Source of the DNA: Rudaea sp.
Lineage (GTDB): Bacteria > Pseudomonadota > Gammaproteobacteria > Xanthomonadales > Rhodanobacteraceae
Length of the DNA stretch: 64,000 nt
Direction: 5' to 3'
NCBI GenBank assembly: GCA_031291055.1
Contig: JARLJU010000204.1
Location: 1 to 64,000 of the forward strand
Shown here: piece after piece, positions 1 to 64,000 of the stretch
Numbering within the stretch: the stretch's first letter is position 1
Layout: the number at the start of each line of letters is the position of its first letter
Made by a program: the position numbers and the translations under genes
The notes under the pieces: model-generated
The model's input: the letters and a program-made list of their open reading frames with translations, nothing else
The model's database searches: none
What the model was told of the DNA's origin: nothing

Positions 1-1290
1 CGCAAGCTCAATGCCGAAGTCGATCCGGAACTGTCGCGCATCCTGGGCAAGATGATCGCCAAGGATCCGGCCGAACGTTATCAGAGCTGCCAGGAACTGG
101 AAGCGGACCTGGCCAAACATCCCCTCGTTGCCAAGGGTGGGCCCATTACCGTAGTGACCAAGATGTCGCCTGCCGCCGCGACCATGGTCGGCCAAAAGAC
201 ACCGGTTTCCGGCCAGCGCCCACTGCCGACCACCTCACCCACACCGCAGCCCTTGCCTGTGCAGAACGCTGCCGCCACTCCGGCGCGTGCGCAACCTCTG
301 CCGTTGGCGTCCGCACACGAACCGGTCCTGCAACGGCAACCTGCCGCCAGCACGGGCTCATCGGCCTTACCGTTGGCGATCGCGGCGGTCCTGCTACTCG
401 GCATAGGCGGGGGTGCCTATGCGTTTCGCGATCAGATTCCGATGTTTAAGCAGTTTATCGGCGCGTCTGCCGTCGCCACCAACGCTCAGACGAATCCGGC
501 CTCGACGCTGGGTACGGCAAACACCACCGCTGCGGCCGCCACGGCAACAAATCCTGCCGCGCCAATGCAAGCGGCTGCGACAAGTGCCGCAGCCGCACCC
601 GCATCCGATGCAGCGACGCCATCCGTAGCCGACGCCAATGCGGCGCCAGCGGCCAACAGCGCCCATTTTCAGGAGCTGCCCGATACTCCCGCCGGCCCGG
701 CCGCACGCACCTCTCAGGTCGAGCCCCTCAAGGAACTCGCCGCCGCGCAGGCAGCCGAAGCCGTTCCAGCACAGCGTCTGGCCCGGGTAAGCGAGCCGCC
801 GCCGGTGGCAGCACCGCCGAAACCGCATATTCCCACCATCGCTGTCATTGCGGGCGGTGATTCAGCCGTGTCGGAACCGGCCGAGCGCGAGATTGAACAG
901 ATGCTGTCGCGACACGGCTATCACCTGATCGATCAGGACATGATGCCGCGCGTCTCGCATTTGCTCAGCGGAGAACGCCCGCGGTTCGGCGAAATCCTCG
1001 AAACGCTTGCGCACAAAGGCAACATCGACGCCGTCGTGATCGTGCACGCACGCCAGGTCGGCACGCAACAGTTGACCTACTACGGGCAAAGCTCCACGTT
1101 GTATACCGTTGAACTCGGTGTGCGTACCTACTCGGTCGGCAACCAGCGCATGCTCGGTTCCGGCTGGAGCGAGCAGGTGAACTTCACCAGCCTGAATGCT
1201 TCCGAGAAAGCACGCGAAGCCGTCGAACCGATGCTGCACGGGGTAGAGGAAAAACTGGTCGACTACCGTCCCGCCCACTCGAAGGGCTGA
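1..1290 (+). CDS. Ser/Thr protein kinase, C-terminal part (5' truncated by window)
   Basis: The reading frame is open from base 1, so the gene begins upstream; the ATG at 52 is internal. The first residues (MIAKDPAERYQSCQELEADL) match the last helix of a Hanks-type kinase C-lobe. Then come an Ala/Pro-rich linker, one membrane segment (LPLAIAAVLLLGIGGGAYAF) and a second Ala/Pro-rich stretch. The final domain of about 150 residues (HIPTIAVIAGG... to the end) looks alpha/beta and may resemble the CsgG/LpoB-like periplasmic fold; that comparison is an inference. The likely layout is a cytoplasmic kinase, a membrane anchor and a periplasmic sensor. The catalytic residues lie outside the window. 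It converges on the patatin gene. Confidence 0.8.
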   Translation, partial: RKLNAEVDPELSRILGKMIAKDPAERYQSCQELEADLAKHPLVAKGGPITVVTKMSPAAATMVGQKTPVSGQRPLPTTSPTPQPLPVQNAAATPARAQPLPLASAHEPVLQRQPAASTGSSALPLAIAAVLLLGIGGGAYAFRDQIPMFKQFIGASAVATNAQTNPASTLGTANTTAAAATATNPAAPMQAAATSAAAAPASDAATPSVADANAAPAANSAHFQELPDTPAGPAARTSQVEPLKELAAAQAAEAVPAQRLARVSEPPPVAAPPKPHIPTIAVIAGGDSAVSEPAEREIEQMLSRHGYHLIDQDMMPRVSHLLSGERPRFGEILETLAHKGNIDAVVIVHARQVGTQQLTYYGQSSTLYTVELGVRTYSVGNQRMLGSGWSEQVNFTSLNASEKAREAVEPMLHGVEEKLVDYRPAHSKG

Positions 1291-1301
1291 AGCCGGGCGT
1301 T

Positions 1302-1329
1302 CACGCGGTGCGTTGAAGTGCACCGCGTG
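1302..1329. terminator. Strong hairpin between convergent genes
   Basis: CACGCGGTGC and GCACCGCGTG form a perfect 10-bp stem around an 8-nt loop, starting 11 bp after the kinase stop. There is no T-run on either side, so it is not a classical intrinsic terminator. Its place between convergent genes suggests it limits read-through or protects transcript ends. Confidence 0.45.
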
Positions 1330-1449
1330 CGCGGCCGAATGCCCGTAGCGAGAACGAAGGGCCAGGGTGCTTGGCGGAGGATGGCCGCGCTTAGCAACAG
1401 GCCGAGCGCAGCGACAGGAGCGTGTCGGCTACAACGCACCCTGCTTTGC

Positions 1450-3216
1450 TCACGGCAACTCCCGCGGTGCTGCTGCCCGCCCGAGCATTTCCTGTGCGTG
1501 CCGATAGCCGATCTCGATCGCACGTTCGTAGGCATACCAGTCAAGCAGTTCGATGTCGTGCAATGGCGGCGTCAGCAGAAGGCTGGTCTGCGCGCGCCGT
1601 TCGATGCTCGCGGCTTCCGCATTGACCATGCCCGAGCGCAGCAGGATGCTCAGGATTCCCGGTCGCTTGCTGGATCGACGCAACCGCTGCCACGCCAGCG
1701 TCCACCAGGGCGGCAACGCATATTCCTCGACATCGGCGTGGAGCACGTCGTCGGCGCCGATATCGACCGCGACAATTTCGCCCACACCCTGTTCGCGCAT
1801 CACGTCCACCGGCAGATTGTTCATCACTGCGCCGTCGACGAATACTTCGCGGCGATGAAAAACCGGCGGCAGCACGCCGGGAATCGCACTGGATGCGCGC
1901 AACCACAGCCACAACGGGCCCTGCTGGTGAACATGCGCGTGGCCCGCGGTCAGGTTCGCCGACACGCAGAAGTAGGGAAGTGCCAGATCGGTGATGTCGC
2001 GCGTGCCGAACTCTTCGCGCAGCAGGTGGGAAACACGCCGGCCGGTCACCAGTGACACGAATGGAAATGTGTAATCGCTCAGCGGGCGTCCGGACACGAA
2101 CGAGCGCCGGTAGTTTTCGAACATCTCCTCGTCAGACCAGTCTGCGGCAACGCCGGCACCGATGATCGCGCCGATCGAAGTACCGCCGACAAAATCGATG
2201 CGCATGCCGGCTTCGCGCAACGCACGCACGACACCAATGTGGGCAAAGCCGCGCGCACCACCGCCGGACAGCACCAGACCGATGCTGCGCCCGATCAGCA
2301 GACGGGCGATCCGCTCGATGTCGTTGTCGTTGCGCACGTGGTGATGGCGTACTCCCGGCACCTGTTCCAGCCAGCGCAGCGCCGCACCGCGCTCGATCTC
2401 GCCGTCGCGATGCTGCAACAGCAGATGCCGCGGCCGGTGCAGGGCGCTTTCGGCATTCAGACACGCCGCCTCCGGCCAGGGGCTAGCTGGCTCCCAGGCG
2501 TGGGTCAGCAGCAACAGACAGTCAGCCTGGCGCACACACAGTTCGCGCCATTCGTCGTCGGCGACGTCGCCCAGATACAGCACGTAGCGTGCGCGCGATT
2601 CGAGCGCGCTGAACCACGTGCTGGTCTGACCACGGCCTGCTTCGGCGTCGATCAGCGCGCATTTGCCGTAGCGATCGAGTGCCTCGGACAAATGCCTGGC
2701 AAATTCGCGCGCGTCGACGCCTGCATCGTGCGGCAACAGCGCAAACGTGCGTGGTGCGGAAAGCTGTCCACCGCTGTGACGGGTGATCAGGCGCTTCACC
2801 GCGAGCCGCGCGCTGACCAGCATCGCCTCTGGGTAGCGCGCAATCAGATTCTCGAATCCGCGCCGCGACAGTTTCAGCAGCTCCGAATCGCGCAAGGCGC
2901 GCACACTTGCGGATCGCGGCTGATCGACGATCAAACCCAGTTCGCCCACCGTTTCGCCTGCAGCGACGACGCCGTCCAGATGAAAGGCGCCGTCGTGATC
3001 CGGCTTGAATGCACCGAGGCTGCCGGATTTGAGCACATACAAGGCGTCGGAAACGTCGCCATACTCGAACAGGATTGCGCCACCCGGCATGGCGAACCAT
3101 TCCAGTTCACCGGCAAGTTCAGTCAGCGTGTCGTCGTCCAGATGACGGAACAGCTCGAGATCGCGCAACAGAGTACGCACATCGAAGGGTTCGTCGCCGG
3201 TCAATGTCTCGCTCAC
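1450..3216 (-). CDS. Patatin-like phospholipase with N-terminal cyclic-nucleotide-binding domain
   Basis: 588 aa. Residues about 10-140 are a cNMP/Crp-type sensor domain (LFRHLDDDTLTELA, GAILFEYGD). Residues about 155-300 form a Rossmann-like middle domain as in NTE/PNPLA6-type proteins. The patatin domain follows, with oxyanion loop SGGGARG (317-323), nucleophile elbow GTSIG (345-349) and the catalytic Asp motif FVDGAVMNN. The expected activity is serine lipid acyl hydrolysis at the inner membrane, possibly gated by a nucleotide ligand. The start is GTG, chosen because GGGGAGG lies just upstream of it; no in-frame ATG precedes the sensor domain. No membrane segment is evident. Confidence 0.88.
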   Translation of the reverse strand: MSETLTGDEPFDVRTLLRDLELFRHLDDDTLTELAGELEWFAMPGGAILFEYGDVSDALYVLKSGSLGAFKPDHDGAFHLDGVVAAGETVGELGLIVDQPRSASVRALRDSELLKLSRRGFENLIARYPEAMLVSARLAVKRLITRHSGGQLSAPRTFALLPHDAGVDAREFARHLSEALDRYGKCALIDAEAGRGQTSTWFSALESRARYVLYLGDVADDEWRELCVRQADCLLLLTHAWEPASPWPEAACLNAESALHRPRHLLLQHRDGEIERGAALRWLEQVPGVRHHHVRNDNDIERIARLLIGRSIGLVLSGGGARGFAHIGVVRALREAGMRIDFVGGTSIGAIIGAGVAADWSDEEMFENYRRSFVSGRPLSDYTFPFVSLVTGRRVSHLLREEFGTRDITDLALPYFCVSANLTAGHAHVHQQGPLWLWLRASSAIPGVLPPVFHRREVFVDGAVMNNLPVDVMREQGVGEIVAVDIGADDVLHADVEEYALPPWWTLAWQRLRRSSKRPGILSILLRSGMVNAEAASIERRAQTSLLLTPPLHDIELLDWYAYERAIEIGYRHAQEMLGRAAAPRELP

Positions 3217-3334
3217 CCAAACCTCCCCGTCGCGCTATGCGCATGCTAACGCAAACGGTCGCTTGCACGCGCTACGCTTGATTTTCCCGCCGCAGTGCAC
3301 CACGTTTGCGGTTCCTTTCAGGTAACTTCCCGCG

Positions 3335-5377
3335 ATGACGACGCCCAATCCCCTGCTTACCGACAGCCCTCTGCCGCGTTTTTCCGCAATTGAACCGGCG
3401 CATGTGCTGCCCGCGGTCGATGCGACTCTCGCCGATTACCGCGCGCGCATCGACGCTTTGCTTGCCGACGCCACACCACGCACGTTCGCGAACACGATGC
3501 TGCCGCAGGAGACGCTGGAAAATCGCCTTGAGCAGGTCTGGTCGCCGGTGTCGCACCTGCACGCGGTCAGGGATTCCGAAACCCTGCGAGCGGTCTTCTC
3601 GCAGGCTGAGCAGCGCCTGAGCGACCATGCCGCCGAGCTCGGTCAGAATCGCGGGCTTTACGCGGCGGTAAAGGCGGTTGCGGACAATGTGGATTTTTCC
3701 AATTTGCCCCGTGCCGGGCAAGCCCTGGTCGAACACGCGCTGCGGGATTTCCGACTTTCCGGCGTAGCACTCGAAGAGCCGGCGCGATCGCGCTTCCGCG
3801 AAATCAGCACCACGCTGACGCGACTGGCAACAGAATTCGAAGAGGCTGTTCTGGATGCCGCCGAGGCGTGGTCCGAGCCGGTCGATGAAACGGCGCTCGC
3901 CGGCCTGCCGGAGGCGGAGCGCGCATTGTTGCGGCAGTATGCGCAAGACGCCGGGCGCGACGGCTGGCTGGTCACGCTCAAGCAGCCAAGCGTCCAGGCA
4001 ATACTTACCTATGCCGACAATCGTGGCCTGCGTGAATGCGCATATACGGCGTATCAGACGCGTGCATCGGACCAGGGACCGGACGCCGGACGTTTCGACA
4101 ATTCGGCGCGGATCGAGCAAATTCTCGCCTTGCGCCACGAAGGCGCGCGGCTGCTGGGTTTTGCCAATGCCGCCGAAGAATCGCTGGCGACCAAGATGGC
4201 CGCCTCGCCGCAACGCGTGCTGGCCTTCCTGCATGACCTTGTGCAACGCGCCCGGCCCGTTGCCGAACGCGAGCTGGCGGAGCTGCGCGAATTCGCCGCC
4301 GCGGAATTGTCCCTCCCTGATCTGCAGCCCTGGGATATCGCTTACGCGGCGGAGAAACTGCGCCTGAAGAAATTCGACCTGAGCGAAGAGGAACTGAAGC
4401 CGTATTTCCCGTTGCCGGCGGTCATTGTTGGCTTGTTCGCCATCACCGAACGCGTGTTTGGCGTGCGTCTGCAGATGCGCGATGGCGTCGAGGTGTGGCA
4501 TCCCGACGTGCGCTACTACGACGTGCTCGATGTCGATGGACAGGTTCGCGCCGGCGCCTTTGTGGATTTGTACGCCCGCGCCGGCAAGCGCGGCGGCGCA
4601 TGGATGGATGTTTGCCGTTCGCGCTTTAGCGACGGTGCCCGGACGCATTCGCCTATCGCCTATCTCACCTGCAACTTCGCGCCGCCGCTGGAAGGTCAGC
4701 CGGCCTTGCTCACCCATGACGACGTGCTCACGCTGTTCCACGAATTCGGCCACGGGCTACATCATCTGCTCACCGAAGTGGATTTTCCCGGGGTCGCCGG
4801 CATCAGCGGCGTCGAATGGGACGCGGTCGAGCTGCCGAGCCAGTTCATGGAAAACTTCGGCTGGCAGCGCGAGGCACTAGCCCTCTTCGCGCGTCATTGG
4901 CAGACCGGAGCGCCGCTGCCCGATGAACTGTTTGCCCGCATGCAGGCCGCGCGGCACTTTCATGCAGGACTTTTTCTGGTACGCCAGCTGGAACTGGGCC
5001 TGTTCGATTTCCGTCTGCATCTGGAATACGACCCGGCCCTTGGTGCGCGCGCACTGGAATTGCTCGCCGAGGTGCGGCGTGAAGTCGCCGTGCTCACGCC
5101 ACCCGCATGGCAGCGCATGCCGCACAGCTTCACGCATATATTCGCCGGCGGTTACGCCGCTGGTTACTACAGCTATCTATGGGCGGAATTGTTGTCCGCC
5201 GACGCGTTTGGCCGTTTCGAGGAAGCCGGCGCGTTCAACCGCGCCGCAGGCGATGGTTTCCGGCGCAGCATTCTCGCGGTCGGCGGCTCGCGGCCGGCGC
5301 TGGAATCCTTCGTCGAATTCCGCGGACGCGAGCCGCAGCCGGCGGCTTTGCTGCGCAGCTATGGCCTGGCCGCCTGA
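3335..5377 (+). CDS. prlC: Oligopeptidase A (M3 family zinc metallopeptidase)
   Basis: 680 aa, the usual length for OpdA/PrlC. The zinc motif HEFGHGLHHLL puts HEXXH at residues 469-473, and the expected downstream Glu lies in the WDAVELPSQFMEN segment. The N-terminus (NPLLTDSPLPRFSAIEPAHV) is typical of the family. It is a cytoplasmic endopeptidase that degrades short peptides, including cleaved signal peptides. There is no signal sequence. It is divergent from the patatin gene across 118 bp and is followed 73 bp later by xthA. Confidence 0.93.
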   Translation: MTTPNPLLTDSPLPRFSAIEPAHVLPAVDATLADYRARIDALLADATPRTFANTMLPQETLENRLEQVWSPVSHLHAVRDSETLRAVFSQAEQRLSDHAAELGQNRGLYAAVKAVADNVDFSNLPRAGQALVEHALRDFRLSGVALEEPARSRFREISTTLTRLATEFEEAVLDAAEAWSEPVDETALAGLPEAERALLRQYAQDAGRDGWLVTLKQPSVQAILTYADNRGLRECAYTAYQTRASDQGPDAGRFDNSARIEQILALRHEGARLLGFANAAEESLATKMAASPQRVLAFLHDLVQRARPVAERELAELREFAAAELSLPDLQPWDIAYAAEKLRLKKFDLSEEELKPYFPLPAVIVGLFAITERVFGVRLQMRDGVEVWHPDVRYYDVLDVDGQVRAGAFVDLYARAGKRGGAWMDVCRSRFSDGARTHSPIAYLTCNFAPPLEGQPALLTHDDVLTLFHEFGHGLHHLLTEVDFPGVAGISGVEWDAVELPSQFMENFGWQREALALFARHWQTGAPLPDELFARMQAARHFHAGLFLVRQLELGLFDFRLHLEYDPALGARALELLAEVRREVAVLTPPAWQRMPHSFTHIFAGGYAAGYYSYLWAELLSADAFGRFEEAGAFNRAAGDGFRRSILAVGGSRPALESFVEFRGREPQPAALLRSYGLAA

Positions 5378-5435
5378 CGCAACCGCCGCCAACACGATCG
5401 CGGCACCAGGCCGTCTGCGCGTCACAGGCCGGACT

Positions 5436-5444
5436 TGCTAAAAT
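5436..5444 (+). promoter_or_regulatory. Extended -10 element in front of xthA
   Basis: TGC-TAAAAT is an extended -10 with five of six consensus bases, and the hexamer ends exactly 6 nt before the xthA ATG. No Shine-Dalgarno sequence or good -35 is visible. If transcription starts 7 nt after the hexamer, the first base is the A of the ATG, giving a leaderless mRNA. Confidence 0.45.
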
Positions 5445-5450
5445 GCGCCG

Positions 5451-6221
5451 ATGAAGATCGCGTCGTGGAACGTCAACTCGCTGAACGTGCGTCTGCCGCA
5501 TTTGATCGAATGGCTCGGCAGCGCCGCGCCCGACGTCGTGGCGCTGCAGGAAACCAAGCTGGAGAACAGCAAGTTTCCGGTTGACGCCATTGCCGCTGCA
5601 GGATATCGCTGTATTTTCTCCGGGCAGAAAACCTACAACGGCGTCGCGATCCTGGCCCGCGACGAAACCGGCGAAGCCTTGACCGATATTCCCGGACTCG
5701 ACGATCCGCAGCGCCGGATTCTGGCCGCTACCGTCGGTGGCGTGCGCATTGTCAATTTGTATGTGGTCAACGGCCAGGCGGTCGGCAGCGAAAAGTTCGC
5801 TTACAAGCTCGCCTGGCTCGCCAAGGTGCGCGACTTTCTCGCTGCAGAAATGCAGCGTTTTCCACAAATGATCGTCCTGGGTGATTTCAACATCGCGCCC
5901 GACGATCGTGACGTATACGATCCGACCACATGGCACGAACAGATACTGTGTTCGACACCGGAGCGCACGGCATTGAAGTCGTTGCTCGATCTGGGCCTGC
6001 ACGACAGTTTCCGCCTGTTCACGCCTGATGGCGGACACTACAGCTGGTGGGACTATCGCCAGGCCGGCTTTCGTCGCAACCTGGGCCTGCGCATCGATCT
6101 GATCCTGGCCAGCGATGCGCTGCGTCGCCGTTGCCGGGCTGCGACGATCGATCGCACGCCGCGCACCTGGGAACGGCCTTCCGATCACACGCCGGTGCTG
6201 TTGGAAATGGATGGCGAATGA
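5451..6221 (+). CDS. xthA: Exodeoxyribonuclease III (AP endonuclease)
   Basis: 256 aa, full length for the EEP-superfamily exonuclease III. MKIASWNVNSLNVR carries the metal/phosphate Asn. ALQETKLENSKFP holds the catalytic Glu, GDFNIAPDDRDVY the Asp/Asn pair, and WDYRQAGFRRNLGLRIDLIL plus SDHTPVLLEM the terminal motifs with catalytic His. It cleaves DNA at abasic sites and trims 3' blocked ends in base-excision repair. Its stop overlaps the next gene's start (ATGA), so the two are probably translationally coupled. Confidence 0.95.
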   Translation: MKIASWNVNSLNVRLPHLIEWLGSAAPDVVALQETKLENSKFPVDAIAAAGYRCIFSGQKTYNGVAILARDETGEALTDIPGLDDPQRRILAATVGGVRIVNLYVVNGQAVGSEKFAYKLAWLAKVRDFLAAEMQRFPQMIVLGDFNIAPDDRDVYDPTTWHEQILCSTPERTALKSLLDLGLHDSFRLFTPDGGHYSWWDYRQAGFRRNLGLRIDLILASDALRRRCRAATIDRTPRTWERPSDHTPVLLEMDGE

Positions 6222-6910
6222 GTAAAAACCCGATGACTGATTTTCTGCACGAACCGGGTTGGCCAGCGTCGCTCGACGACGCGGACCTGGAAGAACTCGA
6301 CCGCTTCCTGCGTGCGCATGCGGGCGAGGACGCGCTGTTGCTGGACGGCGTACACGGCATGTTGAGCGCGATAGCGATCGGCCCGGAGCGGGCAACGCCG
6401 GACGAGTGGTTGCCGGAAGTGCTGCACACGCCGTTCGCCGACGCGGACGAAGGCAAACGCATCCTGGAGCTGCTGGCGCGCTTGAACGAGAGCGTGGAGC
6501 TGGAACTGGAAACCGACAGTTACGAACCCATCCTCGGTGAAATCGAACTCGACGATGGCGACAGCGCACTCAGTGCACTGGGCTGGTGCGAAGGATTTTC
6601 GCGCGGCGTGGATCTGCGCGCACGCCTGTGGGAAGCGCGCCTGGGTGCAGACTCACAGCTGACTGAATTGCTCGGTCCGATCATGGCGCTCGCAGTCGAG
6701 GAAGGCGTGTTCGCCACCGACGCCGATTTCGCCCCGCTCAGTGAACAGGAATACGATGACTGCCTGGCACAGTTGCCGGCAGCCGTTGCTGCCGTGTCGA
6801 ACTACTGGCGCGAGCAGCCACCCACTGCTGAGGAATTGGCCGGTCGCGCCGCAGCCGCCGACGATCCGGCGAATCCCCGGCGGCGCCGTGGCGGGCGCTG
6901 GGTACATTAG
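6218..6910 (+). CDS. UPF0149 (YgfB/YecA-like) family protein
   Basis: 230 aa from the ATG that overlaps the xthA stop; the ORF track extends this frame upstream into an xthA shadow. The sequence is acidic and helical (DDADLEELDRFLRAH, FADADEGKRILELLARLNE, LGWCEGFSRGVDLR), matching the UPF0149 fold. It ends in a basic tail (RRRRGGRWVH) and lacks the C-terminal SEC-C zinc motif of YecA. The biochemical role is not established. Its 3' end overlaps the convergent peptidase gene by 4 bp. Confidence 0.8.
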   Translation: MSKNPMTDFLHEPGWPASLDDADLEELDRFLRAHAGEDALLLDGVHGMLSAIAIGPERATPDEWLPEVLHTPFADADEGKRILELLARLNESVELELETDSYEPILGEIELDDGDSALSALGWCEGFSRGVDLRARLWEARLGADSQLTELLGPIMALAVEEGVFATDADFAPLSEQEYDDCLAQLPAAVAAVSNYWREQPPTAEELAGRAAAADDPANPRRRRGGRWVH

Positions 6911-9144
6911 TCTTTTTGCGCTTTGTCACCTGCGCCCTTCACGTGCGCATCAAAGAAATTCGCGATGGCCGTGTACACGTGCGTGCGCATCGCCGGCGTC
7001 GACAGGCCATGCTTGCCGCCGGGATAGGTCATCAATTTAAATTGCGTGCCGCGTTCCTGCAAGGCAGCCATCAGCTTGGTCGAGTTGGTGAACTGCACAT
7101 TGTCGTCGGCCATGCCGTGGACCAGCAGCAGCGGTTTGGTCAGGCCGGCCAGCCAGGGGAACACGCTGCTGGCTTCATAGCCTTGTGCATTTGTGGACAC
7201 GGAGCCGAGATAGCGCTCGGTGTAATGCGTGTCGTACAGCCGCCAGTCGGTCACCGGCGCAACCGCGACGCCCGCAGCCAGCTGATCCGCGGCCTTGGCC
7301 TGCAGCATCAGCGAAAGATAACCGCCGTAGCTCCAGCCAAAACAGCCGATTCGCGCAGGGTCGACGAAAGGCTGGGATTTCAGGTGCGCGATCCCGGCAA
7401 GCTGATCCTGCACTTCGACGTCACCGAGCTTGTGGAAGATTGCATCCTCGAATGTCCGGCCGCGACGCGGCGTGCCGCGGTTGTCGAGAGAGAAGACGAC
7501 ATAACCCTGGCGCGCCATGTACTGATCGAATAGATCACCCCAGGCGCGGTTGATCATCTGTCGACCGGGGCCGCCGTAAAAGCGCAGGAACACCGGATAG
7601 CGCCGCTTCGCATCGAACTGCGATGGCTTGTACATGCGCCAATAGAGGCTTTGTCCATCGGCTGCGGCAACCGTGCCGAATTCCGGCAGTATGTGCCCGG
7701 CATGATAGGGCCAGTAGGGATGACGCTCGTCCAGCGCGTTTGCGCCAAGCATCGCCACCTCCTCGCCGTCTGCGCGATGCAGGCTTACCTGCGGGGGCGT
7801 GGACGGATCGGAGAATGTGTCGGTGTAAACAGCGGCGTTGTCGGCGAACTCCGCATCATGCCAGCCATCGCCGCGCGAAATGCGCATCGGTGTCTCGGCA
7901 TTGCTGCCGTCCAGTGATGCGGCATAGACCTGCCGCTGCAGCGGATCGTCGCGATTCGCGGTGAAATATACTTTTTCGCCTTTTTCGTCCACGGCAAGCA
8001 CGCGGTCGATATCCCAATCGCCGGCAGTCAAAACATGTCGCTGCTTTCCGTCCATTGCGTACAGGTACAGGTGCCGGTGCCCGCTGCTTTCCGACGTCCA
8101 GACAAAGGCCTCATGCGTGCGCAGGAATTTCAAATCGTCGTCGAGATTGATCCAGCTGGCCGCGTGCTCGGACAACAGTATGCGCGTGCCGCTTATGTCG
8201 GCCAGCAGCAGGTCGAGAGTGCGCTGGTCGCGCGTTTCGCGCTGCACGGCCAGATGGCGGGAGTCGGGGAGCCAATCGACGTTGGCCAGATAAATATCGG
8301 TATCGGCACCCAGATCGACCCAGCGAGCGGGTCCGCCGCCGGATGGAACAACGCCCAGGCGCACGACAACGTTGGCTTCGCCCGCCGCCGGATAGCGCTG
8401 CTCGACGACAGCGGTACGTCCGGCGAAGAACTCCGCACGCTGGACCTTCGGCACCTGCGTTTCGTCAAAGCGCTCGAATGCGATGGCCGAATCATCCGGA
8501 GCCCACCAGTAGCCTCGCGCACGGCCCATTTCCTCCTGGGCGACAAATTCCGCTTCGCCGTTGTGGATCGTTCCGCCGCCGTCCCGCGTGAGTTGACGCA
8601 GGCGCCGGCGTTTCAGGTCGATGAGCCACAGGTTCTGATCGCTGACAAAGGATACGTAGCGGCCTTGCGGAGAAATTCGCGCATCGAAGATGTCGGTGCC
8701 GGGCCGACTCAGCCGCTCGATCGCGTGTTCCGGTGCGGACGCAAATGTATACAAATAAATCGCGTCATCGACCGTGAACAGCAGGCTTCGGCTGTCCGGC
8801 GCCCAACGGTAATGGGCGATGCCGGTATTGCCCGCAGTGCGTTCGCGTTCGCGGCGGGCGAGCGACGCCGCGGACGTCTTGTTGGCGTCATGCGGCAGAG
8901 CGCGGGTATCGACAAGCAGGCGCTCGCTCTTGGCAGCGACGTCGTATTCCCACAGATCCATCCTGTGCTGATCGTCGGCAGCGCCGCGCAAAAAAGTGAC
9001 ACGCGCCGCATCGGGCGAGATCTGCAGCAGACGCGGACTCGGCCCGTTGAGATCGGGGCTGGCGAAAATCCGGGCAATGCTCAGTTCATCGGCCATGGCC
9101 GTCAGGTTCGCACATATCGCGAGCAAGGCAAACACGATGCGCAT
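6907..9144 (-). CDS. S9 family peptidase, dipeptidyl peptidase IV type
   Basis: 745 aa with a short signal peptide (MRIVFALLAICANLTAMA), so probably periplasmic. An N-terminal beta-propeller (DPP IV N-terminal domain, roughly residues 40-480) precedes an alpha/beta-hydrolase domain with the nucleophile elbow GCFGWSYGGYLSLML. The Asp (HGMADDNVQF) and His (YPGGKHGLS) of the triad are also visible. The family removes Xaa-Pro dipeptides from peptide N-termini and is abundant in Xanthomonadales. The propeller includes an unusual run of AT-rich codons around 8740-8760. Confidence 0.92.
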   Translation of the reverse strand: MRIVFALLAICANLTAMADELSIARIFASPDLNGPSPRLLQISPDAARVTFLRGAADDQHRMDLWEYDVAAKSERLLVDTRALPHDANKTSAASLARRERERTAGNTGIAHYRWAPDSRSLLFTVDDAIYLYTFASAPEHAIERLSRPGTDIFDARISPQGRYVSFVSDQNLWLIDLKRRRLRQLTRDGGGTIHNGEAEFVAQEEMGRARGYWWAPDDSAIAFERFDETQVPKVQRAEFFAGRTAVVEQRYPAAGEANVVVRLGVVPSGGGPARWVDLGADTDIYLANVDWLPDSRHLAVQRETRDQRTLDLLLADISGTRILLSEHAASWINLDDDLKFLRTHEAFVWTSESSGHRHLYLYAMDGKQRHVLTAGDWDIDRVLAVDEKGEKVYFTANRDDPLQRQVYAASLDGSNAETPMRISRGDGWHDAEFADNAAVYTDTFSDPSTPPQVSLHRADGEEVAMLGANALDERHPYWPYHAGHILPEFGTVAAADGQSLYWRMYKPSQFDAKRRYPVFLRFYGGPGRQMINRAWGDLFDQYMARQGYVVFSLDNRGTPRRGRTFEDAIFHKLGDVEVQDQLAGIAHLKSQPFVDPARIGCFGWSYGGYLSLMLQAKAADQLAAGVAVAPVTDWRLYDTHYTERYLGSVSTNAQGYEASSVFPWLAGLTKPLLLVHGMADDNVQFTNSTKLMAALQERGTQFKLMTYPGGKHGLSTPAMRTHVYTAIANFFDAHVKGAGDKAQKD

Positions 9145-9236
9145 ATAGGTGCACTCCGGGGATTGCAGCCATTAAACCGTGCCGGCGATGCGATTTCCAG
9201 TGGGCTTGCTTGTCCAGCCACGGGCTCTGGCAGGTT

Positions 9237-10586
9237 CTACTTGCCGATGCAGAATGTGGAAAAAATAGCGCCGAGCAGATCGTCGCTGGTGTATTCGCCG
9301 GTGATTTGTCCCAGCGCGTGCTGGGCCCGACGCAGTTCTTCGGCAGCCAGTTCCCCGGCGCGCCGCTCGCGCAGCGCGATATCCGCCGCCTGCAGATGCC
9401 GGGCGACGCGTTTCAGCGCCTCGACGTGACGGCTGCGCGCGCTGAATGTTCCTTGCGCGCCGTCGCCAGGCCCTGCACAGCGCCTGAGTTCGGCGCGCAG
9501 TTCAGGCAGACCGTCGCCGCGTTGTGCAGAAAGATACAGGTGGATTGGGCCGTCTGCGCGGCGTTCCACGCGCATGGCTTCGCCGCTGAGGTCGATCTTG
9601 TTGTGTACGACAAGCCGTGTTGCACTCTGCGCGCAATCGCCGAGCAAGGCGCAATCGGCTTCTACGTGAGCGCTGTCGGTGACGAGCACGGCGACATCGG
9701 CGCGGGCCAGCTCGTCACGGGCGCGGCGTATGCCTTCGCGCTCGACAATATCCTTGGATTCGCGCAATCCGGCGGTATCAACCAGGGTCAGGGCGATGCC
9801 GTCGATCTGGACCGTCTCGCGCAGCACGTCGCGCGTGGTTCCGGGAATTGGCGTGACGATCGCGCGGGGGCTTTGCGCGAGTGCATTGAGCAGGCTGGAT
9901 TTGCCCGCGTTCGGGCGGCCGACGATGACCACATGCAGGCCTTCGCGCAGGACCACGCCGCGGCGCGTGGCGGCAAGCAGATCATTCAATTGCGCGCGCA
10001 GGCCGTCGAGCCCGGCGTCGAGCTGGGGCGCACTCAGAAAATCGATTTCCTCCTCGGGGAAATCCAGCGCCGCCTCAAGCCAGGCACGCAGATGTACAAG
10101 TGCACTGTGCAAATTGTGGATTTTTTCGGAAAACTCGCCGTCCAGGCTGCGCAGTGCCGCGCGTGCCGCCACTTCGGAGCCCGCGGCGATCAGGTCAGCC
10201 ACGGCTTCGGCCTGCACCAGATCGAGCTTGCCGTTCAGGAAGGCGCGCTCGGAAAATTCGCCCGGCCGTGCCCACCGCGCGCCGAGTTCGCATACACGCC
10301 GCAGCAGCAGATCCAGAATAATCGGGCTGCCGTGAGCATGCAGCTCGACTACGTCCTCGCCGGTGAACGATCGCGGCGCGATGAAGAATACGGCGAGACC
10401 ATGGTCGAGCGGGGTGCCGTCGGCGTCGGAAAAAGTGGATAAATGAAAAAGGCGAGGACGCGGCAACCTGCCTGTCAGTGTCCGCAGGATATCGCCCGCT
10501 TTGGATCCCGATATCCGCAATACACCGACGCCGCCGGCGCCCGCTGGCGTGGCGATTGCGGCAATCGTATCGATCACCGCCTTCAT
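9237..10586 (-). CDS. mnmE: tRNA modification GTPase MnmE
   Basis: 449 aa. The N-terminal tetrahydrofolate-binding domain starts DTIAAIATPAGAGGVGVLRISG. The G domain has GRPNAGKSSLLNAL (P-loop), GTTRDVLRE (switch), DTAGLRE and NKID. The C-terminus is CIGK, carrying the invariant Cys. With MnmG it forms the cmnm5 modification of wobble uridine in several tRNAs. The ATG lies 4 bp after the yidC stop, so it is the last gene of the rpmH-rnpA-yidC-mnmE transcription unit. Confidence 0.97.
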   Translation of the reverse strand: MKAVIDTIAAIATPAGAGGVGVLRISGSKAGDILRTLTGRLPRPRLFHLSTFSDADGTPLDHGLAVFFIAPRSFTGEDVVELHAHGSPIILDLLLRRVCELGARWARPGEFSERAFLNGKLDLVQAEAVADLIAAGSEVAARAALRSLDGEFSEKIHNLHSALVHLRAWLEAALDFPEEEIDFLSAPQLDAGLDGLRAQLNDLLAATRRGVVLREGLHVVIVGRPNAGKSSLLNALAQSPRAIVTPIPGTTRDVLRETVQIDGIALTLVDTAGLRESKDIVEREGIRRARDELARADVAVLVTDSAHVEADCALLGDCAQSATRLVVHNKIDLSGEAMRVERRADGPIHLYLSAQRGDGLPELRAELRRCAGPGDGAQGTFSARSRHVEALKRVARHLQAADIALRERRAGELAAEELRRAQHALGQITGEYTSDDLLGAIFSTFCIGK

Positions 10587-10590
10587 CCCA

Positions 10591-12312
10591 TCAGCGCGCC
10601 TTCTCCGCGGTCTGCATGCGTTTGGTGATCACCCACTGCTGCAACAGCGATAATCCGCCATTCACCGTGTAATACAGCACCAGCCCCGCAGGGAAGAACA
10701 GGAACAGTACGGCGAAGATCAGCGGCATCACTTTCATCATCCGCGCCTGGGTCGGATCCATGCCGGGGCTGCTTGGCGACAGCCACGTCGTCGCACCCAT
10801 GATTACCGCGTTGAGCACGGGCAGGATGAAATACGGATCCGGCGCCGACAGGTTATGGATCCAGCCGAAGAACGGCGCCTGGCGCAACTCCACGCTTTCC
10901 AGCAGCACGTAATACAGCGCAAAGAAAACCGGAATCTGGATCAGGGTCGGCAGACAACCACCCAGTGGATTTATCTTTTCCTTTTTATACAACTCCATCG
11001 TCGCGGCACTGAGCTTCTGCTTGTCGTCGCCATAGCGCTCCTTCAATGCCTCCATGCGCGGCTGCAGGCGCTTCATCTTCGCCATTGAACGGAACTGCGC
11101 TTCGCTCAGTTTGAACAGCGCAAGCTTGATCAGGACGACCAGCAGGATGATTGCCAGACCCCAGTTGCCGACCAGCTCGTAGAGCCTGAGCAGGATCCAG
11201 TGCAGCGGCTCGGCGAGGAAGGTCAGTTTGCCGTAGTCCGCCGTCAGGCTCAGGCCATGGGCGATGTTCGCTTGCTCGATCGCGTCGAGCTGGCTTTCCA
11301 GCGTCGGACCGATGTACAGATGCGACTCGATCGATGCCGTCTGCCCGGGTGCTACCGTCAGCGAGGGCGAAACCGTGCGGATCAGGTAACGCGGCGAGCC
11401 GGCGTTGGTGACGATCTCGGTCGAATAGCTGTCGGTTTCCGCTGCAGGCGGAATCCACGCGGCAAAAAAGTAGTGCTGCAGCATTGCCGCCCAGCCGCCG
11501 CTCGCGTCGCGCTTGAGCGGTTCGGTGCCGAATTTGTCGAATGGCAGCTTCTGGAACTTGTCCTGCGGGTTGTACCAGGCCGCGCCCGCGTAGGCGTACT
11601 TTTCCGGATTGTTGAAGGCGAAACCGCTACCGGCGATGAGCGGCGGCACGCGCTGCAGCTGACGGTATTCGTTCCCGCTCCAGGCCGCCGTCCCGGCGTT
11701 GCTGATTTCCTCTCGCGCATCGATCAGGTAACTGCCGCGCTTGAAAACGTATACTTTGCGCACTTTCAGTCCGGATGATGCATCCTGCCAGATGAGCGGG
11801 ACTTCAAGCACGTCACTGCCCGTTGCAAGCGCATAGGAGGTCTTTTCGGCGGCGAAGACGGCACGGTGATCCGGAGCGGGCGATGCCGGACTGACCAGAC
11901 CTGTCTGGGCGACGAAATATGCCGCCGGCGTGTCGTCGAGCAGGCGCACCGGCTGCGTCTTGTCCTCTGGCGCTAGTGGATAGGCGAGCAGGTCGGTCTG
12001 GACGATGGCACCGCCGCGCGTGTCGATGGAAAGGCGCAGAAGATCGGTTTGTACCTGGATCAATGCGGCAGCAGGCGCGGCCGGCGCGGCAGCGGCCGGA
12101 GCCGCAACGGTTACCGGCGCGCCCACCGGCTGGGGCACGTCTTGCTGGGCGGACGCCGCGGCGCCTGGCTTCGGATCAGCAGGCGCAGTGACGTTGGCCG
12201 CAGCCTCGATGGACGCTGACGGTTGCGGGCCGTAGTCCTGTTGCCAGGCCTGCCACAGCAGGAATCCGACCAGGGCAAATGCGGCGAACAGAAACGAGCG
12301 GGTACTGGACAT
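10591..12312 (-). CDS. yidC: Membrane protein insertase YidC
   Basis: 573 aa, the long gammaproteobacterial form. An N-terminal membrane anchor (RSFLFAAFALVGFLLWQAW) is followed by an Ala/Pro-rich linker and the large periplasmic beta-sandwich domain. The conserved insertase core begins near WILLRLYELVGNWGLAIILL and ends with FFPAGLVLYYTVNGGLSLLQQW. It inserts and folds inner-membrane proteins alone or with SecYEG. It is co-directional with rnpA across 131 bp that contain no yidD gene. Confidence 0.97.
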   Translation of the reverse strand: MSSTRSFLFAAFALVGFLLWQAWQQDYGPQPSASIEAAANVTAPADPKPGAAASAQQDVPQPVGAPVTVAAPAAAAPAAPAAALIQVQTDLLRLSIDTRGGAIVQTDLLAYPLAPEDKTQPVRLLDDTPAAYFVAQTGLVSPASPAPDHRAVFAAEKTSYALATGSDVLEVPLIWQDASSGLKVRKVYVFKRGSYLIDAREEISNAGTAAWSGNEYRQLQRVPPLIAGSGFAFNNPEKYAYAGAAWYNPQDKFQKLPFDKFGTEPLKRDASGGWAAMLQHYFFAAWIPPAAETDSYSTEIVTNAGSPRYLIRTVSPSLTVAPGQTASIESHLYIGPTLESQLDAIEQANIAHGLSLTADYGKLTFLAEPLHWILLRLYELVGNWGLAIILLVVLIKLALFKLSEAQFRSMAKMKRLQPRMEALKERYGDDKQKLSAATMELYKKEKINPLGGCLPTLIQIPVFFALYYVLLESVELRQAPFFGWIHNLSAPDPYFILPVLNAVIMGATTWLSPSSPGMDPTQARMMKVMPLIFAVLFLFFPAGLVLYYTVNGGLSLLQQWVITKRMQTAEKAR

Positions 12313-12443
12313 GGGCTTGAGTCGCCGTTGGGTCGCGCTGGGCGCGGTTCAAAGCAGTCCGCGCAATGAGGCGCGGCTGAAGTGTCGATGAAAGTCGCCA
12401 ACGCGCTTTCGCCTGAGTGCGGACGAGCGCATGACGGGAGGAA

Positions 12444-12833
12444 TCACACGTCGGCGCGCATTGTGCCCGGCGTATCGCCTTCCTTCAATGGCGCGAGCCT
12501 GGACCAGAGCGATTCGAGCTCAAGGCGCAACGCCGCGTTGGTCTGCCCGACAGCGAAGCCGCGTGCGATCAACAGCACGTCGATACTGGCCAGACCGGCG
12601 CGATGCAGACGAAAACTCTCGCGTATCACGCGCCGGATGCGATTGCGTATGACTGCAAGTTTGGATACCCGCCGCGATACCGCCATGCCAAGTCGCGCAG
12701 TGCCCAGATCGGTGGGGCGATATTCGGCGAGGAAGCTGCGGCTGGAGAGTCGCTTGGATTGACCGCGCAATGCGGTGAAATCACTGGGTCGCAGCAAGCG
12801 CGCTGTGCGCGGCAGGCTCAGGGCCGCCGTCAC
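12444..12833 (-). CDS. rnpA: Ribonuclease P protein component
   Basis: 129 aa. The RNR signature is clear (SRRVSKLAVIRNRIRRVIRESFR) together with the N-terminal RLLRPSDFTALRGQSKR. It is the protein subunit that assists the catalytic RNase P RNA in tRNA 5' maturation. The start codon is GTG, 8 bp after rpmH; no strong ribosome-binding site is visible, which suggests coupling to rpmH translation. Confidence 0.94.
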   Translation of the reverse strand: MTAALSLPRTARLLRPSDFTALRGQSKRLSSRSFLAEYRPTDLGTARLGMAVSRRVSKLAVIRNRIRRVIRESFRLHRAGLASIDVLLIARGFAVGQTNAALRLELESLWSRLAPLKEGDTPGTMRADV

Positions 12834-12841
12834 GGCAAAAC

Positions 12842-12976
12842 TTACGGGATGAGACGCTTGCGCCCTTTCGCGCGCCGCGCATTCAGGACCAGGCGGCCGC
12901 CGCGGGTTTTCATGCGCGCACGAAAACCGTGGGTACGGGCGTGCTTGAGGTTGCCGGGTTGAAAGGTGCGTTTCAT
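12842..12976 (-). CDS. rpmH: 50S ribosomal protein L34
   Basis: 44 aa, absent from the ORF track because of its length. The translation begins [20 protein letters not shown] and ends [11 protein letters not shown], an unmistakable bacterial L34. It opens the minus-strand operon that moves away from the origin: rpmH, rnpA, yidC, mnmE. A probable promoter with a perfect TTGACA -35 lies upstream. Confidence 0.97.
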
Positions 12977-13008
12977 GACGGTCTCGACAGGGGGTAAAAA
13001 GACTTTCA

Positions 13009-13038
13009 AGGGTAGCGGCGAAAGTGTACTTTTGTCAA
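13009..13038 (-). promoter_or_regulatory. Probable rpmH promoter
   Basis: On the minus strand TTGACA (13033-13038) is followed after 18 bp by TACCCT (13009-13014), leaving a leader of about 25-30 nt before rpmH. The -35 is perfect and the -10 poor. Confidence 0.45.
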
Positions 13039-13153
13039 TATCCGCGCGCTTGGCGTACCCCGTTGCGCGGGGGTAGACTGCGGCTCCGCGTAAAACAACT
13101 CTGATCGAAAACTTCTAGCCGAAGACTTTCGAGCCGAAAGGATCGGCGCACTG

Positions 13154-14470
13154 ATGAGCGAACTGTGGCGACGTTGCCTGGAGCGTCTTGAGGGCGAACT
13201 CAGCGTCGAGGACTTGCATACGTATCTGATGCCCTTGCAGGCGATCGAGGACGCCGAAGGCGTGCGCCTGCTCGCTCCCAACGGTTATACCCTGGACTTC
13301 GTTCGCTCCGAATTTCTTCCGCGCATCGGCGCCGTGCTCGATCATCTCAACGGCAAGCCGCTGCGATTGCGCATGGAAGTAGGCACCTTGAACAACCGCC
13401 GTTCCGAACGGCACACCCCCAGGGCGGCGAGCGCGGACGCGCCGGAGTTCGATCACAATCTGGATCCTTACTACACCTTCGATTCCTTTGTCGAAGGCAA
13501 ATCCAACCAGCTCGGCAAGGCCGCGGCAATCCAGGTGGCGAACAACCCCGGTCGCGCCTACAACCCGCTGCTGCTGTATGGCGGTACCGGTTTGGGAAAG
13601 ACGCACCTGATGCATGCCGCCGGCAACCTGATCCGCGCGAACAATCCGGCGACGAAGGTGATGTACCTGCGCTCGGAACAGTTCGTCAGTGCGATGATCG
13701 ACGCATTGCGCACGAAGCGGATGGACGATTTCAAACGCCGCTTTCGCGACGTCGATGCGTTACTGATTGACGATATCCAGTTTTTCGCCGGCAAGAACAC
13801 CACGCAGGAAGAATTCTTTCACACGTTCAACGCCTTGTTTGAAGGCAAGCAACAGATCATCCTGACCTGCGATCGCTATCCCAAGGAGGTGGACAATCTT
13901 GAGCCCCGGCTGAAGTCGCGCCTGGGCTGGGGGCTGTCCGTCGCCATCGATCCACCGGATTTCGAAACCCGTGCGGCGATCCTGTTGAGCAAGGCAGCGT
14001 CGCGCGGATTGGAGATGCCGGAAAGCGTCGCCTTTCTGGTGGCCAAGCGCATGCGCTCGAATGTCCGTGACCTGGAAGGCGCTCTCAATACGCTGGCGGC
14101 ACGCGCCAATTTTCTCGGCCGGCCGATCACCGAGGAATTCGCGCAGGAGACCTTGCGCGATCTGCTCACGGTGCACAGCCAGTCGATTACGCTTTCAAAC
14201 ATCCAGAAGACCGTGGGCGACTATTACCAGTTGCGTTTGTCCGACCTGCTGTCGATGAATCGCAGCCGCTCGCTGGCTCGCCCGCGGCAAATGGCCATGG
14301 CGCTGGCCAAGGAACTGACTGAACATAGCCTGCCCGAGATCGGCAAGGCCTTCGGCGGCAGGGACCATACCACCGTGCTGCACGCATGCCGTACGATACG
14401 AGCCCTGTGCCTGGTCGATGGCAAGCTACGTCAGGACTGGGAAAAGCTCTTGCGTGAATTGACGGGGTAG
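13154..14470 (+). CDS. dnaA: Chromosomal replication initiator DnaA
   Basis: 438 aa. Domain I ([15 protein letters not shown]) is followed by a short linker and the AAA+ domain with Walker A GGTGLGKT (143-150) and Walker [10 protein letters not shown]. The C-terminal DNA-binding domain has the signature [12 protein letters not shown]. It binds DnaA boxes and opens oriC. The ATG is supported by AAAGGA about 12 nt upstream. It is divergent from rpmH; the switch of gene orientation here and the intergenic region just downstream mark the origin. Confidence 0.98.
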
Positions 14471-14686
14471 TATTGGCTGTGGGTAACTTGTGGAGAAAAT
14501 GGAACGGTCAAACCATCCACAAGCCATGCACAGGAACGACCGCAAAAAGCGCGGCGGGATTGACAGCGTAAATATTTGAAAACAAAGTGTTTATAGAGCA
14601 TATCCGGATATCAACCGGGAACAACAGCTACTGTCTGGTCTTTTATCAAACAAGATAACAAACATCTGCCGACGGAACCCGCAATC
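14471..14686. other. Probable chromosomal replication origin (oriC)
   Basis: This 216-bp gap between dnaA and dnaN has four DnaA-box-like 9-mers. Two are forward (TGTGGGTAA at 14478-14486, TGTGGAGAA at 14489-14497) and two inverted (CCATCCACA at 14513-14521, CCATGCACA at 14524-14532). Within each pair the repeat spacing is exactly 11 bp, one helical turn. An AT-rich stretch follows (about 14567-14662, including AATATTTGAAAACAAAG and TTTTATCAAACAAGATAACA), suitable as the unwinding element. The boxes deviate from TTATNCACA by one or two bases. Functional assignment is inferred from position and layout. Confidence 0.75.
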
Positions 14687-15787
14687 ATGCATTTCAGTAT
14701 CCAGCGCGAAGTCCTTCTCAAGCCTTTGCAGCAAGTTATCGGTGTTGTGGAGAGACGCCAGACCCTGCCAGTGTTGTCCAACCTGCTGGTTGTCGCTTCG
14801 CCCGGAAAAGTGACTTTCACCGGTACAGACCTGGAAGTGGAAATGTCGGCCAGCGCCGAGGCTCAGGACATCACGCCAGGCGAAGTCACTATTCCCGCAC
14901 GCAAGCTGTTCGATATCTGCCGGGCCCTGCAGGACGGCAGCAAGGTCGACTTCAAGCTGAGCGGCGAACGCGTGACGGTCAGCTCCGGCCGCAGCCGGTT
15001 CACGCTGTCCACGCTTGCCGCATCGGAATTTCCAGTCATCGACAACATCGAGTTAATCGAGCGTGCCGGCTTGCCGGAAGCCACGCTGAAGGACTTGATG
15101 GATCGGACCGCGTTTGCGATGGCCCATCAGGACGTGCGCTATTACTTGAACGGCCTGTTGTTGGATTTGCGCGAACATGCGTTGCGCTGCGTCGCGACGG
15201 ACGGACATCGGCTTGCCCTGGCGGAAACGGAATTGACTTCCGGCGGCGCCACGCAAAGACAGATCATCATCCCGCGCAAGGGTGTGCTTGAGCTGCAGGG
15301 CTTGTTTGAGAGCGGCGATGGCAATGTGGAGTTGGAATTCGGCCGCAATCATTTGCGCGTGCGCAGAAACGATGTGGTGTTCACGTCCAAGCTGATTGAC
15401 GGGCGTTTTCCGGACTACGAAGCAGTCATCCCGATTGGTGCCGACAAGGAAGTACGTATTTCGCGCGAGGCCCTGCGTGGCGCCCTGCAACGCGCAGCGA
15501 TTCTGTCGAATGAGAAATATCGCGGGGTCAAGCTCGAAGTCAGTCCAAACAAGCTGCGCATCGTCGCGCACAATCCCGAGCAGGAAGAAGCGGTGGAGGA
15601 ACTTGAGGCGAAGACGGGGACGAGCGACCTGAGCGTGGGTTTCAACGTGAATTATCTGCTGGATGCACTGAATGTGTTGCGCAGCGAAGAAGTGCTTCTG
15701 TGCTTGCGCGATGGCAATTCCAGTTGCCTGCTGCGTGCGCCGGACAGCGAACAGTCGCGGCACGTGATCATGCCACTGCGCCTTTGA
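14687..15787 (+). CDS. dnaN: DNA polymerase III beta sliding clamp
   Basis: 366 aa, the normal length for three tandem clamp domains. MHFSIQREVLLKPLQQVIGVVERRQTLPVLSNLL and the C-terminus SRHVIMPLRL are diagnostic. The clamp encircles DNA and tethers polymerase III and repair factors. It lies directly after the origin in the conserved order dnaA-dnaN-recF-gyrB. Confidence 0.98.
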   Translation: MHFSIQREVLLKPLQQVIGVVERRQTLPVLSNLLVVASPGKVTFTGTDLEVEMSASAEAQDITPGEVTIPARKLFDICRALQDGSKVDFKLSGERVTVSSGRSRFTLSTLAASEFPVIDNIELIERAGLPEATLKDLMDRTAFAMAHQDVRYYLNGLLLDLREHALRCVATDGHRLALAETELTSGGATQRQIIIPRKGVLELQGLFESGDGNVELEFGRNHLRVRRNDVVFTSKLIDGRFPDYEAVIPIGADKEVRISREALRGALQRAAILSNEKYRGVKLEVSPNKLRIVAHNPEQEEAVEELEAKTGTSDLSVGFNVNYLLDALNVLRSEEVLLCLRDGNSSCLLRAPDSEQSRHVIMPLRL

Positions 15788-15845
15788 TCGACGTCTCTCG
15801 TAGTGGCGCAGGCTGTCTTCGCACCGTTTGCACGAAGGGTTTCAC

Positions 15846-16925
15846 GTGCGGCTGATCGAATTGCGGCTGGAAAACCTGCGCAATATCTCCTCGCTTGAGT
15901 TGCAGCTCGATCCGAGAATCAATCTGTTCATCGGCTCCAACGGTGCAGGCAAAACAAGCATTCTGGAGGGAGCGTATCTGCTCTCGCACGCGCAAAGCTT
16001 TCGCTCCGGGCAGATCAACGCCCTGATTGGCCGCGGCGCTGAACATTTCAGCGTGTTCGCCCGTGTGGAACGGCACGCCGGCCCGGTGCAGATTGGGCTT
16101 ACGCGTGCCGCTGGCAGTTGGTCGGCCAAGGTCAACAACGACGATGCGTCAAGTCTCGGCCGCATGCTTCGTGAATACGCACAAGTATGTTTCGAGCCCG
16201 GCACCCACGCGCTGATTTCGGGGGGCAGCGAGGAGCGCAGACGGTTTCTTGACTGGGGCGCGTTCCACGTGGAACCAGAGTTCATGGCGAGGGTCCGCGC
16301 GTTCCGTCGGGCTTTGCTTCAACGCAATACGCTGTTGAAACAGGGCTGCCGCGACCTCGAATTGGACTGGTGGGACAAGGAGGTGGCGCGGGCAGGTGAA
16401 TCCCTTTCGACGAGCCGCTCCGACTATTTTCACCGCTATTCGCCAGCCCTGATCGAAGCCATGGCGTGTTACCTGCCTGAACTCGGCGAAGCCAGCACGC
16501 GCTACAGCCAGGGTTGGCCAGAGGACATGTCATTGGAGCAAGCATTGAAGGAGACCCGTGGATCCGATCAAGCGCGAGGTTTCACCAGCCGCGGACCGCA
16601 CCGCACTGACTGGGGTATTCAGTTTGCGCTGGCGCCGCAGCGCGAGCACTTGTCGCGCGGCCAGGAAAAGTTGTGCGCTTTGGCCTGCGTGCTTGCGCAG
16701 GCGCGCTGTTTTGCCGATTCTCGAGGCGAGTGGCCCGTCATCGCATTGGACGACTTGTCTTCGGAACTGGATGTCGCACACCAAGGCATCGTCGTCGATA
16801 CGCTGTCCTCTTGCGGTGCACAGATACTGATTTCGGCGATCGATATTCCCGCGTGCATTCGGGCAGCTGGAGTCCCTGCCCGAGTGTTCCATGTGGAACA
16901 TGGCAAGGTGCGCACCTTGCTATAA
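15846..16925 (+). CDS. recF: DNA replication and repair protein RecF
   Basis: 359 aa from the GTG at 15846. The ORF track begins 18 bp earlier at a TTG, but GAAGGG sits 6 nt before the GTG and the protein then starts VRLIELRLENLRN as RecF should. Walker A is GSNGAGKTSILEG; the ABC signature region is LSRGQEKLCALA; Walker B is ALDDLSSELD. RecF loads RecA at gaps with RecO and RecR. Two parS-like palindromes lie inside the coding sequence, and its 3' end contains an extended -10 for gyrB. Confidence 0.95.
   Translation: MRLIELRLENLRNISSLELQLDPRINLFIGSNGAGKTSILEGAYLLSHAQSFRSGQINALIGRGAEHFSVFARVERHAGPVQIGLTRAAGSWSAKVNNDDASSLGRMLREYAQVCFEPGTHALISGGSEERRRFLDWGAFHVEPEFMARVRAFRRALLQRNTLLKQGCRDLELDWWDKEVARAGESLSTSRSDYFHRYSPALIEAMACYLPELGEASTRYSQGWPEDMSLEQALKETRGSDQARGFTSRGPHRTDWGIQFALAPQREHLSRGQEKLCALACVLAQARCFADSRGEWPVIALDDLSSELDVAHQGIVVDTLSSCGAQILISAIDIPACIRAAGVPARVFHVEHGKVRTLL
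16261..16276. promoter_or_regulatory. parS-like palindrome 1 (inside recF)
   Basis: CGTTCCACGTGGAACC has a perfect 14-bp palindromic core, GTTCCACGTGGAAC, identical to the core of the chromosomal ParB site TGTTCCACGTGGAACA; only the outermost base on each side differs. Location about 2 kb from oriC fits a segregation site. Confidence 0.7.
16885..16900. promoter_or_regulatory. parS-like palindrome 2 (3' end of recF)
   Basis: TGTTCCATGTGGAACA matches the ParB-site consensus TGTTCCACGTGGAACA at 15 of 16 positions, with one C-to-T change in the centre. It is 624 bp from the first copy and just ahead of the gyrB -10 element. Confidence 0.65.
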
Positions 16926-16926
16926 T
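16918..16926 (+). promoter_or_regulatory. Extended -10 promoter for gyrB
   Basis: TGC-TATAAT overlaps the recF stop codon: a perfect -10 with the TGn extension. No good -35 is seen at 15-18 bp. A start near 16933 would give a leader of about 60 nt before the gyrB ATG. Confidence 0.6.
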
Positions 16927-16983
16927 TGGCAGCCGTTCTTAAACCTTCTTCCTTGGCGCCATCCCGGCGCTGAAAGCCAGTAG

Positions 16984-19419
<2,436 letters not shown>

Positions 19420-19560
19420 AACCCGCTCGGCGTGAGCAGACCGTACGTTCGGCACGATTGTGCATTGGCAGCTTGAGCTTCCGTCGAGCCGGCGTTAACC
19501 TCGACCGGCACTGCGCTGCGTTCAAGCAGGCAACATGATCTTCTTTGAGAGGGCAAGACC

Positions 19561-20841
19561 GTGAAAAAGGGCAGGTTGATCCAGAGTTTCCTGTGCGTAG
19601 GCGTGACATTGCTGCTGGCGGTTAACGGCGCTGCCGCGGCGTCGAAGCAGGACGACAAGAGCCATTATCCGAATGCGACGCGTACGGAACCGAAAACCGA
19701 TTTGAAAAGCCCTTCCGAGCAAAAAGCCTTGCAGGACGGATTGAATGCCCTGAATGCCGGCGATGACGCCAAAGCGCAGGAACTGCTGCAGAAAGCGCTG
19801 GATTCGAGCAAGAGCAAATATGCACAGGGCATCGCACTCGAAGGCCTGGCGAACCTGAAGTTCAACGCCGGCGACTACAAGGCTTCGATAGAAACCTACA
19901 AGAAACTGCTCGATCTGAATTCGGTACCCAACGACGCCTATTTCGATTCGATGTTCAATCTCGTCAATGCGTACATGGGTGACGAGCAGTATCAGGCGGC
20001 GGCCGACGAACTGAAGGTCTGGCGCGACCAGGGCAAACGCGAAACACCCGACTCGTATGCGATCGAAGGCAACATCGACTACCGCATGAAGAAGTATCCG
20101 GAAGCGATCGCTGCGATCAAGAAGGCGCAGTCCATGACCGACAAGCCGAAGGACTCATGGAACAGCATCCTGATGGCCAGTTACGCCGAAAGCGGGCAGG
20201 GTTCGCAGGCGTCCGGTGTCCTCGACCAGGAACTGGCGAAGGATCCGAACAACAAGAAGCTCATCCAGAACGCCCTGGTCGTCTATGCCCAGGCGAACGA
20301 AACGGACAAGGCACTGGCGCTGCTTGACCGCGAACACAGCCAGGGCTTGGTCACCGACGAAAACGACTATCTGAATGCCGCGCGGATCTACGCAAACATC
20401 GCCCAGAACACGGATACCGGCGCCACCAACGGGCTCAAGGGCGCCAACGTGCTGCAAGAAGGGCTGAGCAAGGGCGCAGTCAAGGCGACGGCCGATAACT
20501 ACAAGCTGCTTGGCGACTCCTTCATGATCGCCGGCGAGAACGACAAGGCACTGGAGGCCTACAACAAGGCGGCTCCGCTCGCCACCAACGGCGATATCGA
20601 CTATCGCCGCGCCCAGGTCATGGGCGCGGCGCAAGATTTCGCCGGTGCCAAGGTTGCCGTACAGAAGGCCATATCCCGCGGCGTGACGCACAAGGGCAAG
20701 GCCTATCTGCTTCTGGGCAAGCTCGACCTCGGACTCAAGGACAATGCCGGAGCCCGGGCGGCATTTGAACAGGCGCAGCAGGATCCGGAAACCCAAAGCG
20801 AAGCCGCCGATCAGCTGAAGAAAGTCCGCGGTGCAAAATGA
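19561..20841 (+). CDS. TPR-repeat protein with signal peptide, upstream of tonB
   Basis: 426 aa from a GTG start with GAGAGGG about 9 nt upstream. A signal peptide (KKGRLIQSFLCVGVTLLLAVNGAAAA) precedes roughly ten helical repeats of the TPR/Sel1 type (e.g. YAQGIALEGLANLKFNAGDYKASIETYKKLL; KAYLLLGKLDLGLKDNAGARAAFEQAQ). It is presumably periplasmic and a protein-protein scaffold. Its constant place just before tonB-exbB-exbD suggests a role linked to TonB-dependent uptake, which is an inference. It is followed by 163 bp with no clear terminator. Confidence 0.8.
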   Translation: MKKGRLIQSFLCVGVTLLLAVNGAAAASKQDDKSHYPNATRTEPKTDLKSPSEQKALQDGLNALNAGDDAKAQELLQKALDSSKSKYAQGIALEGLANLKFNAGDYKASIETYKKLLDLNSVPNDAYFDSMFNLVNAYMGDEQYQAAADELKVWRDQGKRETPDSYAIEGNIDYRMKKYPEAIAAIKKAQSMTDKPKDSWNSILMASYAESGQGSQASGVLDQELAKDPNNKKLIQNALVVYAQANETDKALALLDREHSQGLVTDENDYLNAARIYANIAQNTDTGATNGLKGANVLQEGLSKGAVKATADNYKLLGDSFMIAGENDKALEAYNKAAPLATNGDIDYRRAQVMGAAQDFAGAKVAVQKAISRGVTHKGKAYLLLGKLDLGLKDNAGARAAFEQAQQDPETQSEAADQLKKVRGAK

Positions 20842-21004
20842 AACAAGATTCATCGCGCTGCTGCAGACGGACATCTATACAAACGAACGGTGCTGGTGTA
20901 ACTTGCCCGGCTCCGTCGGAAGATCGACTTGGGTCGCACAGGGTTGGCGTCAGCGACCGCGTGCGGAATCCGTTTTCGTTTAGGTCAGACACTGGTTCAA
21001 GCTG

Positions 21005-21664
21005 ATGGCGTCAGACGCATACCAAACTCAGAGCGAGCCGTTCAATTGGAAGCGCACCTTCGCGCTTGCCGGTGCCTTCGCGCTGCACGCGTTCGCTTTC
21101 ATGATGTTGCTCGCGCCGGTGACGCCGCCGAAAGCAAAGGAAAAAGCGAAGGACAATATCGTGACGGTGGAATTCATCGAACCGCCGCCGCCGCCGCCGC
21201 CCCCGCCGCCCCCGCCGCCGGAGCCGCCGAAGAAGCCACCGCCGAAGATCGTCGAGAAGATCAAGCCGCCGCCGGTTGCCCCGCCGCCGCCGCCACCCGC
21301 ACCGGTGGAGGCGCCGCCGACGCCGATGTCGATACCGACACCGCCCGCACCGCCCGCACCTCCGGCGCCGCCGGCAGATATCGCACCAAGCGAAAACATC
21401 AGTTTCCGCAAGATGCGGCCGCCGCACTATCCGCCTCAGGCGGTGCGCGAACACCATACCGGCAAGGTAATCCTGAAGGTGCTGATCGCCGTCGACGGTT
21501 CGCCGAAAGACATCACGGTGGAGAAGTCCAGCGGTTTTCGTGAACTCGACCAGGCCGCAATTGCGGCTGCGAAGAACTGGAGTTTCAATCCGGGTGTGCG
21601 CAACGGGCAAAAGTACGAAGGCTATGCCTTGGTGCCGATCGACTTCAATCTCACTGATCTATGA
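21005..21664 (+). CDS. tonB: Energy transducer TonB
   Basis: 219 aa. One N-terminal membrane segment (RTFALAGAFALHAFAFMMLLA) is followed by a long Pro-rich periplasm-spanning linker and the C-terminal TonB domain (PPHYPPQAVREHHTGKVILKVLIAVDGS, ending VPIDFNL). It transmits proton-motive force from ExbB/ExbD to outer-membrane TonB-dependent receptors. The His in the membrane segment (ALHAFA) matches the functional TonB His. It sits 67 bp before exbB. Confidence 0.95.
   Translation: MASDAYQTQSEPFNWKRTFALAGAFALHAFAFMMLLAPVTPPKAKEKAKDNIVTVEFIEPPPPPPPPPPPPPEPPKKPPPKIVEKIKPPPVAPPPPPPAPVEAPPTPMSIPTPPAPPAPPAPPADIAPSENISFRKMRPPHYPPQAVREHHTGKVILKVLIAVDGSPKDITVEKSSGFRELDQAAIAAAKNWSFNPGVRNGQKYEGYALVPIDFNLTDL
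21182..21217 (+). repeat. CCG/CCC trinucleotide run encoding polyproline in tonB
   Basis: About a dozen consecutive proline codons, almost all CCG with a few CCC, form a microsatellite-like tract in the TonB linker. Slippage would change the linker length in whole codons without a frameshift. Confidence 0.8.
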
Positions 21665-21670
21665 TGGTCG

Positions 21671-21688
21671 GGCAGGTAGCTACCTGCC
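21671..21688. repeat. Perfect 18-bp palindrome between tonB and exbB
   Basis: GGCAGGTAGCTACCTGCC lies 6 bp after the tonB stop; a second shorter palindrome, CACTATAGTG, follows at about 21699-21708 and contains a TATAGT hexamer. These could form an intra-operon hairpin or be a regulator site. They do not resemble a Fur box. Confidence 0.6.
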
Positions 21689-21731
21689 GCGACTGGTGAC
21701 ACTATAGTGACCTCAAACAAAGGGTAGCGTT

Positions 21732-22595
21732 ATGCAGCAAGATCCAGCTTCGACTCAACCTGCCGCGCCAGGCAGCGTACCCCCGCCGGCAGATGCTGCG
21801 GCGGCCACGGCAGCACCGGCGGGCATGGCGCCTGCGGGTCATGGCGACGCCGCTGCCCTGTCGCAGATGGGCTTTGACCATCTGATCCACAACTTCGATC
21901 TGCTCGGCTGGGCCGTGTTCTGGGTCCTGTCGATCATGACCGTGGGATCATGGTATTTCATCCTGCTCAACGCCTGGCGTGCAATCCAGATCCGTTCGCG
22001 CGCCGACAAGGTGCGCCATGTGTTCTGGGAAACGACGTCGGCCCAGGAAGCCGTACGCATCATGGAAGACCAGCCCAAATGGGAACCGTTCTCCAAGATC
22101 GCGCTGGAATGTGCCTCCGCCGCCGCGCATCATCAACGGCATGAAGGCAGCCGTTTGGTCGAAGCGCTCAACCGCTCCGAGTTCATCGACCGCGCCCTGC
22201 GCCAAGGCGTTGCGCGTGAAAGCGCTCGTCTGGAAGGTGGCCTGACTTGGTTGGCCACGACCGGTTCGACCGCGCCCTTCGTCGGCCTGCTCGGCACCGT
22301 ATGGGGCATCTATCACGCCCTGATCCGCATCGGCGCTTCCGGCAATGCCGGCATCGAGACCGTGGCCGGACCGGTCGGCGAGGCGCTCATCATGACCGCC
22401 ATGGGTCTGGGCGTCGCGATTCCCGCCGTGCTCGCGTACAACATTTTCGTGCGCGCCAACCGCGTGACCAATGCCCAGTTCGACGAATTCGCGCATGATC
22501 TTCATGATTTCTTTGCCACCGGTTCGCGTGTGGACACGGGTGCCGCGGCGACTTTGACGGCGCCCAAGCCGGGTGCTGCGGGCCCGAGGAAGTAA
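21732..22595 (+). CDS. exbB: Biopolymer transport protein ExbB (MotA/TolQ/ExbB family)
   Basis: 287 aa. Three membrane segments are visible: LLGWAVFWVLSIMTVGSWYF, the conserved GLTWLATTGSTAPFVGLLGTVWGIYHAL and VAGPVGEALIMTAMGLGVAIPAVLAYNIF. An Ala/Pro-rich N-terminal extension of about 45 residues precedes them. It forms the pentameric proton channel that, with ExbD, energises TonB. AAAGGG about 8 nt upstream supports the ATG. The exbD1 start follows after 3 bp. Confidence 0.96.
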   Translation: MQQDPASTQPAAPGSVPPPADAAAATAAPAGMAPAGHGDAAALSQMGFDHLIHNFDLLGWAVFWVLSIMTVGSWYFILLNAWRAIQIRSRADKVRHVFWETTSAQEAVRIMEDQPKWEPFSKIALECASAAAHHQRHEGSRLVEALNRSEFIDRALRQGVARESARLEGGLTWLATTGSTAPFVGLLGTVWGIYHALIRIGASGNAGIETVAGPVGEALIMTAMGLGVAIPAVLAYNIFVRANRVTNAQFDEFAHDLHDFFATGSRVDTGAAATLTAPKPGAAGPRK

Positions 22596-22598
22596 GTC

Positions 22599-23024
22599 AT
22601 GGCGTTCAGTTCCGGCAGCGGCGGCGGAGTGATGGCGGAAATCAACGTCACGCCGCTGGTCGACGTGATGTTGGTGCTGTTGATCATTTTCATGATCACG
22701 GCACCGTTGGCCGCGCACAAGATCAAGATAGAATTGCCGATCGCAAGCCTGGCCAAGCCACCGGACGATGTCGCCAACCAGCCGATCACCTTGTCGATCA
22801 AGGACACCGGTGAGCTGTATTGGAACGATGAGCCGATCACCGAGACCACCATGCAGGCACAGCTGCGCGTGGCCGCGCAACGCACGCCGCAGCCGGAATT
22901 GCAGATCCGCGCCGACAAGGACACCGAATATCAGGTGGTCGCGACGGTGATGGGCGACGCGAAAGCCGCCGGCATGGTCAAGCTCGGCTTCATAACCCAG
23001 GCGCAAAGTGCGCAACAGCAATAA
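22599..23024 (+). CDS. exbD: Biopolymer transport protein ExbD (first copy)
   Basis: 141 aa. The single membrane helix MAEINVTPLVDVMLVLLIIFMITAP contains the Asp needed for proton coupling; a small periplasmic domain follows. Two adjacent exbD genes are typical of Xanthomonas relatives, where one can be dispensable for iron uptake but needed elsewhere. It is coupled to exbB by a 3-bp gap. Confidence 0.95.
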   Translation: MAFSSGSGGGVMAEINVTPLVDVMLVLLIIFMITAPLAAHKIKIELPIASLAKPPDDVANQPITLSIKDTGELYWNDEPITETTMQAQLRVAAQRTPQPELQIRADKDTEYQVVATVMGDAKAAGMVKLGFITQAQSAQQQ

Positions 23025-23066
23025 GCGTCGCCGCCGCGCAACGACGACGTTTTGACGAGGTAGGAA

Positions 23067-23483
23067 ATGGCATTCAGCACAGGTGGTGGCAGCGGCCCGA
23101 TGGCGGATATCAACGTCACGCCGCTCGTGGACGTAATGTTGGTACTGCTGATCATCTTCATGATCACGGTGCCGATGCTTTCCCACAAGATCAAGATCGA
23201 CTTGCCGCAACCCGCACCGCCGCCGTTGGTCCCGCCGCCGCCGCCGCCCGATCCGATTGCCCTGTCCGTACGTGCAACCGGGCAGTTGTTCTGGAATGAC
23301 GAGCCGATCACCGAGGAAGCGCTGCAGGCCCAGCTGCGTGTGACCGCGCAGAAAGACCCGCAGCCCGAGCTGGATATCCGCGCCGACAAGACCGCCAAGT
23401 ACCAATGGGTGGCAACGGTGATGGCCGATGCGAAGAACGCCGGCATGACGAAGATCGGTTTCGTGGCCTCGCAAGCGCAGTAG
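23067..23483 (+). CDS. exbD: Biopolymer transport protein ExbD (second copy)
   Basis: 138 aa, a diverged tandem duplicate of the preceding gene. It shares MADINVTPLVDVMLVLLIIFMIT with the essential Asp, but the linker is Pro-rich (PQPAPPPLVPPPPPPDP) where the first copy has SLAKPPDDV. AGGAAATGG includes the ribosome-binding site. It is the last gene of the tonB-exb unit, with an intrinsic terminator about 20 bp after the stop. Confidence 0.95.
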   Translation: MAFSTGGGSGPMADINVTPLVDVMLVLLIIFMITVPMLSHKIKIDLPQPAPPPLVPPPPPPDPIALSVRATGQLFWNDEPITEEALQAQLRVTAQKDPQPELDIRADKTAKYQWVATVMADAKNAGMTKIGFVASQAQ

Positions 23484-23504
23484 CCCGATTCCGCCAACCG
23501 GATA

Positions 23505-23533
23505 AAAGACGCCGCAGCAATGCGGCGTTTTGC
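23505..23533. terminator. Bidirectional intrinsic terminator between exbD2 and pdxJ
   Basis: ACGCCGCA-GCAA-TGCGGCGT is a perfect 8-bp stem with a GNRA-type loop, flanked by AAAAG on the left and TTTTGCTTT on the right, so it can stop transcripts in both directions. A second palindrome, TTTGGCGG-CT-CCGCCAAA, follows at 23534-23551. Confidence 0.85.
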
Positions 23534-23587
23534 TTTGGCGGCTCCGCCAAACAAATCAGCGCGCGCAACGGCTCCGAATCACCCTGC

Positions 23588-24334
23588 TTACGCCGCGAGT
23601 ATGCGCAGATACGCCATGACGGTCGGCGCCAGCCCCGCGTACAAGGCTTCGCCGATCAGCGCATGGCCGATGGACACTTCGGCAAGGAACGGGACTGCCG
23701 CGCTCAGCGCAGCCAGATTCGCCTGACTCAGGTCGTGGCCGGCATTGACGCCCAGACCGGCCGCGCGGGCACGCTCGGCGCTGCGCACGCACGCGGCCAG
23801 TTCGCGCTGGTAGTCGCTTTGCGCATATGCGGCGGCGTAGGGACCGGTATAAATTTCCACACGATCTGCGCCGACTTCCGCAGCGCGCTCGATGTCGGGC
23901 GAGTCCGCGTCCATGAACAGACTGACGCGGCAGCCGTGCGCTTTCAACTGCGCGACCAGCGGGCGCAGGCGCGCACCGTCCGCACGCAAATCGAATCCAT
24001 GGTCGGACGTGATCTGCGTGTCGCCATCGGGTACGAGCGTGCACTGTGCCGGCCGCGTGCGTGCGACCAGGTCCAGCAGGCCGGGATACGCTTCACGAGC
24101 CGGCGCGAAAACATTGCCTTCGATGTTGAACTCTGCGCGCCCGGCAACCAGCGCGCCGAGAGCGAGCACGTCATCAGAACGGATGTGACGCTGATCGGGA
24201 CGCGGATGCACGGTGATGCCGCCGGCGCCGGCCGCGATGCAGGTGACGGCGGCGGTGCAGACGTCCGGCTCTTGGCCGCCGCGCGAGTTGCGCAATACGG
24301 CTATCTTGTTGACGTTCACGCTGAGCACGGTCAC
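23588..24334 (-). CDS. pdxJ: Pyridoxine 5'-phosphate synthase PdxJ
   Basis: 248 aa from a GTG start that overlaps the preceding FHA gene's stop (GTGA); the long ORF-track version extends into a shadow. [38 protein letters not shown] and EFNIEGN are PdxJ hallmarks, and [16 protein letters not shown] closes the barrel. It condenses 1-deoxyxylulose 5-phosphate with 3-amino-2-oxopropyl phosphate in vitamin B6 synthesis. In Xanthomonas pdxJ follows exbD2 on the same strand; here it faces it and is the last gene of a different, envelope-related run. Confidence 0.95.
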
Positions 24335-25317
24335 GGCGTGTTCCCGTGCGCCGTCGTCGACGCGTCGTTGGCCAGTGCATCGGTCAATCGGGCCGTACGC
24401 GCGTAGAACGCTTCGGTCGAGTCGGCACGAACCAGACGCGCTCCGGGAGGCGCCAAGGTGAGTGTGAATTGCGGCCGGGGGGAAAACCGCTGCAAGTATA
24501 CAAGTTGCTTTATTTGCATTGCTCCGGCCAGCAGCATGCCGAATGCGACCGCGGCCGCGAACGCGTTGCGCTGGCGTACCCGGCTGGCCAGGCGCAGATG
24601 TCCGTAAAGGATAAGCACGAAGGTTGCACACAACCCGCCAGCCTGCAGCCAGGGCAGCGCACGATCGAGTGCGAAAGCGAAGGCGCCCAGACGCGACATG
24701 GAGTCGAAAGTCGTCGCGAACAGCAGGCCAAGAGAGATGACCGCGAGGTGCCCGGCAAAGTGCAGGCGTTGCACCAGCAGGCGTCCGATCAGCGCCCAGA
24801 TGCCGGCCCAGATCAGTATTGCCACGAGTGGAATCAGTATGGCATTGAGCAATTTGAGCGTACCGAAGGGTTCGTAGCTGTCGAGCAGCGCATCGACGCC
24901 AAATCCGGCCAGGCACGCCAACGGTGCGACCAACGTCAGGGCAAGTCCGCGATGCGGGTGCCGACGTTCGCGCAGGGGCAGCGCTTCGGGCACGGTGACG
25001 TCGAGTGGCCGATAGCGCAATTGCGAAAGGCCAAGCGTGAAGGACTGTTCGCCGTCGAGCGCCAGCTCACTCACTCGCTGTTGCGCGGCGGCGACGCGGA
25101 TGCCGTTGACGCTGTGCAAATCGCGCAGCGCCCAATGTCCAGACGACGCATCAATCGCGGCGTGATGCGGGCTGACATGGACGTCATCCAGAATCAGGTC
25201 GTTGTCACAGGCGCGGCCGATGCGCAATTGCGGGCCATTGACCGCAACACGCTGTTCGACCCTGCCATTGCGGTCGAGCACTTCGAGCACACCGCGCGGC
25301 ATGGTTACGGCTTCCAT
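24331..25317 (-). CDS. FHA-domain membrane protein
   Basis: 328 aa. Residues about 10-105 form a forkhead-associated domain ([37 protein letters not shown]), a phosphothreonine reader with conserved Arg, Ser and Asn positions. About five membrane helices follow (e.g. [22 protein letters not shown]), then a short polar tail. The gene overlaps the protease stop upstream and the pdxJ start downstream. A second possible start (ATG at 25302, preceded by GGAAG) would remove the 13-bp overlap. The role is unknown; the kinase at the left edge of the window is one conceivable partner, which is speculative. Confidence 0.75.
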
Positions 25318-26567
25318 GCGATTGCCTCGGTGAAGCGTCGCGCGAACGCGGCTGCGTTTGCGGCGCTCACGCCGCTGAGCATCAGCGACGATTGCAGCAG
25401 CTCATGATTGTCGCGGAGGCTCAGGCTCAGCTGATAGACATCATAGAGCCCATCGAACTGTCGGTAGCGGCGCTGGCAGTAAATCACTTTCGAAGTCAAA
25501 CCAGCATGTTCGACAAAACCCGAATCGCAGCGGAAATTGCTCATCGTTTCCTCGTTGCCACCAAACGAGGAGGCATCGAAGTTTGCCGCATTCTGCAGCA
25601 GATGGAAAAAGTGAATCGCGCCCAGATCATCAGTCGACCACAAGCGGTGGTTGAACTGGATCGCGCCGGAGTTGAGTTCCTCGGACAGAAAAATGTTCTC
25701 GTCGGTGGAGCAATGATAGGACACGCTGTAGTACAGCCGCCTCGGCTCGCGCTCAGTGCGGCCCCAGCAGTTGACATAGTCGGCGAGCTGGCCGGTAACG
25801 TGGTAGCCGCCCAGCGTGCTATCGGCGAAAGCATTGCCAAGCAGGTTGCCGATGTAACGATCCTGATTGGCCAGCAATTGCTGCGCGACGGTCGCGTCAA
25901 ACGTCGCCGCACTCATCGGCGCGCTGCCGGCATGAGCGAGCAACTGGGCAACATACTTGGCCGGCACGAGAAAACTGACCTGATTGCCCGCCGACGCCAC
26001 GTTCACGCCGACGACGTTGCCCTCGGCATCGAGCGTGGGACCGCCGCTCATGCCGGGATTGATCGAGCCGGTAAAATGGATGCGCTCGTACAGGGACTTC
26101 TTCAGCAGCCCATTGTAGGTACCCTCGACGATGGTCAGGCCAAGATCCAGCGGATTGCCCAGCGAGTACAGCCGCGTGCCCATCGCTGGCGCTTCCTCGC
26201 GCAGGGAAAAATGCGCCGGCGCGAAGTCGTCCGCACGCAACAGGGCCAGATCGTGTACGACATCGATGTCGAGCAGCTCCAGTTTGCCGCTGCCACCATT
26301 CTGGTTGAGGTATTCGGCGCGAAAACGGCCCGGATGATTCACCAGTCCCGACACGACATGGTAGTTGCTGATGATACGTCCACCATCGGCGATGACGAAG
26401 CCCGAGCCCAGTGCGTGCTTGGCGTTGCCGCCCTGGTCGATCAGACGCACCTGGACGATACGGTCCTTCACGGTGGCGAATATGGACTCGGCGTTCTCCG
26501 CGGCGGCGGGCATCACCGACAACGACGAGAGGATGGGCAACAGCCAGCGAATCAACATGAAATGCAT
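25305..26567 (-). CDS. Trypsin-like (S1C) serine protease with unusual C-terminal domain
   Basis: 420 aa from the ATG giving MHFMLIRWLLPILSSLSVMPAAA, a signal peptide; the ORF-track start is a shadow extension. The triad is His70 (ISNYHVVSG), Asp106 (VHDLALL) and Ser174 (NPGMSGGP), as in HtrA-type proteases, but there is no PDZ domain. The remaining 190 residues match nothing I recognise and contain four Cys (VNCWG, SYHCST, NFRCDS, VIYCQR) that could pair in the periplasm. The gene lies between a degenerate beta-lactamase-fold gene and an FHA gene. Confidence 0.8.
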   Translation of the reverse strand: MHFMLIRWLLPILSSLSVMPAAAENAESIFATVKDRIVQVRLIDQGGNAKHALGSGFVIADGGRIISNYHVVSGLVNHPGRFRAEYLNQNGGSGKLELLDIDVVHDLALLRADDFAPAHFSLREEAPAMGTRLYSLGNPLDLGLTIVEGTYNGLLKKSLYERIHFTGSINPGMSGGPTLDAEGNVVGVNVASAGNQVSFLVPAKYVAQLLAHAGSAPMSAATFDATVAQQLLANQDRYIGNLLGNAFADSTLGGYHVTGQLADYVNCWGRTEREPRRLYYSVSYHCSTDENIFLSEELNSGAIQFNHRLWSTDDLGAIHFFHLLQNAANFDASSFGGNEETMSNFRCDSGFVEHAGLTSKVIYCQRRYRQFDGLYDVYQLSLSLRDNHELLQSSLMLSGVSAANAAAFARRFTEAIAWKP

Positions 26568-26607
26568 GCGGTTCCACTTCGGAGCGGCAGTATAGCGAGA
26601 GGTCGCA

Positions 26608-28269
26608 TCACGGCGCGATCCAGTGAACCTGCGGTGCGTCGCGTTCGGTCCCGGCAAAATCGATGCGCACCGACGCGACCCTGTCTTCGGCATCGCGCTT
26701 GAACGACAGCTCGCAGGAATCGTCGTCGCAGGCAAATCGATCTTTCGCGAACGCTTGCAGCGGTATCGCCATCCGCCCCGTTACCTGCAAGGAAAGCACG
26801 CCCCTGTGGATGCCGATACGCGCCAGAGTATCGGCATCCAGACGATAGTCGCCAACAAGGTCGTTCGACGCATTCGCGTCGACCGCGATCCGCACTCGTT
26901 CAACATGGGGCGCGCGGGCGCTCAGGCGTTCGGCGAGGAAATGCATGCCGTCGCGATTCAGCAGCAGGTTCGTCACCCTGCCGGCTTCGCGCTGGAAGGA
27001 AATTCCGAAACCGCTGGCGCCGGCGTCAAAGACATCATCGCCATCTGCGTGCAAGAGTGCCGCTGGCTGGCCGCCAAGCTGCGCACTGAGATTGTCGTCG
27101 CGCCGACGCACGATGATTTCGGTGCCGGAACGTACCTGGTACAGGCCGGGATAGGCGTCCAGTTGTGCGCTCGTCGGCGCTGGCGCGCGCGCTGGCGGGG
27201 GTGGTGGCGGCGAGTCGCCCTGAAGCAGCGCCATGCCGAGCGAGCTCAGGCCCGCATCGGCGTTGGCAAGCAGGACCAATCCCTGCTGGCGATCGGTGCG
27301 AAAGCCTATAAATGTGGAAAATCCGGCTGTACTGCTCGCGCGCCAGACCAGCGGCCACGCCTGCTCTCCCGTACCGACCTCGTGGATGTTCCAGCCCAAA
27401 CCTAATTCCTCCGTACGCGTTCGCGCGCGCGGCTGGCGCGCGAGCAGTAGCGCCGCGCGCAGCGGTGAATCCCCCGGACGCAGATTGAGTTGCAGGAAAT
27501 CGAGCAGATCATCGACCCTGGATCGCATCCCGGCGCTGCCGGCAAGCACGCCAAAGTGCCAGAAGGCCGCGGTCTCGCCGCGCGCATGTCCGCCGAGCAG
27601 GGCGGGGCTGTCGTCAAAACCGCTGTGCTTCATGCCGAGCGGAACAAGGACCTTGTCGTTCAGCAGCTTCGGATAATTTGCCGCATATGCCCGGCCGAGC
27701 AGATAGCCGAGCAATCCTGCGTCGAGCGTCGAGTACGCGTAGTCGGGCGCCGATGCTATGCCGCGATAGTTGGCGAGAAAGGCGCGCAGCGCCGGCTCGG
27801 CATAATCCGCGTAGGGATCCTCCGCGTTCAGCGGCATCAGATTGGGCGGCACCGGCGGCAGGCCGGCGTGGTGTGTCGCCAATGCTTCCAGCGTTATCGC
27901 ACCGGCGGCCGGATCGGCGAAAGCAAAATCCGCGGCCAGCAACTCGCGCAATGGCGTCTGCAGGCGTACTTTGCCTTCGTAGGCGGCCTGCGCCAGCAAC
28001 AACCCGCTGAAGATTTCAGTCACCGCGCCGATTTCAAACACGCTGTCGGCGTTTGCGCTGCCAAAGAACCAGGTGTCTCGATCAGCGCCGTCGATCCAGC
28101 CGACGCCCACCGCCGGGTAGGCACCGGCCTGCACTGCTTGTTCGATGGCCTGCGCGTAACCCTGCGGCAGCGCAGTCTCCGCACGCGCTGCCGCGCTGAG
28201 AAAAAGTACACAAAGAGCGGTTCTGAACGCCGCGAAACAAGCCATCCTCATCGGCGAAGAATAGCGCAT
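26608..28269 (-). CDS. Beta-lactamase/penicillin-binding-fold protein lacking catalytic motifs
   Basis: 553 aa with signal peptide (ACFAAFRTALCVLFLSAAARA). The fold of the serine hydrolase/class C beta-lactamase family is clear (SVFEIGAVTEIFSGLLLAQ, ITLEALATHHAGLP, LGMKHSGFDD). However, the S-x-x-K motif reads AVTE (82-85), the Y-x-N motif reads YST (179-181), and the usual H/K-T-G is RASST. It should therefore be inactive as an acylating hydrolase. A C-terminal domain of about 180 residues follows. I chose the ATG at 28269; 28251 and 28245 are alternatives. A perfect hairpin lies upstream. Confidence 0.8.
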   Translation of the reverse strand: MRYSSPMRMACFAAFRTALCVLFLSAAARAETALPQGYAQAIEQAVQAGAYPAVGVGWIDGADRDTWFFGSANADSVFEIGAVTEIFSGLLLAQAAYEGKVRLQTPLRELLAADFAFADPAAGAITLEALATHHAGLPPVPPNLMPLNAEDPYADYAEPALRAFLANYRGIASAPDYAYSTLDAGLLGYLLGRAYAANYPKLLNDKVLVPLGMKHSGFDDSPALLGGHARGETAAFWHFGVLAGSAGMRSRVDDLLDFLQLNLRPGDSPLRAALLLARQPRARTRTEELGLGWNIHEVGTGEQAWPLVWRASSTAGFSTFIGFRTDRQQGLVLLANADAGLSSLGMALLQGDSPPPPPPARAPAPTSAQLDAYPGLYQVRSGTEIIVRRRDDNLSAQLGGQPAALLHADGDDVFDAGASGFGISFQREAGRVTNLLLNRDGMHFLAERLSARAPHVERVRIAVDANASNDLVGDYRLDADTLARIGIHRGVLSLQVTGRMAIPLQAFAKDRFACDDDSCELSFKRDAEDRVASVRIDFAGTERDAPQVHWIAP

Positions 28270-28301
28270 CGCAGTTCCGGGACGCCAAGAGGGACCGGGG
28301 T

Positions 28302-28319
28302 CGCCACATCCGTGTGGCG
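28302..28319 (-). repeat. Hairpin in the PDZ to pseudo-beta-lactamase gap
   Basis: CGCCACA and TGTGGCG form a 7-bp perfect stem with a 4-nt loop in the 104-bp gap. No T-run follows in the transcript direction, so an mRNA-stability or partial-attenuation role is more likely than full termination. Confidence 0.4.
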
Positions 28320-28373
28320 GCAACATCCTGTGGGGAGTGTGCCGGATTTGACGCGGGGGCCGAGCAAAAGTTC

Positions 28374-29336
28374 CTAGGGACAGGCCTCCGGACTCTCGCG
28401 CCATACCACCGGATCCCAGTAACCGCCATGCGCCAGGTCGCCTGCCTTGTCCAGGTGAAGTTGTGCCGCCACCATGGCTGTCGTACCGGCTTTGACGTCG
28501 ACGATGAGCTCTTTGCTCGTATTGCGGCGCAGGCTTGCGATCTCGCTGAAGCCCATCTGCCGGGTGGGAATGTTTTCCGCAACGAGCAGCCGATGTTCGC
28601 CGGCGGCGACGCGATAGACTTCGCCGCCGCTTGGGCCGGGAGTCACTCCATCGAGCAACAGGATGCGTGCATGATATTGGTGATCGCTGCGCGAAGCGAC
28701 GTCGAACGTGCTGATCCGGCCGCAACCGCCGCCCGCCGCGAGCGTCGGGGCGGTTTTCGCAGTATCGGTGGCGGCCATCGCAGCCACGCCCAGTTCCATG
28801 CGCAGGGCCGGCAGATACACGATTTGCAGCGGCGCACTCAATTCCAGTGTCTGGCTGCCGCGCACCACCTGCAGGCGCAGAGGCGACGCATCCACCAGGT
28901 TGTCGACGCTGGACTTCAACGTTGCCGCGGCAAGTGCGCGACCATCGGCATCGGCACCCAGATCGCGCAGCGAAATATTGTTGACCGCGACGATCACGTC
29001 ACCCGGCTGCAGACCCAGGCGTTCGGCGGTGCTGCCCGGCGTTGCTCCGAGTACACGCAGGCCGTCGCGCGCGCGCTCGGCACTGGTGGAGTCGACCAGG
29101 ATGCCCAGATTGGCAACCCTGCGGGCCGGCTCATTCAGACGCATATCCAGTTGATCCGGATGCTGGCCAAGCGCACCCGAAGCGGCCAGGCGCGACAACA
29201 TCAATTGCACGTCCTGACGCAGGCGTTGTTCGGTTTCGGCGCTGGCTACCGTGCCTGAAGGCTGCGGATCCGCGGCACGGACGCTTGCCGCCGTGATCGT
29301 GAGCAGACAGAACAAAGGAATGATTCGTGATGACAT
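28374..29336 (-). CDS. Periplasmic PDZ-domain protein
   Basis: 320 aa with signal peptide (IIPLFCLLTITAASVRA). A PDZ domain occupies about residues 70-175 (GLRVLGATPGSTAERLGLQPGDVIVAVNN). The rest is a beta-rich domain (YHARILLLDGVTPGPSGGEVYRVAAGEHRLLVAEN) of a kind often seen in PEGA-like modules; that comparison is tentative. No protease domain is present. It starts 10 bp after the anti-sigma-like gene and is probably co-transcribed with the sigma factor. It may bind C-termini of envelope proteins and feed the sigma/anti-sigma switch. Confidence 0.75.
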   Translation of the reverse strand: MSSRIIPLFCLLTITAASVRAADPQPSGTVASAETEQRLRQDVQLMLSRLAASGALGQHPDQLDMRLNEPARRVANLGILVDSTSAERARDGLRVLGATPGSTAERLGLQPGDVIVAVNNISLRDLGADADGRALAAATLKSSVDNLVDASPLRLQVVRGSQTLELSAPLQIVYLPALRMELGVAAMAATDTAKTAPTLAAGGGCGRISTFDVASRSDHQYHARILLLDGVTPGPSGGEVYRVAAGEHRLLVAENIPTRQMGFSEIASLRRNTSKELIVDVKAGTTAMVAAQLHLDKAGDLAHGGYWDPVVWRESPEACP

Positions 29337-29346
29337 GGCTTACCCC

Positions 29347-29802
29347 TCAGATGCGCGTGACGGCGAGGCTCTGGCGGCGCGCGGCCAGCAGGGCGCTCAG
29401 CAATTCGCTGCGCTGTTTCCACAATGGAACAAGTTCATTTTTCTTGGCACCGTGATCGTAGGCGGCCTGCAGGGCGCCATCGACCCGCACCAGTTCGGCC
29501 TCGGCGTCGAGCGCAAGCGGATTGCTTCCGCCGTTCGCGGACGTTGCTCCGGCATGCAGCTGGATTTCCAGAGCCTGCGCGCGCGCCTGCCAGTCGGTGG
29601 CACCGCTGCCTTGCAACCGTACCGCAAAAAGCACGACGGTCAGTCCCGCCAGTACGGCAAAGCCGGCACCGGCGATCCGCCGGCGCCGGCGTCGTTGTCG
29701 GCGCACCTGATGCGCCTGCGCGATCCGCGGCCAAAGATCGGCGGACGGCTCAGCCAGCAGCCGCTGCGCGACTTCGTCCAAATTCAATTCTCGTGTGGAC
29801 AT
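29347..29802 (-). CDS. Small single-pass membrane protein, probable anti-sigma factor
   Basis: 151 aa from the ATG inside the sigma gene's last codons (19-bp overlap). A cytoplasmic N-terminus of about 45 residues (STRELNLDEVAQRLLAEPSADLWPRIAQAH), a very basic stretch (RRQRRRRRR), one membrane helix (IAGAGFAVLAGLTVVLFAVRL) and a periplasmic helical tail are visible. No zinc HxxxCxxC motif is present. Overlap with an ECF sigma gene and the topology are the basis for the anti-sigma call; sequence similarity to a named family is not evident. Confidence 0.65.
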   Translation of the reverse strand: MSTRELNLDEVAQRLLAEPSADLWPRIAQAHQVRRQRRRRRRIAGAGFAVLAGLTVVLFAVRLQGSGATDWQARAQALEIQLHAGATSANGGSNPLALDAEAELVRVDGALQAAYDHGAKKNELVPLWKQRSELLSALLAARRQSLAVTRI

Positions 29803-30419
29803 GTCAAAACCTGTTTTAGTGAAGACGCTGCAACCAGGGCATTCAGACGCCCGATTGCACGCGCCAGGATTGATTTGGAATAACTTTCGCTCTGACCGAA
29901 CAGCGCGGCCAGTTCGCTGTGCGTGTAGCCTTCGAATTCGTGCAGCACCAGTACGGCACGTGCACGTGGCGGCAGGCGTCCCAGCAGCGACCATGCATCG
30001 ACCATATTAGCCGCCTCTGGGCCGTCGCTGGTCAGATGCGCGAACAGGGCTTCTGGATCGTCTTCGACGCCATGCCGCTGGCGGCGCAGCTGATCGATGC
30101 AGGCATTCGCCGCCAGTCGCTTCAGCCACGCTCCGAACGGCGCGTCACCGCGGTAGCTGCCGACGGTATCCATCATTTTGAGGAAAACCTCCTGCACCAG
30201 ATCTTCCGCCTGCTGACGATCTCCGAGCATGCGCAGAGCCAGATTGAAGCAAGGCCGGCCGAAGCACTGGTAAAGAGTCGCGAACGCCTGCATGTCGCCG
30301 CGCTGCGCACGAGCCAAGGTCATCGCCTCGACGTTCTGCGCAAACCCGACACCCCGATCGCTGGCAGCCGGCTCTTGCGCAGCGCGATCCTGTGAGGCCC
30401 GGTTTTGTACGGCATGCAT
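29784..30419 (-). CDS. ECF-type RNA polymerase sigma factor
   Basis: 211 aa using the ATG that gives MHAVQNRASQ; the longer track ORF is unlikely. Region 2 (FATLYQCFGRPCFNLALRMLGDRQQAEDLVQEVFLKMM) and region 4 (LPPRARAVLVLHEFEGYTHSELAALFGQSESYSKSILARA) are intact. It should direct polymerase to a small set of promoters and be held by the product of the overlapping next gene. It stands fourth from the downstream end of no obvious repeat; functionally it heads the PDZ, pseudo-beta-lactamase, protease and FHA genes. The start is weakly supported by its ribosome-binding site. Confidence 0.85.
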   Translation of the reverse strand: MHAVQNRASQDRAAQEPAASDRGVGFAQNVEAMTLARAQRGDMQAFATLYQCFGRPCFNLALRMLGDRQQAEDLVQEVFLKMMDTVGSYRGDAPFGAWLKRLAANACIDQLRRQRHGVEDDPEALFAHLTSDGPEAANMVDAWSLLGRLPPRARAVLVLHEFEGYTHSELAALFGQSESYSKSILARAIGRLNALVAASSLKQVLTCPHEN

Positions 30420-30456
30420 TGGAATAAGGACGTTTGCGCGGCGTCCGCCGTCGCAA

Positions 30457-32094
30457 TCACCCTGACGGCAAATACCGGCGCAGGAGCTGAACCTGCTGAA
30501 TGCGCATTTTCGGCACCACGAATTGCGCATCGCCACCACCGCCATTGACGCGCAGTTCGACCCCCGTGTCATCGGCGCCGATCACGTAACCTTCGACCTT
30601 CTTGCCGCCTTCGGTGATCAGCCGCACCCGGCGACCCTGCGCGTCCTTGAGCCGCGCGTATTCGATGACGTCGTAGTCGTGGTACTCGGGCGGGGGTGCG
30701 CCCAGGCGTTCGATCGTAGGCTTCCACACCAGGGCCATGGTCGAGCCCGGGGGCGGTGGCGGTGTACTTGGCAGAAAATCCGGCGTGCTGCGCGGCGACA
30801 CCGGCCTGGGCGGCTGCGGCAACCTGGCTTCCGCGCGATCCAGCTCGTCAAGCCCCATATTCGGCCCCGGCGGACGACCCGGCGGACTCGCCGCGGGCGG
30901 AGTCGCCGCCACGGGTTTCGCCGCTGCGGTGATGCTTTCGGCAGGCACGTGCGCGATGGCGGCGGCTGCTGTGCCGGACGGCGGTATTGTCGCAGTGACG
31001 GGGGGCATGGATGGCGAAGGTGGCACAGGCACCGGGATCGACGCGGTACCGGACAGGTTGCCGGTCACCGCCGCGATCGGCGTCGACGGTGGTGTATCCG
31101 CGACCGTCTCGGCCTGCGCAGGCGCAGCGAAACTCAGCCGGAACATTACCGGTGGCGTGTCTTGATAACGGGCGGTGACGTTGAGCTGGCGCAACAGATC
31201 TTCCGGTGCGAGGGTCAAACCCGTGCCAGCCACGAAACTGCTGTTGGGCAGGCTGAGGATGCTCGCCTGGCCGCCGGATTCAACCAGATGGCGATACAGC
31301 TTCATCAGCTCGTTGCTGGCCTGGATGCCGTGCTGCTGCAGCAGCGCCTGCACTGCGGCGACATGCTGCTCGGCGAATTGTCCCGGCCCGATGCTCGCCC
31401 GCTGCCCGCAGAACCGGTTGCGGCGCTCCAGGTAACCCAGGTCGGAATAGTCCATCGAGAGCTGGTCGACGTGCAGCTTGTCCAGCGCCATCGGACCTTT
31501 CGGATCGAACGGGTGCACTTCGGCTTCCAGGGCCAGTTTGGCGAATCCGGGCGACGCCAGGGTCAAGGTCAGATCCAGCGTCTTGCTGTCCATGTCGTAA
31601 CGATAGTCGACACGTTGTCGCGTATCGCCGACGCTCACACCCATCTTGCTGTAATCGGCAGGAGCAAACGCGCTGACGCCACAACCCAGTGTTTCAAACG
31701 GCACCAGGGTCGAGGGGTTGAGCCATTGGCTGTCAAGCCATGGCATGGAGGGCAGCTTCAGGCCGCTTACCGAGACCCCGAACCGCGGCGGCAGGAGACT
31801 TTCGCTGAACAGCGCGTGCTTGAGCAGCCAGAACACCCCCGGGGTCTCCACGGCGACACTGTCCGCATGAAACACATCCTGGGTCTTGTCGCGCTTGACG
31901 GCGACATTGACGCCGCTCAGGTTCACGCTGCCGTCGAGTCCGGCCGAGATGCTGTCGTAATGCACCTGCGCGTATGGCGCCAGCGCAGCCGTGATCCGCT
32001 GTGCGTCCTGCCCTACTTCGTACCAGGCCAGTAGCTTCAGCACACCCGCAAGCAGAATGCCCGCGAGGGCAAGATTACGCAGCAGTTTCCACAT
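30457..32094 (-). CDS. Membrane-anchored periplasmic protein of unknown function, Pro-rich linker
   Basis: 545 aa from the ATG giving MWKLLRNLALAGILLAGVLKLLAW, an uncleaved anchor or signal. Residues about 30-320 form a beta-rich domain reminiscent of proteins that line lipid-transport or AsmA-like assemblies (SISAGLDGSVNLSGVNVAV), though I cannot name the family. A Pro/Ala-rich linker of about 130 residues follows. The C-terminal 60 residues look like a small SH3-like barrel (RVRLITEGGKKVEGYVIGADDTGVELRV). It starts 91 bp after the phosphopantetheinyl transferase gene and ends 37 bp before the sigma factor. Confidence 0.6.
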   Translation of the reverse strand: MWKLLRNLALAGILLAGVLKLLAWYEVGQDAQRITAALAPYAQVHYDSISAGLDGSVNLSGVNVAVKRDKTQDVFHADSVAVETPGVFWLLKHALFSESLLPPRFGVSVSGLKLPSMPWLDSQWLNPSTLVPFETLGCGVSAFAPADYSKMGVSVGDTRQRVDYRYDMDSKTLDLTLTLASPGFAKLALEAEVHPFDPKGPMALDKLHVDQLSMDYSDLGYLERRNRFCGQRASIGPGQFAEQHVAAVQALLQQHGIQASNELMKLYRHLVESGGQASILSLPNSSFVAGTGLTLAPEDLLRQLNVTARYQDTPPVMFRLSFAAPAQAETVADTPPSTPIAAVTGNLSGTASIPVPVPPSPSMPPVTATIPPSGTAAAAIAHVPAESITAAAKPVAATPPAASPPGRPPGPNMGLDELDRAEARLPQPPRPVSPRSTPDFLPSTPPPPPGSTMALVWKPTIERLGAPPPEYHDYDVIEYARLKDAQGRRVRLITEGGKKVEGYVIGADDTGVELRVNGGGGDAQFVVPKMRIQQVQLLRRYLPSG

Positions 32095-32185
32095 TCGGAT
32101 AAACCTTGCGCCGGACCCGAAACTTAGCTGGATTAGGCACGCGGGGCAATGGCCGTTGGGCACGGACTGCCTCTGCGGCGGTGTT

Positions 32186-32854
32186 CTAGGGCATTGGCGG
32201 ACTTGCCGCATAGGCATGAATCCTGCGCGCCGGGCCGCGCCACGCCACGGCACCGGAGTACGCCGGAGCGGGGCGCAGCTGCACGACATGCCACAACGCC
32301 GGCGTCGGTTCGCCATCGAGCTTTTGCAGGCCAAGGACTCTGCCGGAGGCATCCAGCTCGAAGACCAGGCGATGAAGGCCGAAGGCGATGCCATGCCCCA
32401 GCGCCTTCAACACGGCTTCCTTGCAACTCCACAGGCGCATGAAGGCTGCCTCGCGCCGATCCGCAGGCAATCCGGCCAGTAACGCAGCTTCAGCGGGATC
32501 GAAATAGCGCCGCGCCAGGTCCAGCACTGGCCGCAGCCGTCGTGGCGTTTCCAGATCCGTGCCCAACGCCTGCCCGCGGCTCACCCCGACCAGCAAAGCG
32601 CCGCCGCTGTGCGAAAGATTGAATTCCAGCCCCGCCGCGTCGCGCAGGCCGGGCTTGCCATGCATGTTGCGCTCGATTCGCAACCGCTCGGGGCCGCTTT
32701 CCAGGTAACCGGCGAGCAGTGCGCGCAGCGGCAGCGATTGCGCCACGTCGTGCGCCGGCGTTGGCCATTGCGCGAAAAACCACAAGTGGATTTCCCCGTC
32801 TGCGAGCGGCGGCGGTTGTTCTTGCACAAAATCACGCGCAACGAGTTCTTGCAT
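32186..32854 (-). CDS. 4'-phosphopantetheinyl transferase superfamily protein (Sfp type)
   Basis: 222 aa from the ATG giving MQELVARDFV. The family motifs are present: FNLSHSGG, GTDLETPRRL (Mg-binding Asp and Glu) and FMRLWSCKEAVLKALGHGI (W-x-x-KEA). It transfers phosphopantetheine from CoA to carrier-protein serines. Sfp-type length suggests activity on a secondary-metabolite, aryl-polyene or fatty-acid carrier; no carrier protein is in the window. It is divergent from crbS across 151 bp. Confidence 0.88.
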   Translation of the reverse strand: MQELVARDFVQEQPPPLADGEIHLWFFAQWPTPAHDVAQSLPLRALLAGYLESGPERLRIERNMHGKPGLRDAAGLEFNLSHSGGALLVGVSRGQALGTDLETPRRLRPVLDLARRYFDPAEAALLAGLPADRREAAFMRLWSCKEAVLKALGHGIAFGLHRLVFELDASGRVLGLQKLDGEPTPALWHVVQLRPAPAYSGAVAWRGPARRIHAYAASPPMP

Positions 32855-33005
32855 GGGTGCATGCTTGGTGTTCGCGCGGTTTCGGTCAAGCACCATCGGC
32901 CGAAGACCGGGGCGGCGGCAAGGGCATTGCCGCAGTGCAAGGCGCGCAAACGGCGCCAGCCAACTACACTCCCTCGCGGATAGTGCCAAGGGGCGGGGAG
33001 CTGCC

Positions 33006-36000
33006 GTGATCGCGGGCTGGGTGTTGCTGTTGGTATCGCTGGTGTACGTGGCCGCGCTGTTTGCTCTGGCCTACTACGGCGATCGGCGCCCGCTGTACCC
33101 CAACCATGCCTGGCTGCGGCCCGTGGTGTACAGCCTGGCACTGGCCGTGTACTGCTCGTCATGGACGTTCTACGGCGCTGTCGGCAGTGCGGCGGGTGCC
33201 AGCCTGTCCTATCTGCCGATCTATCTCGGGCCGATCCTGCTGTTCGTATTGGGCAGCGGCCTGTTCCGCCGCCTCACCCTCGTGGCCAAGCAGCGCAACA
33301 TCACCTCGATCGCGGATTTCATCGCTTCGCGCTTCGGCAAATCGCACCGCCTCGCCGCGCTGGTGACGCTGATTGCGGTCACTGCGGCGATTCCGTATCT
33401 GGCGCTGCAATTCAAGGCGGTGGCGATGAGCATCGACACCCTGAGCGGCCACGATGGCGCGAACATGCCCTTGCTGCACGACAGTGCGTTCTACATCGCC
33501 CTGCTGCTGGCGATGTTCGCGATCCTGTTCGGTACGCGCCAGATCGATGCCACCGAACATCACCACGGCATGATGCTGGCTGTGGCCACCGAATCCCTGG
33601 TCAAATTGATTGCTTTTGTCGCGATCGGCATCTATGCGCTGTCGCTTGGCGGCATTGCCGCTGCGGTCGAGCCGCCGCTGCACGAACTGGCAACGCAGGG
33701 ATTGCCGGCCGGCTTCGTGACCCAGACCCTGCTGGCGTACGTTGCGATGTTCTGTCTGCCGCGCCAGTTCCAGGTCGGCGTCGTCGAGTGCGAAAACCCC
33801 GCGGATGTGCGCCATGCGCGACACCTGTTTCCGGTCTACCTGCTGCTGATCAGCTTCATGGTATTGCCGATAGTTGCCGCGGGCATGTCGCAGGCACGCG
33901 CCAGCGGCGTCAATCCTGACATCTATCTGCTCTGGTTGCCGCTGGCCAACGGGCACACCTTGCTGGCGACATTCGCCTACCTGGGCGGTTTCTCCGCCGC
34001 CACCGGAATGGTCATTGTGGAATCTGTTGCATTGTCCACAATGATCAGCAACGACCTGGTGATGCCGGCGCTTCTGCGCGTGCGTCGGTTGGGGCTCGAG
34101 CGTCGCGGTGACCTGTCGTCGCTGGTGCTCAAGGTGCGGCGCATCGCGATCGTGGTGCTGGCAGGTCTGGCGTACGGCTACTATCGCGCCATCACCCGCA
34201 ACGTCAATCTGGCTTCCATCGGCCTGCTCGCCTTCGTTGCCCTGGCCCAGTTCGCGCCGGCGATCGTAAGCGCGCTGTACTGGCGCGGCGCCAGTCGTGT
34301 CGGCGTCAGCGCCGGACTGGTCGCCGGGTTCGCGATCTGGACATATACCCTGCTGTTGCCGAGCCTGGCCGACGCTGGGTGGTTGCCACAGGGCTGGGTG
34401 CACGACGGCGTGTTCGGCGTCAGCTGGCTGCAGCCGCGCGCCCTGTTCCATTTGCACGGCTGGGATGCGATCACTCATGGCGCGTTCTGGTCGCTGCTGA
34501 CCAATATTGCGTGCCTGGTATTCCTCTCGCTGCGCTTCCGCCCGAGCGTTGAGGAGCGTCTGCGCGCCGCGACTTTCCTCGATCCCTACGCCGAACGCGC
34601 AGTCGCAGTGGGCGACTGGCGCGGACGCGTCCCGGTCGCCGACCTGCGTGTGCTCGCCGGGCGCATTCTCGGCGAACGTCATGCCGCACGTGCGTTCGAG
34701 GAATATGCGCAGTCGGTACCGGTCGCAACCGCATCATCCAGTGCGGTTGCCGATCGTGCCCTGCTGCAGTTCACCGAACGCCTGCTGGCCGGTGCGATCG
34801 GCGCGGCTTCCGCGCGGCGCATGCTGACCAGTGCACTGCGCGGCACCGGCCTGGATCTTTCCGAAGCGGCGATCCTGCTCGATGAAACTTCGCAGGAACT
34901 GCGCTTCAGCCGCGAACTGATCGCGGTGACGTTCGACAACATGAGTCAGGGTATCAGCGTAGTCGATGCGCAGTTGCGCATCGTGGCCTGGAATCGCCGC
35001 TACCTCGACCTGTTTCCGTACCAGGAAGGCTTCGTCTACGTGGGCCGACCGGTCATCGACCTGCTGCGATACAACGCGCAGCTGGGGTTGCTCGGCGATG
35101 GCGACTGCGAACGACTGGTACAGCGCAGGCTGGAACATCTGAGTCGTGGCACCCAGCATGTCTATGTGCGCGAACGCCCCGACGGGCGCGTGATCGAGAC
35201 GCGCGGCGAACCGCTGCCGGGCGGTGGCTACCTGACCACGTTCAGCGACATCACCGATTACAAGCGCGCCGAGCTGGCACTGCGCGAAGCCAACGAAACG
35301 CTGGAGCTTGGCGTTGCCCGGCGCACGCAGGAATTGCGCGAGGCGCTGACTGCGCAAGAACAGGCCAAACGACAGGCCGAGGCGGCGAACGCGAGCAAGA
35401 CCCGCTTTCTCGCCGCCGCCTCGCACGACCTGCTGCAGCCGCTCAATGCGGCGCGCCTGTTTACCTCCGCGCTGCGCCATCAGCCGCAGCTGGATGAAGA
35501 ATCGGCGCAATTGGCCGAACGCATCGACACCGCATTCAAGTCCGCCGAGGAACTGCTCGATACCCTGCTCGAGGCGTCGCGCCTGGACGCCGGTCGCCAA
35601 CGTGTCGAAATAGCGACGATCGCCCTGAGCGAAGTATTCGAGCCGATGCGCCTGCAGTTTTCCGTGCTCGCCAATGCGCGCGGCTTGGGCTTGCGCGTGC
35701 TGCCGACGCGATTGTGCGTGCGCAGCGATCCGCAGTTGTTGCGGCGCATCGTGCAGAACTTCCTTTCCAATGCGCTGCGTTACACGCGCAGTGGCCGTAT
35801 CGTGCTTGGCGCGCGCCGCCGCGGCGACTGCGTGAGCATTGAAGTCTGGGACACCGGCCCCGGCATCGCGCCGCGCTACCAGAGCGCCATTTTCGACGAG
35901 TTCCAGCGCCTGGATCAGCCCTCGCCCTGGGGCGAGAAAGGACTGGGCCTGGGACTGGCGATCTGCGAGCGCATCGCGCGCATGCTCGGGCATCGACTCG

Positions 36001-36509
36001 CGCTGCGTTCGCGACCTGGGCGCGGCAGTGTGTTCTCGGTGGAAGTCGCGCGCGCTGCCGCGGGATCAATCGTCGTGGCGCCCGTGCGCCGGCGCCCGCT
36101 GACGCCGGGCATTGTCGGTGGCCTGCACGCGCTGTGCCTGGATAACGACAGCACAATCCTCGATGGAATGGCTGCGCTGCTGACGCGCTGGCAGATGACC
36201 TGCGACATTTGCGTCAATGTGGAAGAGGCAAGAAATGCAATTGCGCAGCGCCGGCCGAATATCATCCTGGCTGACTATCATCTGGATGAAGTGTCCAATG
36301 GGCTCGACGCGCTCGACCTGCTGTGCGGCGCATGCGTACCGCCCGCGCCGGGTGCCCTGATCACGGCCGACGCCAGTTCCGAGCTGAAGTCGCATGCGCG
36401 CGAGCGCGGCTATGCGCTATTGCGCAAGCCAGTCAAACCCGCCGCATTGCGCGCCCTGATCGCCCAGCTCGGCGGTGCCGGCGCAAACATGGCGCAGCCG
36501 GCCGCATAG
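33006..36509 (+). CDS. crbS: CrbS-type hybrid sensor kinase fused to a sodium/solute-symporter domain
   Basis: 1167 aa from a GTG with GGGGAG about 7 nt upstream; the track ORF begins earlier in a shadow. About 13 membrane helices with SSF/SLC5 features (ITSIADFIASRFGKS, YLALQFKAVAMSI) occupy residues 1-500. A linker, a PAS-like domain (NMSQGISVVDAQLRIVAWN), HisKA with His807 (SHDLLQPLNAARL), a HATPase (NFLSNALRYTRSG, DTGPGIAP, GLGLGLAICERI) and a receiver with Asp1090 (IILADYHLDE) follow. This architecture, beside a LuxR-type regulator and acs, matches CrbS/MxtR of Vibrio and Pseudomonas, which controls acetate use. Symbol assigned by architecture and context. Confidence 0.85.
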   Translation: MIAGWVLLLVSLVYVAALFALAYYGDRRPLYPNHAWLRPVVYSLALAVYCSSWTFYGAVGSAAGASLSYLPIYLGPILLFVLGSGLFRRLTLVAKQRNITSIADFIASRFGKSHRLAALVTLIAVTAAIPYLALQFKAVAMSIDTLSGHDGANMPLLHDSAFYIALLLAMFAILFGTRQIDATEHHHGMMLAVATESLVKLIAFVAIGIYALSLGGIAAAVEPPLHELATQGLPAGFVTQTLLAYVAMFCLPRQFQVGVVECENPADVRHARHLFPVYLLLISFMVLPIVAAGMSQARASGVNPDIYLLWLPLANGHTLLATFAYLGGFSAATGMVIVESVALSTMISNDLVMPALLRVRRLGLERRGDLSSLVLKVRRIAIVVLAGLAYGYYRAITRNVNLASIGLLAFVALAQFAPAIVSALYWRGASRVGVSAGLVAGFAIWTYTLLLPSLADAGWLPQGWVHDGVFGVSWLQPRALFHLHGWDAITHGAFWSLLTNIACLVFLSLRFRPSVEERLRAATFLDPYAERAVAVGDWRGRVPVADLRVLAGRILGERHAARAFEEYAQSVPVATASSSAVADRALLQFTERLLAGAIGAASARRMLTSALRGTGLDLSEAAILLDETSQELRFSRELIAVTFDNMSQGISVVDAQLRIVAWNRRYLDLFPYQEGFVYVGRPVIDLLRYNAQLGLLGDGDCERLVQRRLEHLSRGTQHVYVRERPDGRVIETRGEPLPGGGYLTTFSDITDYKRAELALREANETLELGVARRTQELREALTAQEQAKRQAEAANASKTRFLAAASHDLLQPLNAARLFTSALRHQPQLDEESAQLAERIDTAFKSAEELLDTLLEASRLDAGRQRVEIATIALSEVFEPMRLQFSVLANARGLGLRVLPTRLCVRSDPQLLRRIVQNFLSNALRYTRSGRIVLGARRRGDCVSIEVWDTGPGIAPRYQSAIFDEFQRLDQPSPWGEKGLGLGLAICERIARMLGHRLALRSRPGRGSVFSVEVARAAAGSIVVAPVRRRPLTPGIVGGLHALCLDNDSTILDGMAALLTRWQMTCDICVNVEEARNAIAQRRPNIILADYHLDEVSNGLDALDLLCGACVPPAPGALITADASSELKSHARERGYALLRKPVKPAALRALIAQLGGAGANMAQPAA

Positions 36510-36523
36510 GGGCGGGGCAAGCA

Positions 36524-37189
36524 TCATTTCATGGATTCGATCGAATCCAGCGCCGGTTCGAAAGCCAGGTGGCTGGCGAGCAGCGCCACCTGGGTACGGT
36601 TGCCGACATGCAATTTGCGCATGATCGCAGTCATATGCGCCTTGATTGTGGCTTCCGACACGTTCAACTCGTATGCAATCTGCTTGTTCAACAAGCCTTC
36701 GGCGATCATGCCCAGTACACGGAATTGTTGCGGCGTGAGTTCGGCGACGCCGGCCGCCGCGCTCGCCTCCGCCGATTCCAGCGGCCGGATGGTCGGGGCC
36801 ACATGCAGCGGCAACCAGACATCGCCGTCGAGCACGCGGCGCACTGCGGTCACGATGGTATCCACCGAAGCCGATTTCGGGATATAGCCGGAGGCGCCAT
36901 GCCCCATCGCGCGCTGGATCACGCGTGCGTCTTCCTGCGCGGATACGACCACGACGGGCAATCCCGGTTGCTGCCCGCGCACGTGGGCCAGCGCGGAGAA
37001 GCCATGCGCGCCTGGCATGTGCAGATCCAGCAGCAGCAGCTCGGCGTCGGGATGGGTTTCGACCAGGGTCTGCAGCCCTGACACACTGTCCGCGTCGAAC
37101 AGGACGGAATCCGGCACAGCCTGTGTCACCGCGCGCATCAAGGCGTCGCGGAACAAGGGGTGATCGTCGGCAATCAGGATTTCGCGCAT
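36524..37189 (-). CDS. crbR: CrbR/ErdR-type response regulator (LuxR HTH)
   Basis: 221 aa from the ATG giving MREILIADDHPLFRDAL. The receiver has the acidic pair ADDH, phospho-acceptor Asp55 (LLLLDLHMPG) and Lys (GYIPKSAS). The LuxR-type HTH reads LTPQQFRVLGMIAEGLLNKQIAYELNVSEATIKAHM. It lies tail-to-tail with crbS, 14 bp apart, and just after acs on the same strand as acs. In Vibrio cholerae and pseudomonads the homologous regulator activates acs; the same role here is inferred. Confidence 0.85.
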   Translation of the reverse strand: MREILIADDHPLFRDALMRAVTQAVPDSVLFDADSVSGLQTLVETHPDAELLLLDLHMPGAHGFSALAHVRGQQPGLPVVVVSAQEDARVIQRAMGHGASGYIPKSASVDTIVTAVRRVLDGDVWLPLHVAPTIRPLESAEASAAAGVAELTPQQFRVLGMIAEGLLNKQIAYELNVSEATIKAHMTAIMRKLHVGNRTQVALLASHLAFEPALDSIESMK

Positions 37190-37268
37190 GGTTGGGTGAG
37201 CAAGGCCAGGGCTGATGAGCAACCGCGCTGGCGCGGCGCCTTGACCCGTAGCGTTCAAATCTCGTTTC

Positions 37269-39209
37269 TCACCTCACCAGCCGTTCGTTGACCAGGTTCT
37301 GGACCACGGTGGGGTCGGCAAGCGTGGAAATATCACCAAGTTGATCGGGCTGGTTCTCGGCGATCTTGCGCAGGATCCGGCGCATGATCTTGCCAGAGCG
37401 AGTCTTCGGCAGGCCCGGCGCCCACTGCAACTGGTCGGGCGTCGCGATGGGGCCGATTTCCTTGCGCACGTGGGCGATCAATTCCTTGCGCAGCGCGTCG
37501 TCGGACGCAACGCCGCTTTTCAGCGTCACATAGGCGTAAATACCCTGGCCCTTGATATCGTGCGGGTAGCCCACGACCGCAGCCTCGGCAACCTTCGCAT
37601 GCGCGACCAGCGCGCTCTCGACTTCCGCCGTGCCAAGGCGATGACCGGAGACGTTGATGACATCGTCGACGCGGCCGGTGATCCAGTAGTAACCGTCGGC
37701 GTCGCGGCGCGCGCCGTCACCAGTGAAATAAGTGCCTGGATAGGTCTTGAAGTAGGTATCGACGAAACGCTGGTGGTCGCCGTAGACCGTGCGCATCTGG
37801 CCCGGCCAGGAATCCAGCAGTACGAGGTTGCCCTCGCACTCGCCGTCGAGGACCTTGCCGTCCGCATTCACGATCGCCGGCCGGATGCCGAAGAACGGTT
37901 TGGTCGCCGAGCCCGGTTTTTGCGCGATCGCCCCGGGCAGCGGCGTGATCAGGATGCCGCCGGTCTCGGTTTGCCACCAGGTGTCGACGATCGGACAGCG
38001 GCCATCGCCGACGACGCGCCAGTACCATTCCCAGGCCTCGGGATTGATCGGCTCGCCGACGCTGCCGAGCAGGCGCAAACTCGACCTTCTCCACTTTTTC
38101 ACCGGTTCCTCGCCATCGCGCATCAGTGCGCGGATCGCGGTCGGCGCGGTGTAGAACAGCGTCACCTTGTGCTTGTCGACGACCTGCCAGAAGCGTCCGG
38201 AATCCGGATAGTTCGGCACTCCTTCGAACATCAGCGACGTCGCGCCGTTGGCGAGCGGGCCATAGACGATGTAACTGTGCCCGGTGACCCAGCCGACGTC
38301 GGCGGTGCACCAGTAGATGTCCTCTTCGCGCAGGTCGAATACGCATTCGTGCGTGTAGCTAGCGAATACTCCATAACCGCCGGTGCTATGCAGGACACCC
38401 TTGGGCTGGCCGGTCGAGCCCGAGGTATACAAAATGAACAGAGGATGTTCGGCATTCACCGGCGTCGGCTCGCAATCGGTGCTCTGCGCCGCCATCAGGT
38501 CGCCCCACCAGCGATCGCGTGGCGCCTGCATGGCGACCGGGGTGCCGGTGCGCTTGACCACGAGCACGGTCTCCACGCTCGTGGTGCCCGGACGCTTCAA
38601 GGCTTCGTCCACGTTGACCTTCAGCGGCACTTTCTTGCCGCCACGCAAGCCTTCGTCGGCAGTGATCACGAGCTTGGAGGTGGAATCGGCGATGCGCCCG
38701 GCCAGCGAATCCGGCGAGAAACCGCCAAACACGACGGTGTGCACGGCGCCGATGCGCGCACAGGCCAGCATCGCCACTGCCGCTTCCGGAATCATCGGCA
38801 GGTAGATCGCGACCCGGTCGCCCTTGTTCACGCCGAGATGCTTGAGCAAATTTGCACATTTACACACTTGCGCGTGCAACTCGCGGTAGCTGATCGCCTT
38901 CGATTCGGCCGGATCGTCGCCTTCCCACAGGATCGCGGTCTTGTCACCGCGTGCGGCCAGATGCCGGTCGAGGCAGTTGGCCGACAGATTCAGTTCGCCG
39001 TCAGCGTACCAGCGAACATGCAGATTGTCGGCAGCGAACGACACGTCCTTGACCTGCGTGTACCCACGGGTCCAGTCCAGGCGTTTGCCGATGCGCCCCC
39101 AGAAACCTTCAGGGTCGCGTACCGACTCGGCATACAGGGCGGCATAGTCGGGAGCGCGCAGGCGGGCCGCAGCGGCGAATGCATCGGGGACGGGGTGAAG
39201 GTGGGACAT
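37269..39209 (-). CDS. acs: Acetyl-CoA synthetase (AMP-forming)
   Basis: 646 aa, standard Acs length, from the ATG giving [11 protein letters not shown] with GGAG 8-9 nt upstream. Core motifs include [17 protein letters not shown] (P-loop of the ANL superfamily), [28 protein letters not shown] and the C-terminal [14 protein letters not shown], whose Lys is the acetylation switch in the family. It converts acetate, ATP and CoA to acetyl-CoA. Transcription is divergent from an MFS permease across 302 bp that contain a perfect palindrome. Confidence 0.97.
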
Positions 39210-39511
39210 GTTCGATTCTCCGGATCTTGAAGATCGCGCCCGAGTGGATGAAGCCACAGTAGCCGGCGCCGTTGTCTGACCAATACGACTTTCGTCGCAT
39301 TCGCGCAAGTCGTTCGACCAAAGGCGTATGGTTCGGGCGAAAAGGGAGGGGCAGTCTGTCGTGTACTCGTCACAAAGTGAAGGTACACCTTCAGCCACGT
39401 CAGTCCGTTGCGTGCAGCAGCGATGCTGAAATGTGCCGGAGCAATCCGGAAAACCAAGAAGGGTGACCTGCACGGGGTTTTTATCGGCACAACAATTCCG
39501 GGGAGTGATTC
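39210..39511. promoter_or_regulatory. Divergent regulatory region between acs and the MFS permease
   Basis: 302 bp without a gene. Besides the palindrome listed separately it holds short inverted elements (CGAC-TTTC-GTCG near 39288 and ACCA..TGGT near 39320). GGGGAG lies 7 nt before the permease ATG. No clear sigma-70 or sigma-54 promoter could be assigned for either gene. Confidence 0.6.
39378..39393. promoter_or_regulatory. Palindromic operator candidate upstream of acs
   Basis: TGAAGGT-AC-ACCTTCA is a perfect 16-bp inverted repeat, 169 bp from the acs ATG and 118 bp from the permease ATG. A dimeric LuxR-type regulator such as CrbR could bind it; that is an inference from position only. 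Confidence 0.45.
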
Positions 39512-41170
39512 ATGGCAACTACGATGTCAGCCAACGACCGCAGCGGACTTACCGGCGGCCATGTCCGCATCATCGCCGCGTCGAGCATCGGCACGATGTT
39601 CGAGTGGTACGACTTTTACCTGTATGGCTCGCTCGCCGCGATCATTGCCAAGCAGTTTTTCTCCGCGCTCAATCCGACCAGTGGCTACATCGTCGCCCTG
39701 CTGGCGTTCGCCGCCGGCTTCTTCGTGCGTCCGTTCGGCGCGTTGATCTTTGGCCGCCTCGGCGACCTGATCGGGCGCAAGTATACCTTTCTCATCACCA
39801 TCGTCATCATGGGTTCGTCGACCTTCCTGGTCGGTCTGATCCCCAGCTATGCGACGATTGGCATTGCCGCGCCGATCATCCTCATCGCGCTGCGCCTGCT
39901 GCAGGGTCTGGCGCTCGGTGGCGAGTATGGCGGCGCCGCCACCTACGTTGCCGAACACGCGCCGCCGGGCAAGCGTGGCTACTACACCAGTTTCATCCAG
40001 ATCACGGCGACATTCGGCCTGTTTCTTTCCCTGATCGTCATCCTGCTGTGCCGCAACTTCACCGGCGCGGACTTCGACACCTGGGGCTGGCGTATCCCGT
40101 TCTGGGTATCGTTCTTCCTCCTGCTCATCTCGGTCTACATCCGCCTGCAATTGCAGGAATCGCCGCTGTTCCAGAAGATGAAGGCCGAAGGCAGGGGCTC
40201 GAGTGCGCCGCTTACCGAATCATTCCTGCGCTGGGACAACCTGAAGATCGTGCTGCTCGCCCTGTTCGGCGCCACCGCCGGCGAAGCCGTCGTCTGGTAC
40301 GGTGGCCAGTTCTACGCGCTGTTCTTCCTCGGCCAGACGCTGAAGGTGGATCCGATCACCACCAATCTGCTCATTGCCGGAGCGCTGCTGATCGCCACGC
40401 CGTTCTTCGTCATCTTCGGTGCGCTGTCCGATCGCATCGGTCGCAAGCCGATCATCATGCTCGGCTGTCTGCTCGCGGCGCTGACCTATTTCCCGATCTT
40501 CAAGGCGCTCACGCACTACGGCAATCCGGCGATCGAAACCGCCAGCGTGACGAATCCGGTCGTGGTCGTGGCCGACCCCGCCACTTGCAGCTTCCAGTTC
40601 GATCCGATCGGCAAGAAGGTGTTCAAGGACTCCTGCGACATCGTCAAGAGCGTACTGACGAAAAGCGGCGTGCCGTATGTGAACCAGGAAGCCGCGCCGG
40701 GAACAGTGGCCTCGGTCAAGGTGGGCAGCGCCGTGATCGACTCATTCGAGGGCGCCAGCCTGGATGGTGACGCCTTCAAGACCCAGGCAGCGGCATTCGC
40801 CACAAAACTCGGCGACGCGCTGAAATCGGCCGGTTATCCCGCCAAGGCAGATCCGGCGCAGGTGAACTGGCCCATGCTGCTGGTGTTGCTGACCATCCTG
40901 GTGATCTACGTGACCATGGTCTATGGACCGATCGCGGCATGGCTCGTTGAATTGTTCCCGACGCGCATCCGCTACACCTCGATGAGCCTGCCTTATCACA
41001 TCGGCAACGGCTGGTTCGGCGGCTTCCTGCCGACGGTATCGTTTGCACTGGTGGCGTTCAGTGGCGATATCTACTATGGCCTCTGGTACACGGTGATCAT
41101 CGCGGTGATGACCTTGATCATCGGCAGCCTGTTCCTGCGTGAAACCAAGGATGTGGATATTTCCGCCTAG
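39512..41170 (+). CDS. MFS transporter, metabolite:H+ symporter type
   Basis: 552 aa with 12 membrane helices. MFEWYDFYLYGSLAAIIAKQFF, GRLGDLIGRKYTF and ALGGEYGGAATYVAEHAPPGKRGYY are hallmarks of the MHS group (KgtP/ShiA/ProP relatives). A loop of about 115 residues between the eighth and ninth helices contains two Cys (TCSFQ, DSCDI) and is larger than in ProP. The substrate is unknown; pairing with acs suggests acetate or another short organic acid. GGGGAG precedes the ATG. A hairpin follows the gene. Confidence 0.88.
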   Translation: MATTMSANDRSGLTGGHVRIIAASSIGTMFEWYDFYLYGSLAAIIAKQFFSALNPTSGYIVALLAFAAGFFVRPFGALIFGRLGDLIGRKYTFLITIVIMGSSTFLVGLIPSYATIGIAAPIILIALRLLQGLALGGEYGGAATYVAEHAPPGKRGYYTSFIQITATFGLFLSLIVILLCRNFTGADFDTWGWRIPFWVSFFLLLISVYIRLQLQESPLFQKMKAEGRGSSAPLTESFLRWDNLKIVLLALFGATAGEAVVWYGGQFYALFFLGQTLKVDPITTNLLIAGALLIATPFFVIFGALSDRIGRKPIIMLGCLLAALTYFPIFKALTHYGNPAIETASVTNPVVVVADPATCSFQFDPIGKKVFKDSCDIVKSVLTKSGVPYVNQEAAPGTVASVKVGSAVIDSFEGASLDGDAFKTQAAAFATKLGDALKSAGYPAKADPAQVNWPMLLVLLTILVIYVTMVYGPIAAWLVELFPTRIRYTSMSLPYHIGNGWFGGFLPTVSFALVAFSGDIYYGLWYTVIIAVMTLIIGSLFLRETKDVDISA

Positions 41171-41207
41171 GCACAAAATCGCAGAGGGATTTTTACGCAG
41201 AACATAA

Positions 41208-41237
41208 AAGGGCCGGAGGCGAACGCTTCCAGCCCTT
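41208..41237 (+). terminator. Probable terminator after the MFS permease
   Basis: AAGGGC...GCCCTT encloses GGAGGCG-AA-CGCTTCC, giving an imperfect hairpin with one mismatch and one wobble pair, 37 bp after the stop. The following sequence (TCCTGCTT) is only modestly T-rich. Confidence 0.45.
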
Positions 41238-41389
41238 CCTGCTTATCGCCGGGAACGCTTCGCAAGCCGCGTGCGCAGAGCCGTGGTCACGCCCGCGGGA
41301 TCAGTCTGACGCCGATTCTGCGACGGTGGCGCTGGCGGAACATGCAGCGCCCGTGTCTGCCGATGCCATGCAGCGCGCAACCGCCTGGA

Positions 41390-41686
41390 CTAGCCACGGT
41401 TTGCAGACGGTGCGTTCGCAGATCCGATGTTTGCCGAGGACACGCTTGCCGTCGCGTTCGCCGCGGGTTTGCGTATGCTGGCACGCAGGACGTTGATGTC
41501 CTTGTCGGTCAGCAGGACCGCGTCCGGCCGCGCGACCGCCGCGACGCGTTCCGCCGCGAAACTGAACATGGAGCCGAACAGGGCGCCCAGTCCCAGCACC
41601 AGGAAGAACCCGAGCAACGCCGCCGACTTCGCCGTAAATACGATGGCGAAGGAAAACAGGGTAACCAGCAAAAGAATCCAGCGCAT
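41390..41686 (-). CDS. Small two-helix membrane protein, unknown function
   Basis: 98 aa from the ATG at 41686, which has GGAG about 8 nt upstream; the longer track ORF begins in non-coding sequence. Two membrane helices (WILLLVTLFSFAIVFTA and LLGFFLVLGLGALFGSMFSFA) precede a cytoplasmic tail of low complexity (NATASVSSANIGSANAPSANRG). I do not recognise the family. It is flanked by gaps of 219 and 257 bp. Confidence 0.6.
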   Translation of the reverse strand: MRWILLLVTLFSFAIVFTAKSAALLGFFLVLGLGALFGSMFSFAAERVAAVARPDAVLLTDKDINVLRASIRKPAANATASVSSANIGSANAPSANRG

Positions 41687-41943
41687 CGGTGTTCTCCGAT
41701 TCCAGCCGACGTGCATGCTGCCACAGCCGGCTGATCCACGCGAGTCCAGGCCGCCATAACGGCAAAGTCTGCCGATGAATGGCGCTCTGGCGCCAATCCT
41801 GGCCGCATCCTCCGACGCCTGAGCGCTTCAATCAGGCGATACTTTTCGACACCCTGGCAGCGTATCCGCCTTCTGGCACATAGCCGGCCATACCCGGCAA
41901 GCTATTCTGCGGCCGGACTCTCCCCACTCAGGCAGGTGCCGCC
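41687..41943. other. Intergenic region upstream of the S10 peptidase
   Basis: 257 bp between divergent genes. I see no convincing gene, promoter pair or terminator here apart from the ribosome-binding site of the small membrane protein. Confidence 0.5.
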
Positions 41944-43467
41944 ATGCTTTCGCGTCTGTTCACGACCTTTCTTGCCGGCAGCCTTGCGCTGGCTGCGCTC
42001 GCGCCGGCCACGGTTCTCGCTGCCGACGAAGTGGCAAAACCCGCGGCCAAGGACGGTGCGGAAGCCGGCAAGGCTGACGACTTCAGCAAGCTGCCCGCGT
42101 TTCCGGCCGATAAGACCGCGCACCAGACGACGCAGATCGGCGGCAAGACACTGAACTACGACGCGACCGTGGGTTCGCTGCCGGTGCTCGACGACAAGGG
42201 CAAGACGATTGCCGAGGTGATGTTCATCGCCTATGTCGTGCCGGGCGCGAATCGGCCGGTGACATTTGCCTTGAACGGCGGCCCCGGCGCTGCTTCGGTG
42301 TACCTGAACCTCGGTGCGATCGGGCCGAAGCGCGTGCAGTTTGGTGCCGAAGGCGACAGTCCGTCCGATCCGGCAACGCCGATCGACAACCCGGGCACCT
42401 GGCTGGACTTCACCGACCTCGTCTTCATCGATCCGGTCGGCACGGGTTTCTCCCGTGCGCGCGTGGCCGAGGACGAGGCGAAGAAGAAATTCTACGCGAC
42501 CGGCCCCGACATCGAATACCTGTCGCGCATCGTCTACGATTGGCTGGTCAAGAACGGCCGCCTTGCGTCGAAGAAATACCTGGTCGGAGAAAGTTACGGC
42601 GGCTTCCGCGGGCCGCGCATCACCCACTACCTGCAGACGCGCCTGGGCGTTGCCATGAACGGCATGGTGCTGGTTTCGCCCTATCTGGAACCGACGTCCG
42701 AAAGCAACGGCGATCTGTCGCCGCTGCCATGGATGATGACCTTGCCGAGCATTTCCGCGGCGAATCTTGAACGCCAGGGCAAGCTGAACGAAGCGGCCAT
42801 GGCCCAGATCATCGAGTATACCCGCGGCGACTACGTCACCGACCTGCTCAAGGGCCGTTCCGACCCGCAGGCGCTGGACCGCATCGTCAAGCGCGTGACC
42901 GAGCTGTCCGGGCTGGATCCCACCTTCGTCCGCCGCTCCGGCGGCCGCCTGGAAACGCAGGCATACCTGCGCGAGGTGTACCGCTCCGAAGGCAAGCTGG
43001 GCAGCCGCTACGATTCCAACGTGACCCAGTGGGACCCGTTTCCGTTCGCGCCGGAACAGCGCACCAACGATCCGCTGCTGGATTCGATCATCGCGCCGAC
43101 GACCACGGCAATGGTCGATTTCATCACGCGCACGGTCGGCTGGAAATACGATGGACGTTACAACGCGCTGAGCTACGAAGTGAACCACCTGTGGAGCGGC
43201 AACGAAGAGACCAACAAGGGCTCGGTGACGCAGTTGCGCCAGTCGGTCGCGATCGACTCCAAGATGCAGGTGCTCATCGCGCACGGCTGGGACGATCTAT
43301 CGTGCCCGTTCATGGCCTCGAAGCTGATCGTCGATCAGATGCCGCTCATGGGCGATCCGAATCGCGTGCAGGTAAAGGAATATCCCGGCGGACACATGTT
43401 CTACAGTCGCGGCAGCAGCCAGGCCGCGCTGCGCAGCGATGTCATGAAGGTGTACGCCGCGCATTGA
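41944..43467 (+). CDS. S10 family serine carboxypeptidase
   Basis: 507 aa with signal peptide (LFTTFLAGSLALAALAPATVLA). The family motifs are NGGPGAASVYLNLG, the nucleophile elbow GESYGG (Ser217), the Asp segment AHGWDDLSCPF and the His segment YPGGHMFYSR. It should remove C-terminal residues from peptides in the periplasm or outside. Bacterial S10 enzymes of this length are common in Xanthomonadales. An 18-bp-plus hairpin follows the stop. Confidence 0.9.
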   Translation: MLSRLFTTFLAGSLALAALAPATVLAADEVAKPAAKDGAEAGKADDFSKLPAFPADKTAHQTTQIGGKTLNYDATVGSLPVLDDKGKTIAEVMFIAYVVPGANRPVTFALNGGPGAASVYLNLGAIGPKRVQFGAEGDSPSDPATPIDNPGTWLDFTDLVFIDPVGTGFSRARVAEDEAKKKFYATGPDIEYLSRIVYDWLVKNGRLASKKYLVGESYGGFRGPRITHYLQTRLGVAMNGMVLVSPYLEPTSESNGDLSPLPWMMTLPSISAANLERQGKLNEAAMAQIIEYTRGDYVTDLLKGRSDPQALDRIVKRVTELSGLDPTFVRRSGGRLETQAYLREVYRSEGKLGSRYDSNVTQWDPFPFAPEQRTNDPLLDSIIAPTTTAMVDFITRTVGWKYDGRYNALSYEVNHLWSGNEETNKGSVTQLRQSVAIDSKMQVLIAHGWDDLSCPFMASKLIVDQMPLMGDPNRVQVKEYPGGHMFYSRGSSQAALRSDVMKVYAAH

Positions 43468-43476
43468 TCGAATCGC

Positions 43477-43506
43477 GGCAGATGCGGGCTGGATGTCGCA
43501 TCTGCC
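43477..43506 (+). terminator. Hairpin after the S10 peptidase gene
   Basis: GGCAGATGCG and CGCATCTGCC form a perfect 10-bp stem around a 10-nt loop, 10 bp after the stop. No T-run follows, so it is a transcript-end hairpin or weak terminator. Confidence 0.45.
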
Positions 43507-43545
43507 GAGACGCGGGCGCGCATACTGGCGGCAGCAGGCGCTGCC

Positions 43546-44649
43546 ATGAAGACCGATTCCGAACATTCCCGACATCCCCGGCCGCCGATCCGCATCAGGG
43601 GCCGTGGCGCTGCCTCCAACCCGGAAGGCCGCTTCGAAACGTCGGCGCTCGAGACATTCGATGACGGCTGGCTACGCGACGAGGAAGCCGCACCGAATCC
43701 GGCCACGCAGGTCACCGACGAACGCGCGCGTTCCATCATTAGCCGAAACGATTCGCCGGATGTGCCCTTCGAGCAGAGCATCAACCCGTATCGCGGTTGC
43801 GAGCATGGCTGCATCTACTGCTTCGCGCGGCCGTCACACGCCTATCTGAATCTGTCGCCTGGACTGGACTTCGAAACGAAGCTGTTCGCCAAAACCAATG
43901 CCGCGGAACTGCTGCGCACCGAACTGGCCAGACCCGGCTATCGCGTCAGCCCGATCAATCTCGGCGCCAACACCGATCCCTACCAGCCGATCGAGCGGCG
44001 CTATCGGATCACGCGCCGGGTGATCGAGGTGCTGGCCGAATGCAGACATCCGTTCACGATCGTCAGCAAGAATGCATTGGTCGAGCGCGACCTGGATCTG
44101 CTCGCGCCGATGGCAAAAGCCAATCTCGTGCGCGTGTTCATTTCGGTGACGTCGCTGGACAACCGTCTCGCTGCGAAACTGGAACCGCGGGCGAGTGCGC
44201 CGCACCGGCGCATCGAGGCGATCCGAGCGTTGAATGCCGCCGGCGTACCGTGTGGCGTGCTGGTCGCGCCGATCATTCCGATGCTGACCGACCGCTGGAT
44301 GGAGCGGATTCTCGAACGCGCGCACGAAGCCGGCGCGCGCATGGCCGGCTACACCATCCTGCGTCTGCCGTGGGAATTGAAACAGCTGGTGAAGGAATGG
44401 CTGGAACTGCATTTCCCCGAACGCGCCGAACATGTGCTCAGCCTGGTGCGACAGATGCGCGGCGGCCGCGACAACGACCCGCGTTTCGGCTCACGCATGC
44501 GCGGCGAGGGTGAATTCGCCGACCTGATCCGGCAGCGCTTCGCGATTGCGGCGCGGCGGCATGGATTCGGCGTCACGCGATCGCTGACCTTGGATACCGC
44601 GCAATTCCGGACGCCGCGGCCGGCATCCCCGCAGGGCGACCTGTTTTGA
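43546..44649 (+). CDS. PA0069 family radical SAM protein
   Basis: 367 aa. The iron-sulfur motif is CEHGCIYC (C-x3-C-x2-C) inside NPYRGCEHGCIYCFARPSH. N-terminal IRGRGAASNPEGRFE and SINPYRGCEHGC are typical of the PA0069/SplB-related group. It should cleave S-adenosylmethionine to a 5'-deoxyadenosyl radical; the substrate is not known. It may be related to DNA-lesion lyases such as SplB, but that is only a superfamily link. It converges on the 2OG oxygenase gene, 9 bp away. Confidence 0.88.
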   Translation: MKTDSEHSRHPRPPIRIRGRGAASNPEGRFETSALETFDDGWLRDEEAAPNPATQVTDERARSIISRNDSPDVPFEQSINPYRGCEHGCIYCFARPSHAYLNLSPGLDFETKLFAKTNAAELLRTELARPGYRVSPINLGANTDPYQPIERRYRITRRVIEVLAECRHPFTIVSKNALVERDLDLLAPMAKANLVRVFISVTSLDNRLAAKLEPRASAPHRRIEAIRALNAAGVPCGVLVAPIIPMLTDRWMERILERAHEAGARMAGYTILRLPWELKQLVKEWLELHFPERAEHVLSLVRQMRGGRDNDPRFGSRMRGEGEFADLIRQRFAIAARRHGFGVTRSLTLDTAQFRTPRPASPQGDLF

Positions 44650-44658
44650 TGCGACCGT

Positions 44659-45363
44659 TCATTTTGTCGCGTATACGACTTCCGCGCGCTGAAACAGCAG
44701 CCACGATGTCGCAATGTACTTGTTTCCACTTTTCGGCATATTGCCGCGGTGCGTGTGAGTGAACGCGGCCGGTGCGATCAGCAAGGCGCCGGTCTGCGGG
44801 GCGATCTTGCGCCGTTGATGGAAGAATTCGGTTTCGCCTTCGCTGAAGCCGTCGTTGAGATAGATCGTCCATAGCAAGGTGCGGTGCAGGGTTTCCGCCG
44901 GTGCGTCGCCGGGTTTCGGATACAGCTCGCAGTGCCAGTACGGATAGCCACCCTGATCGGCCAGATATTTTTGCAGGTTGATCGTGCCGGGCCGCAACGT
45001 CTTGCGGATCAGTGCCTGCAGCAGCGCGTCCGGCAGCGCCGCCAGGCGCTGCGCATCCAGGCGCACCACGCCGCCCGTATCCGCATCCGGCATGCTCAGC
45101 GACAACGGCGCAAGCAGGGTGTAGGGATACTTGCGCAGATAGCGCATGAGGCCGGTCATCATCGCCGCATTCAAGGCGCGCTCGGCGTCCGCCCATGGTG
45201 GCCGACCGCTGATGTGGATGTCCCAGCTGTCCTTGAGCTTCACGTCCACGCCGCCGCCGGTGGCACCGCGAACAGCTTCGCCGCTGGCATCGAAGCGCCG
45301 GATCAGCGCGGCGCAGATTGCCGGATCGAGCGCGTGTTCGTAAACCTCGATGAAGTCATCCAT
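44659..45363 (-). CDS. 2-oxoglutarate/Fe(II)-dependent oxygenase, prolyl-4-hydroxylase-like
   Basis: 234 aa from the ATG giving MDDFIEVYEHALDP; an alternative ATG lies 15 bp upstream. The jelly-roll core shows the proximal metal triad candidate HCELYP (H-x-E), the distal His in FTHTHRGN and a basic residue further on (KYIATSWLLF), with a typical WTIYLND strand. It probably hydroxylates a protein or peptide side chain. The substrate cannot be deduced from neighbours. Confidence 0.78.
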   Translation of the reverse strand: MDDFIEVYEHALDPAICAALIRRFDASGEAVRGATGGGVDVKLKDSWDIHISGRPPWADAERALNAAMMTGLMRYLRKYPYTLLAPLSLSMPDADTGGVVRLDAQRLAALPDALLQALIRKTLRPGTINLQKYLADQGGYPYWHCELYPKPGDAPAETLHRTLLWTIYLNDGFSEGETEFFHQRRKIAPQTGALLIAPAAFTHTHRGNMPKSGNKYIATSWLLFQRAEVVYATK

Positions 45364-45659
45364 GCCGATCAATCCCATGCCGCGGCGTGAAGCTATAGCG
45401 CCGCGCACGGCGCACGAGGGCTTCGATCAGCCGGAGCAAACGTACCTTGACGTGGCCCAGAGCGTTCCGCGCATTGGAAATCGAGCGGGCACGGCGTGGC
45501 TGGCTTGCGTTGGTCATGACGGAATCACGGGCGGGCGACACCGCATATTGTCGCGGCTTGCGAACGACTCCACCAGCACTGCTGCCACCAGGCTGTCAGC
45601 AGCACCCATGCATGCTCCGCCACGTGCAATAGCGCACGCAGCAACGCAGGAGAATTGCC
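45364..45659. other. Intergenic region between the 2OG oxygenase and VOC genes
   Basis: 296 bp between divergent genes. Two short ORFs cross it, but neither has a ribosome-binding site, recognisable domain or plausible composition. AGGAGA close to the right edge belongs to the VOC gene. No clear promoter was found. Confidence 0.5.
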
Positions 45660-46034
45660 ATGTTGAATCCCAATGTCCCGGCCTGGTTCGAAATCCCCAC
45701 CGACGACCTGGACCGCGCCCAGCGTTTCTACGAAACAATCCTGGCCCAGCCGCTCCTGCGCGAGCGCTTCGAAGGCACCGATATCGCCGTACTTCGTGGT
45801 GGCGACAAGCCCAATTCCAGCGGTGCCTTGGTTGCGATGGACGATTGCCGCCCCTCGGTTCAGGGCAGCATCGTGTACTTGAGCGTTGCCGATCTGGATA
45901 CGGTCCTGCAGCGGGCGCAGACGAACGGCGGCGACACCCTGGTGCCGCGCACGGCGCTGCCCGCTGGCATGGGGTTCTTCGCCCAGTTTCGCGACTGCGA
46001 AGGCAACCGTGTCGGCCTGTGGTCGCCGAAATGA
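45660..46034 (+). CDS. VOC family (glyoxalase/bleomycin-resistance fold) protein
   Basis: 124 aa, one vicinal-oxygen-chelate unit of two beta-alpha-beta-beta-beta modules. PAWFEIPTDDLDRAQRFYETIL opens the first and GFFAQFRDCEGNRVGLWSPK ends the second, carrying the usual terminal Glu position. It is cytoplasmic and probably dimeric; the substrate is unknown. AGGAGA sits 7 nt before the ATG. Its stop overlaps the next gene's start (ATGA). Confidence 0.88.
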   Translation: MLNPNVPAWFEIPTDDLDRAQRFYETILAQPLLRERFEGTDIAVLRGGDKPNSSGALVAMDDCRPSVQGSIVYLSVADLDTVLQRAQTNGGDTLVPRTALPAGMGFFAQFRDCEGNRVGLWSPK

Positions 46035-46702
46035 CTGGCGCTGAAATTGCCGTCGTCGAATCGAAACGGCAGCGCCGGCGCTTCCTGCGTGCGGGAACGG
46101 GTGCTGCGGTGCTGGCCTGGTTCGTGCGCGGCCAAGCAGTCGCGGCGGCGGCGACCGCAGTGTATAGAAATCAACTTGTCCATTCCGGGGGTGCAGCAAT
46201 GAAGGGGAGTGAACGCGATGGTTCGCGCGATTTTGATTTTCTTTTCGGCCAGTGGCACATCCGCAACGAAAGGCTCAGGGAGCGCCTGGTCGGCTGCACC
46301 GACTGGGAGCAGTTCGATGCGATCGGCGAATGTGCGCCTATCCTGGGCGGCACCGGTAACATCGACAGCTTCGAAAGCGACTGGAACGGCGACTTTCGCG
46401 GCATGACCCTGCGCCTGTTTGACCTGCAGTCCAGGAAGTGGAGCCTGTACTGGGCCAGCAATCGCAGCGGCGTTCTGGAACCACCGGTCGTCGGCGCATT
46501 CGCCGATGGCATCGGCCGCTTCGAAGGCGCGGATGAGCACAAGGGCAAACCGGTGCTCGCGCGATTTCTCTGGTCACATATCACCACCACCGGCGCACGC
46601 TGGGAGCAGGCCTTGTCAGCGGACGGCGGCGGGACCTGGGAGACCAACTGGCGCATGCGGATGACACGTATCGGTCATCCAGGCAAGGAACAGACCCGAT
46701 GA
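46031..46702 (+). CDS. DUF1579-like protein with possible Tat signal
   Basis: 223 aa from the ATG overlapping the VOC stop. The N-terminus RQRRRFLRAGTGAAVLAWFVRG resembles a twin-arginine signal (RRxFL followed by a hydrophobic stretch and AxA). The remaining part, DFDFLFGQWHIRNERL to ETNWRMRMTRI, is a lipocalin-like DUF1579-type domain. An internal ATG at 46199 preceded by GGGGGTG would give a cytoplasmic protein of 167 residues instead. The function is unknown; it is linked to the VOC gene and the WYL regulator. Confidence 0.7.
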   Translation: MTGAEIAVVESKRQRRRFLRAGTGAAVLAWFVRGQAVAAAATAVYRNQLVHSGGAAMKGSERDGSRDFDFLFGQWHIRNERLRERLVGCTDWEQFDAIGECAPILGGTGNIDSFESDWNGDFRGMTLRLFDLQSRKWSLYWASNRSGVLEPPVVGAFADGIGRFEGADEHKGKPVLARFLWSHITTTGARWEQALSADGGGTWETNWRMRMTRIGHPGKEQTR

Positions 46703-46761
46703 TGTCCGCGATGGCATCGATGGGCGCCATGATTGCGCTGCGCGATCGGCATGGCCTGTGG

Positions 46762-46767
46762 TAAAAG
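46762..46767 (+). promoter_or_regulatory. -10-like hexamer in front of the WYL regulator
   Basis: TAAAAG ends exactly 6 nt before the ATG at 46774 and no Shine-Dalgarno sequence is present. The geometry equals that in front of xthA and the RlmI-like gene and suggests a leaderless transcript. Confidence 0.35.
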
Positions 46768-46773
46768 CCGTGA

Positions 46774-47475
46774 ATGCGCCGCGCCGACCGCCTGTTCCTG
46801 ATCATCCATGCCCTGCGCGGACGCCGCACGGCCCTGCCGGCGCGGCGTCTGGCCGAGACGCTGGGCGTGTCACTGCGCACCGTGTACCGCGATGTCGCCG
46901 ACCTGCAATTGTCCGGTGTGCCGATCGAAGGCGAGGCCGGCATCGGCTATGTGCTGCGCAAGGGTGCGGATATTCCGCCGCTGATGTTCAACGCCGATGA
47001 ACTCGAAGCATTGGTCGTCGGCACGCGTTTCGTGCGTGCGTTCGGCGGTCAGCGCCTGACTCGGAACGCGGCCGCCGCGCTGCTCAAGATCGAAGCGGTG
47101 CTGCCGCCGGAATTGCGCGCGCGCACGCAGCGTTCGCGCATCTTTGCACCGCCGCGGGAAGATCGCATCGAGGCGACCGGCATCATCGACCGCCTGCATG
47201 AAGCCGTGATCGCGGGGTACGTGCTCGAACTGGCGTACAGTGACAAGACCGGCAGCGCCAGCACGCGCGAAGTTGAGCCGCTGTGCCTGGCGTTCTGGGG
47301 CGGCGCATGGACGCTTGGTGCCTGGTGCCGGATGCGTCGCGACTTCCGCAACTTCCGTCCCGACCGCATCGCCAGCTTCGAGCCCACCGGCGAGCGATTT
47401 GCCGAAACGCCCGAGCGCGGCCTCGCTGCCTATCTGCGCGCGGTGGGTGCCGGGCCGGATGCGATGGATTCGTAG
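46774..47475 (+). CDS. YafY-type transcriptional regulator (HTH plus WYL domain)
   Basis: 233 aa. The N-terminal winged helix (RRADRLFLIIHALRGRRTALPARRLAETLGVSLRTVYRDVADLQ) is of the HTH_11/DeoR type; the WYL domain follows (LELAYSDKTGSASTREVEPLCLAFWGGAWTLGAWC). WYL regulators sense ligands and often control small enzymes next to them, such as the VOC and DUF1579 genes here. It lies 71 bp after the DUF1579 gene. No upstream ribosome-binding site is visible. Confidence 0.88.
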   Translation: MRRADRLFLIIHALRGRRTALPARRLAETLGVSLRTVYRDVADLQLSGVPIEGEAGIGYVLRKGADIPPLMFNADELEALVVGTRFVRAFGGQRLTRNAAAALLKIEAVLPPELRARTQRSRIFAPPREDRIEATGIIDRLHEAVIAGYVLELAYSDKTGSASTREVEPLCLAFWGGAWTLGAWCRMRRDFRNFRPDRIASFEPTGERFAETPERGLAAYLRAVGAGPDAMDS

Positions 47476-47517
47476 ACAGGGTTGCACAAGTATATTTCGT
47501 CGCCAGGCGCAGTCTCT

Positions 47518-48624
47518 TCAGCGCAGCACCCGCATCGGCTTGACCGGCACGCCGTCGCTCCATGCGCCCATCGACAGCTGCGCCGCCGAGCCGCCGAGCG
47601 CCATCTCGCGCTCGCGACCGTAGAATGCGGCATCGCTCAGGGCATCGAACAGTTTCCAGGTGCCGTACCAGTCGAGCGCATCGACCACGCCGGCATGCTC
47701 GAAATCCGGGAACAGCGCGCGCCGCGCATTGGCGGGATGCGAATCCAGCGTACCCGCGGGTGCGGAATGGTTGGCGATCAGCGCTGGCGCGCCGTGCCTG
47801 TCGCTTTCCAGTTCGATCACGTTCTTGTTTGCGGCCGGAATGCGCGCGGCTGCGTCGTAGATGTGCAAACCGAGCTTTTCATAGGCCAGATGATCATCGG
47901 CGCCGACCACGATCAGCAGCAAGGTTGCCGGCGGCATCGATTGCAGATCGACCATCGGCACGCTGGCGCGTCGCCTTCCATCGCGGCTGCCGTCGCCCGG
48001 TTCGACCGGCATTGCCGCGCGGAATGCCGGCAGGCCTTCGGCTTGCGCCACCGTGGCGATTTCCGCGCTCAGCACGCCGCCGGCGGAATGACCGACGACG
48101 GCCATGCGGTTCGTGTCGGCGCTGACGCCATCAGTGCCGCTGGCCAGATCGGCCAGCGCGCCGCGTACGCCGGCGATCGCATTCGGCAGGAATTGCGTGC
48201 CGGGAGTGAAGAGGCTGTCCTGATAGTTTGGAAAGATGACGATGTTGCCGCGACGCACGATGTGATCGATCCAGGCCCGATAACCTTTTGGATCCAACGC
48301 GCCCCAGCCATGGCAGAAGACGACAACCGGAGTGCCAGCCGTCGGCACCGGCGCGGCCGGCGTGAACAGCCACCAGCCCTGCGCGCCCGGATGTACCTCG
48401 CGTGCGATCACTTCGGCGTGCGCGTAGTCCGCGCCGCCGGGGCCGTGGCTGGGTTGTATCGGCGGGCTGGGTGCCGCAGCGATGGCGTCGCTGCCCGCAG
48501 CGACTGCGCCGTCAGCATCCGTCGTCGCGCCGCTCGCGTTCACGCGACCTTCTGCATCGGCCGGCGGAACGGTCAAGATCAGGCACATGAGTGCGGATAC
48601 AGCCAGCGTCGCCATCGATTTCAT
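47518..48624 (-). CDS. Secreted alpha/beta hydrolase (dienelactone-hydrolase/chlorophyllase-like)
   Basis: 368 aa from the ATG with AAGGGAGA upstream. A signal peptide (TLAVSALMCLILTVPPADA) and a low-complexity Ala/Gly stretch precede the catalytic domain. The oxyanion region is VFCHGWGALDPKGY, the nucleophile elbow is VVGHSAGGVLS and the Asp is probably in IVVGADDHLAYEK. The closest broad group is chlorophyllase/PETase-like esterases; the substrate is unknown. It converges on the WYL regulator. Confidence 0.82.
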   Translation of the reverse strand: MKSMATLAVSALMCLILTVPPADAEGRVNASGATTDADGAVAAGSDAIAAAPSPPIQPSHGPGGADYAHAEVIAREVHPGAQGWWLFTPAAPVPTAGTPVVVFCHGWGALDPKGYRAWIDHIVRRGNIVIFPNYQDSLFTPGTQFLPNAIAGVRGALADLASGTDGVSADTNRMAVVGHSAGGVLSAEIATVAQAEGLPAFRAAMPVEPGDGSRDGRRRASVPMVDLQSMPPATLLLIVVGADDHLAYEKLGLHIYDAAARIPAANKNVIELESDRHGAPALIANHSAPAGTLDSHPANARRALFPDFEHAGVVDALDWYGTWKLFDALSDAAFYGREREMALGGSAAQLSMGAWSDGVPVKPMRVLR

Positions 48625-48667
48625 TTCGTTCTCCCTTGCATGAGTCAAATTGCGCGATCGGCGTACA

Positions 48668-49138
48668 TCAGAGTGCGGAGCCGTCGGTGGTCGCCCGGTC
48701 CGCCATCGCCTTGAACCAGGGAAGCTGCTGCAGGCGGTCGAGGTGATCGACAAGCAGTGCGCGCAGCCGCGCCTGTTGCGCGGGCGGCAGACTGTCGTAA
48801 AGCGCGATTTTCCTTGCCTTCAAGGCTCGCGCTTGTGCCAGAAGCTTGTCGGTGGCCTGTTCGGATTCGCGATTGAAGGCGCCCAGATCGGGCGCCGGAG
48901 CAGTCAATAGTTCGCGCAGGCGCTTTATCCGCTGCGTTGCCTGAGCGCTTGCCGACCGGCGCAGGTTCAGGGTCTGGCTGCGCAGTTCGTTCCATTGCGA
49001 CATGTAAGTGCCGCTCAAACCCAGCTGTTCTGCGGTTGGGGGTTCAAACCGATGGACCTGCTCGACCGCGGCATAGGCTGTGAACGTCGTGGCGGTTACC
49101 AGCAGGCCGGCGGCGATCAACGAACGCGATAGTTTCAT
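48668..49138 (-). CDS. Spy/CpxP-like periplasmic protein
   Basis: 156 aa from the ATG preceded by GGAGA. After a signal peptide (KLSRSLIAAGLLVTATTFTAYA) the protein is almost entirely charged helix, with LPPAQQARLRALLVDHLDRL resembling the LTxxQ motif of Spy/CpxP chaperones. It lies divergently from an OmpR/EnvZ-type pair, the arrangement of cpxP and cpxRA. A role as envelope-stress chaperone and feedback regulator of that kinase is inferred. Confidence 0.65.
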   Translation of the reverse strand: MKLSRSLIAAGLLVTATTFTAYAAVEQVHRFEPPTAEQLGLSGTYMSQWNELRSQTLNLRRSASAQATQRIKRLRELLTAPAPDLGAFNRESEQATDKLLAQARALKARKIALYDSLPPAQQARLRALLVDHLDRLQQLPWFKAMADRATTDGSAL

Positions 49139-49320
49139 GGCTATCTCCGGATGATATGGGATTGCAACTACAGCATGGACAAACAACGCGCGGCAGGCGT
49201 TTCCGGCGCACGCCGGATTGCGAATCGATATGTCCGCCGGCGGCAGCGGAAACATCCGCTTACAAATCCGGGCCCTGCGTGGCGATTGCGCGCAACCCAC
49301 AAGAGCGGACAATTGGCCAG

Positions 49321-50040
49321 ATGAGCGATATGTCTATCCCTTGCGTCCTGATCGTCGATGACGACATACGCCTGCGCGACTTGCTCGTGCGCTATCTCGG
49401 CCAGCAGGGATTTTCGACGCTGGTTGCCGGCAGTGGCCGCGAGCTGGACCAGCAGCTGAAGCGCCACCATGTCGACCTGATCGTGCTCGACCTGATGCTT
49501 CCCGGCGAAGATGGCCTGACGATCTGCCGGCGTCTGCGCGGGCAGGGCGTGGAGACGCCGATCGTGATGCTTACCGCCAAGGGCGACGAAGTCGATCGCA
49601 TCGTCGGCCTGGAAATCGGCGCCGACGACTACCTGCCCAAGCCCGGCAGTCCGCGCGAACTGGTCGCGCGCATGCGCGCAGTGCTGCGCCGCGGTCGGGC
49701 GCCTGCCGGCGCGCCGCGCACAAGTGGAACAATATATTTCGGTACTTGTATACTCGATCTGCAGACACGCGAATTGCGCCGTGACGGTTCGGCGCAGCAC
49801 CTGACCACCGGCGAATTTGCGGTGCTTGCCGCGCTGGTCGCCCGCCCGCGTCAGCCGTTGACGCGCGATCAATTGATGAGCCTGGCGCGCGGCCGCGGGC
49901 ACGAAGCCTTCGATCGCAGCATGGACGTGATGATTTCACGCCTGCGCAAGCTTATCGAAGACGAACCGCGCGCCCCGCGCTACCTGCAAACCGTGTGGGG
50001 TACCGGCTATGTCTTCGTGCCCGATGGCGAAGCCGAATGA
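49321..50040 (+). CDS. OmpR-family response regulator
   Basis: 239 aa from the ATG giving MSDMSIPCVLIVDDD. The receiver has acidic VDDD, phospho-acceptor Asp57 (LIVLDLMLPGEDG) and Lys in YLPKPGSPREL; the residue after KP is Gly where OmpR-type proteins nearly always have Phe. The winged helix reads LTTGEFAVLAALVARPRQPLTRDQL and YLQTVWGTGYVFVPD. Its stop overlaps the kinase start (ATGA). A short AT-rich codon patch lies at the interdomain linker (49725-49755). Confidence 0.92.
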   Translation: MSDMSIPCVLIVDDDIRLRDLLVRYLGQQGFSTLVAGSGRELDQQLKRHHVDLIVLDLMLPGEDGLTICRRLRGQGVETPIVMLTAKGDEVDRIVGLEIGADDYLPKPGSPRELVARMRAVLRRGRAPAGAPRTSGTIYFGTCILDLQTRELRRDGSAQHLTTGEFAVLAALVARPRQPLTRDQLMSLARGRGHEAFDRSMDVMISRLRKLIEDEPRAPRYLQTVWGTGYVFVPDGEAE

Positions 50041-51305
50041 TGCCGCGGCGGCTGTTTCCGCGCCTGGTGCTGCTGCTCGGTGCTGTGCTGGCGCTGAATT
50101 CGCTGATCGGGCTGTTGCTGGTGCTGGCGACGACGCGCGATGCGGCCTTGCAGTACGCCGTGCGAAGTTTTGAAACGAAAATCGCCGCTGCCGATGCGTT
50201 GCTCGGGCAGGCCGATCGGGGCGCTGCGGACGCGCGCCTGCAGGCGCTTGGCATCGAGCATCGCCTGCAGCCACCGGCTGCAGCGCCGAGACTTCCTCCC
50301 TTCCATCGCCAGATCGAACGCGAGCTGCAACTGCACTTGCCCGGGCGTTCGTTGCGGCTGGTCGAAGCGCCGCAGCCGATGCAGTGGATCAGTGCGGAGC
50401 GAGCTGCGGACGGCTGGATCGGTATATCGCTATTGTCCCTGCGTGGGCCGCTGCGCTGGAGCACGACGCTTGGCCTGGTCGCGTCGCTGTTGCTCACGTT
50501 CGGTGCCGCGGCGTGGTACGCGCGTTCGCTGCTGCGACCCTTGCGCACTCTTGCGGCAGCCGCACCGGGCCTGGCCGCGGGCGAGCCGGCACCGAGCCTG
50601 CCTCGGCACGCGGCAACCGAAATCGTGGAACTCGCGACCGCGCTCGACCGCGCCGCCGCCGACACACGCACGGTCGCGCGGGAACGGCAGCTGATGCTGG
50701 CCGGCTTGTCGCACGATCTGCGCACGCCGCTGGCGCGCCTGGTGTTGGCTCTGGAACTGGTCGATGGCGATGCGGCGGTACGTGCCGGCATGGCGATCGA
50801 CCTGGCCGAGCTCGACGCCATCCTCGACCAGTTCATCGCTTTCGTGCGCGACGGTCGCGACGAACCCGGACAGACGATTGATCTTGGCGCGCTGCTCGAT
50901 GATGCGCTGACGGCGCAACAGCGCGCCGGCAGGCAATGGCAACGGTCCGGCGAAGCGAGCGTGCGCCTGTACGCCAAACCCCTGGCGCTGCGTCGTGCGA
51001 TCGACAATCTGCTCGAGAACGGCGTACGCCACGGCGCCGCACCCTTCGAGGTGAAATTGTATACAACCGCGACGGACGCGGTACTGAGCGTGCGCGACGG
51101 CGGCCCCGGCGTCGCCGCCGAGGCCTTGTCCGGATTGGGCCGGCCGTTCCATCGCGCCGACAATTCTAGCGCCTGCACCGGCAGCGGACTGGGCCTGGCC
51201 ACGGTCGCCCGCATTGCGGCCTGGCATGGCGGCGCATTGCATCTGCGCAATCGCGCCGAGGGCGGTTTCGAGGCGGAATTGCATCTGGTCGCCGCACGTA
51301 GCTGA
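50037..51305 (+). CDS. EnvZ/CpxA-type sensor histidine kinase
   Basis: 422 aa; two adjacent ATG codons overlap the regulator stop. The first membrane helix is LVLLLGAVLALNSLIGLLLVLA, the periplasmic sensor spans about residues 35-135 and the second helix is LGLVASLLLTFGAAAWYA. HAMP, HisKA with His226 (LSHDLRTPLARL) and HATPase motifs (NLLENGVRHG, DGGPGVAAEAL, GSGLGLATVARI) follow. It phosphorylates the upstream regulator. The signal may be envelope stress, given the divergent Spy/CpxP-like gene. Confidence 0.92.
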   Translation: MMPRRLFPRLVLLLGAVLALNSLIGLLLVLATTRDAALQYAVRSFETKIAAADALLGQADRGAADARLQALGIEHRLQPPAAAPRLPPFHRQIERELQLHLPGRSLRLVEAPQPMQWISAERAADGWIGISLLSLRGPLRWSTTLGLVASLLLTFGAAAWYARSLLRPLRTLAAAAPGLAAGEPAPSLPRHAATEIVELATALDRAAADTRTVARERQLMLAGLSHDLRTPLARLVLALELVDGDAAVRAGMAIDLAELDAILDQFIAFVRDGRDEPGQTIDLGALLDDALTAQQRAGRQWQRSGEASVRLYAKPLALRRAIDNLLENGVRHGAAPFEVKLYTTATDAVLSVRDGGPGVAAEALSGLGRPFHRADNSSACTGSGLGLATVARIAAWHGGALHLRNRAEGGFEAELHLVAARS

Positions 51306-51377
51306 GCGCGAGTTCGGCGAATTGACGTAATCTTGGCGGCGTGATCGCGTCATCCGGCGCGAGCGGGGCTGGCGGCA

Positions 51378-52997
51378 ATGACGACAATGGCTGCATCGCG
51401 GATCGCGGATTTGCTCGCCGGCCTGTCGATTGCCGGGCTGCTGCTGCCCGAAGCCGTCGCCTATTCCGGCCTGGCCAATCTGCCGCCGCAAGCAGGCGTG
51501 ATCGCGCTGTTCGCCGGCCTGGTCTGCTACGGCGTGATTGGGCGCAGCCGCTACGCGATCGTCACGGCAACCTCGTCATCCGCGGCCGTGCTCGCCGCTG
51601 CCACTCTGGCGCTCGACGGCGATCCGGGACAACGTATCGTCCTGGCCTCGATGCTGGTGATGCTCACGGGCATCTGTTTCACGCTGGCGGGTTGCGCGGG
51701 CCTGGGCGCGATGTCGAACCTGATCGCGCGGCCGGTACTGCGCGGCTACGCATTCGGGCTGGCTCTCGTGATTGCGGTCAAGCAATGGCCGCACCTGGTC
51801 GGCATGCACGCGCAGCAGACCGGTTTCCTGCCGCTGCTGGTCGAAATGATCCGCGGCATCGACGGCTGGCAGATGGCAAGTTTCGGCATGGGCGCGGCAG
51901 CGCTTGTCGGCCTGTTCGCACTGGAACGCATCCGGCACGTGCCCGGGGCACTGGTCGTCATCGTCGGCGGCATCGTCGCGTCGCCGTGGCTGGCGGCACA
52001 TGGCGTCGTCCTGACCGGACCGATCCCGCTCACTCTGACGCCGCCGTCGCTGGTCCTGCCGCCCCAGGAGCAATGGCTGCCGCTGATCGAGTTCGCACTG
52101 GCGCTGATGTTCATTCTCTACGCCGAGTCCTACAGCTCGATCCGTACGTATGCGCTCAAGCACGACGACAGCGTGCAACCGAACCGCGATCTGCTCGCGC
52201 TGGGCCTGGCCAATCTCGTCTCGGGCCTGTTCCACGGCACGCCGGTTGGCGCCGGGTATTCGGGCACGTCGGCAAACGATGCCGCGGGCGCACAGTCGCG
52301 TCTCGCCGGTTTGAGCGCGGCCGCCATCGTGCTGCTGCTCGTGCTGCTGTTCCTGCCGTGGATCGAACGCATCCCGGAACCCGTGCTGGCCGCCATCGTG
52401 ATTCATGCAGTCAGCAAATCGCTGCGCGTGAGCCTGTTCGGCGCGTACTTCCGCTGGCGGCGCGATCGTCTGGTCGCATTGATGGCCGTATTGGCGGTGC
52501 TGTCCTTCGGCGTACTCGATGGCCTCCTGGCGGCGATTGCGTTCAGTCTGGCGATGTTGTTGCGCACTCTGGCCAGCCCGCGCCTGAGCACGCTCGGGCG
52601 CGTCGGTGGCCACGATTTCGTCAGCCTCGCGCGCTATCCGCAGGCGCAGTCGGTGCCGGGCCTGCTGATCCTGCGACCGGAGGAACCGCTGTTTTTCGCC
52701 AATGCCGAGCCGCTGCTGGCGCAGGTGCGGCAGCAGGTATTGCAGCATGCGGACGCGAAACTGGTCGTCCTTAGCCTGGAGGAATCCGCCGACCTGGACA
52801 GTACCGCGCTGGAAGCGCTCAACGAGCTTTCGTTGTGGCTAGCCGCGCGCCAGGTCGAATTGCGTGTGGCGCGGCTCAAGGACGCCAGCCGCGATGCCCT
52901 GCTGCGCGCGAACCTGGCGCAATTGCCGGAATCGGCGCTGGACTATTCCAGCGTCGACGACGCCGTCAGCGGCAACGCGGTCTGCGCGGCGCCGTGA
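51378..52997 (+). CDS. SulP family inorganic anion transporter with STAS domain
   Basis: 539 aa. About 11-14 membrane helices start at LLAGLSIAGLLLPEAVAYSGLANLPPQAG, the conserved SulP N-terminal motif. The STAS domain occupies about residues 430-525 (PGLLILRPEEPLFFANAEPLLAQV, LSLEESADLDSTALEAL). Family members move sulfate, bicarbonate or organic acids with sodium or protons. There is no carbonic anhydrase or sulfur-assimilation gene beside it, so the substrate is open. It starts 72 bp after the sensor kinase. Confidence 0.92.
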   Translation: MTTMAASRIADLLAGLSIAGLLLPEAVAYSGLANLPPQAGVIALFAGLVCYGVIGRSRYAIVTATSSSAAVLAAATLALDGDPGQRIVLASMLVMLTGICFTLAGCAGLGAMSNLIARPVLRGYAFGLALVIAVKQWPHLVGMHAQQTGFLPLLVEMIRGIDGWQMASFGMGAAALVGLFALERIRHVPGALVVIVGGIVASPWLAAHGVVLTGPIPLTLTPPSLVLPPQEQWLPLIEFALALMFILYAESYSSIRTYALKHDDSVQPNRDLLALGLANLVSGLFHGTPVGAGYSGTSANDAAGAQSRLAGLSAAAIVLLLVLLFLPWIERIPEPVLAAIVIHAVSKSLRVSLFGAYFRWRRDRLVALMAVLAVLSFGVLDGLLAAIAFSLAMLLRTLASPRLSTLGRVGGHDFVSLARYPQAQSVPGLLILRPEEPLFFANAEPLLAQVRQQVLQHADAKLVVLSLEESADLDSTALEALNELSLWLAARQVELRVARLKDASRDALLRANLAQLPESALDYSSVDDAVSGNAVCAAP

Positions 52998-53075
52998 CGC
53001 CGGCCCATCCATCGGCACTGGCCGAAAGGCGGTTCAGTGAGATCATTGCTGCATGACGAGCGAGGAAAGATCACG

Positions 53076-54860
53076 ATGAAACTGTGGATTGGCGGCTTGC
53101 TGTGGGCGGGAGTGGCGATGGCAACCATGGTGCACGCGGATACGACAAAGAACGATTCGGCGGACGCGCGCTTCAAGGCGGTTTACACCGAGGAATGGAA
53201 GTGGCGGCAGCAGCAGTTCCCCGGCCTCGACGACGAAGACCGGGAAGCGAGCGCACGCGATGACCGTCTGCCTGCAGTCGATGCCGCCACCCAGCAGAGG
53301 CGCCTGAAATACTGGCAGGATGTACTGAAAAAAGTCGCGGCGATTCCGCCGGATGAACTGTCTGCCGAGAACCGCGTGAATCTCGCGGTGTACAAACCAC
53401 AGATCGAGAATCTTGCCGCGAGCACGCGCTTCCGCGAATACGAGATGCCATTCAACAGCGATTCGCAGTTCTGGTCGGATCTGGGTTTCATGGCGAACCG
53501 GCCAATCAAGGATCTGAAGCACGCCCAGGCCTACATCGCGCGCCTGAACGACGTGCCGCGCTATTTCGACGAAAACGTGGTCAACATGCGTGCCGGCCTG
53601 AAGCGCGGATTTTCCGTGCCGCGCGAAGTGCTCGACGGTCGCGACGTATCGATTTCCACATTTATCAATGTAAAGGCGCCGCAGGACAGCGATTTCTACA
53701 AGCCGTTCAGGAAACTGCCGTCGAACATTCCCGCCGACGAACAGGAAAAGCTGCGCGCCGACTGCGCCAGCGCGATCAGCGAACGCGTGATTCCCGCGTA
53801 CGCGAAACTGCTCAGGTTCTTCCGCGACGACTACATGCCGCACGCGCGCAAGACGCTGGCCGCCGAGGCGTTGCCGGACGGCAAGGCGTTCTATCGCCAG
53901 CAGATAATGGAATACACGACCCTGGATCTGGATCCGGAAGCGATCCACCAGATTGGTCTGAAAGAAGTTGCGCGCATCGATGCGGAAATGCAGACGACCA
54001 TGAAAGCCACAGGCTTCGCTGGCGATTTTCCGGCATTCCAGAAATTCCTGCGCAGCGATCCGCAGTTCTACGCCAAAACGCCGGATGAACTGCTGATGCG
54101 CGCGTCGTGGATTGCCAAGCGCGTCGATGGAAAACTTTCGCAGTTCTTCGGTCTGCTGCCGCGCGGCCGCTTCGGCATCGAGCCGGTGCCGGCGGCGATC
54201 GCGCCATTCTGGACCGCCGGTCGTGGCGGCCCGCACACGTACTGGGTCAACACGTACGACCTGCCGTCGCGCTCCCTGTACAATCTCACCGCGCTGACCC
54301 TGCACGAATCCGCGCCGGGACATTCGTTCCAGGGCTCGCTGGTCGAGGAACAGAAAAGCGTTCCGGATTTCCGTCACGACTACATTTCCGCCTATGGCGA
54401 AGGCTGGGCGCTCTACTGCGAAAAGCTCGGCAAGGAAATGGGCATCTATCAGACGCCATACGACGACTTCGGCCGCCTGAGCTATGAAATGTGGCGCGCC
54501 GCCCGCCTGGTCATCGATACCGGCATCCACCACAAGGGCTGGACGCGGGCGCAGTCGATCAAGTATCTGGCCGATCACACGGCGCTGTCAGAGCATGAAG
54601 TGGAAACCGAAGTGGATCGCTACATCTCCTGGCCCGGCCAGGCGCTGAGCTACAAACTCGGCGAAATCAAGATCCTGGAACTGCGTGCGCTGGCGGAAAA
54701 GGACCTCGGCGAAAAATTCGACATCCGCAAATTCCACGATGCCGTGCTCGACATCGGCTCGGTGCCGCTGCCGGTGCTGGAGGAGCATATTCGCGAATTC
54801 ATCGCCAAGGAAAAAAATACGGAAAGTGGAGCAAAGCCGGTAACCACGCCCAAGACCTAA
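53076..54860 (+). CDS. DUF885 family secreted protein (probable zinc peptidase)
   Basis: 594 aa from the ATG giving MKLWIGGLLWAGVAMATMVHA, a signal peptide; GAGGAAAG lies about 8 nt upstream. The DUF885 signature TLHESAPGHSFQGSL supplies the HExxPGH-type metal site, and ISAYGEGWALYCEKLG provides a downstream Glu. The family is structurally related to M3-like gluzincins; a peptidase role is likely but the substrate is unknown. It converges on phhA, with 82 bp between the stops. Confidence 0.85.
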   Translation: MKLWIGGLLWAGVAMATMVHADTTKNDSADARFKAVYTEEWKWRQQQFPGLDDEDREASARDDRLPAVDAATQQRRLKYWQDVLKKVAAIPPDELSAENRVNLAVYKPQIENLAASTRFREYEMPFNSDSQFWSDLGFMANRPIKDLKHAQAYIARLNDVPRYFDENVVNMRAGLKRGFSVPREVLDGRDVSISTFINVKAPQDSDFYKPFRKLPSNIPADEQEKLRADCASAISERVIPAYAKLLRFFRDDYMPHARKTLAAEALPDGKAFYRQQIMEYTTLDLDPEAIHQIGLKEVARIDAEMQTTMKATGFAGDFPAFQKFLRSDPQFYAKTPDELLMRASWIAKRVDGKLSQFFGLLPRGRFGIEPVPAAIAPFWTAGRGGPHTYWVNTYDLPSRSLYNLTALTLHESAPGHSFQGSLVEEQKSVPDFRHDYISAYGEGWALYCEKLGKEMGIYQTPYDDFGRLSYEMWRAARLVIDTGIHHKGWTRAQSIKYLADHTALSEHEVETEVDRYISWPGQALSYKLGEIKILELRALAEKDLGEKFDIRKFHDAVLDIGSVPLPVLEEHIREFIAKEKNTESGAKPVTTPKT

Positions 54861-54942
54861 CCGCGATCGATGAAGAAGGCGTGCAGGATGACGCGTCTGG
54901 ACGTGCTTGGCGAATGCCTGCCGGGGAAGGGAAACGGCGGCG

Positions 54943-55833
54943 TTACACGTCGCCGTCCCGCGCCCAACCTTCGCCCGTGCCGCGATTGTATACAAAATCA
55001 CTTTGCAGCACATTGCCGGCGGGGACCGAATCCTGCTTCGCCAGTTGCGCATAGATCGGGGTGAAGTCCGGGCGCGTGGCGTCCATCAGCTGCTCGAAGC
55101 TGTCGATGACGAAATAGGTCTTCTGGTAGGTGTCGATGCGGTAGCGGGTGCGCATGATGCGCTGCATGTCGAAGCCGATGCGGTTGGGGCTGGGCGATTC
55201 CAGGCAATGGATCGATTCCCCTTTCGACGACACGATGCCGGAGCCATAGATGCGCAAGCCGTCGTCTTGCTTGATCAAACCGAATTCCACCGTGTACCAG
55301 TACAGGCGCGTGAGGTTGACCAGCGCTTCGGCGCCGATACCGTGTGCCTTTACGCCGCCCTTGCCATAGGCTTCGATGTAGTCAGCAAATACGGGATTGA
55401 GCAACAGCGGCACATGGCCGTACAAATCGTGGAACAGGTCCGGCTCGGCGATGTAATCGATCTGTTCTGGCTTGCGTATCCACCAGGTCACCGGGAAGCG
55501 CCGGTTGGCAAGGTGATCGAAAAACGTGAGTTCCGGCAACAGGCCTTCGACGCCGATCAATACCCAGCCCGTGGTTTTCTTCAATACCCGATTCAGGTCG
55601 TCGAATTTCGGAATCGCATGCGGGGACATGCCGAACTTGTGCTGATTGTCGATGAACTCGCGGCAGGCGCGGTGGACGAGGATATCGCGCTGGCGCTCGA
55701 ACAGGGTCGCCCAGGTGGCGTGGTCCTGGCTGGTGTACGTCGCCCAGGGCTGCTCGACCACGGCCGTGGTGTAGACCGGGACGCTGCCCTTGTCGGTCTG
55801 CTGGTGTTCGACGCGGCGGGGTTGAGCGGTCAT
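54943..55833 (-). CDS. phhA: Phenylalanine 4-monooxygenase
   Basis: 296 aa from the ATG giving MTAQPRRVEHQQTDKG; the longer track ORF is shadow. The iron ligands are in PDLFHDLYGHVPLLLNPVFADY (two His) and YWYTVEFGL (Glu). It converts phenylalanine to tyrosine using a reduced pterin. No phhB (pterin carbinolamine dehydratase) is adjacent, but folE, which starts pterin synthesis, lies 6.7 kb downstream. The last codons contain the palindrome TTGTATACAA. Confidence 0.95.
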   Translation of the reverse strand: MTAQPRRVEHQQTDKGSVPVYTTAVVEQPWATYTSQDHATWATLFERQRDILVHRACREFIDNQHKFGMSPHAIPKFDDLNRVLKKTTGWVLIGVEGLLPELTFFDHLANRRFPVTWWIRKPEQIDYIAEPDLFHDLYGHVPLLLNPVFADYIEAYGKGGVKAHGIGAEALVNLTRLYWYTVEFGLIKQDDGLRIYGSGIVSSKGESIHCLESPSPNRIGFDMQRIMRTRYRIDTYQKTYFVIDSFEQLMDATRPDFTPIYAQLAKQDSVPAGNVLQSDFVYNRGTGEGWARDGDV

Positions 55834-55898
55834 CCGGAATTCCGTGCAGCGGTGCCTGATTCTAGCATCGCCTTGCCGGCCAATCTTCAGCGCGGCGC

Positions 55899-56711
55899 TC
55901 AGTGCAGCGTGGTTCCGTCCGGGCGGAGTAGCGGAAACGCGACGATATTGTCGCCGCCCGCGGCGGACGGCATTTCGTGCCGGCGGTTCGGGCCGTCCCA
56001 CAATGCCGGCACCTCGGCGGGCGACGGTGGTTCAAGTTCGTCATCCACGGAGGACATCGGATCGGCTTCGTCGTCCTCCTCTTCCCAACTGTAGTGCTTG
56101 CGCGGCGGCAGCGGGTCGACGCGGCAAAGGCCGATGGCCGCCGCGATGCCGGCCAGCGCGCCGAACAGGTGATATTCGAACGAGACATGCGGGTCGCGTG
56201 GCAGGGTCGACATCAGCATGCCGCCGTAGAGAAAGAACACGAGCAATGCGATGGCGACGCCGAGGCGATCGCGCCGCAAGAGTCCCATCAGGAACAGAAA
56301 CAGCATCAGGCCGACCACAATGCCGCTGATGCCGACGTGTACCGAAGGCCGTGCCCACAACCACACGCCCAGGCCCGAGGCGAGCCAGATCAGGGGCAAC
56401 GCATAGCGCGTCGCGCGCGGATAGGCATACAGCGTCAGGGCCGCGAGGAGGCCCAGCGGCAGGGTATTGGACATCAGGTGCTCGAACGAAGCATGGGCAA
56501 ACGGCGCCGTCAGCACCCCGACCAGGCCGCCCGGCTCATGCGGCCGGATACCCAGGTCGTCCATGCTCCAGCCCAGTGTCCAGGCGCCGAACCAGGCCAG
56601 CCAGATACCCGCGACCAGGCCGAACGCGCCCAGCAGCGCGTAACCGACGCGCGAGCGGTCGCGGCGCACGATGGCGGCGCTGGGTTCCGGGGTCGGTGCG
56701 GCGATGTCCAT
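55899..56711 (-). CDS. Rhomboid family intramembrane serine protease
   Basis: 270 aa with six or seven membrane helices. The dyad is Ser129 in HVGISGIVVG (GxSG) and His181 in FEYHLFGALAG; the oxyanion HxxxN is HASFEHLMSN. The C-terminal 70 residues form an acidic cytoplasmic tail (YSWEEEDDEAD). It cleaves transmembrane substrates within the bilayer. It starts 173 bp from the divergent diguanylate cyclase and ends 65 bp before phhA on the same strand. Confidence 0.93.
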   Translation of the reverse strand: MDIAAPTPEPSAAIVRRDRSRVGYALLGAFGLVAGIWLAWFGAWTLGWSMDDLGIRPHEPGGLVGVLTAPFAHASFEHLMSNTLPLGLLAALTLYAYPRATRYALPLIWLASGLGVWLWARPSVHVGISGIVVGLMLFLFLMGLLRRDRLGVAIALLVFFLYGGMLMSTLPRDPHVSFEYHLFGALAGIAAAIGLCRVDPLPPRKHYSWEEEDDEADPMSSVDDELEPPSPAEVPALWDGPNRRHEMPSAAGGDNIVAFPLLRPDGTTLH

Positions 56712-56884
56712 TGCTCAATGGTGGGGGCGCCCCGGATCGCCAACAAGGCTGCAAGCGTGTGCCATACGCCGGCGTATCCCAGGGGCCCGCGGCGCAATCC
56801 GGGTCAACCGGGCGCATGCTGCGCCGTTGCTTGCGGGGACGTCTTTGAAGGCGCAGACTGCGCGCCGCGGCGAAGGTGGGAACC

Positions 56885-58087
56885 GTGATTCTCGATATTC
56901 GCACCACGATCATGATCGCAGCGGCGCTAGCGCTGATGGTCGGCGTGAGCCTGCGTTACGCCCTGCGCGATTACCCTGCGTCGCTGTGGCCCAGCATGCG
57001 CCTGTGGATACTGGGAACGGTACTGCAGCCGACCGCGTGGGTCATGTACGGAATGCGCGGTGAAATTCCCGATGTATTGTCGATGATCGTCGCCAATTCG
57101 TTGCTGAGTTTTTCCTTCGCCAAGCAGATACAGGCCGTGCGCATCTTTGTCGGCCGTCCGGTCAATCCGCTGCTGACCTATATGCCGGTGGCGGTAACGG
57201 CAACGCTCGAAATCCTGTTTACCTACGGCGCGCAGAGCATGCGCTGGCGCACGGTGTCGGTGTCGGCAGTGTTTTGCGCGCAGATGCTGTGTGCCGTGGT
57301 CGCGCTGCTCGACTGGAGCCAGCCGCGACGGCGCAGCCACCTGTTGACCGCGTCGGCGTTTCTCGCCCTGGCTGGCGTGCTGATCGTGCGCATCGTCTAC
57401 GAAGGCTTGCGCGACGGAACCTTAACGTCGGCGTTTGCGCCAACGCCGATGCAGGCTGCCGTGTTCGCACTGGCGGCATTTTTCCCGACCGTTGCCACGC
57501 TGGGTTTCGTGCTCATGTGCAGCGATCGGCTGTATCAGGAACTCGAACGCCAGGCCACGGTTGATTCGCTCACCGGCATCAGCAACCGGCGCACGCTGGA
57601 CGAACTGGCGACGCGCGCTATCGCGGCGGCGCACCGTCACAAGCGCAGTCTCGGCCTGTTGCTGCTGGACGCCGATCACTTCAAGCGCATCAACGATGTC
57701 TCTGGTCACGAAGTCGGGGACGAGGCGCTGCAGATGATCGCCGCAACGCTGCAATTTGCGTTGCGCGAGGAGGACCTGCTGGGTCGCCTCGGCGGCGAGG
57801 AGTTTGTCATCGTGCTGCCGGATGCCGACGAAGCCGCTGCCCGCGCCGGAGCCGAGCGCCTGCGCCATGCGGTCGAAAGTGCGGAATTCAGCGCCCAGCA
57901 CCGCCCCATTCCCCTGCGCGTCTCGGTCGGCGTGGCAGTGATCGATGACGGCGACGATTTTGCCTCACTGCTGCGCCGTGCCGATCAGGCCATGTACGCG
58001 GCCAAGCGCGCCGGCCGCAACCGCGTGGTCGGCCCGGCGGATCTAGGCACGCGACCCGTCCTCGTCGAGGGCAATTTTGCCGGTTGA
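56885..58087 (+). CDS. Membrane diguanylate cyclase (GGDEF)
   Basis: 400 aa from the GTG at 56885, which has GAAGG 8 nt upstream; the track start, 9 bp earlier, has no ribosome-binding site. Six or seven helices form the sensor (LDIRTTIMIAAALALMVGV onward, residues 1-215). The GGDEF domain has active-site GGEEF (303-307) and an inhibitory-site RxxD (REED, 294-297) nine residues before it. It makes cyclic di-GMP and is probably feedback-regulated. A decayed relative lies at 59393. Confidence 0.92.
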   Translation: MILDIRTTIMIAAALALMVGVSLRYALRDYPASLWPSMRLWILGTVLQPTAWVMYGMRGEIPDVLSMIVANSLLSFSFAKQIQAVRIFVGRPVNPLLTYMPVAVTATLEILFTYGAQSMRWRTVSVSAVFCAQMLCAVVALLDWSQPRRRSHLLTASAFLALAGVLIVRIVYEGLRDGTLTSAFAPTPMQAAVFALAAFFPTVATLGFVLMCSDRLYQELERQATVDSLTGISNRRTLDELATRAIAAAHRHKRSLGLLLLDADHFKRINDVSGHEVGDEALQMIAATLQFALREEDLLGRLGGEEFVIVLPDADEAAARAGAERLRHAVESAEFSAQHRPIPLRVSVGVAVIDDGDDFASLLRRADQAMYAAKRAGRNRVVGPADLGTRPVLVEGNFAG

Positions 58088-58191
58088 ATCCCGCGGAATT
58101 TCCGCATGTTTCCTCCCTCAAGCGGCATGGTCTTGCGACCTGCGGATGAAGTGCCGAGGCCTGCCAGCGGCCGTCGCGTGTCCAAGTCCGT

Positions 58192-58197
58192 TATCAT
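58192..58197 (+). promoter_or_regulatory. -10-like hexamer in front of the RlmI-like gene
   Basis: TATCAT (five of six consensus bases) ends exactly 6 nt before the ATG at 58204, and no Shine-Dalgarno sequence is seen. This suggests a leaderless mRNA, as proposed for xthA. Confidence 0.4.
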
Positions 58198-58203
58198 GCG
58201 GCG

Positions 58204-59379
58204 ATGAATCAAGCCGCCAATCCCACCGTTCATCTGAAGATCGAACGCCGTTCCAACCACCCCTGGATTTTCCAGAAGATGGTGGACAAACCGGTGGAGA
58301 AACCCAGGCCCGGTACCATTGTGGACATTGTCGACCGCGACGGCGCCTTTGCCGGGCGCGGTTTCTACAACGGCCACTCGCGCATTGCGTTGCGCGTGTT
58401 GACGGCCGATCCGGACGAGGCCATCGATGAAGCCTTCTTCGCGCGCAAGATTGCCGCCGCGGTCCAGCTGCGCCGCGGCGTCCTCAAGCTCGATGCGGTC
58501 ACCGACGCCTATCGCGTGATCCATTCCGAAGGCGATGGCCTTTCCGGCCTGGTCGTCGATCGCTTTGCCGACACTCTGGTCATCGAATATTTTTCCGCCG
58601 GCATGTTCAAGCAACGCGACGTGATCAAGCGCTGCCTGGTCGAACATTTTCCCGGCGCGCAGATTTACGCGTTTGCCGAAGACCATGTGCAGAAACAGGA
58701 GAGCTTCGACCTGGTCCACCCGCCGGCGCCGAAGCCCACCGTGATCCGTGAACACGGCGTGCAATTCCATGCTGCCCCCGGCAGCAAGCACAAGACCGGT
58801 TTCTTCGCCGACCAGCGCGACAACCGCAGGATGCTGGCCGAATTCTGCGCCGGCGCGCGCGTGCTCGACCTGTGCTGCAACTCAGGCGGCTTCGGCATTT
58901 ATGCCAAGGTCGTGGGCGCCGCCAGCGAAGTCGTCGGCATCGATCTGGACGAGGAAATCCTGCAAGTCGCCGAACAGAATGCGCGCTTGAACAAGGCGAA
59001 GGTGCGCTTCATCCAGGCGGATATTTTTGCCTGGCTGCGCGATGTCGCCGCCAATCCCGCGAAGAAGTTCGACGTGGTCGTGCTCGATCCGGCCAAGATG
59101 ACGCGCGATCGAGAACAGGTGATCCCGGCGCTGAAGAAGTACCTGGACATGAACAAGCTGGCGATGGGCGCGGTGCGGCCCGGCGGGATTTTCCTCACCT
59201 GTTCCTGCACCGGCCTGGTCAGCGAGGAACAGTTCCTGGACATGCTTCGCCGCGCCGCGTTCTACGCGAACCGGACGCTGCAGGTCCTGAAAGTCTCCGG
59301 CGCCGGACCGGATCATCCCTGGCAGGCGCAGGTACCGGAGTCGCGCTATCTGAAGGCCGCGCTTTGCCGGGTGGAGTAG
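58204..59379 (+). CDS. Class I SAM-dependent rRNA methyltransferase, RlmI-like
   Basis: 391 aa. A PUA-like domain (LKIERRSNHPWIFQKMVD) is followed by an RlmI/YwbD-type middle and a Rossmann methyltransferase domain (RVLDLCCNSGGFGIYA, VVGIDLDEE). Motif IV is VLDPAKM and the second catalytic motif is FLTCSCTGL. E. coli RlmI makes m5C1962 in 23S rRNA; the same reaction is likely, though motif IV is DPAK rather than DPPK. It lies 116 bp after the diguanylate cyclase. Confidence 0.85.
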   Translation: MNQAANPTVHLKIERRSNHPWIFQKMVDKPVEKPRPGTIVDIVDRDGAFAGRGFYNGHSRIALRVLTADPDEAIDEAFFARKIAAAVQLRRGVLKLDAVTDAYRVIHSEGDGLSGLVVDRFADTLVIEYFSAGMFKQRDVIKRCLVEHFPGAQIYAFAEDHVQKQESFDLVHPPAPKPTVIREHGVQFHAAPGSKHKTGFFADQRDNRRMLAEFCAGARVLDLCCNSGGFGIYAKVVGAASEVVGIDLDEEILQVAEQNARLNKAKVRFIQADIFAWLRDVAANPAKKFDVVVLDPAKMTRDREQVIPALKKYLDMNKLAMGAVRPGGIFLTCSCTGLVSEEQFLDMLRRAAFYANRTLQVLKVSGAGPDHPWQAQVPESRYLKAALCRVE

Positions 59380-59392
59380 TCTCGCCCTGCGC

Positions 59393-59630
59393 TTGAGGGA
59401 CATTGCGCTCGATGGCCGCAGCTTGATGCTCACCACTGGCACTGCGTCGCTGGTGCTCAGCGCGATCATGTTTCTTTGCGTACGCGTTTCCGTCGGTGTC
59501 GCGGCGGTCGATGCGCATGGCGAAAACGATGTCGAGGCTCCGCTGCGGTGCGCCGGTCACATGTTGTACGCCGCGAACATGACGGGCGCGATCGCGTCGT
59601 CGCAGCGTTGGCCGCGGTCGACGCATGGTC
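59393..59630 (+). pseudogene. Decayed GGDEF gene: membrane start fused to cyclase end, frameshifted
   Basis: One frame reads ALDGRSLMLTTGTASLVLS, like the first helix of membrane diguanylate cyclases, and then immediately VRVSVGVAAVDAHGENDVEA and LLYAA-type sequence (HMLYAAN), the last strand and helix of a GGDEF domain. The expected next motif, GRDRVVAALAAVDA, occurs only in the neighbouring frame from 59584. The sensor and the GGEEF active site are missing. The simplest reading is a large internal deletion plus a one-base frameshift. Confidence 0.65.
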
Positions 59631-59691
59631 AGGTCAACGGTTCCAGACGGCATGCGTTGTAGCACTGCGTGTCCGTCATCCGAACTTCATC

Positions 59692-59833
59692 GTGCGTCCG
59701 ATTGCTGCCTTGCTCGCCCTGCTTGCCTTTGCCGATGTCCACGCGGCTCCGATTGATGACTTCAGCGTGGAGCAATGTGCGCAATGTGGTGCTGGCCCCG
59801 ATCTTCGCCAACGGCTTCGAGAGCACGCCGTAG
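59692..59833 (+). pseudogene. Possible remnant of a secreted protein
   Basis: From a GTG at 59692 the frame gives VRPIAALLALLAFADVHAAP, a good signal peptide, then IDDFSVE. A shift of one base gives SNVRNVVLAPIFANGFESTP and a stop at 59833. Tails of the type I/LFANGFE end many secreted proteins of Xanthomonadales in my recollection. The two ends without a middle suggest a collapsed gene. The call rests on short motifs and is tentative. Confidence 0.4.
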
Positions 59834-59879
59834 GCCTTCGCGCCCGTTTTGGGCGTGATCCGGTTTTCAGGCACCGCGG

Positions 59880-61757
59880 CTAGCGCTTCACTGCCGCAAT
59901 GCGATCGGCCAGGATCAGCGTCGCATGGCCGTCCTCGCCGTGGCGCCGAAATTCGACGGGCAGTTTGCTGCCGACCGGAATTTCGCGCAATTGTGCGCGC
60001 CATTGCGCGAGCGACTTTGTGGAAATTGCCGCACCCCCGATCGCGGTGATGCGGTCGTCGACACGCATGCCGGCGCGTTCGCCAGCGCTGTCCCGCGCGA
60101 CATCGGCGACTTTCAACGCGTCGCCGTCGCCGAGCAGCCATAGTCCGCTGCGATCGAAATCATCGGGCTTGCCGAATTCGGCATTCGGAGCGAGGTACAT
60201 TTTCTTGTTGGCGTAGTCGAAAGCGACCGTGAACCGGCGCAGCACTCCGCCGCCGAGGTTGCCGGTGAGATCCGGATCTGCTGCCGAACCCTTGTCACCG
60301 GTGTACAGATCTCCGGCGATTCCTTCGATGCGCTGGTTGCCGATCTGCAGCGGCGGCAGGCGCGCGGGATTTTCGAACGAGGGACCGCCGACTCCCCAGC
60401 CGCAGACGCTCAAGGGTGCGGCGTGGTACGTCCTGACCAGATCGTGTTCGCGCACGAACGGTGCATTCAGGGTCAGCGACGAGCGCGAACCGGTATCGAT
60501 GCTCATGCGCATTGGCAGTCCGCCGAGCGACCCACTGATGATGGGGATGCGATCCTTGAACTCGAACGGAATGGAATCGGCACCCGCCGGCGGCGAAAAT
60601 GCCCGCGCCTCACTCAGCGTCAATTGACCGCGTGCGTAGTCGATCTGCACGCCGAAACGGCGGAACATCTCGTAGCCAACCAGGCCGTCGAAAGCGACGC
60701 CTTCGACGTCGGCAAGCACGCCCAGATCGACGATGTAGAACACCGGCTTGGCCAACGTAGCGGCGCCAACGCGGACTTCGCCCGCATGCGCGAAAGCGAG
60801 ATCCGCACGCTGGTCACCGACGCCACCGGCCGCAAGCTTGCCTTCGCCGACGATACCGAATTTCTTTGCCGCTGCAGGAGTCAGCAGATTGACGCCGCCG
60901 GTGTCCACCAGGAAACGCGCATGTTTGCCATCGACGCTGCCGTCTACATAGATGTGGTTGTTGACCAGATCGAATGGAACGCGGGTGATGCCACTGGCAT
61001 CGTCAATGCGAGCCGTCGCTGCCATTGCCGGCATGGCAAAGTCGGCATCGGCGATGGTGCCATTCAGGACGACGCTTTCAAGCTGCACTTCGGTACGCCG
61101 GCGCGGATCGGTGCGACCGGCGGCGTCGGTCAAGTCGATCGTATTGCGAAAAGGCAGGCGTAGACCATCGACCTCGCGATAGTCGTCGAATGCTGTGGTT
61201 GCGGTATCCGGGCCCTGCCGCTGCGTGGTGCGCATGAGCAAGCCGGTGTCGGTCGCCAGCCATAGCGTGATCGGATCGCCGCCTGCTGGCATTGCCTCGA
61301 CGACCTGATATGACCTGCCGTCCAGAACACGCGTTTCCACTTTTGCATACACCGCGGCGATGCGCTGCGGATACCAGTACGCATGCGCGTCCAGCCACGC
61401 CTGGCTGCGCGCCCGCCGCACCGCTTCGGGAGCGTCCAGCGCGGCAATCTCGCCGCCCGGATCGCGCTCCCAGCCTTGTTTGCCGTCATAGCCATCGGCG
61501 CCATCGACCGGACCAAGGCGGTAGCTGTCGCTGGAACGCCCGGTGAGCAGATCCACCGTGACGTGAAAGTCGCCACTGAGGCCGCCCGTGCTCAGTCTGC
61601 CCTTGCCCTGCCAGCTATGCGCGGCATCCCATTGCTCGCCGCCACTGACGGACTTGAAGCGCGCCAGCACGGCGCCGGCATCGTCGGCCATCGCCGTGCC
61701 GGTAAGCGCCAAGACGATGAATGCCAACACCGCCTGCATGAATGATCGGGACAGCAT
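59880..61757 (-). CDS. Secreted retropepsin-like aspartyl protease with PDZ domain
   Basis: 625 aa from the ATG preceded by GGAGA. A signal peptide (MQAVLAFIVLALTGTAMA) and an N-terminal beta-rich domain (30-240) precede two pepsin-like units, each with an active-site triplet: FLVDTGG (285-287) and MSIDTGS (421-423). A PDZ domain follows at about 535-620 (VARDSAGERAGMRVDDRITAIGG). The two units may form a pseudo-dimeric active site. It is divergent from a winged-helix regulator by 59 bp. Confidence 0.8.
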   Translation of the reverse strand: MLSRSFMQAVLAFIVLALTGTAMADDAGAVLARFKSVSGGEQWDAAHSWQGKGRLSTGGLSGDFHVTVDLLTGRSSDSYRLGPVDGADGYDGKQGWERDPGGEIAALDAPEAVRRARSQAWLDAHAYWYPQRIAAVYAKVETRVLDGRSYQVVEAMPAGGDPITLWLATDTGLLMRTTQRQGPDTATTAFDDYREVDGLRLPFRNTIDLTDAAGRTDPRRRTEVQLESVVLNGTIADADFAMPAMAATARIDDASGITRVPFDLVNNHIYVDGSVDGKHARFLVDTGGVNLLTPAAAKKFGIVGEGKLAAGGVGDQRADLAFAHAGEVRVGAATLAKPVFYIVDLGVLADVEGVAFDGLVGYEMFRRFGVQIDYARGQLTLSEARAFSPPAGADSIPFEFKDRIPIISGSLGGLPMRMSIDTGSRSSLTLNAPFVREHDLVRTYHAAPLSVCGWGVGGPSFENPARLPPLQIGNQRIEGIAGDLYTGDKGSAADPDLTGNLGGGVLRRFTVAFDYANKKMYLAPNAEFGKPDDFDRSGLWLLGDGDALKVADVARDSAGERAGMRVDDRITAIGGAAISTKSLAQWRAQLREIPVGSKLPVEFRRHGEDGHATLILADRIAAVKR

Positions 61758-61785
61758 GATGGGTCTCCGCGGACGCAGGCGCCAC

Positions 61786-61814
61786 TTGCGCATGGGCAGT
61801 ACAGATTGAATAAT
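61786..61814 (+). promoter_or_regulatory. Candidate promoter for the winged-helix regulator
   Basis: TTGCGC, 17 bp, AATAAT. The predicted start (about 61820) lies just inside the annotated ATG at 61817, so if it is real, translation would begin at the in-frame ATG at 61847 instead. Confidence 0.35.
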
Positions 61815-61816
61815 CC

Positions 61817-62473
61817 ATGAAAATTTCAAGACAGGCAAGCCAACGAATGGCACACAAGGCCGTCACCGGAACTGCCAGCGACCGCGTCGAGGATGCGAAG
61901 AAAATCGCCGTGCTCGCCGCACCGGTGCGCATCGAAATTGTCAGCACGCTTGAAGCGATGGGCGGGACCGCAACCGTTGCCGCGCTCGCCGGACAACTGG
62001 GACGCCCGGCGGACGGGCTCTACTATCATCTGCGCGCGCTGCTTCGCGCCGGTCTGATCGAAGAGCAGCCCGGTTCCGGTCACGGTCGGTGCTATCGCGT
62101 GCCATCTGCGCGCGGGCTGCGGCTGCGCTACAAACCGGGAGCGACGGCCAACGCCAAGGCGGTGGGCCGCGTCGCTGCGAGCATTTCGCGCCTGGCGCAG
62201 CGTGATTTTGCGCGCGCCCTCAGCCACGCCGGAACGGTGGTCGAAGGGCCGCAGCGCGAGTTGTGGGCGGTGCGGTTGCGGGGCTGGGTCGATGCGACTG
62301 AACTGGCCGAAATCAATCAGCTGCTCCTGAAGCTTGTCGAACTGTTCCTGCGCTCGCGGCCGAAACCCGCGAGCAAGCTCGTCGCCCTGCAGTGGATCCT
62401 GGCGCCCATCGATGCCAAGCCGGCGCGCCGCGCGGTGGCGGACAAGAGCGCAACGCGACGCCGTTCACGCTAG
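61817..62473 (+). CDS. ArsR-like winged-helix transcriptional regulator
   Basis: 218 aa. Residues about 27-105 form a winged helix (KKIAVLAAPVRIEIVSTLEAMGGTATVAALAGQLGRPADGLYYHLRALLRAGLIEE), followed by a helical C-terminal region of about 100 residues and a basic tail (KSATRRRSR). There are no metal-binding Cys clusters. The divergent layout suggests control of the retropepsin gene. The start may be the ATG at 61847 (MAHKAVTG); see the promoter entry. Confidence 0.78.
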   Translation: MKISRQASQRMAHKAVTGTASDRVEDAKKIAVLAAPVRIEIVSTLEAMGGTATVAALAGQLGRPADGLYYHLRALLRAGLIEEQPGSGHGRCYRVPSARGLRLRYKPGATANAKAVGRVAASISRLAQRDFARALSHAGTVVEGPQRELWAVRLRGWVDATELAEINQLLLKLVELFLRSRPKPASKLVALQWILAPIDAKPARRAVADKSATRRRSR

Positions 62474-62515
62474 ACTGCCTCCTGGTTGCCGGCCGGCGCA
62501 TCGGGTGAGGCGAGC

Positions 62516-63112
62516 ATGAAGAAACCGAAGAACATCGCGGTCAGTCAGGATCAGGCCGAAGCGGCCGTGCGCACTCTGCTGGCCTGGGCCGGCGAAGACC
62601 CCAAGCGCGAAGGCCTGATCGACACGCCGCGGCGCGTGGTCGAGGCATATCGCGACTGGTTTTCCGGATACGCGATCGACCCGGCCGACTATCTGCGGCG
62701 CACGTTCGAGGAAGTCGCCGGCTACGACGAGATGATCGTATTGCGCGATATCGAGTTCGAGTCGCACTGCGAACATCACATGGCGCCGATCATCGGTCGC
62801 GCCCACGTCGGCTATCTGCCGACCGACAAGGTCGTCGGCATCTCCAAGCTGGCGCGCGTGGTTGAAGCCTACGCACGACGCTTTCAGGTGCAGGAAAAGC
62901 TCACGGCGCAGATTGCGCATTGCATCGGCATGGTGCTCAAGCCGCGTGGTGTTGGTGTCGTTATCGACGCCCGTCACGAGTGCATGACCACGCGCGGCGT
63001 GCACAAGACGCGCGTGTCGATGATCACCAGCCAGATGCTCGGCACGTTTCGCGAAGACGCACGCACGCGCGCTGAATTCCTGCGTTTCATCGACATCCAC
63101 GCCGGGCGCTGA
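62516..63112 (+). CDS. folE: GTP cyclohydrolase I
   Basis: 198 aa from the ATG giving [11 protein letters not shown] with GAGG 6 nt upstream; the track start is 30 bp too early. Zinc ligands are in [11 protein letters not shown] and [13 protein letters not shown] (Cys, His, Cys), and [26 protein letters not shown] is the family signature. It converts GTP to dihydroneopterin triphosphate, feeding folate and the pterin cofactor of the phenylalanine hydroxylase encoded nearby. It lies 42 bp after the regulator. Confidence 0.97.
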
Positions 63113-63141
63113 TCCGGCCTGCCGTCAATCAGGATTTATTT

Positions 63142-64000
63142 GTGGACAATGCAACTTCCTCCCTGCCGCCGCGCCGTGCCGCGCTCGCATTCATCTTCGT
63201 CACCGTGCTGATCGACATTCTGGCGTTCGGCCTGATCATCCCGGTATTGCCCCATCTGATCGAGAATTTTCTCGCCGGCAATGTATCCCAGGCGGCGGTC
63301 TGGTATGGCTGGTTCTCGACCGCCTTCATGGCCATGCAGTTTTTCTTCACCCCGGTGCAGGGTGCGCTGTCGGATCGGTTCGGCCGGCGGCCGGTGATCC
63401 TGCTGTCCAATCTTGGCCTCGGCCTGGATTTTCTCATGATGGCCCTGGTCAATACCCTGCCGCTGCTGTTCATCGGCCGCATCGTTTCCGGCATCACGGC
63501 CGCAAGCTTCAGTACCGCCAACGCCTACGTGGCCGATGTCACCCCGCCGGAAAAGCGCGCCGCGAGTTTCGGCATGCTGGGCATGGCCTTCGGCATAGGC
63601 TTCATCATCGCGCCGGCGATTGGCGGCTTTCTCGGCGAGATCAATCTGCGCCTGCCATTCTGGGCGGCGGTCGTGATGTGCCTGACGAATTTCGTCTATG
63701 GATTGTTCGTGCTGCCGGAATCGCTGCCGCGGGAAAAGCGTACGCCGCGTTTCGAGTGGGCGCATGCCAATCCGCTGGGATCGCTGAGGCTGCTGCGCCG
63801 TTACCCACAGGTGCTCGGCCTGGTCGGCGTATTGTTCCTGATGGCCCTGGCGCACATGGTCTATCCGACCACGTTCGTGTTGTACGCGGACTACCGCTTC
63901 GGCTGGGGACCGCAGATGGTCGGCTACACGCTGGCCCTGGTCGGCATCCTTTCGGCAATCGTGCAGGGCGGCCTGATCAAGAAGATCGTCGGTGTGCTGG
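63142..64000 (+). CDS. TetA/TCR-like MFS transporter (3' truncated by window)
   Basis: Absent from the ORF track because no stop occurs before the window end. From a GTG with AGGA 7 nt upstream the frame gives VDNATSSLPPRRAALAFIFV, and about seven membrane helices fit in the 286 visible codons. VLIDILAFGLIIPVLPHLI, GALSDRFGRRPVILLS and NAYVADVTPPEKRAASFGMLG are hallmarks of the DHA1/TCR drug-proton antiporters. The substrate is unknown; close TetA relatives export tetracycline but many homologues do not. It starts 29 bp after folE. Confidence 0.9.
   Translation, partial: MDNATSSLPPRRAALAFIFVTVLIDILAFGLIIPVLPHLIENFLAGNVSQAAVWYGWFSTAFMAMQFFFTPVQGALSDRFGRRPVILLSNLGLGLDFLMMALVNTLPLLFIGRIVSGITAASFSTANAYVADVTPPEKRAASFGMLGMAFGIGFIIAPAIGGFLGEINLRLPFWAAVVMCLTNFVYGLFVLPESLPREKRTPRFEWAHANPLGSLRLLRRYPQVLGLVGVLFLMALAHMVYPTTFVLYADYRFGWGPQMVGYTLALVGILSAIVQGGLIKKIVGVL

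Follow-up and report, generated by a model that had tools for sequence, protein, structure and literature searches.

A run of eight genes in the dnaA region

We analysed a 64,000-nt stretch of a Rudaea sp. genome (contig JARLJU010000204.1; hereafter, the window), which belongs to a draft assembly with 5.4% contamination and covers the dnaA region with yidC, mnmE, dnaA (13154), dnaN and gyrB (16993). Next after gyrB, tonB-exbB-exbD-exbD converge on pdxJ, the last of eight open reading frames that all lie on the minus strand, from 32094 down to 23588. In the direction of transcription, they encode a membrane-anchored protein (anch), an ECF sigma factor, a single-pass anti-sigma factor, a secreted PDZ protein, a beta-lactamase-fold protein, a trypsin-like protease, an FHA-domain membrane protein and pyridoxine 5'-phosphate synthase (PdxJ). 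Gaps of 37 nt (anch to sigma), 10 nt (anti-sigma to PDZ), 122 nt (PDZ to beta-lactamase fold) and 40 nt (beta-lactamase fold to protease) alternate with overlaps of 19 nt between the sigma and anti-sigma genes, 13 nt between the protease and FHA genes, and 4 nt between the FHA gene and pdxJ. The coding strand carries no convincing intrinsic terminator between the genes of the run, and a hairpin scan found a terminator-like hairpin with a T run 3' of pdxJ (23509..23528, minus strand). A first-pass annotation had read all eight genes as one periplasmic relay for sensing and proteolysis. Their common strand, tight spacing, lack of a clear internal terminator, and the intact catalytic triad of the protease are in line with such a relay. 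The eight frames were confirmed, the domain assignments of that annotation all hold, and the parts do face the envelope.

Two promoter signatures divide what had been taken for a single run. The first, TGCGACG-N16-CGTC, identified by motif comparison, directly follows the anch stop codon (30429..30455, minus strand) and precedes the sigma gene in 35 of 52 loci, against 46 of 10400 Markov controls (0.44%). Conservation of this ECF promoter motif before the sigma gene would imply autoregulation. The CGTC element lies 9-13 nt from the sigma start codon in nearly all loci, with 9 nt to the ATG in the window, and no ribosome-binding site is visible before the start. We therefore predict that the sigma mRNA is leaderless. 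The second signature, also found by motif comparison, is a sigmaE (RpoE)-type motif, GGAACTT...TCAAA, which starts at the stop codon of the PDZ gene (28347..28374, minus strand) and precedes the beta-lactamase-fold gene. It is present in 15 of 20 gaps leading to that gene (10 of 20 by a strict pattern) and in none of the 28 gaps of loci without it. Because of these two motifs, the run likely has at least two transcription entry points. A search for sigma-70 promoters gave one weak match, at chance level.

The ECF motif did not delineate a larger set of targets. The window genome contains 13 sites for TGCGACG-N16-CGTC against 23 for the reversed pattern, and a stricter form of the motif gave zero to five sites per relative with no recurring second target. 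One motif-bearing lipoprotein gene in the window genome (G000:C57) and one in G053 remained isolated instances, and we claim no wider regulon.

A conserved triad and its neighbours

The PDZ protein was searched for in 300 genomes of the order, with comparison of wide regions around the matches, and its alignment was scanned over about 85,000 species genomes, yielding 58 loci. The division of the run into modules rests on about 65 homologous loci. According to these comparisons, the sigma, anti-sigma and PDZ genes form a real conserved unit, the core of the locus. Their order is fixed in all loci keeping the triad, whether or not pdxJ is present. The triad occurs across Xanthomonadales as well as in Pseudidiomarina, Aliikangiella and Glaciecola, and in Rhodanobacteraceae it is mostly flanked by a PPTase gene and pdxJ. 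The sigma factor (211 aa; 29784..30419, minus strand), assigned by profile matches and conserved neighbourhood, comprises Sigma70 regions 2 and 4 only (PF04542, 1.7e-18; PF08281, r4_2, 6e-11) and scores above the cut-off of the sigma70-ECF superfamily TIGR02937. On the RpoE equivalog it scores 52.7 bits, below the cut-off (236); the canonical RpoE of this genome, encoded by a separate gene, reaches 326. A group number for this sigma factor in the published ECF classification may exist already. The window genome also contains a paralogous locus (C71), in which the sigma factor is 40% identical, the PDZ protein is a different one and the anti-sigma factor ends in NEIN; we took it for a sister system at a greater distance and set it aside. 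The conserved neighbourhood turned out to be wider than first described, with the PPTase gene directly 5' of it in most relatives and tonB-exbB-exbD-exbD downstream.

The remaining genes behave differently in the relatives. The gene for anch (545 aa; 30457..32094, minus strand), upstream of the sigma promoter, is a lineage-specific addition shared by the Rudaea and Tahibacter groups and some Dokdonella. The protein has an N-terminal membrane anchor, an alpha/beta periplasmic part, a Pro-rich linker (residues ~327-470) and a C-terminal Sm/SH3-like domain (474-540); it has no Pfam or NCBIfam match above cut-off, and Foldseek returned JlpA (8e-7, TMt 0.43) and RimP (6e-4). The beta-lactamase-fold gene (547 aa; 26608..28251, minus strand) is confined to the Rudaea and Tahibacter groups. 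Its product matches PF00144 (4.8e-36) and DUF3471, and the earlier call that it is catalytically degenerate was upheld: GAVTE stands where GSxxK is expected, and SxxK is lost in every orthologue in which the motif was read, with A or D/N/G at the Ser and E or A at the Lys position. The likeness to class C beta-lactamases and S12 serine hydrolases is therefore one of fold and DUF3471, whereas the catalytic motif is gone and the scores are far below the class C cut-offs. The pdxJ gene (23588..24334, minus strand; PdxJ, 1.2e-81) persists where sigma and anti-sigma genes have gone (L089, L025, L026). Since no pdxJ accompanies the triad in Pseudidiomarina, Aliikangiella, Glaciecola and Luteimonas, pdxJ is, by locus comparison, a frequent but unrelated housekeeping neighbour and not part of the putative switch.

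The protease and FHA genes make up a pair of their own. The secreted protease (420 aa; 25305..26567, minus strand; Trypsin_2, 2e-22) retains the His-Asp-Ser triad (H70, D106, S174) and, as previously noted, bears a Cys-containing C-terminal domain (C267, C286, C347, C364); each of these seven residues is lost in at most one of 43 sequences. Within the order, 26 of 300 genomes encode relatives of this C-terminal domain; within the class, 24 of 369 do. An FHA gene follows immediately 3' on the same strand in 42 of 43 distinct loci, the remaining locus ending at a contig edge; in the window, it encodes a protein of 328 aa with an FHA domain ahead of membrane helices (24331..25317, minus strand; FHA, 2.3e-10). 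The pair stands at unrelated places elsewhere in Gammaproteobacteria, and 20 wider regions revealed no third partner, their flanks sharing nothing that recurs widely. Judged by this gene order, the protease and FHA genes are an obligate two-gene module.

At the triad locus, the pair was seen only in the window genome. It is in none of about 40 other PDZ-pdxJ intervals read and is absent from nine close-relative genomes (two of the same genus and seven further ones). In the tree, the window protease is placed among sequences from two other families of the order, apart from the copies in its own family. These observations suggest that the window lineage most likely captured the pair between the beta-lactamase-fold gene and pdxJ. 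With intact junctions on either side and an FHA frame that overlaps pdxJ, an assembly artefact of the draft genome is unlikely.

Co-occurrence in relatives had been set beforehand as the test of the eight-gene relay. The protease and FHA genes do not co-occur with the other genes, being absent from the locus in every other relative read, and the anch and beta-lactamase-fold genes do so in some genera only. Together with the pairing of the protease with FHA at unrelated sites, its placement in the tree with other families, the separate promoter motif of the beta-lactamase-fold gene, and the housekeeping nature of pdxJ, this contradicts the relay as a general system and makes it highly improbable for the window as well. 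What survives of the proposed single unit is the joint conservation of the sigma, anti-sigma and PDZ genes; the other genes are separate modules. From the comparison of loci, the run is thus a conserved three-gene putative switch with unrelated genes stacked next to it and an ordinary vitamin B6 gene. Searches of the open literature gave no account of the triad or of the protease-FHA pair.

The anti-sigma tail and the secreted PDZ protein

The anti-sigma factor (151 aa; 29347..29802, minus strand) was assigned from its topology and neighbourhood. It consists of an Arg-rich N-terminus of about 44 aa, one hydrophobic stretch, and a C-terminal part with a conserved LQxAYDxGA...LW. No Pfam or NCBIfam family matched above cut-off, including the RseA and RseB families and known anti-sigma domains. 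The zinc-type HxxxCxxC motif of class I is absent from the window protein and its Xanthomonadales orthologues. Two distant orthologues (L091 and L096) have, by eye, a longer N-terminus with HxxxCxxC, for which Pfam gave nothing above cut-off; this longer form suggests that the short N-terminus was reduced from a zinc-type domain. With a short N-terminus and a single hydrophobic stretch, the C-terminus should be periplasmic, as should the PDZ protein.

The last three residues of the anti-sigma factor are T-R-I (codons at 29350..29358, minus strand), identified by tail comparison as a class I PDZ ligand motif, for which the pattern is S/T-x-hydrophobic-COOH. We compared the tails of 42 distinct close relatives, the window included, all of which are related sequences. 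All 42 end in T-R-I-COOH or a close variant, with I (37) or L (5) as the last residue, R at position -1 in 37 (otherwise Q or S) and T at position -2 in 33. The more distant tail-bearing anti-sigma factors end in VIRI, IVKI, IIRL, VISL or ILSL, and as background, a C-terminal I or L occurs in 8.5% of 565 frames. As the tail-bearing sequences are all related, one could argue that the locus is an ordinary ECF locus with a functionless tail kept by common descent. This explanation is very unlikely. The tail carries 3.8, 3.7 and 3.1 bits of information against 1.3-1.9 at positions -3 to -12, and it is much better conserved than the preceding linker, whose length differs among relatives. Synonymous codons also vary: Thr uses each of its four codons, Arg each of the four CGN codons and Ile three, indicating that selection on the tail acts on the protein.

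The neighbouring PDZ protein (320 aa; 28374..29336, minus strand) was characterized by profiles, a fold model and alignment. A signal peptide and a helix precede an HtrA-type PDZ domain (~66-176) and a C-terminal domain (~203-320) with invariant C205 and C319. The PDZ domain matches PDZ_6 (5e-9), is akin to DegP PDZ1 by profile (8e-13) and to the peptide-bound HtrA3 PDZ by fold (TMt 0.74; model pLDDT 84.5), and combines this fold with an intact carboxylate loop. For the C-terminal domain, no PDB relative was evident among the 50 matches listed, all of which fall on the PDZ part. The putative carboxylate loop, x-[LVI]-G, is kept in 43 tail-bearing pairs and altered to WG, FG or LD in 8 of 9 pairs in which the anti-sigma factor lacks a hydrophobic end, the loss of the tail with the change in the loop representing only two or three independent events. 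The exceptions to this pairing are L055 (tail present, loop FG), L097 (tail missing, LG kept), L092 and L094. Two Pseudidiomarina anti-sigma factors end in F or I via a different tail.

We infer from the tail and the loop that the PDZ protein latches onto the tail of the anti-sigma factor and gates its proteolysis, a reading to which we assign a probability of about one half. A hydrophobic C-terminal tail is also a usual mark for PDZ-bearing envelope proteases, and T-R-I could instead be a cleavage signal for another PDZ (DegS/DegQ-type, RseP or a C-terminal processing protease), the neighbouring PDZ protein then binding something else. RseP and further PDZ-bearing envelope proteases matching the PDZ queries are indeed encoded in the genome, but every tail-bearing locus read has a dedicated secreted PDZ protein alongside, and the state of its carboxylate loop goes with that of the tail; we regard the cleavage signal as unlikely. 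The PDZ protein might also be an output, a chaperone-like envelope protein raised by the sigma factor, with any contact to the anti-sigma tail serving as feedback. Its C-terminal domain stands alone beside pdxJ in the three loci that lost sigma and anti-sigma genes (L089, L025, L026), suggesting a role independent of the anti-sigma factor, and a second copy follows the PDZ gene in L086, L088 and L090. These arrangements, and the lack of any other recurring sigma target, are what an output would look like, but such a role leaves the strict T-R-I tail unexplained, and we consider it rather improbable as the main function.

A proposed latch on the anti-sigma factor compared with known systems

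In the latch model, the sigma factor would be held at the membrane by the single-pass anti-sigma factor, and the PDZ protein would grip the periplasmic T-R-I-COOH tail, shielding the anti-sigma factor from site-1 cleavage. The latch might open through a change sensed by the two-Cys C-terminal domain or when misplaced proteins bring exposed C-termini that compete for the groove. The anti-sigma factor would then be cut by some site-1 protease and subsequently, probably, by RseP. The local trypsin-like protein is unlikely to make the first cut because nearly all relatives lack its gene. Once freed, the sigma factor would initiate a leaderless mRNA of its own operon at TGCGACG-N16-CGTC, and in the window genome, read-through could raise the downstream dead beta-lactamase, the protease-FHA pair and pdxJ. 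More generally, and more tentatively, anti-sigma factors of this type could represent a class regulated through a PDZ ligand at their own C-terminus, in which a dedicated secreted PDZ protein latches T-R-I until competing C-termini or a change in the two-Cys domain frees the sigma factor.

The anti-sigma factors of this kind that have been studied in depth are controlled by proteases together with shields, which respond to lipids or misfolded proteins. The triad shares with RpoE-RseA-RseB/DegS/RseP of E. coli and AlgU-MucA-MucB/AlgW of P. aeruginosa an ECF sigma factor, a single-pass anti-sigma factor and a periplasmic partner encoded together, the participation of a PDZ that reads C-termini, and the presence of RseP. 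In P. aeruginosa, the PDZ of AlgW reads OMP or MucE tails, and MucB shields MucA (PMC8545111). Unlike these systems, the triad has no RseA, RseB or DegS family match. Its PDZ sits on a non-protease, and the proposed ligand is the tail of the anti-sigma factor itself instead of OMP or MucE tails. Shielding and C-terminus sensing, divided there between separate proteins (RseB and DegS), are proposed here to reside in one. The promoter motif, TGCGACG/CGTC, also differs from the GGAACTT/TCAAA of RpoE, which is encoded separately in the genome. We consider it most likely that the triad works like RseA-RseB/DegS or MucA-MucB/AlgW without being a member of either.

CnrY is a short class II-type anti-sigma factor, and the protein described here resembles it in layout, with a short cytoplasmic N-terminus (~44 aa) and a single membrane span. 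Short, divergent class II anti-sigma factors are mentioned in PMC7406223. The longer HxxxCxxC-bearing N-termini of the distant orthologues set the triad apart from CnrY-like proteins. HtrA/Deg proteins have both a trypsin domain with an intact triad, as in the local protease, and an HtrA-type PDZ, as in the third triad protein. Here, in contrast, protease and PDZ are on separate, unlinked proteins, and a four-Cys domain replaces the PDZ on the protease, which scores 60 bits on the Do family, below the cut-off of 416.

The locus is real and conserved, although smaller than previously claimed: a three-gene switch, as we read it, with stacked neighbours. A PDZ ligand on the anti-sigma factor and an adjacent PDZ gene would make a simple latch, directly testable in a broad group of bacteria from soil and water, and, if true, would join shielding and C-terminus sensing in one protein. 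The promoter motif offers a ready reporter, and the division into modules shows which genes are dispensable for experiments. A second module, the protease-FHA pair, merits separate study.

A second sigma/anti-sigma/PDZ set and a possible further target

The genome of the window (G000) holds a second sigma/anti-sigma/PDZ set on contig C71 (L051:5320-7902), in which the sigma factor is 40% identical to that of the window, the PDZ protein is longer than its counterpart there, and the anti-sigma factor terminates in NEIN with no hydrophobic tail. On contig C57, a TGCGACG-N16-CGTCTT site (G000:C57:29580-29606, locus L174) lies 29 nt upstream of a lipoprotein gene (product MRQTFAITALATFALGGCATVPAP...). 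Judging from this motif, the gene is a possible second target of the window sigma factor; recurrence of the site in relatives was not seen.

Domain variation in the anti-sigma and PDZ proteins

Because distant anti-sigma orthologues (L091:6378-6983 and L096:6180-6773) have an N-terminal HxxxCxxC, sequence comparison suggests that the short Xanthomonadales anti-sigma factor is a form that shed a zinc-type anti-sigma domain. Standalone copies of the PDZ protein's C-terminal domain occur as well (L089:7001-7339, L025, L026, L105 and L107-L109): some adjoin pdxJ in genomes that lack the sigma and anti-sigma genes, and others are small proteins in records from Marinobacter, Ferrimonas and Shewanella. 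The domain, as read in L105 and L109, has no Pfam match.

The protease-FHA pair and the beta-lactamase gene leader

The protease-FHA pair (window 24331-26567; L111-L151) is an obligate two-gene module spread over Gammaproteobacteria. Its first gene, for a secreted protease of the trypsin-like type whose C-terminal domain carries four Cys, is directly followed on its 3' side by the FHA-membrane protein gene in 42 of 43 distinct loci, the remaining one being cut by a contig end. The genomic sites of these loci are unrelated to each other, and no third partner is conserved in the 20 wider regions compared. Within window 28347-28300, in the leader of the beta-lactamase gene and 3' of the sigmaE-type promoter, CACTCCCCACAGG looks to be kept in the relatives L052, L055, L064 and L068.

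Follow-up and report, generated by a model that had tools for sequence, protein, structure and literature searches.

A catalytically dead class C beta-lactamase-fold protein beside an ECF sigma factor cassette: a candidate envelope sensor

Within the 64,000-nucleotide stretch of genomic DNA analysed here (the window), directly downstream of an ECF sigma factor / anti-sigma-like / PDZ gene cassette, lies a gene for a class C beta-lactamase-fold protein that has lost its catalytic residues and is nevertheless kept under purifying selection. We propose that the protein is exported and serves as a non-catalytic envelope sensor or regulator tied to the ECF sigma switch, a proposal that we regard as evenly poised between right and wrong. 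Sensing or regulating appears the most likely function because the catalytic residues are gone, selection maintains the gene in at least two genera, and ECF sigma genes adjoin it. The conserved linkage to the sigma, anti-sigma-like and PDZ genes is the strongest functional clue, and it is new beyond the earlier note on this DNA, as are the promoter motif and leader hairpin described below. Conservation was followed in 16 genomes of the window's own genus (the window genome and 15 others sampled), in eight genomes of a second genus of the same family, and in one further genome (G218), whose copy of the gene is partial, the contig ending inside it.

The gene and the codons that occupy its former catalytic positions are as follows:

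26608..28269, minus strand: pseudo-beta-lactamase coding sequence, 553 aa, open from ATG to stop; signal peptide at residues 1-30, PF00144 at 41-340, Pro-rich linker at ~347-362, then two C-terminal DUF3471-type stretches
28015..28026, minus strand: codons A82-V-T-E85 at the SxxK position; A and E invariant in the genus, SxxK absent
27727..27735, minus strand: codons Y179-S-T181 at the YxN position; Y invariant, N lost
27334..27342, minus strand: codons R310-A311-S312 at the K/HTG position; invariant in the genus, K/H-T-G absent

The Pfam Beta-lactamase family PF00144 matches residues 41-340 with an E-value of 4.9e-36 (125 bits against a cut-off of 27), and DUF3471 matches in two stretches (E 6.7e-13); a type I signal peptide can be read by eye (MRYSSPMRMACFAAFRTALCVLFLSAAARA, then E). 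The fold, signal peptide and C-terminal region are thus present in an open frame, as the earlier note had described them. The nearest solved structures are class C beta-lactamases, and the protein can be aligned to AmpC over residues 75-300. When the orthologue profile is set against solved AmpC structures, GAVTE falls on GSVSK, YST on YAN and WRASST on hKTGaT, so that S64 becomes A82, K67 becomes E85, Y150 is kept as Y179, N152 becomes T181, and K315-T316-G317 becomes R310-A311-S312. The earlier readings of the three motifs as AVTE, YST and RASST were therefore right: all three are broken, and only the tyrosine of motif 2 survives. Judged from these residues, the protein cannot be a beta-lactamase or hydrolase acting by the known mechanism. 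In AmpC, the side chains equivalent to E85, Y179 and R310 point towards one another across the active site; we take the geometry of the pocket from AmpC because AlphaFold, run on a two-row alignment (one relative), returned too poor a model (pLDDT 35, pTM 0.21).

The loss is shared by the whole genus sampled, and the gene is maintained. An orthologue is present in all 15 other genomes, at 43-71% identity to the window protein, and residues A82, E85, Y179, R310, A311, S312, T314, A315, G316 and F317 are invariant in every alignment row that covers them (15-16 rows, depending on the position), with the position equivalent to N152 drifting among T, P, I, L and V. Between closely related pairs within the genus, dN/dS (Nei-Gojobori) is 0.07-0.16 in the beta-lactamase-fold domain and 0.14-0.26 in the C-terminal part, from which it follows that the catalytically dead domain is the more constrained of the two; 75 of its ~310 positions are invariant across the genus. 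Sequencing error and strain-specific decay are ruled out by the 15 orthologues together with these ratios. A gene that is decaying, its function gone and its frame still open, could be argued from the erosion of the motifs in the second genus and in G218, but for the window's genus this explanation is refuted by conservation and by the low dN/dS of the fold domain, lower there than in the C-terminal part; no internal stop was found among the orthologues of the genus, and we consider decay scarcely credible. A search of the same alignment for an invariant lysine after residue 35 found none, and S312 is the sole invariant serine of the fold domain, which argues that no conserved Ser-Lys pair has been relocated elsewhere in the pocket; such a pair was one of the findings that, by the earlier note, would overturn its view, and at the level of sequence it is ruled out. 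That note's proposal of a maintained pseudoenzyme is borne out by the purifying selection on the fold, the presence throughout the genus, and the want of an invariant lysine or a second invariant serine. The note's further conjecture was that peptidoglycan-like ligands may be bound or sensed.

The genes around the pseudo-beta-lactamase are arranged in a conserved order, namely ECF sigma, a short membrane protein that is probably the anti-sigma factor, PDZ protein, pseudo-beta-lactamase, pdxJ:

30457-32394, minus strand: protein of 645 aa encoded ahead of the sigma gene, with one Pro-rich region and a C-terminus weakly resembling LSM/SH3
29784..30419, minus strand: cassette gene 1, an ECF sigma factor of 211 aa by family matches
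29347..29802, minus strand: cassette gene 2, a short protein with one TM segment seen by eye; probable anti-sigma factor, judged by that segment, position and conservation
28374..29336, minus strand: PDZ-domain protein, 320 aa, with a signal-peptide-like N-terminus, cassette gene 3
25305..26567, minus strand: HtrA-like trypsin-fold protease, between pseudo-beta-lactamase and pdxJ in the window genome only
24331..25317, minus strand: FHA-domain membrane protein, at this locus in the window genome only
23588..24334, minus strand: pdxJ, which bounds the cassette region downstream in the genera examined

The sigma factor consists of sigma-70 regions 2 and 4 only (PF04542 and PF08281; TIGR02937 at 87.6 bits against a cut-off of 42.9). 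For its neighbour of ~150 aa, no family match was significant and anti-sigma matches stayed below threshold; it is probably the anti-sigma factor. The 645-aa protein, encoded ahead of the sigma gene in some members of the genus, has no family match above cut-off. The HtrA-like protease and the FHA protein, lying near a sigma/anti-sigma-like cassette, could form a site-1 protease module; as conserved partners they were rejected, since they adjoin the pseudo-beta-lactamase in the window genome only.

The pseudo-beta-lactamase gene was found in 16 of 16 genomes of the window's genus; in every one whose upstream flank is readable, it follows immediately after the PDZ gene and on the same strand. 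All eight genomes of the second genus also carry it, adjoining the cassette between the PDZ gene and pdxJ on the same strand where the contig is readable, and the partial copy of G218 adjoins the cassette too. Elsewhere in the order, in other genera and families, the pseudo-beta-lactamase is missing and pdxJ follows the sigma, anti-sigma-like and PDZ genes, which is the state in most genera. The beta-lactamase-fold gene therefore either joined an older sigma cassette or was lost from it, and it cannot be a core regulator of the sigma factor. Its place between the conserved pdxJ and the cassette would also suit a mere passenger of the pdxJ-tonB region, engaged in housekeeping cell-wall maintenance that has nothing to do with the sigma factor, as would the fact that family relatives retain SxxK, YxN and HxG, like any ordinary serine hydrolase; but the insertion point, between PDZ and pdxJ on the same strand, is identical in two genera and comes with a conserved regulatory leader, and we judge a passenger unlikely. 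In another family of the order (f2; loci L155-L158 and L160), related cassettes of sigma, anti-sigma-like and periplasmic protein genes were seen downstream of murU-type genes, those at L156 and L158 exceeding the cut-off of the MurU family NF045761; murU is a peptidoglycan-recycling gene.

Comparison across lineages indicates that the shared role does not need catalysis, since the pocket differs by lineage at one and the same locus. In a maximum-likelihood tree of the pseudo-beta-lactamase and its homologues, from which the catalytic motif columns were left out, the copies from the operon group together in a single clade (SH-aLRT 100) that includes no SxxK-bearing homologue; the family relatives outside the operon keep all three hydrolase motifs. 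Beyond these, a search of IMG/VR returned no relatives, and the genome contig collection held one distant SxxK-type homologue, in Duganella. The pocket of the window's genus reads AxxE / YS[TPILV] / RAS. That of the second genus has D, N or G at position 82; mostly A, and no Lys, at 85; E, D or Q at 179, followed by S; and Q at 310. In G218 the motifs read SxxR and YSE, the serine being kept and Arg standing for Lys. This copy (L122:1-680, minus strand), at the same locus and cut by the contig end, has the look of an intermediate with its serine still in place. Because G218 keeps it, the serine was probably lost separately in the two genera, the place of G218 in the tree being uncertain on account of its partial sequence and long branch. 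Copies from the second genus, such as L042:9217-11385 (plus strand), carry long Ala/Pro-rich C-terminal tails that are absent from the window's genus.

The residues common to the two genera and not found in active homologues, which include R271, R278, Q279, W305, R324, Q328, R388, R458, D478 and R484, are arginine-rich and lie outside the catalytic motifs, a pattern that points to a common binding surface. In the window's genus, the fixed set of E85, Y179 and R310 would add a rewired pocket, if the geometry of AmpC carries over. Invariance of E85, Y179 and R310-A-S over 43-71% identity is what one expects of functional residues, and these three might carry out a different, non-acylating chemistry in a rebuilt enzyme. 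We consider this very unlikely: at the same locus the second genus has D, N or G at 82, mostly A at 85, E, D or Q at 179 and Q at 310, and an invariant Ser-Lys pair is absent.

The pseudo-beta-lactamase also has regulatory signals of its own, which are set out here with the motif that precedes the sigma gene:

28347..28374, minus strand: RpoE/AlgU-type promoter-like motif GGAACTT-N16-TCAAA, upstream of the pseudo-beta-lactamase
28304..28317, minus strand: leader hairpin CCACACGGATGTGG with an ANGGAN hexaloop, CsrA/RsmA-type by pattern and conservation
30429..30456, minus strand: putative ECF promoter for autoregulation, TTGCGACG-N16-CGTC, lying 9 bp ahead of the sigma start codon

The pattern GGAACTT-N16-TCNAA has one match in the 5.07-Mb genome, at 28347..28374, and the hairpin pattern CCACANGGAYGTGG likewise one, before the pseudo-beta-lactamase. 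In 17 loci of the two genera, the interval between the PDZ and pseudo-beta-lactamase genes holds the promoter motif (GGAACTT, CGAACTT or close variants, ~16 nt, then TC..A), a CACTCCC-like block and the hairpin CCACANGGAYGTG. The inner four pairs of the hairpin are intact in 16-17 of the 17 loci, and the fifth is formed in 14 of them, variously as G-C, U-A, A-U or G-U; over 28298-28374 and the 16 related loci the hairpin is better conserved than the rest of the interval. Its loop is invariant, which favours a site on RNA over a dyad in DNA. A 4-bp stem with an ANGGAN hexaloop fits the SELEX consensus and loop geometry published for CsrA (PMC7652899). The feature expected of a CsrA/RsmA target, ACANGGANGU, with GGA in the hexaloop of a short hairpin, is present across the 17 loci, and the window genome has a csrA gene. 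The hairpin pattern is absent from loci L029, L044, L103, L106 and L122, and a search of Rfam gave no relevant match. Use of the promoter by RpoE and binding of the hairpin by CsrA are predictions from these motifs, and transcription of the cassette as an operon is likewise predicted.

Before the sigma gene, TGCGACG-N16-CGTC is conserved, with a 16-nt spacer in the genomes of the genus that were read, and is presumably autoregulatory. Three of its other matches (L176:1501, L226:388 and L228; one in G000 and two in 1.18 Mb of G007) stand before genes whose products are exported, a weak hint of an envelope regulon. As a candidate target of the cassette sigma factor, csrA was rejected: the motif occurs in the alaS-csrA gap of the window genome but is absent before csrA in G007, and genome-wide it was not enriched (7 matches against 14 in the reversed control).

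The motif before the sigma gene is unlike the GGAACTT-N16-TC motif of the pseudo-beta-lactamase, and because the two differ, the latter gene may owe its expression chiefly to RpoE and could be an output rather than an input. Its product would then be a periplasmic protein that binds or protects, made under the control of RpoE and CsrA, such as a MipB-like protein, a trap for beta-lactams or antimicrobial peptides, or a partner of a penicillin-binding protein, and the gene's proximity to the cassette would reflect co-regulation only. The conserved RpoE-type motif and the CsrA-type leader, both immediately upstream, agree with such an output, as does the cassette that most genera possess without the gene; its position directly downstream of PDZ on the same strand, in both genera where flanks can be read, and a leader hairpin found nowhere else in the genome count against it. 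We consider an output doubtful but not remote.

In the mechanism that we favour, a dead class C beta-lactamase-fold protein was recruited into the ECF sigma / anti-sigma-like / PDZ cassette. Exported to the periplasm, it would bind a ligand or partner there through the arginine-rich, clade-specific surface, in the window's genus perhaps also through the rewired Glu-Tyr-Arg pocket, and binding would tune envelope stress signalling or report the stress to the sigma system. A more specific version, which we offer tentatively as a possibility, is that after recruitment each lineage dropped the catalytic residues in its own way, yielding an obligately non-catalytic component of ECF sigma signalling, with the pocket of the window's genus charge-swapped (Ser to Ala, Lys to Glu, His to Arg) into a fixed Glu-Tyr-Arg site for binding, and the RpoE-type promoter and CsrA-type leader exerting double control.

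A beta-lactamase-like fold is routinely taken as enough to annotate a gene as a resistance enzyme or hydrolase, and the present gene is a counterexample. At this conserved regulatory locus, the natural series from SxxK through SxxR and AxxE to D/N/G without Lys provides material for asking how an enzyme fold may become a sensor, and the defined operon of sigma, anti-sigma-like, PDZ and pseudoenzyme genes offers a test ground for envelope sensing in these bacteria.

Like the family of class C beta-lactamases, EstB and DD-peptidases, the window protein exceeds the PF00144 cut-off; unlike the active hydrolases of that family, it has replaced the catalytic Ser, Lys, Asn and Lys/His-Thr-Gly. In Stenotrophomonas maltophilia, the gene of the 192-aa ECF sigma factor RpoP (sigma-P) is followed by those of Smlt3513 (177 aa) and Smlt3512 (293 aa), whose functions are not known, in an operon proposed to answer peptidoglycan stress (PMC9769791). 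The three-gene layout resembles our cassette, a likeness of layout only, and no beta-lactamase-fold gene has been reported there; we rejected equating the two, as the murU-linked loci of family f2 are suggestive and not proof of orthology.

PbpP of Bacillus thuringiensis, a functional penicillin-binding protein, detects beta-lactams through binding and controls the ECF factor sigma-P; its active-site mutant S301A, when overexpressed, still activates sigma-P (PMC8092216). PbpP is an envelope protein of the penicillin-binding-protein family that controls an ECF sigma factor, and the window protein is comparable in being encoded beside the cassette of one, but acylation at the canonical serine is impossible in the latter. 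The closest known analogue, likened by description and not by sequence, is MipB (PA1797) of P. aeruginosa, a pseudoenzyme whose beta-lactamase fold lacks SxxK and has degenerate motifs 2 and 3, followed by a linker and two C-terminal domains modelled as 8-stranded barrels; a lipoprotein predicted to reside in the outer membrane and regulated by the ParRS two-component system, it co-purifies with MipA and is proposed to be a polymyxin co-sensor feeding a transcriptional regulator (PMC10936184). The window protein resembles MipB's published description in having the fold with all three motifs degenerate, and its linker too is followed by two stretches, here of DUF3471 type by Pfam. Unlike MipB, it has no lipobox on inspection of the sequence, its signal peptide being of type I by eye, and the adjacent genes identified (ECF sigma, anti-sigma-like, PDZ, protease, FHA and pdxJ) include neither mipA nor parRS. 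The S301A mutant of PbpP and the case of MipB together make a non-catalytic role plausible; pseudo-beta-lactamases themselves were already known, and what is new here is a MipB-like one tied to an ECF sigma cassette.
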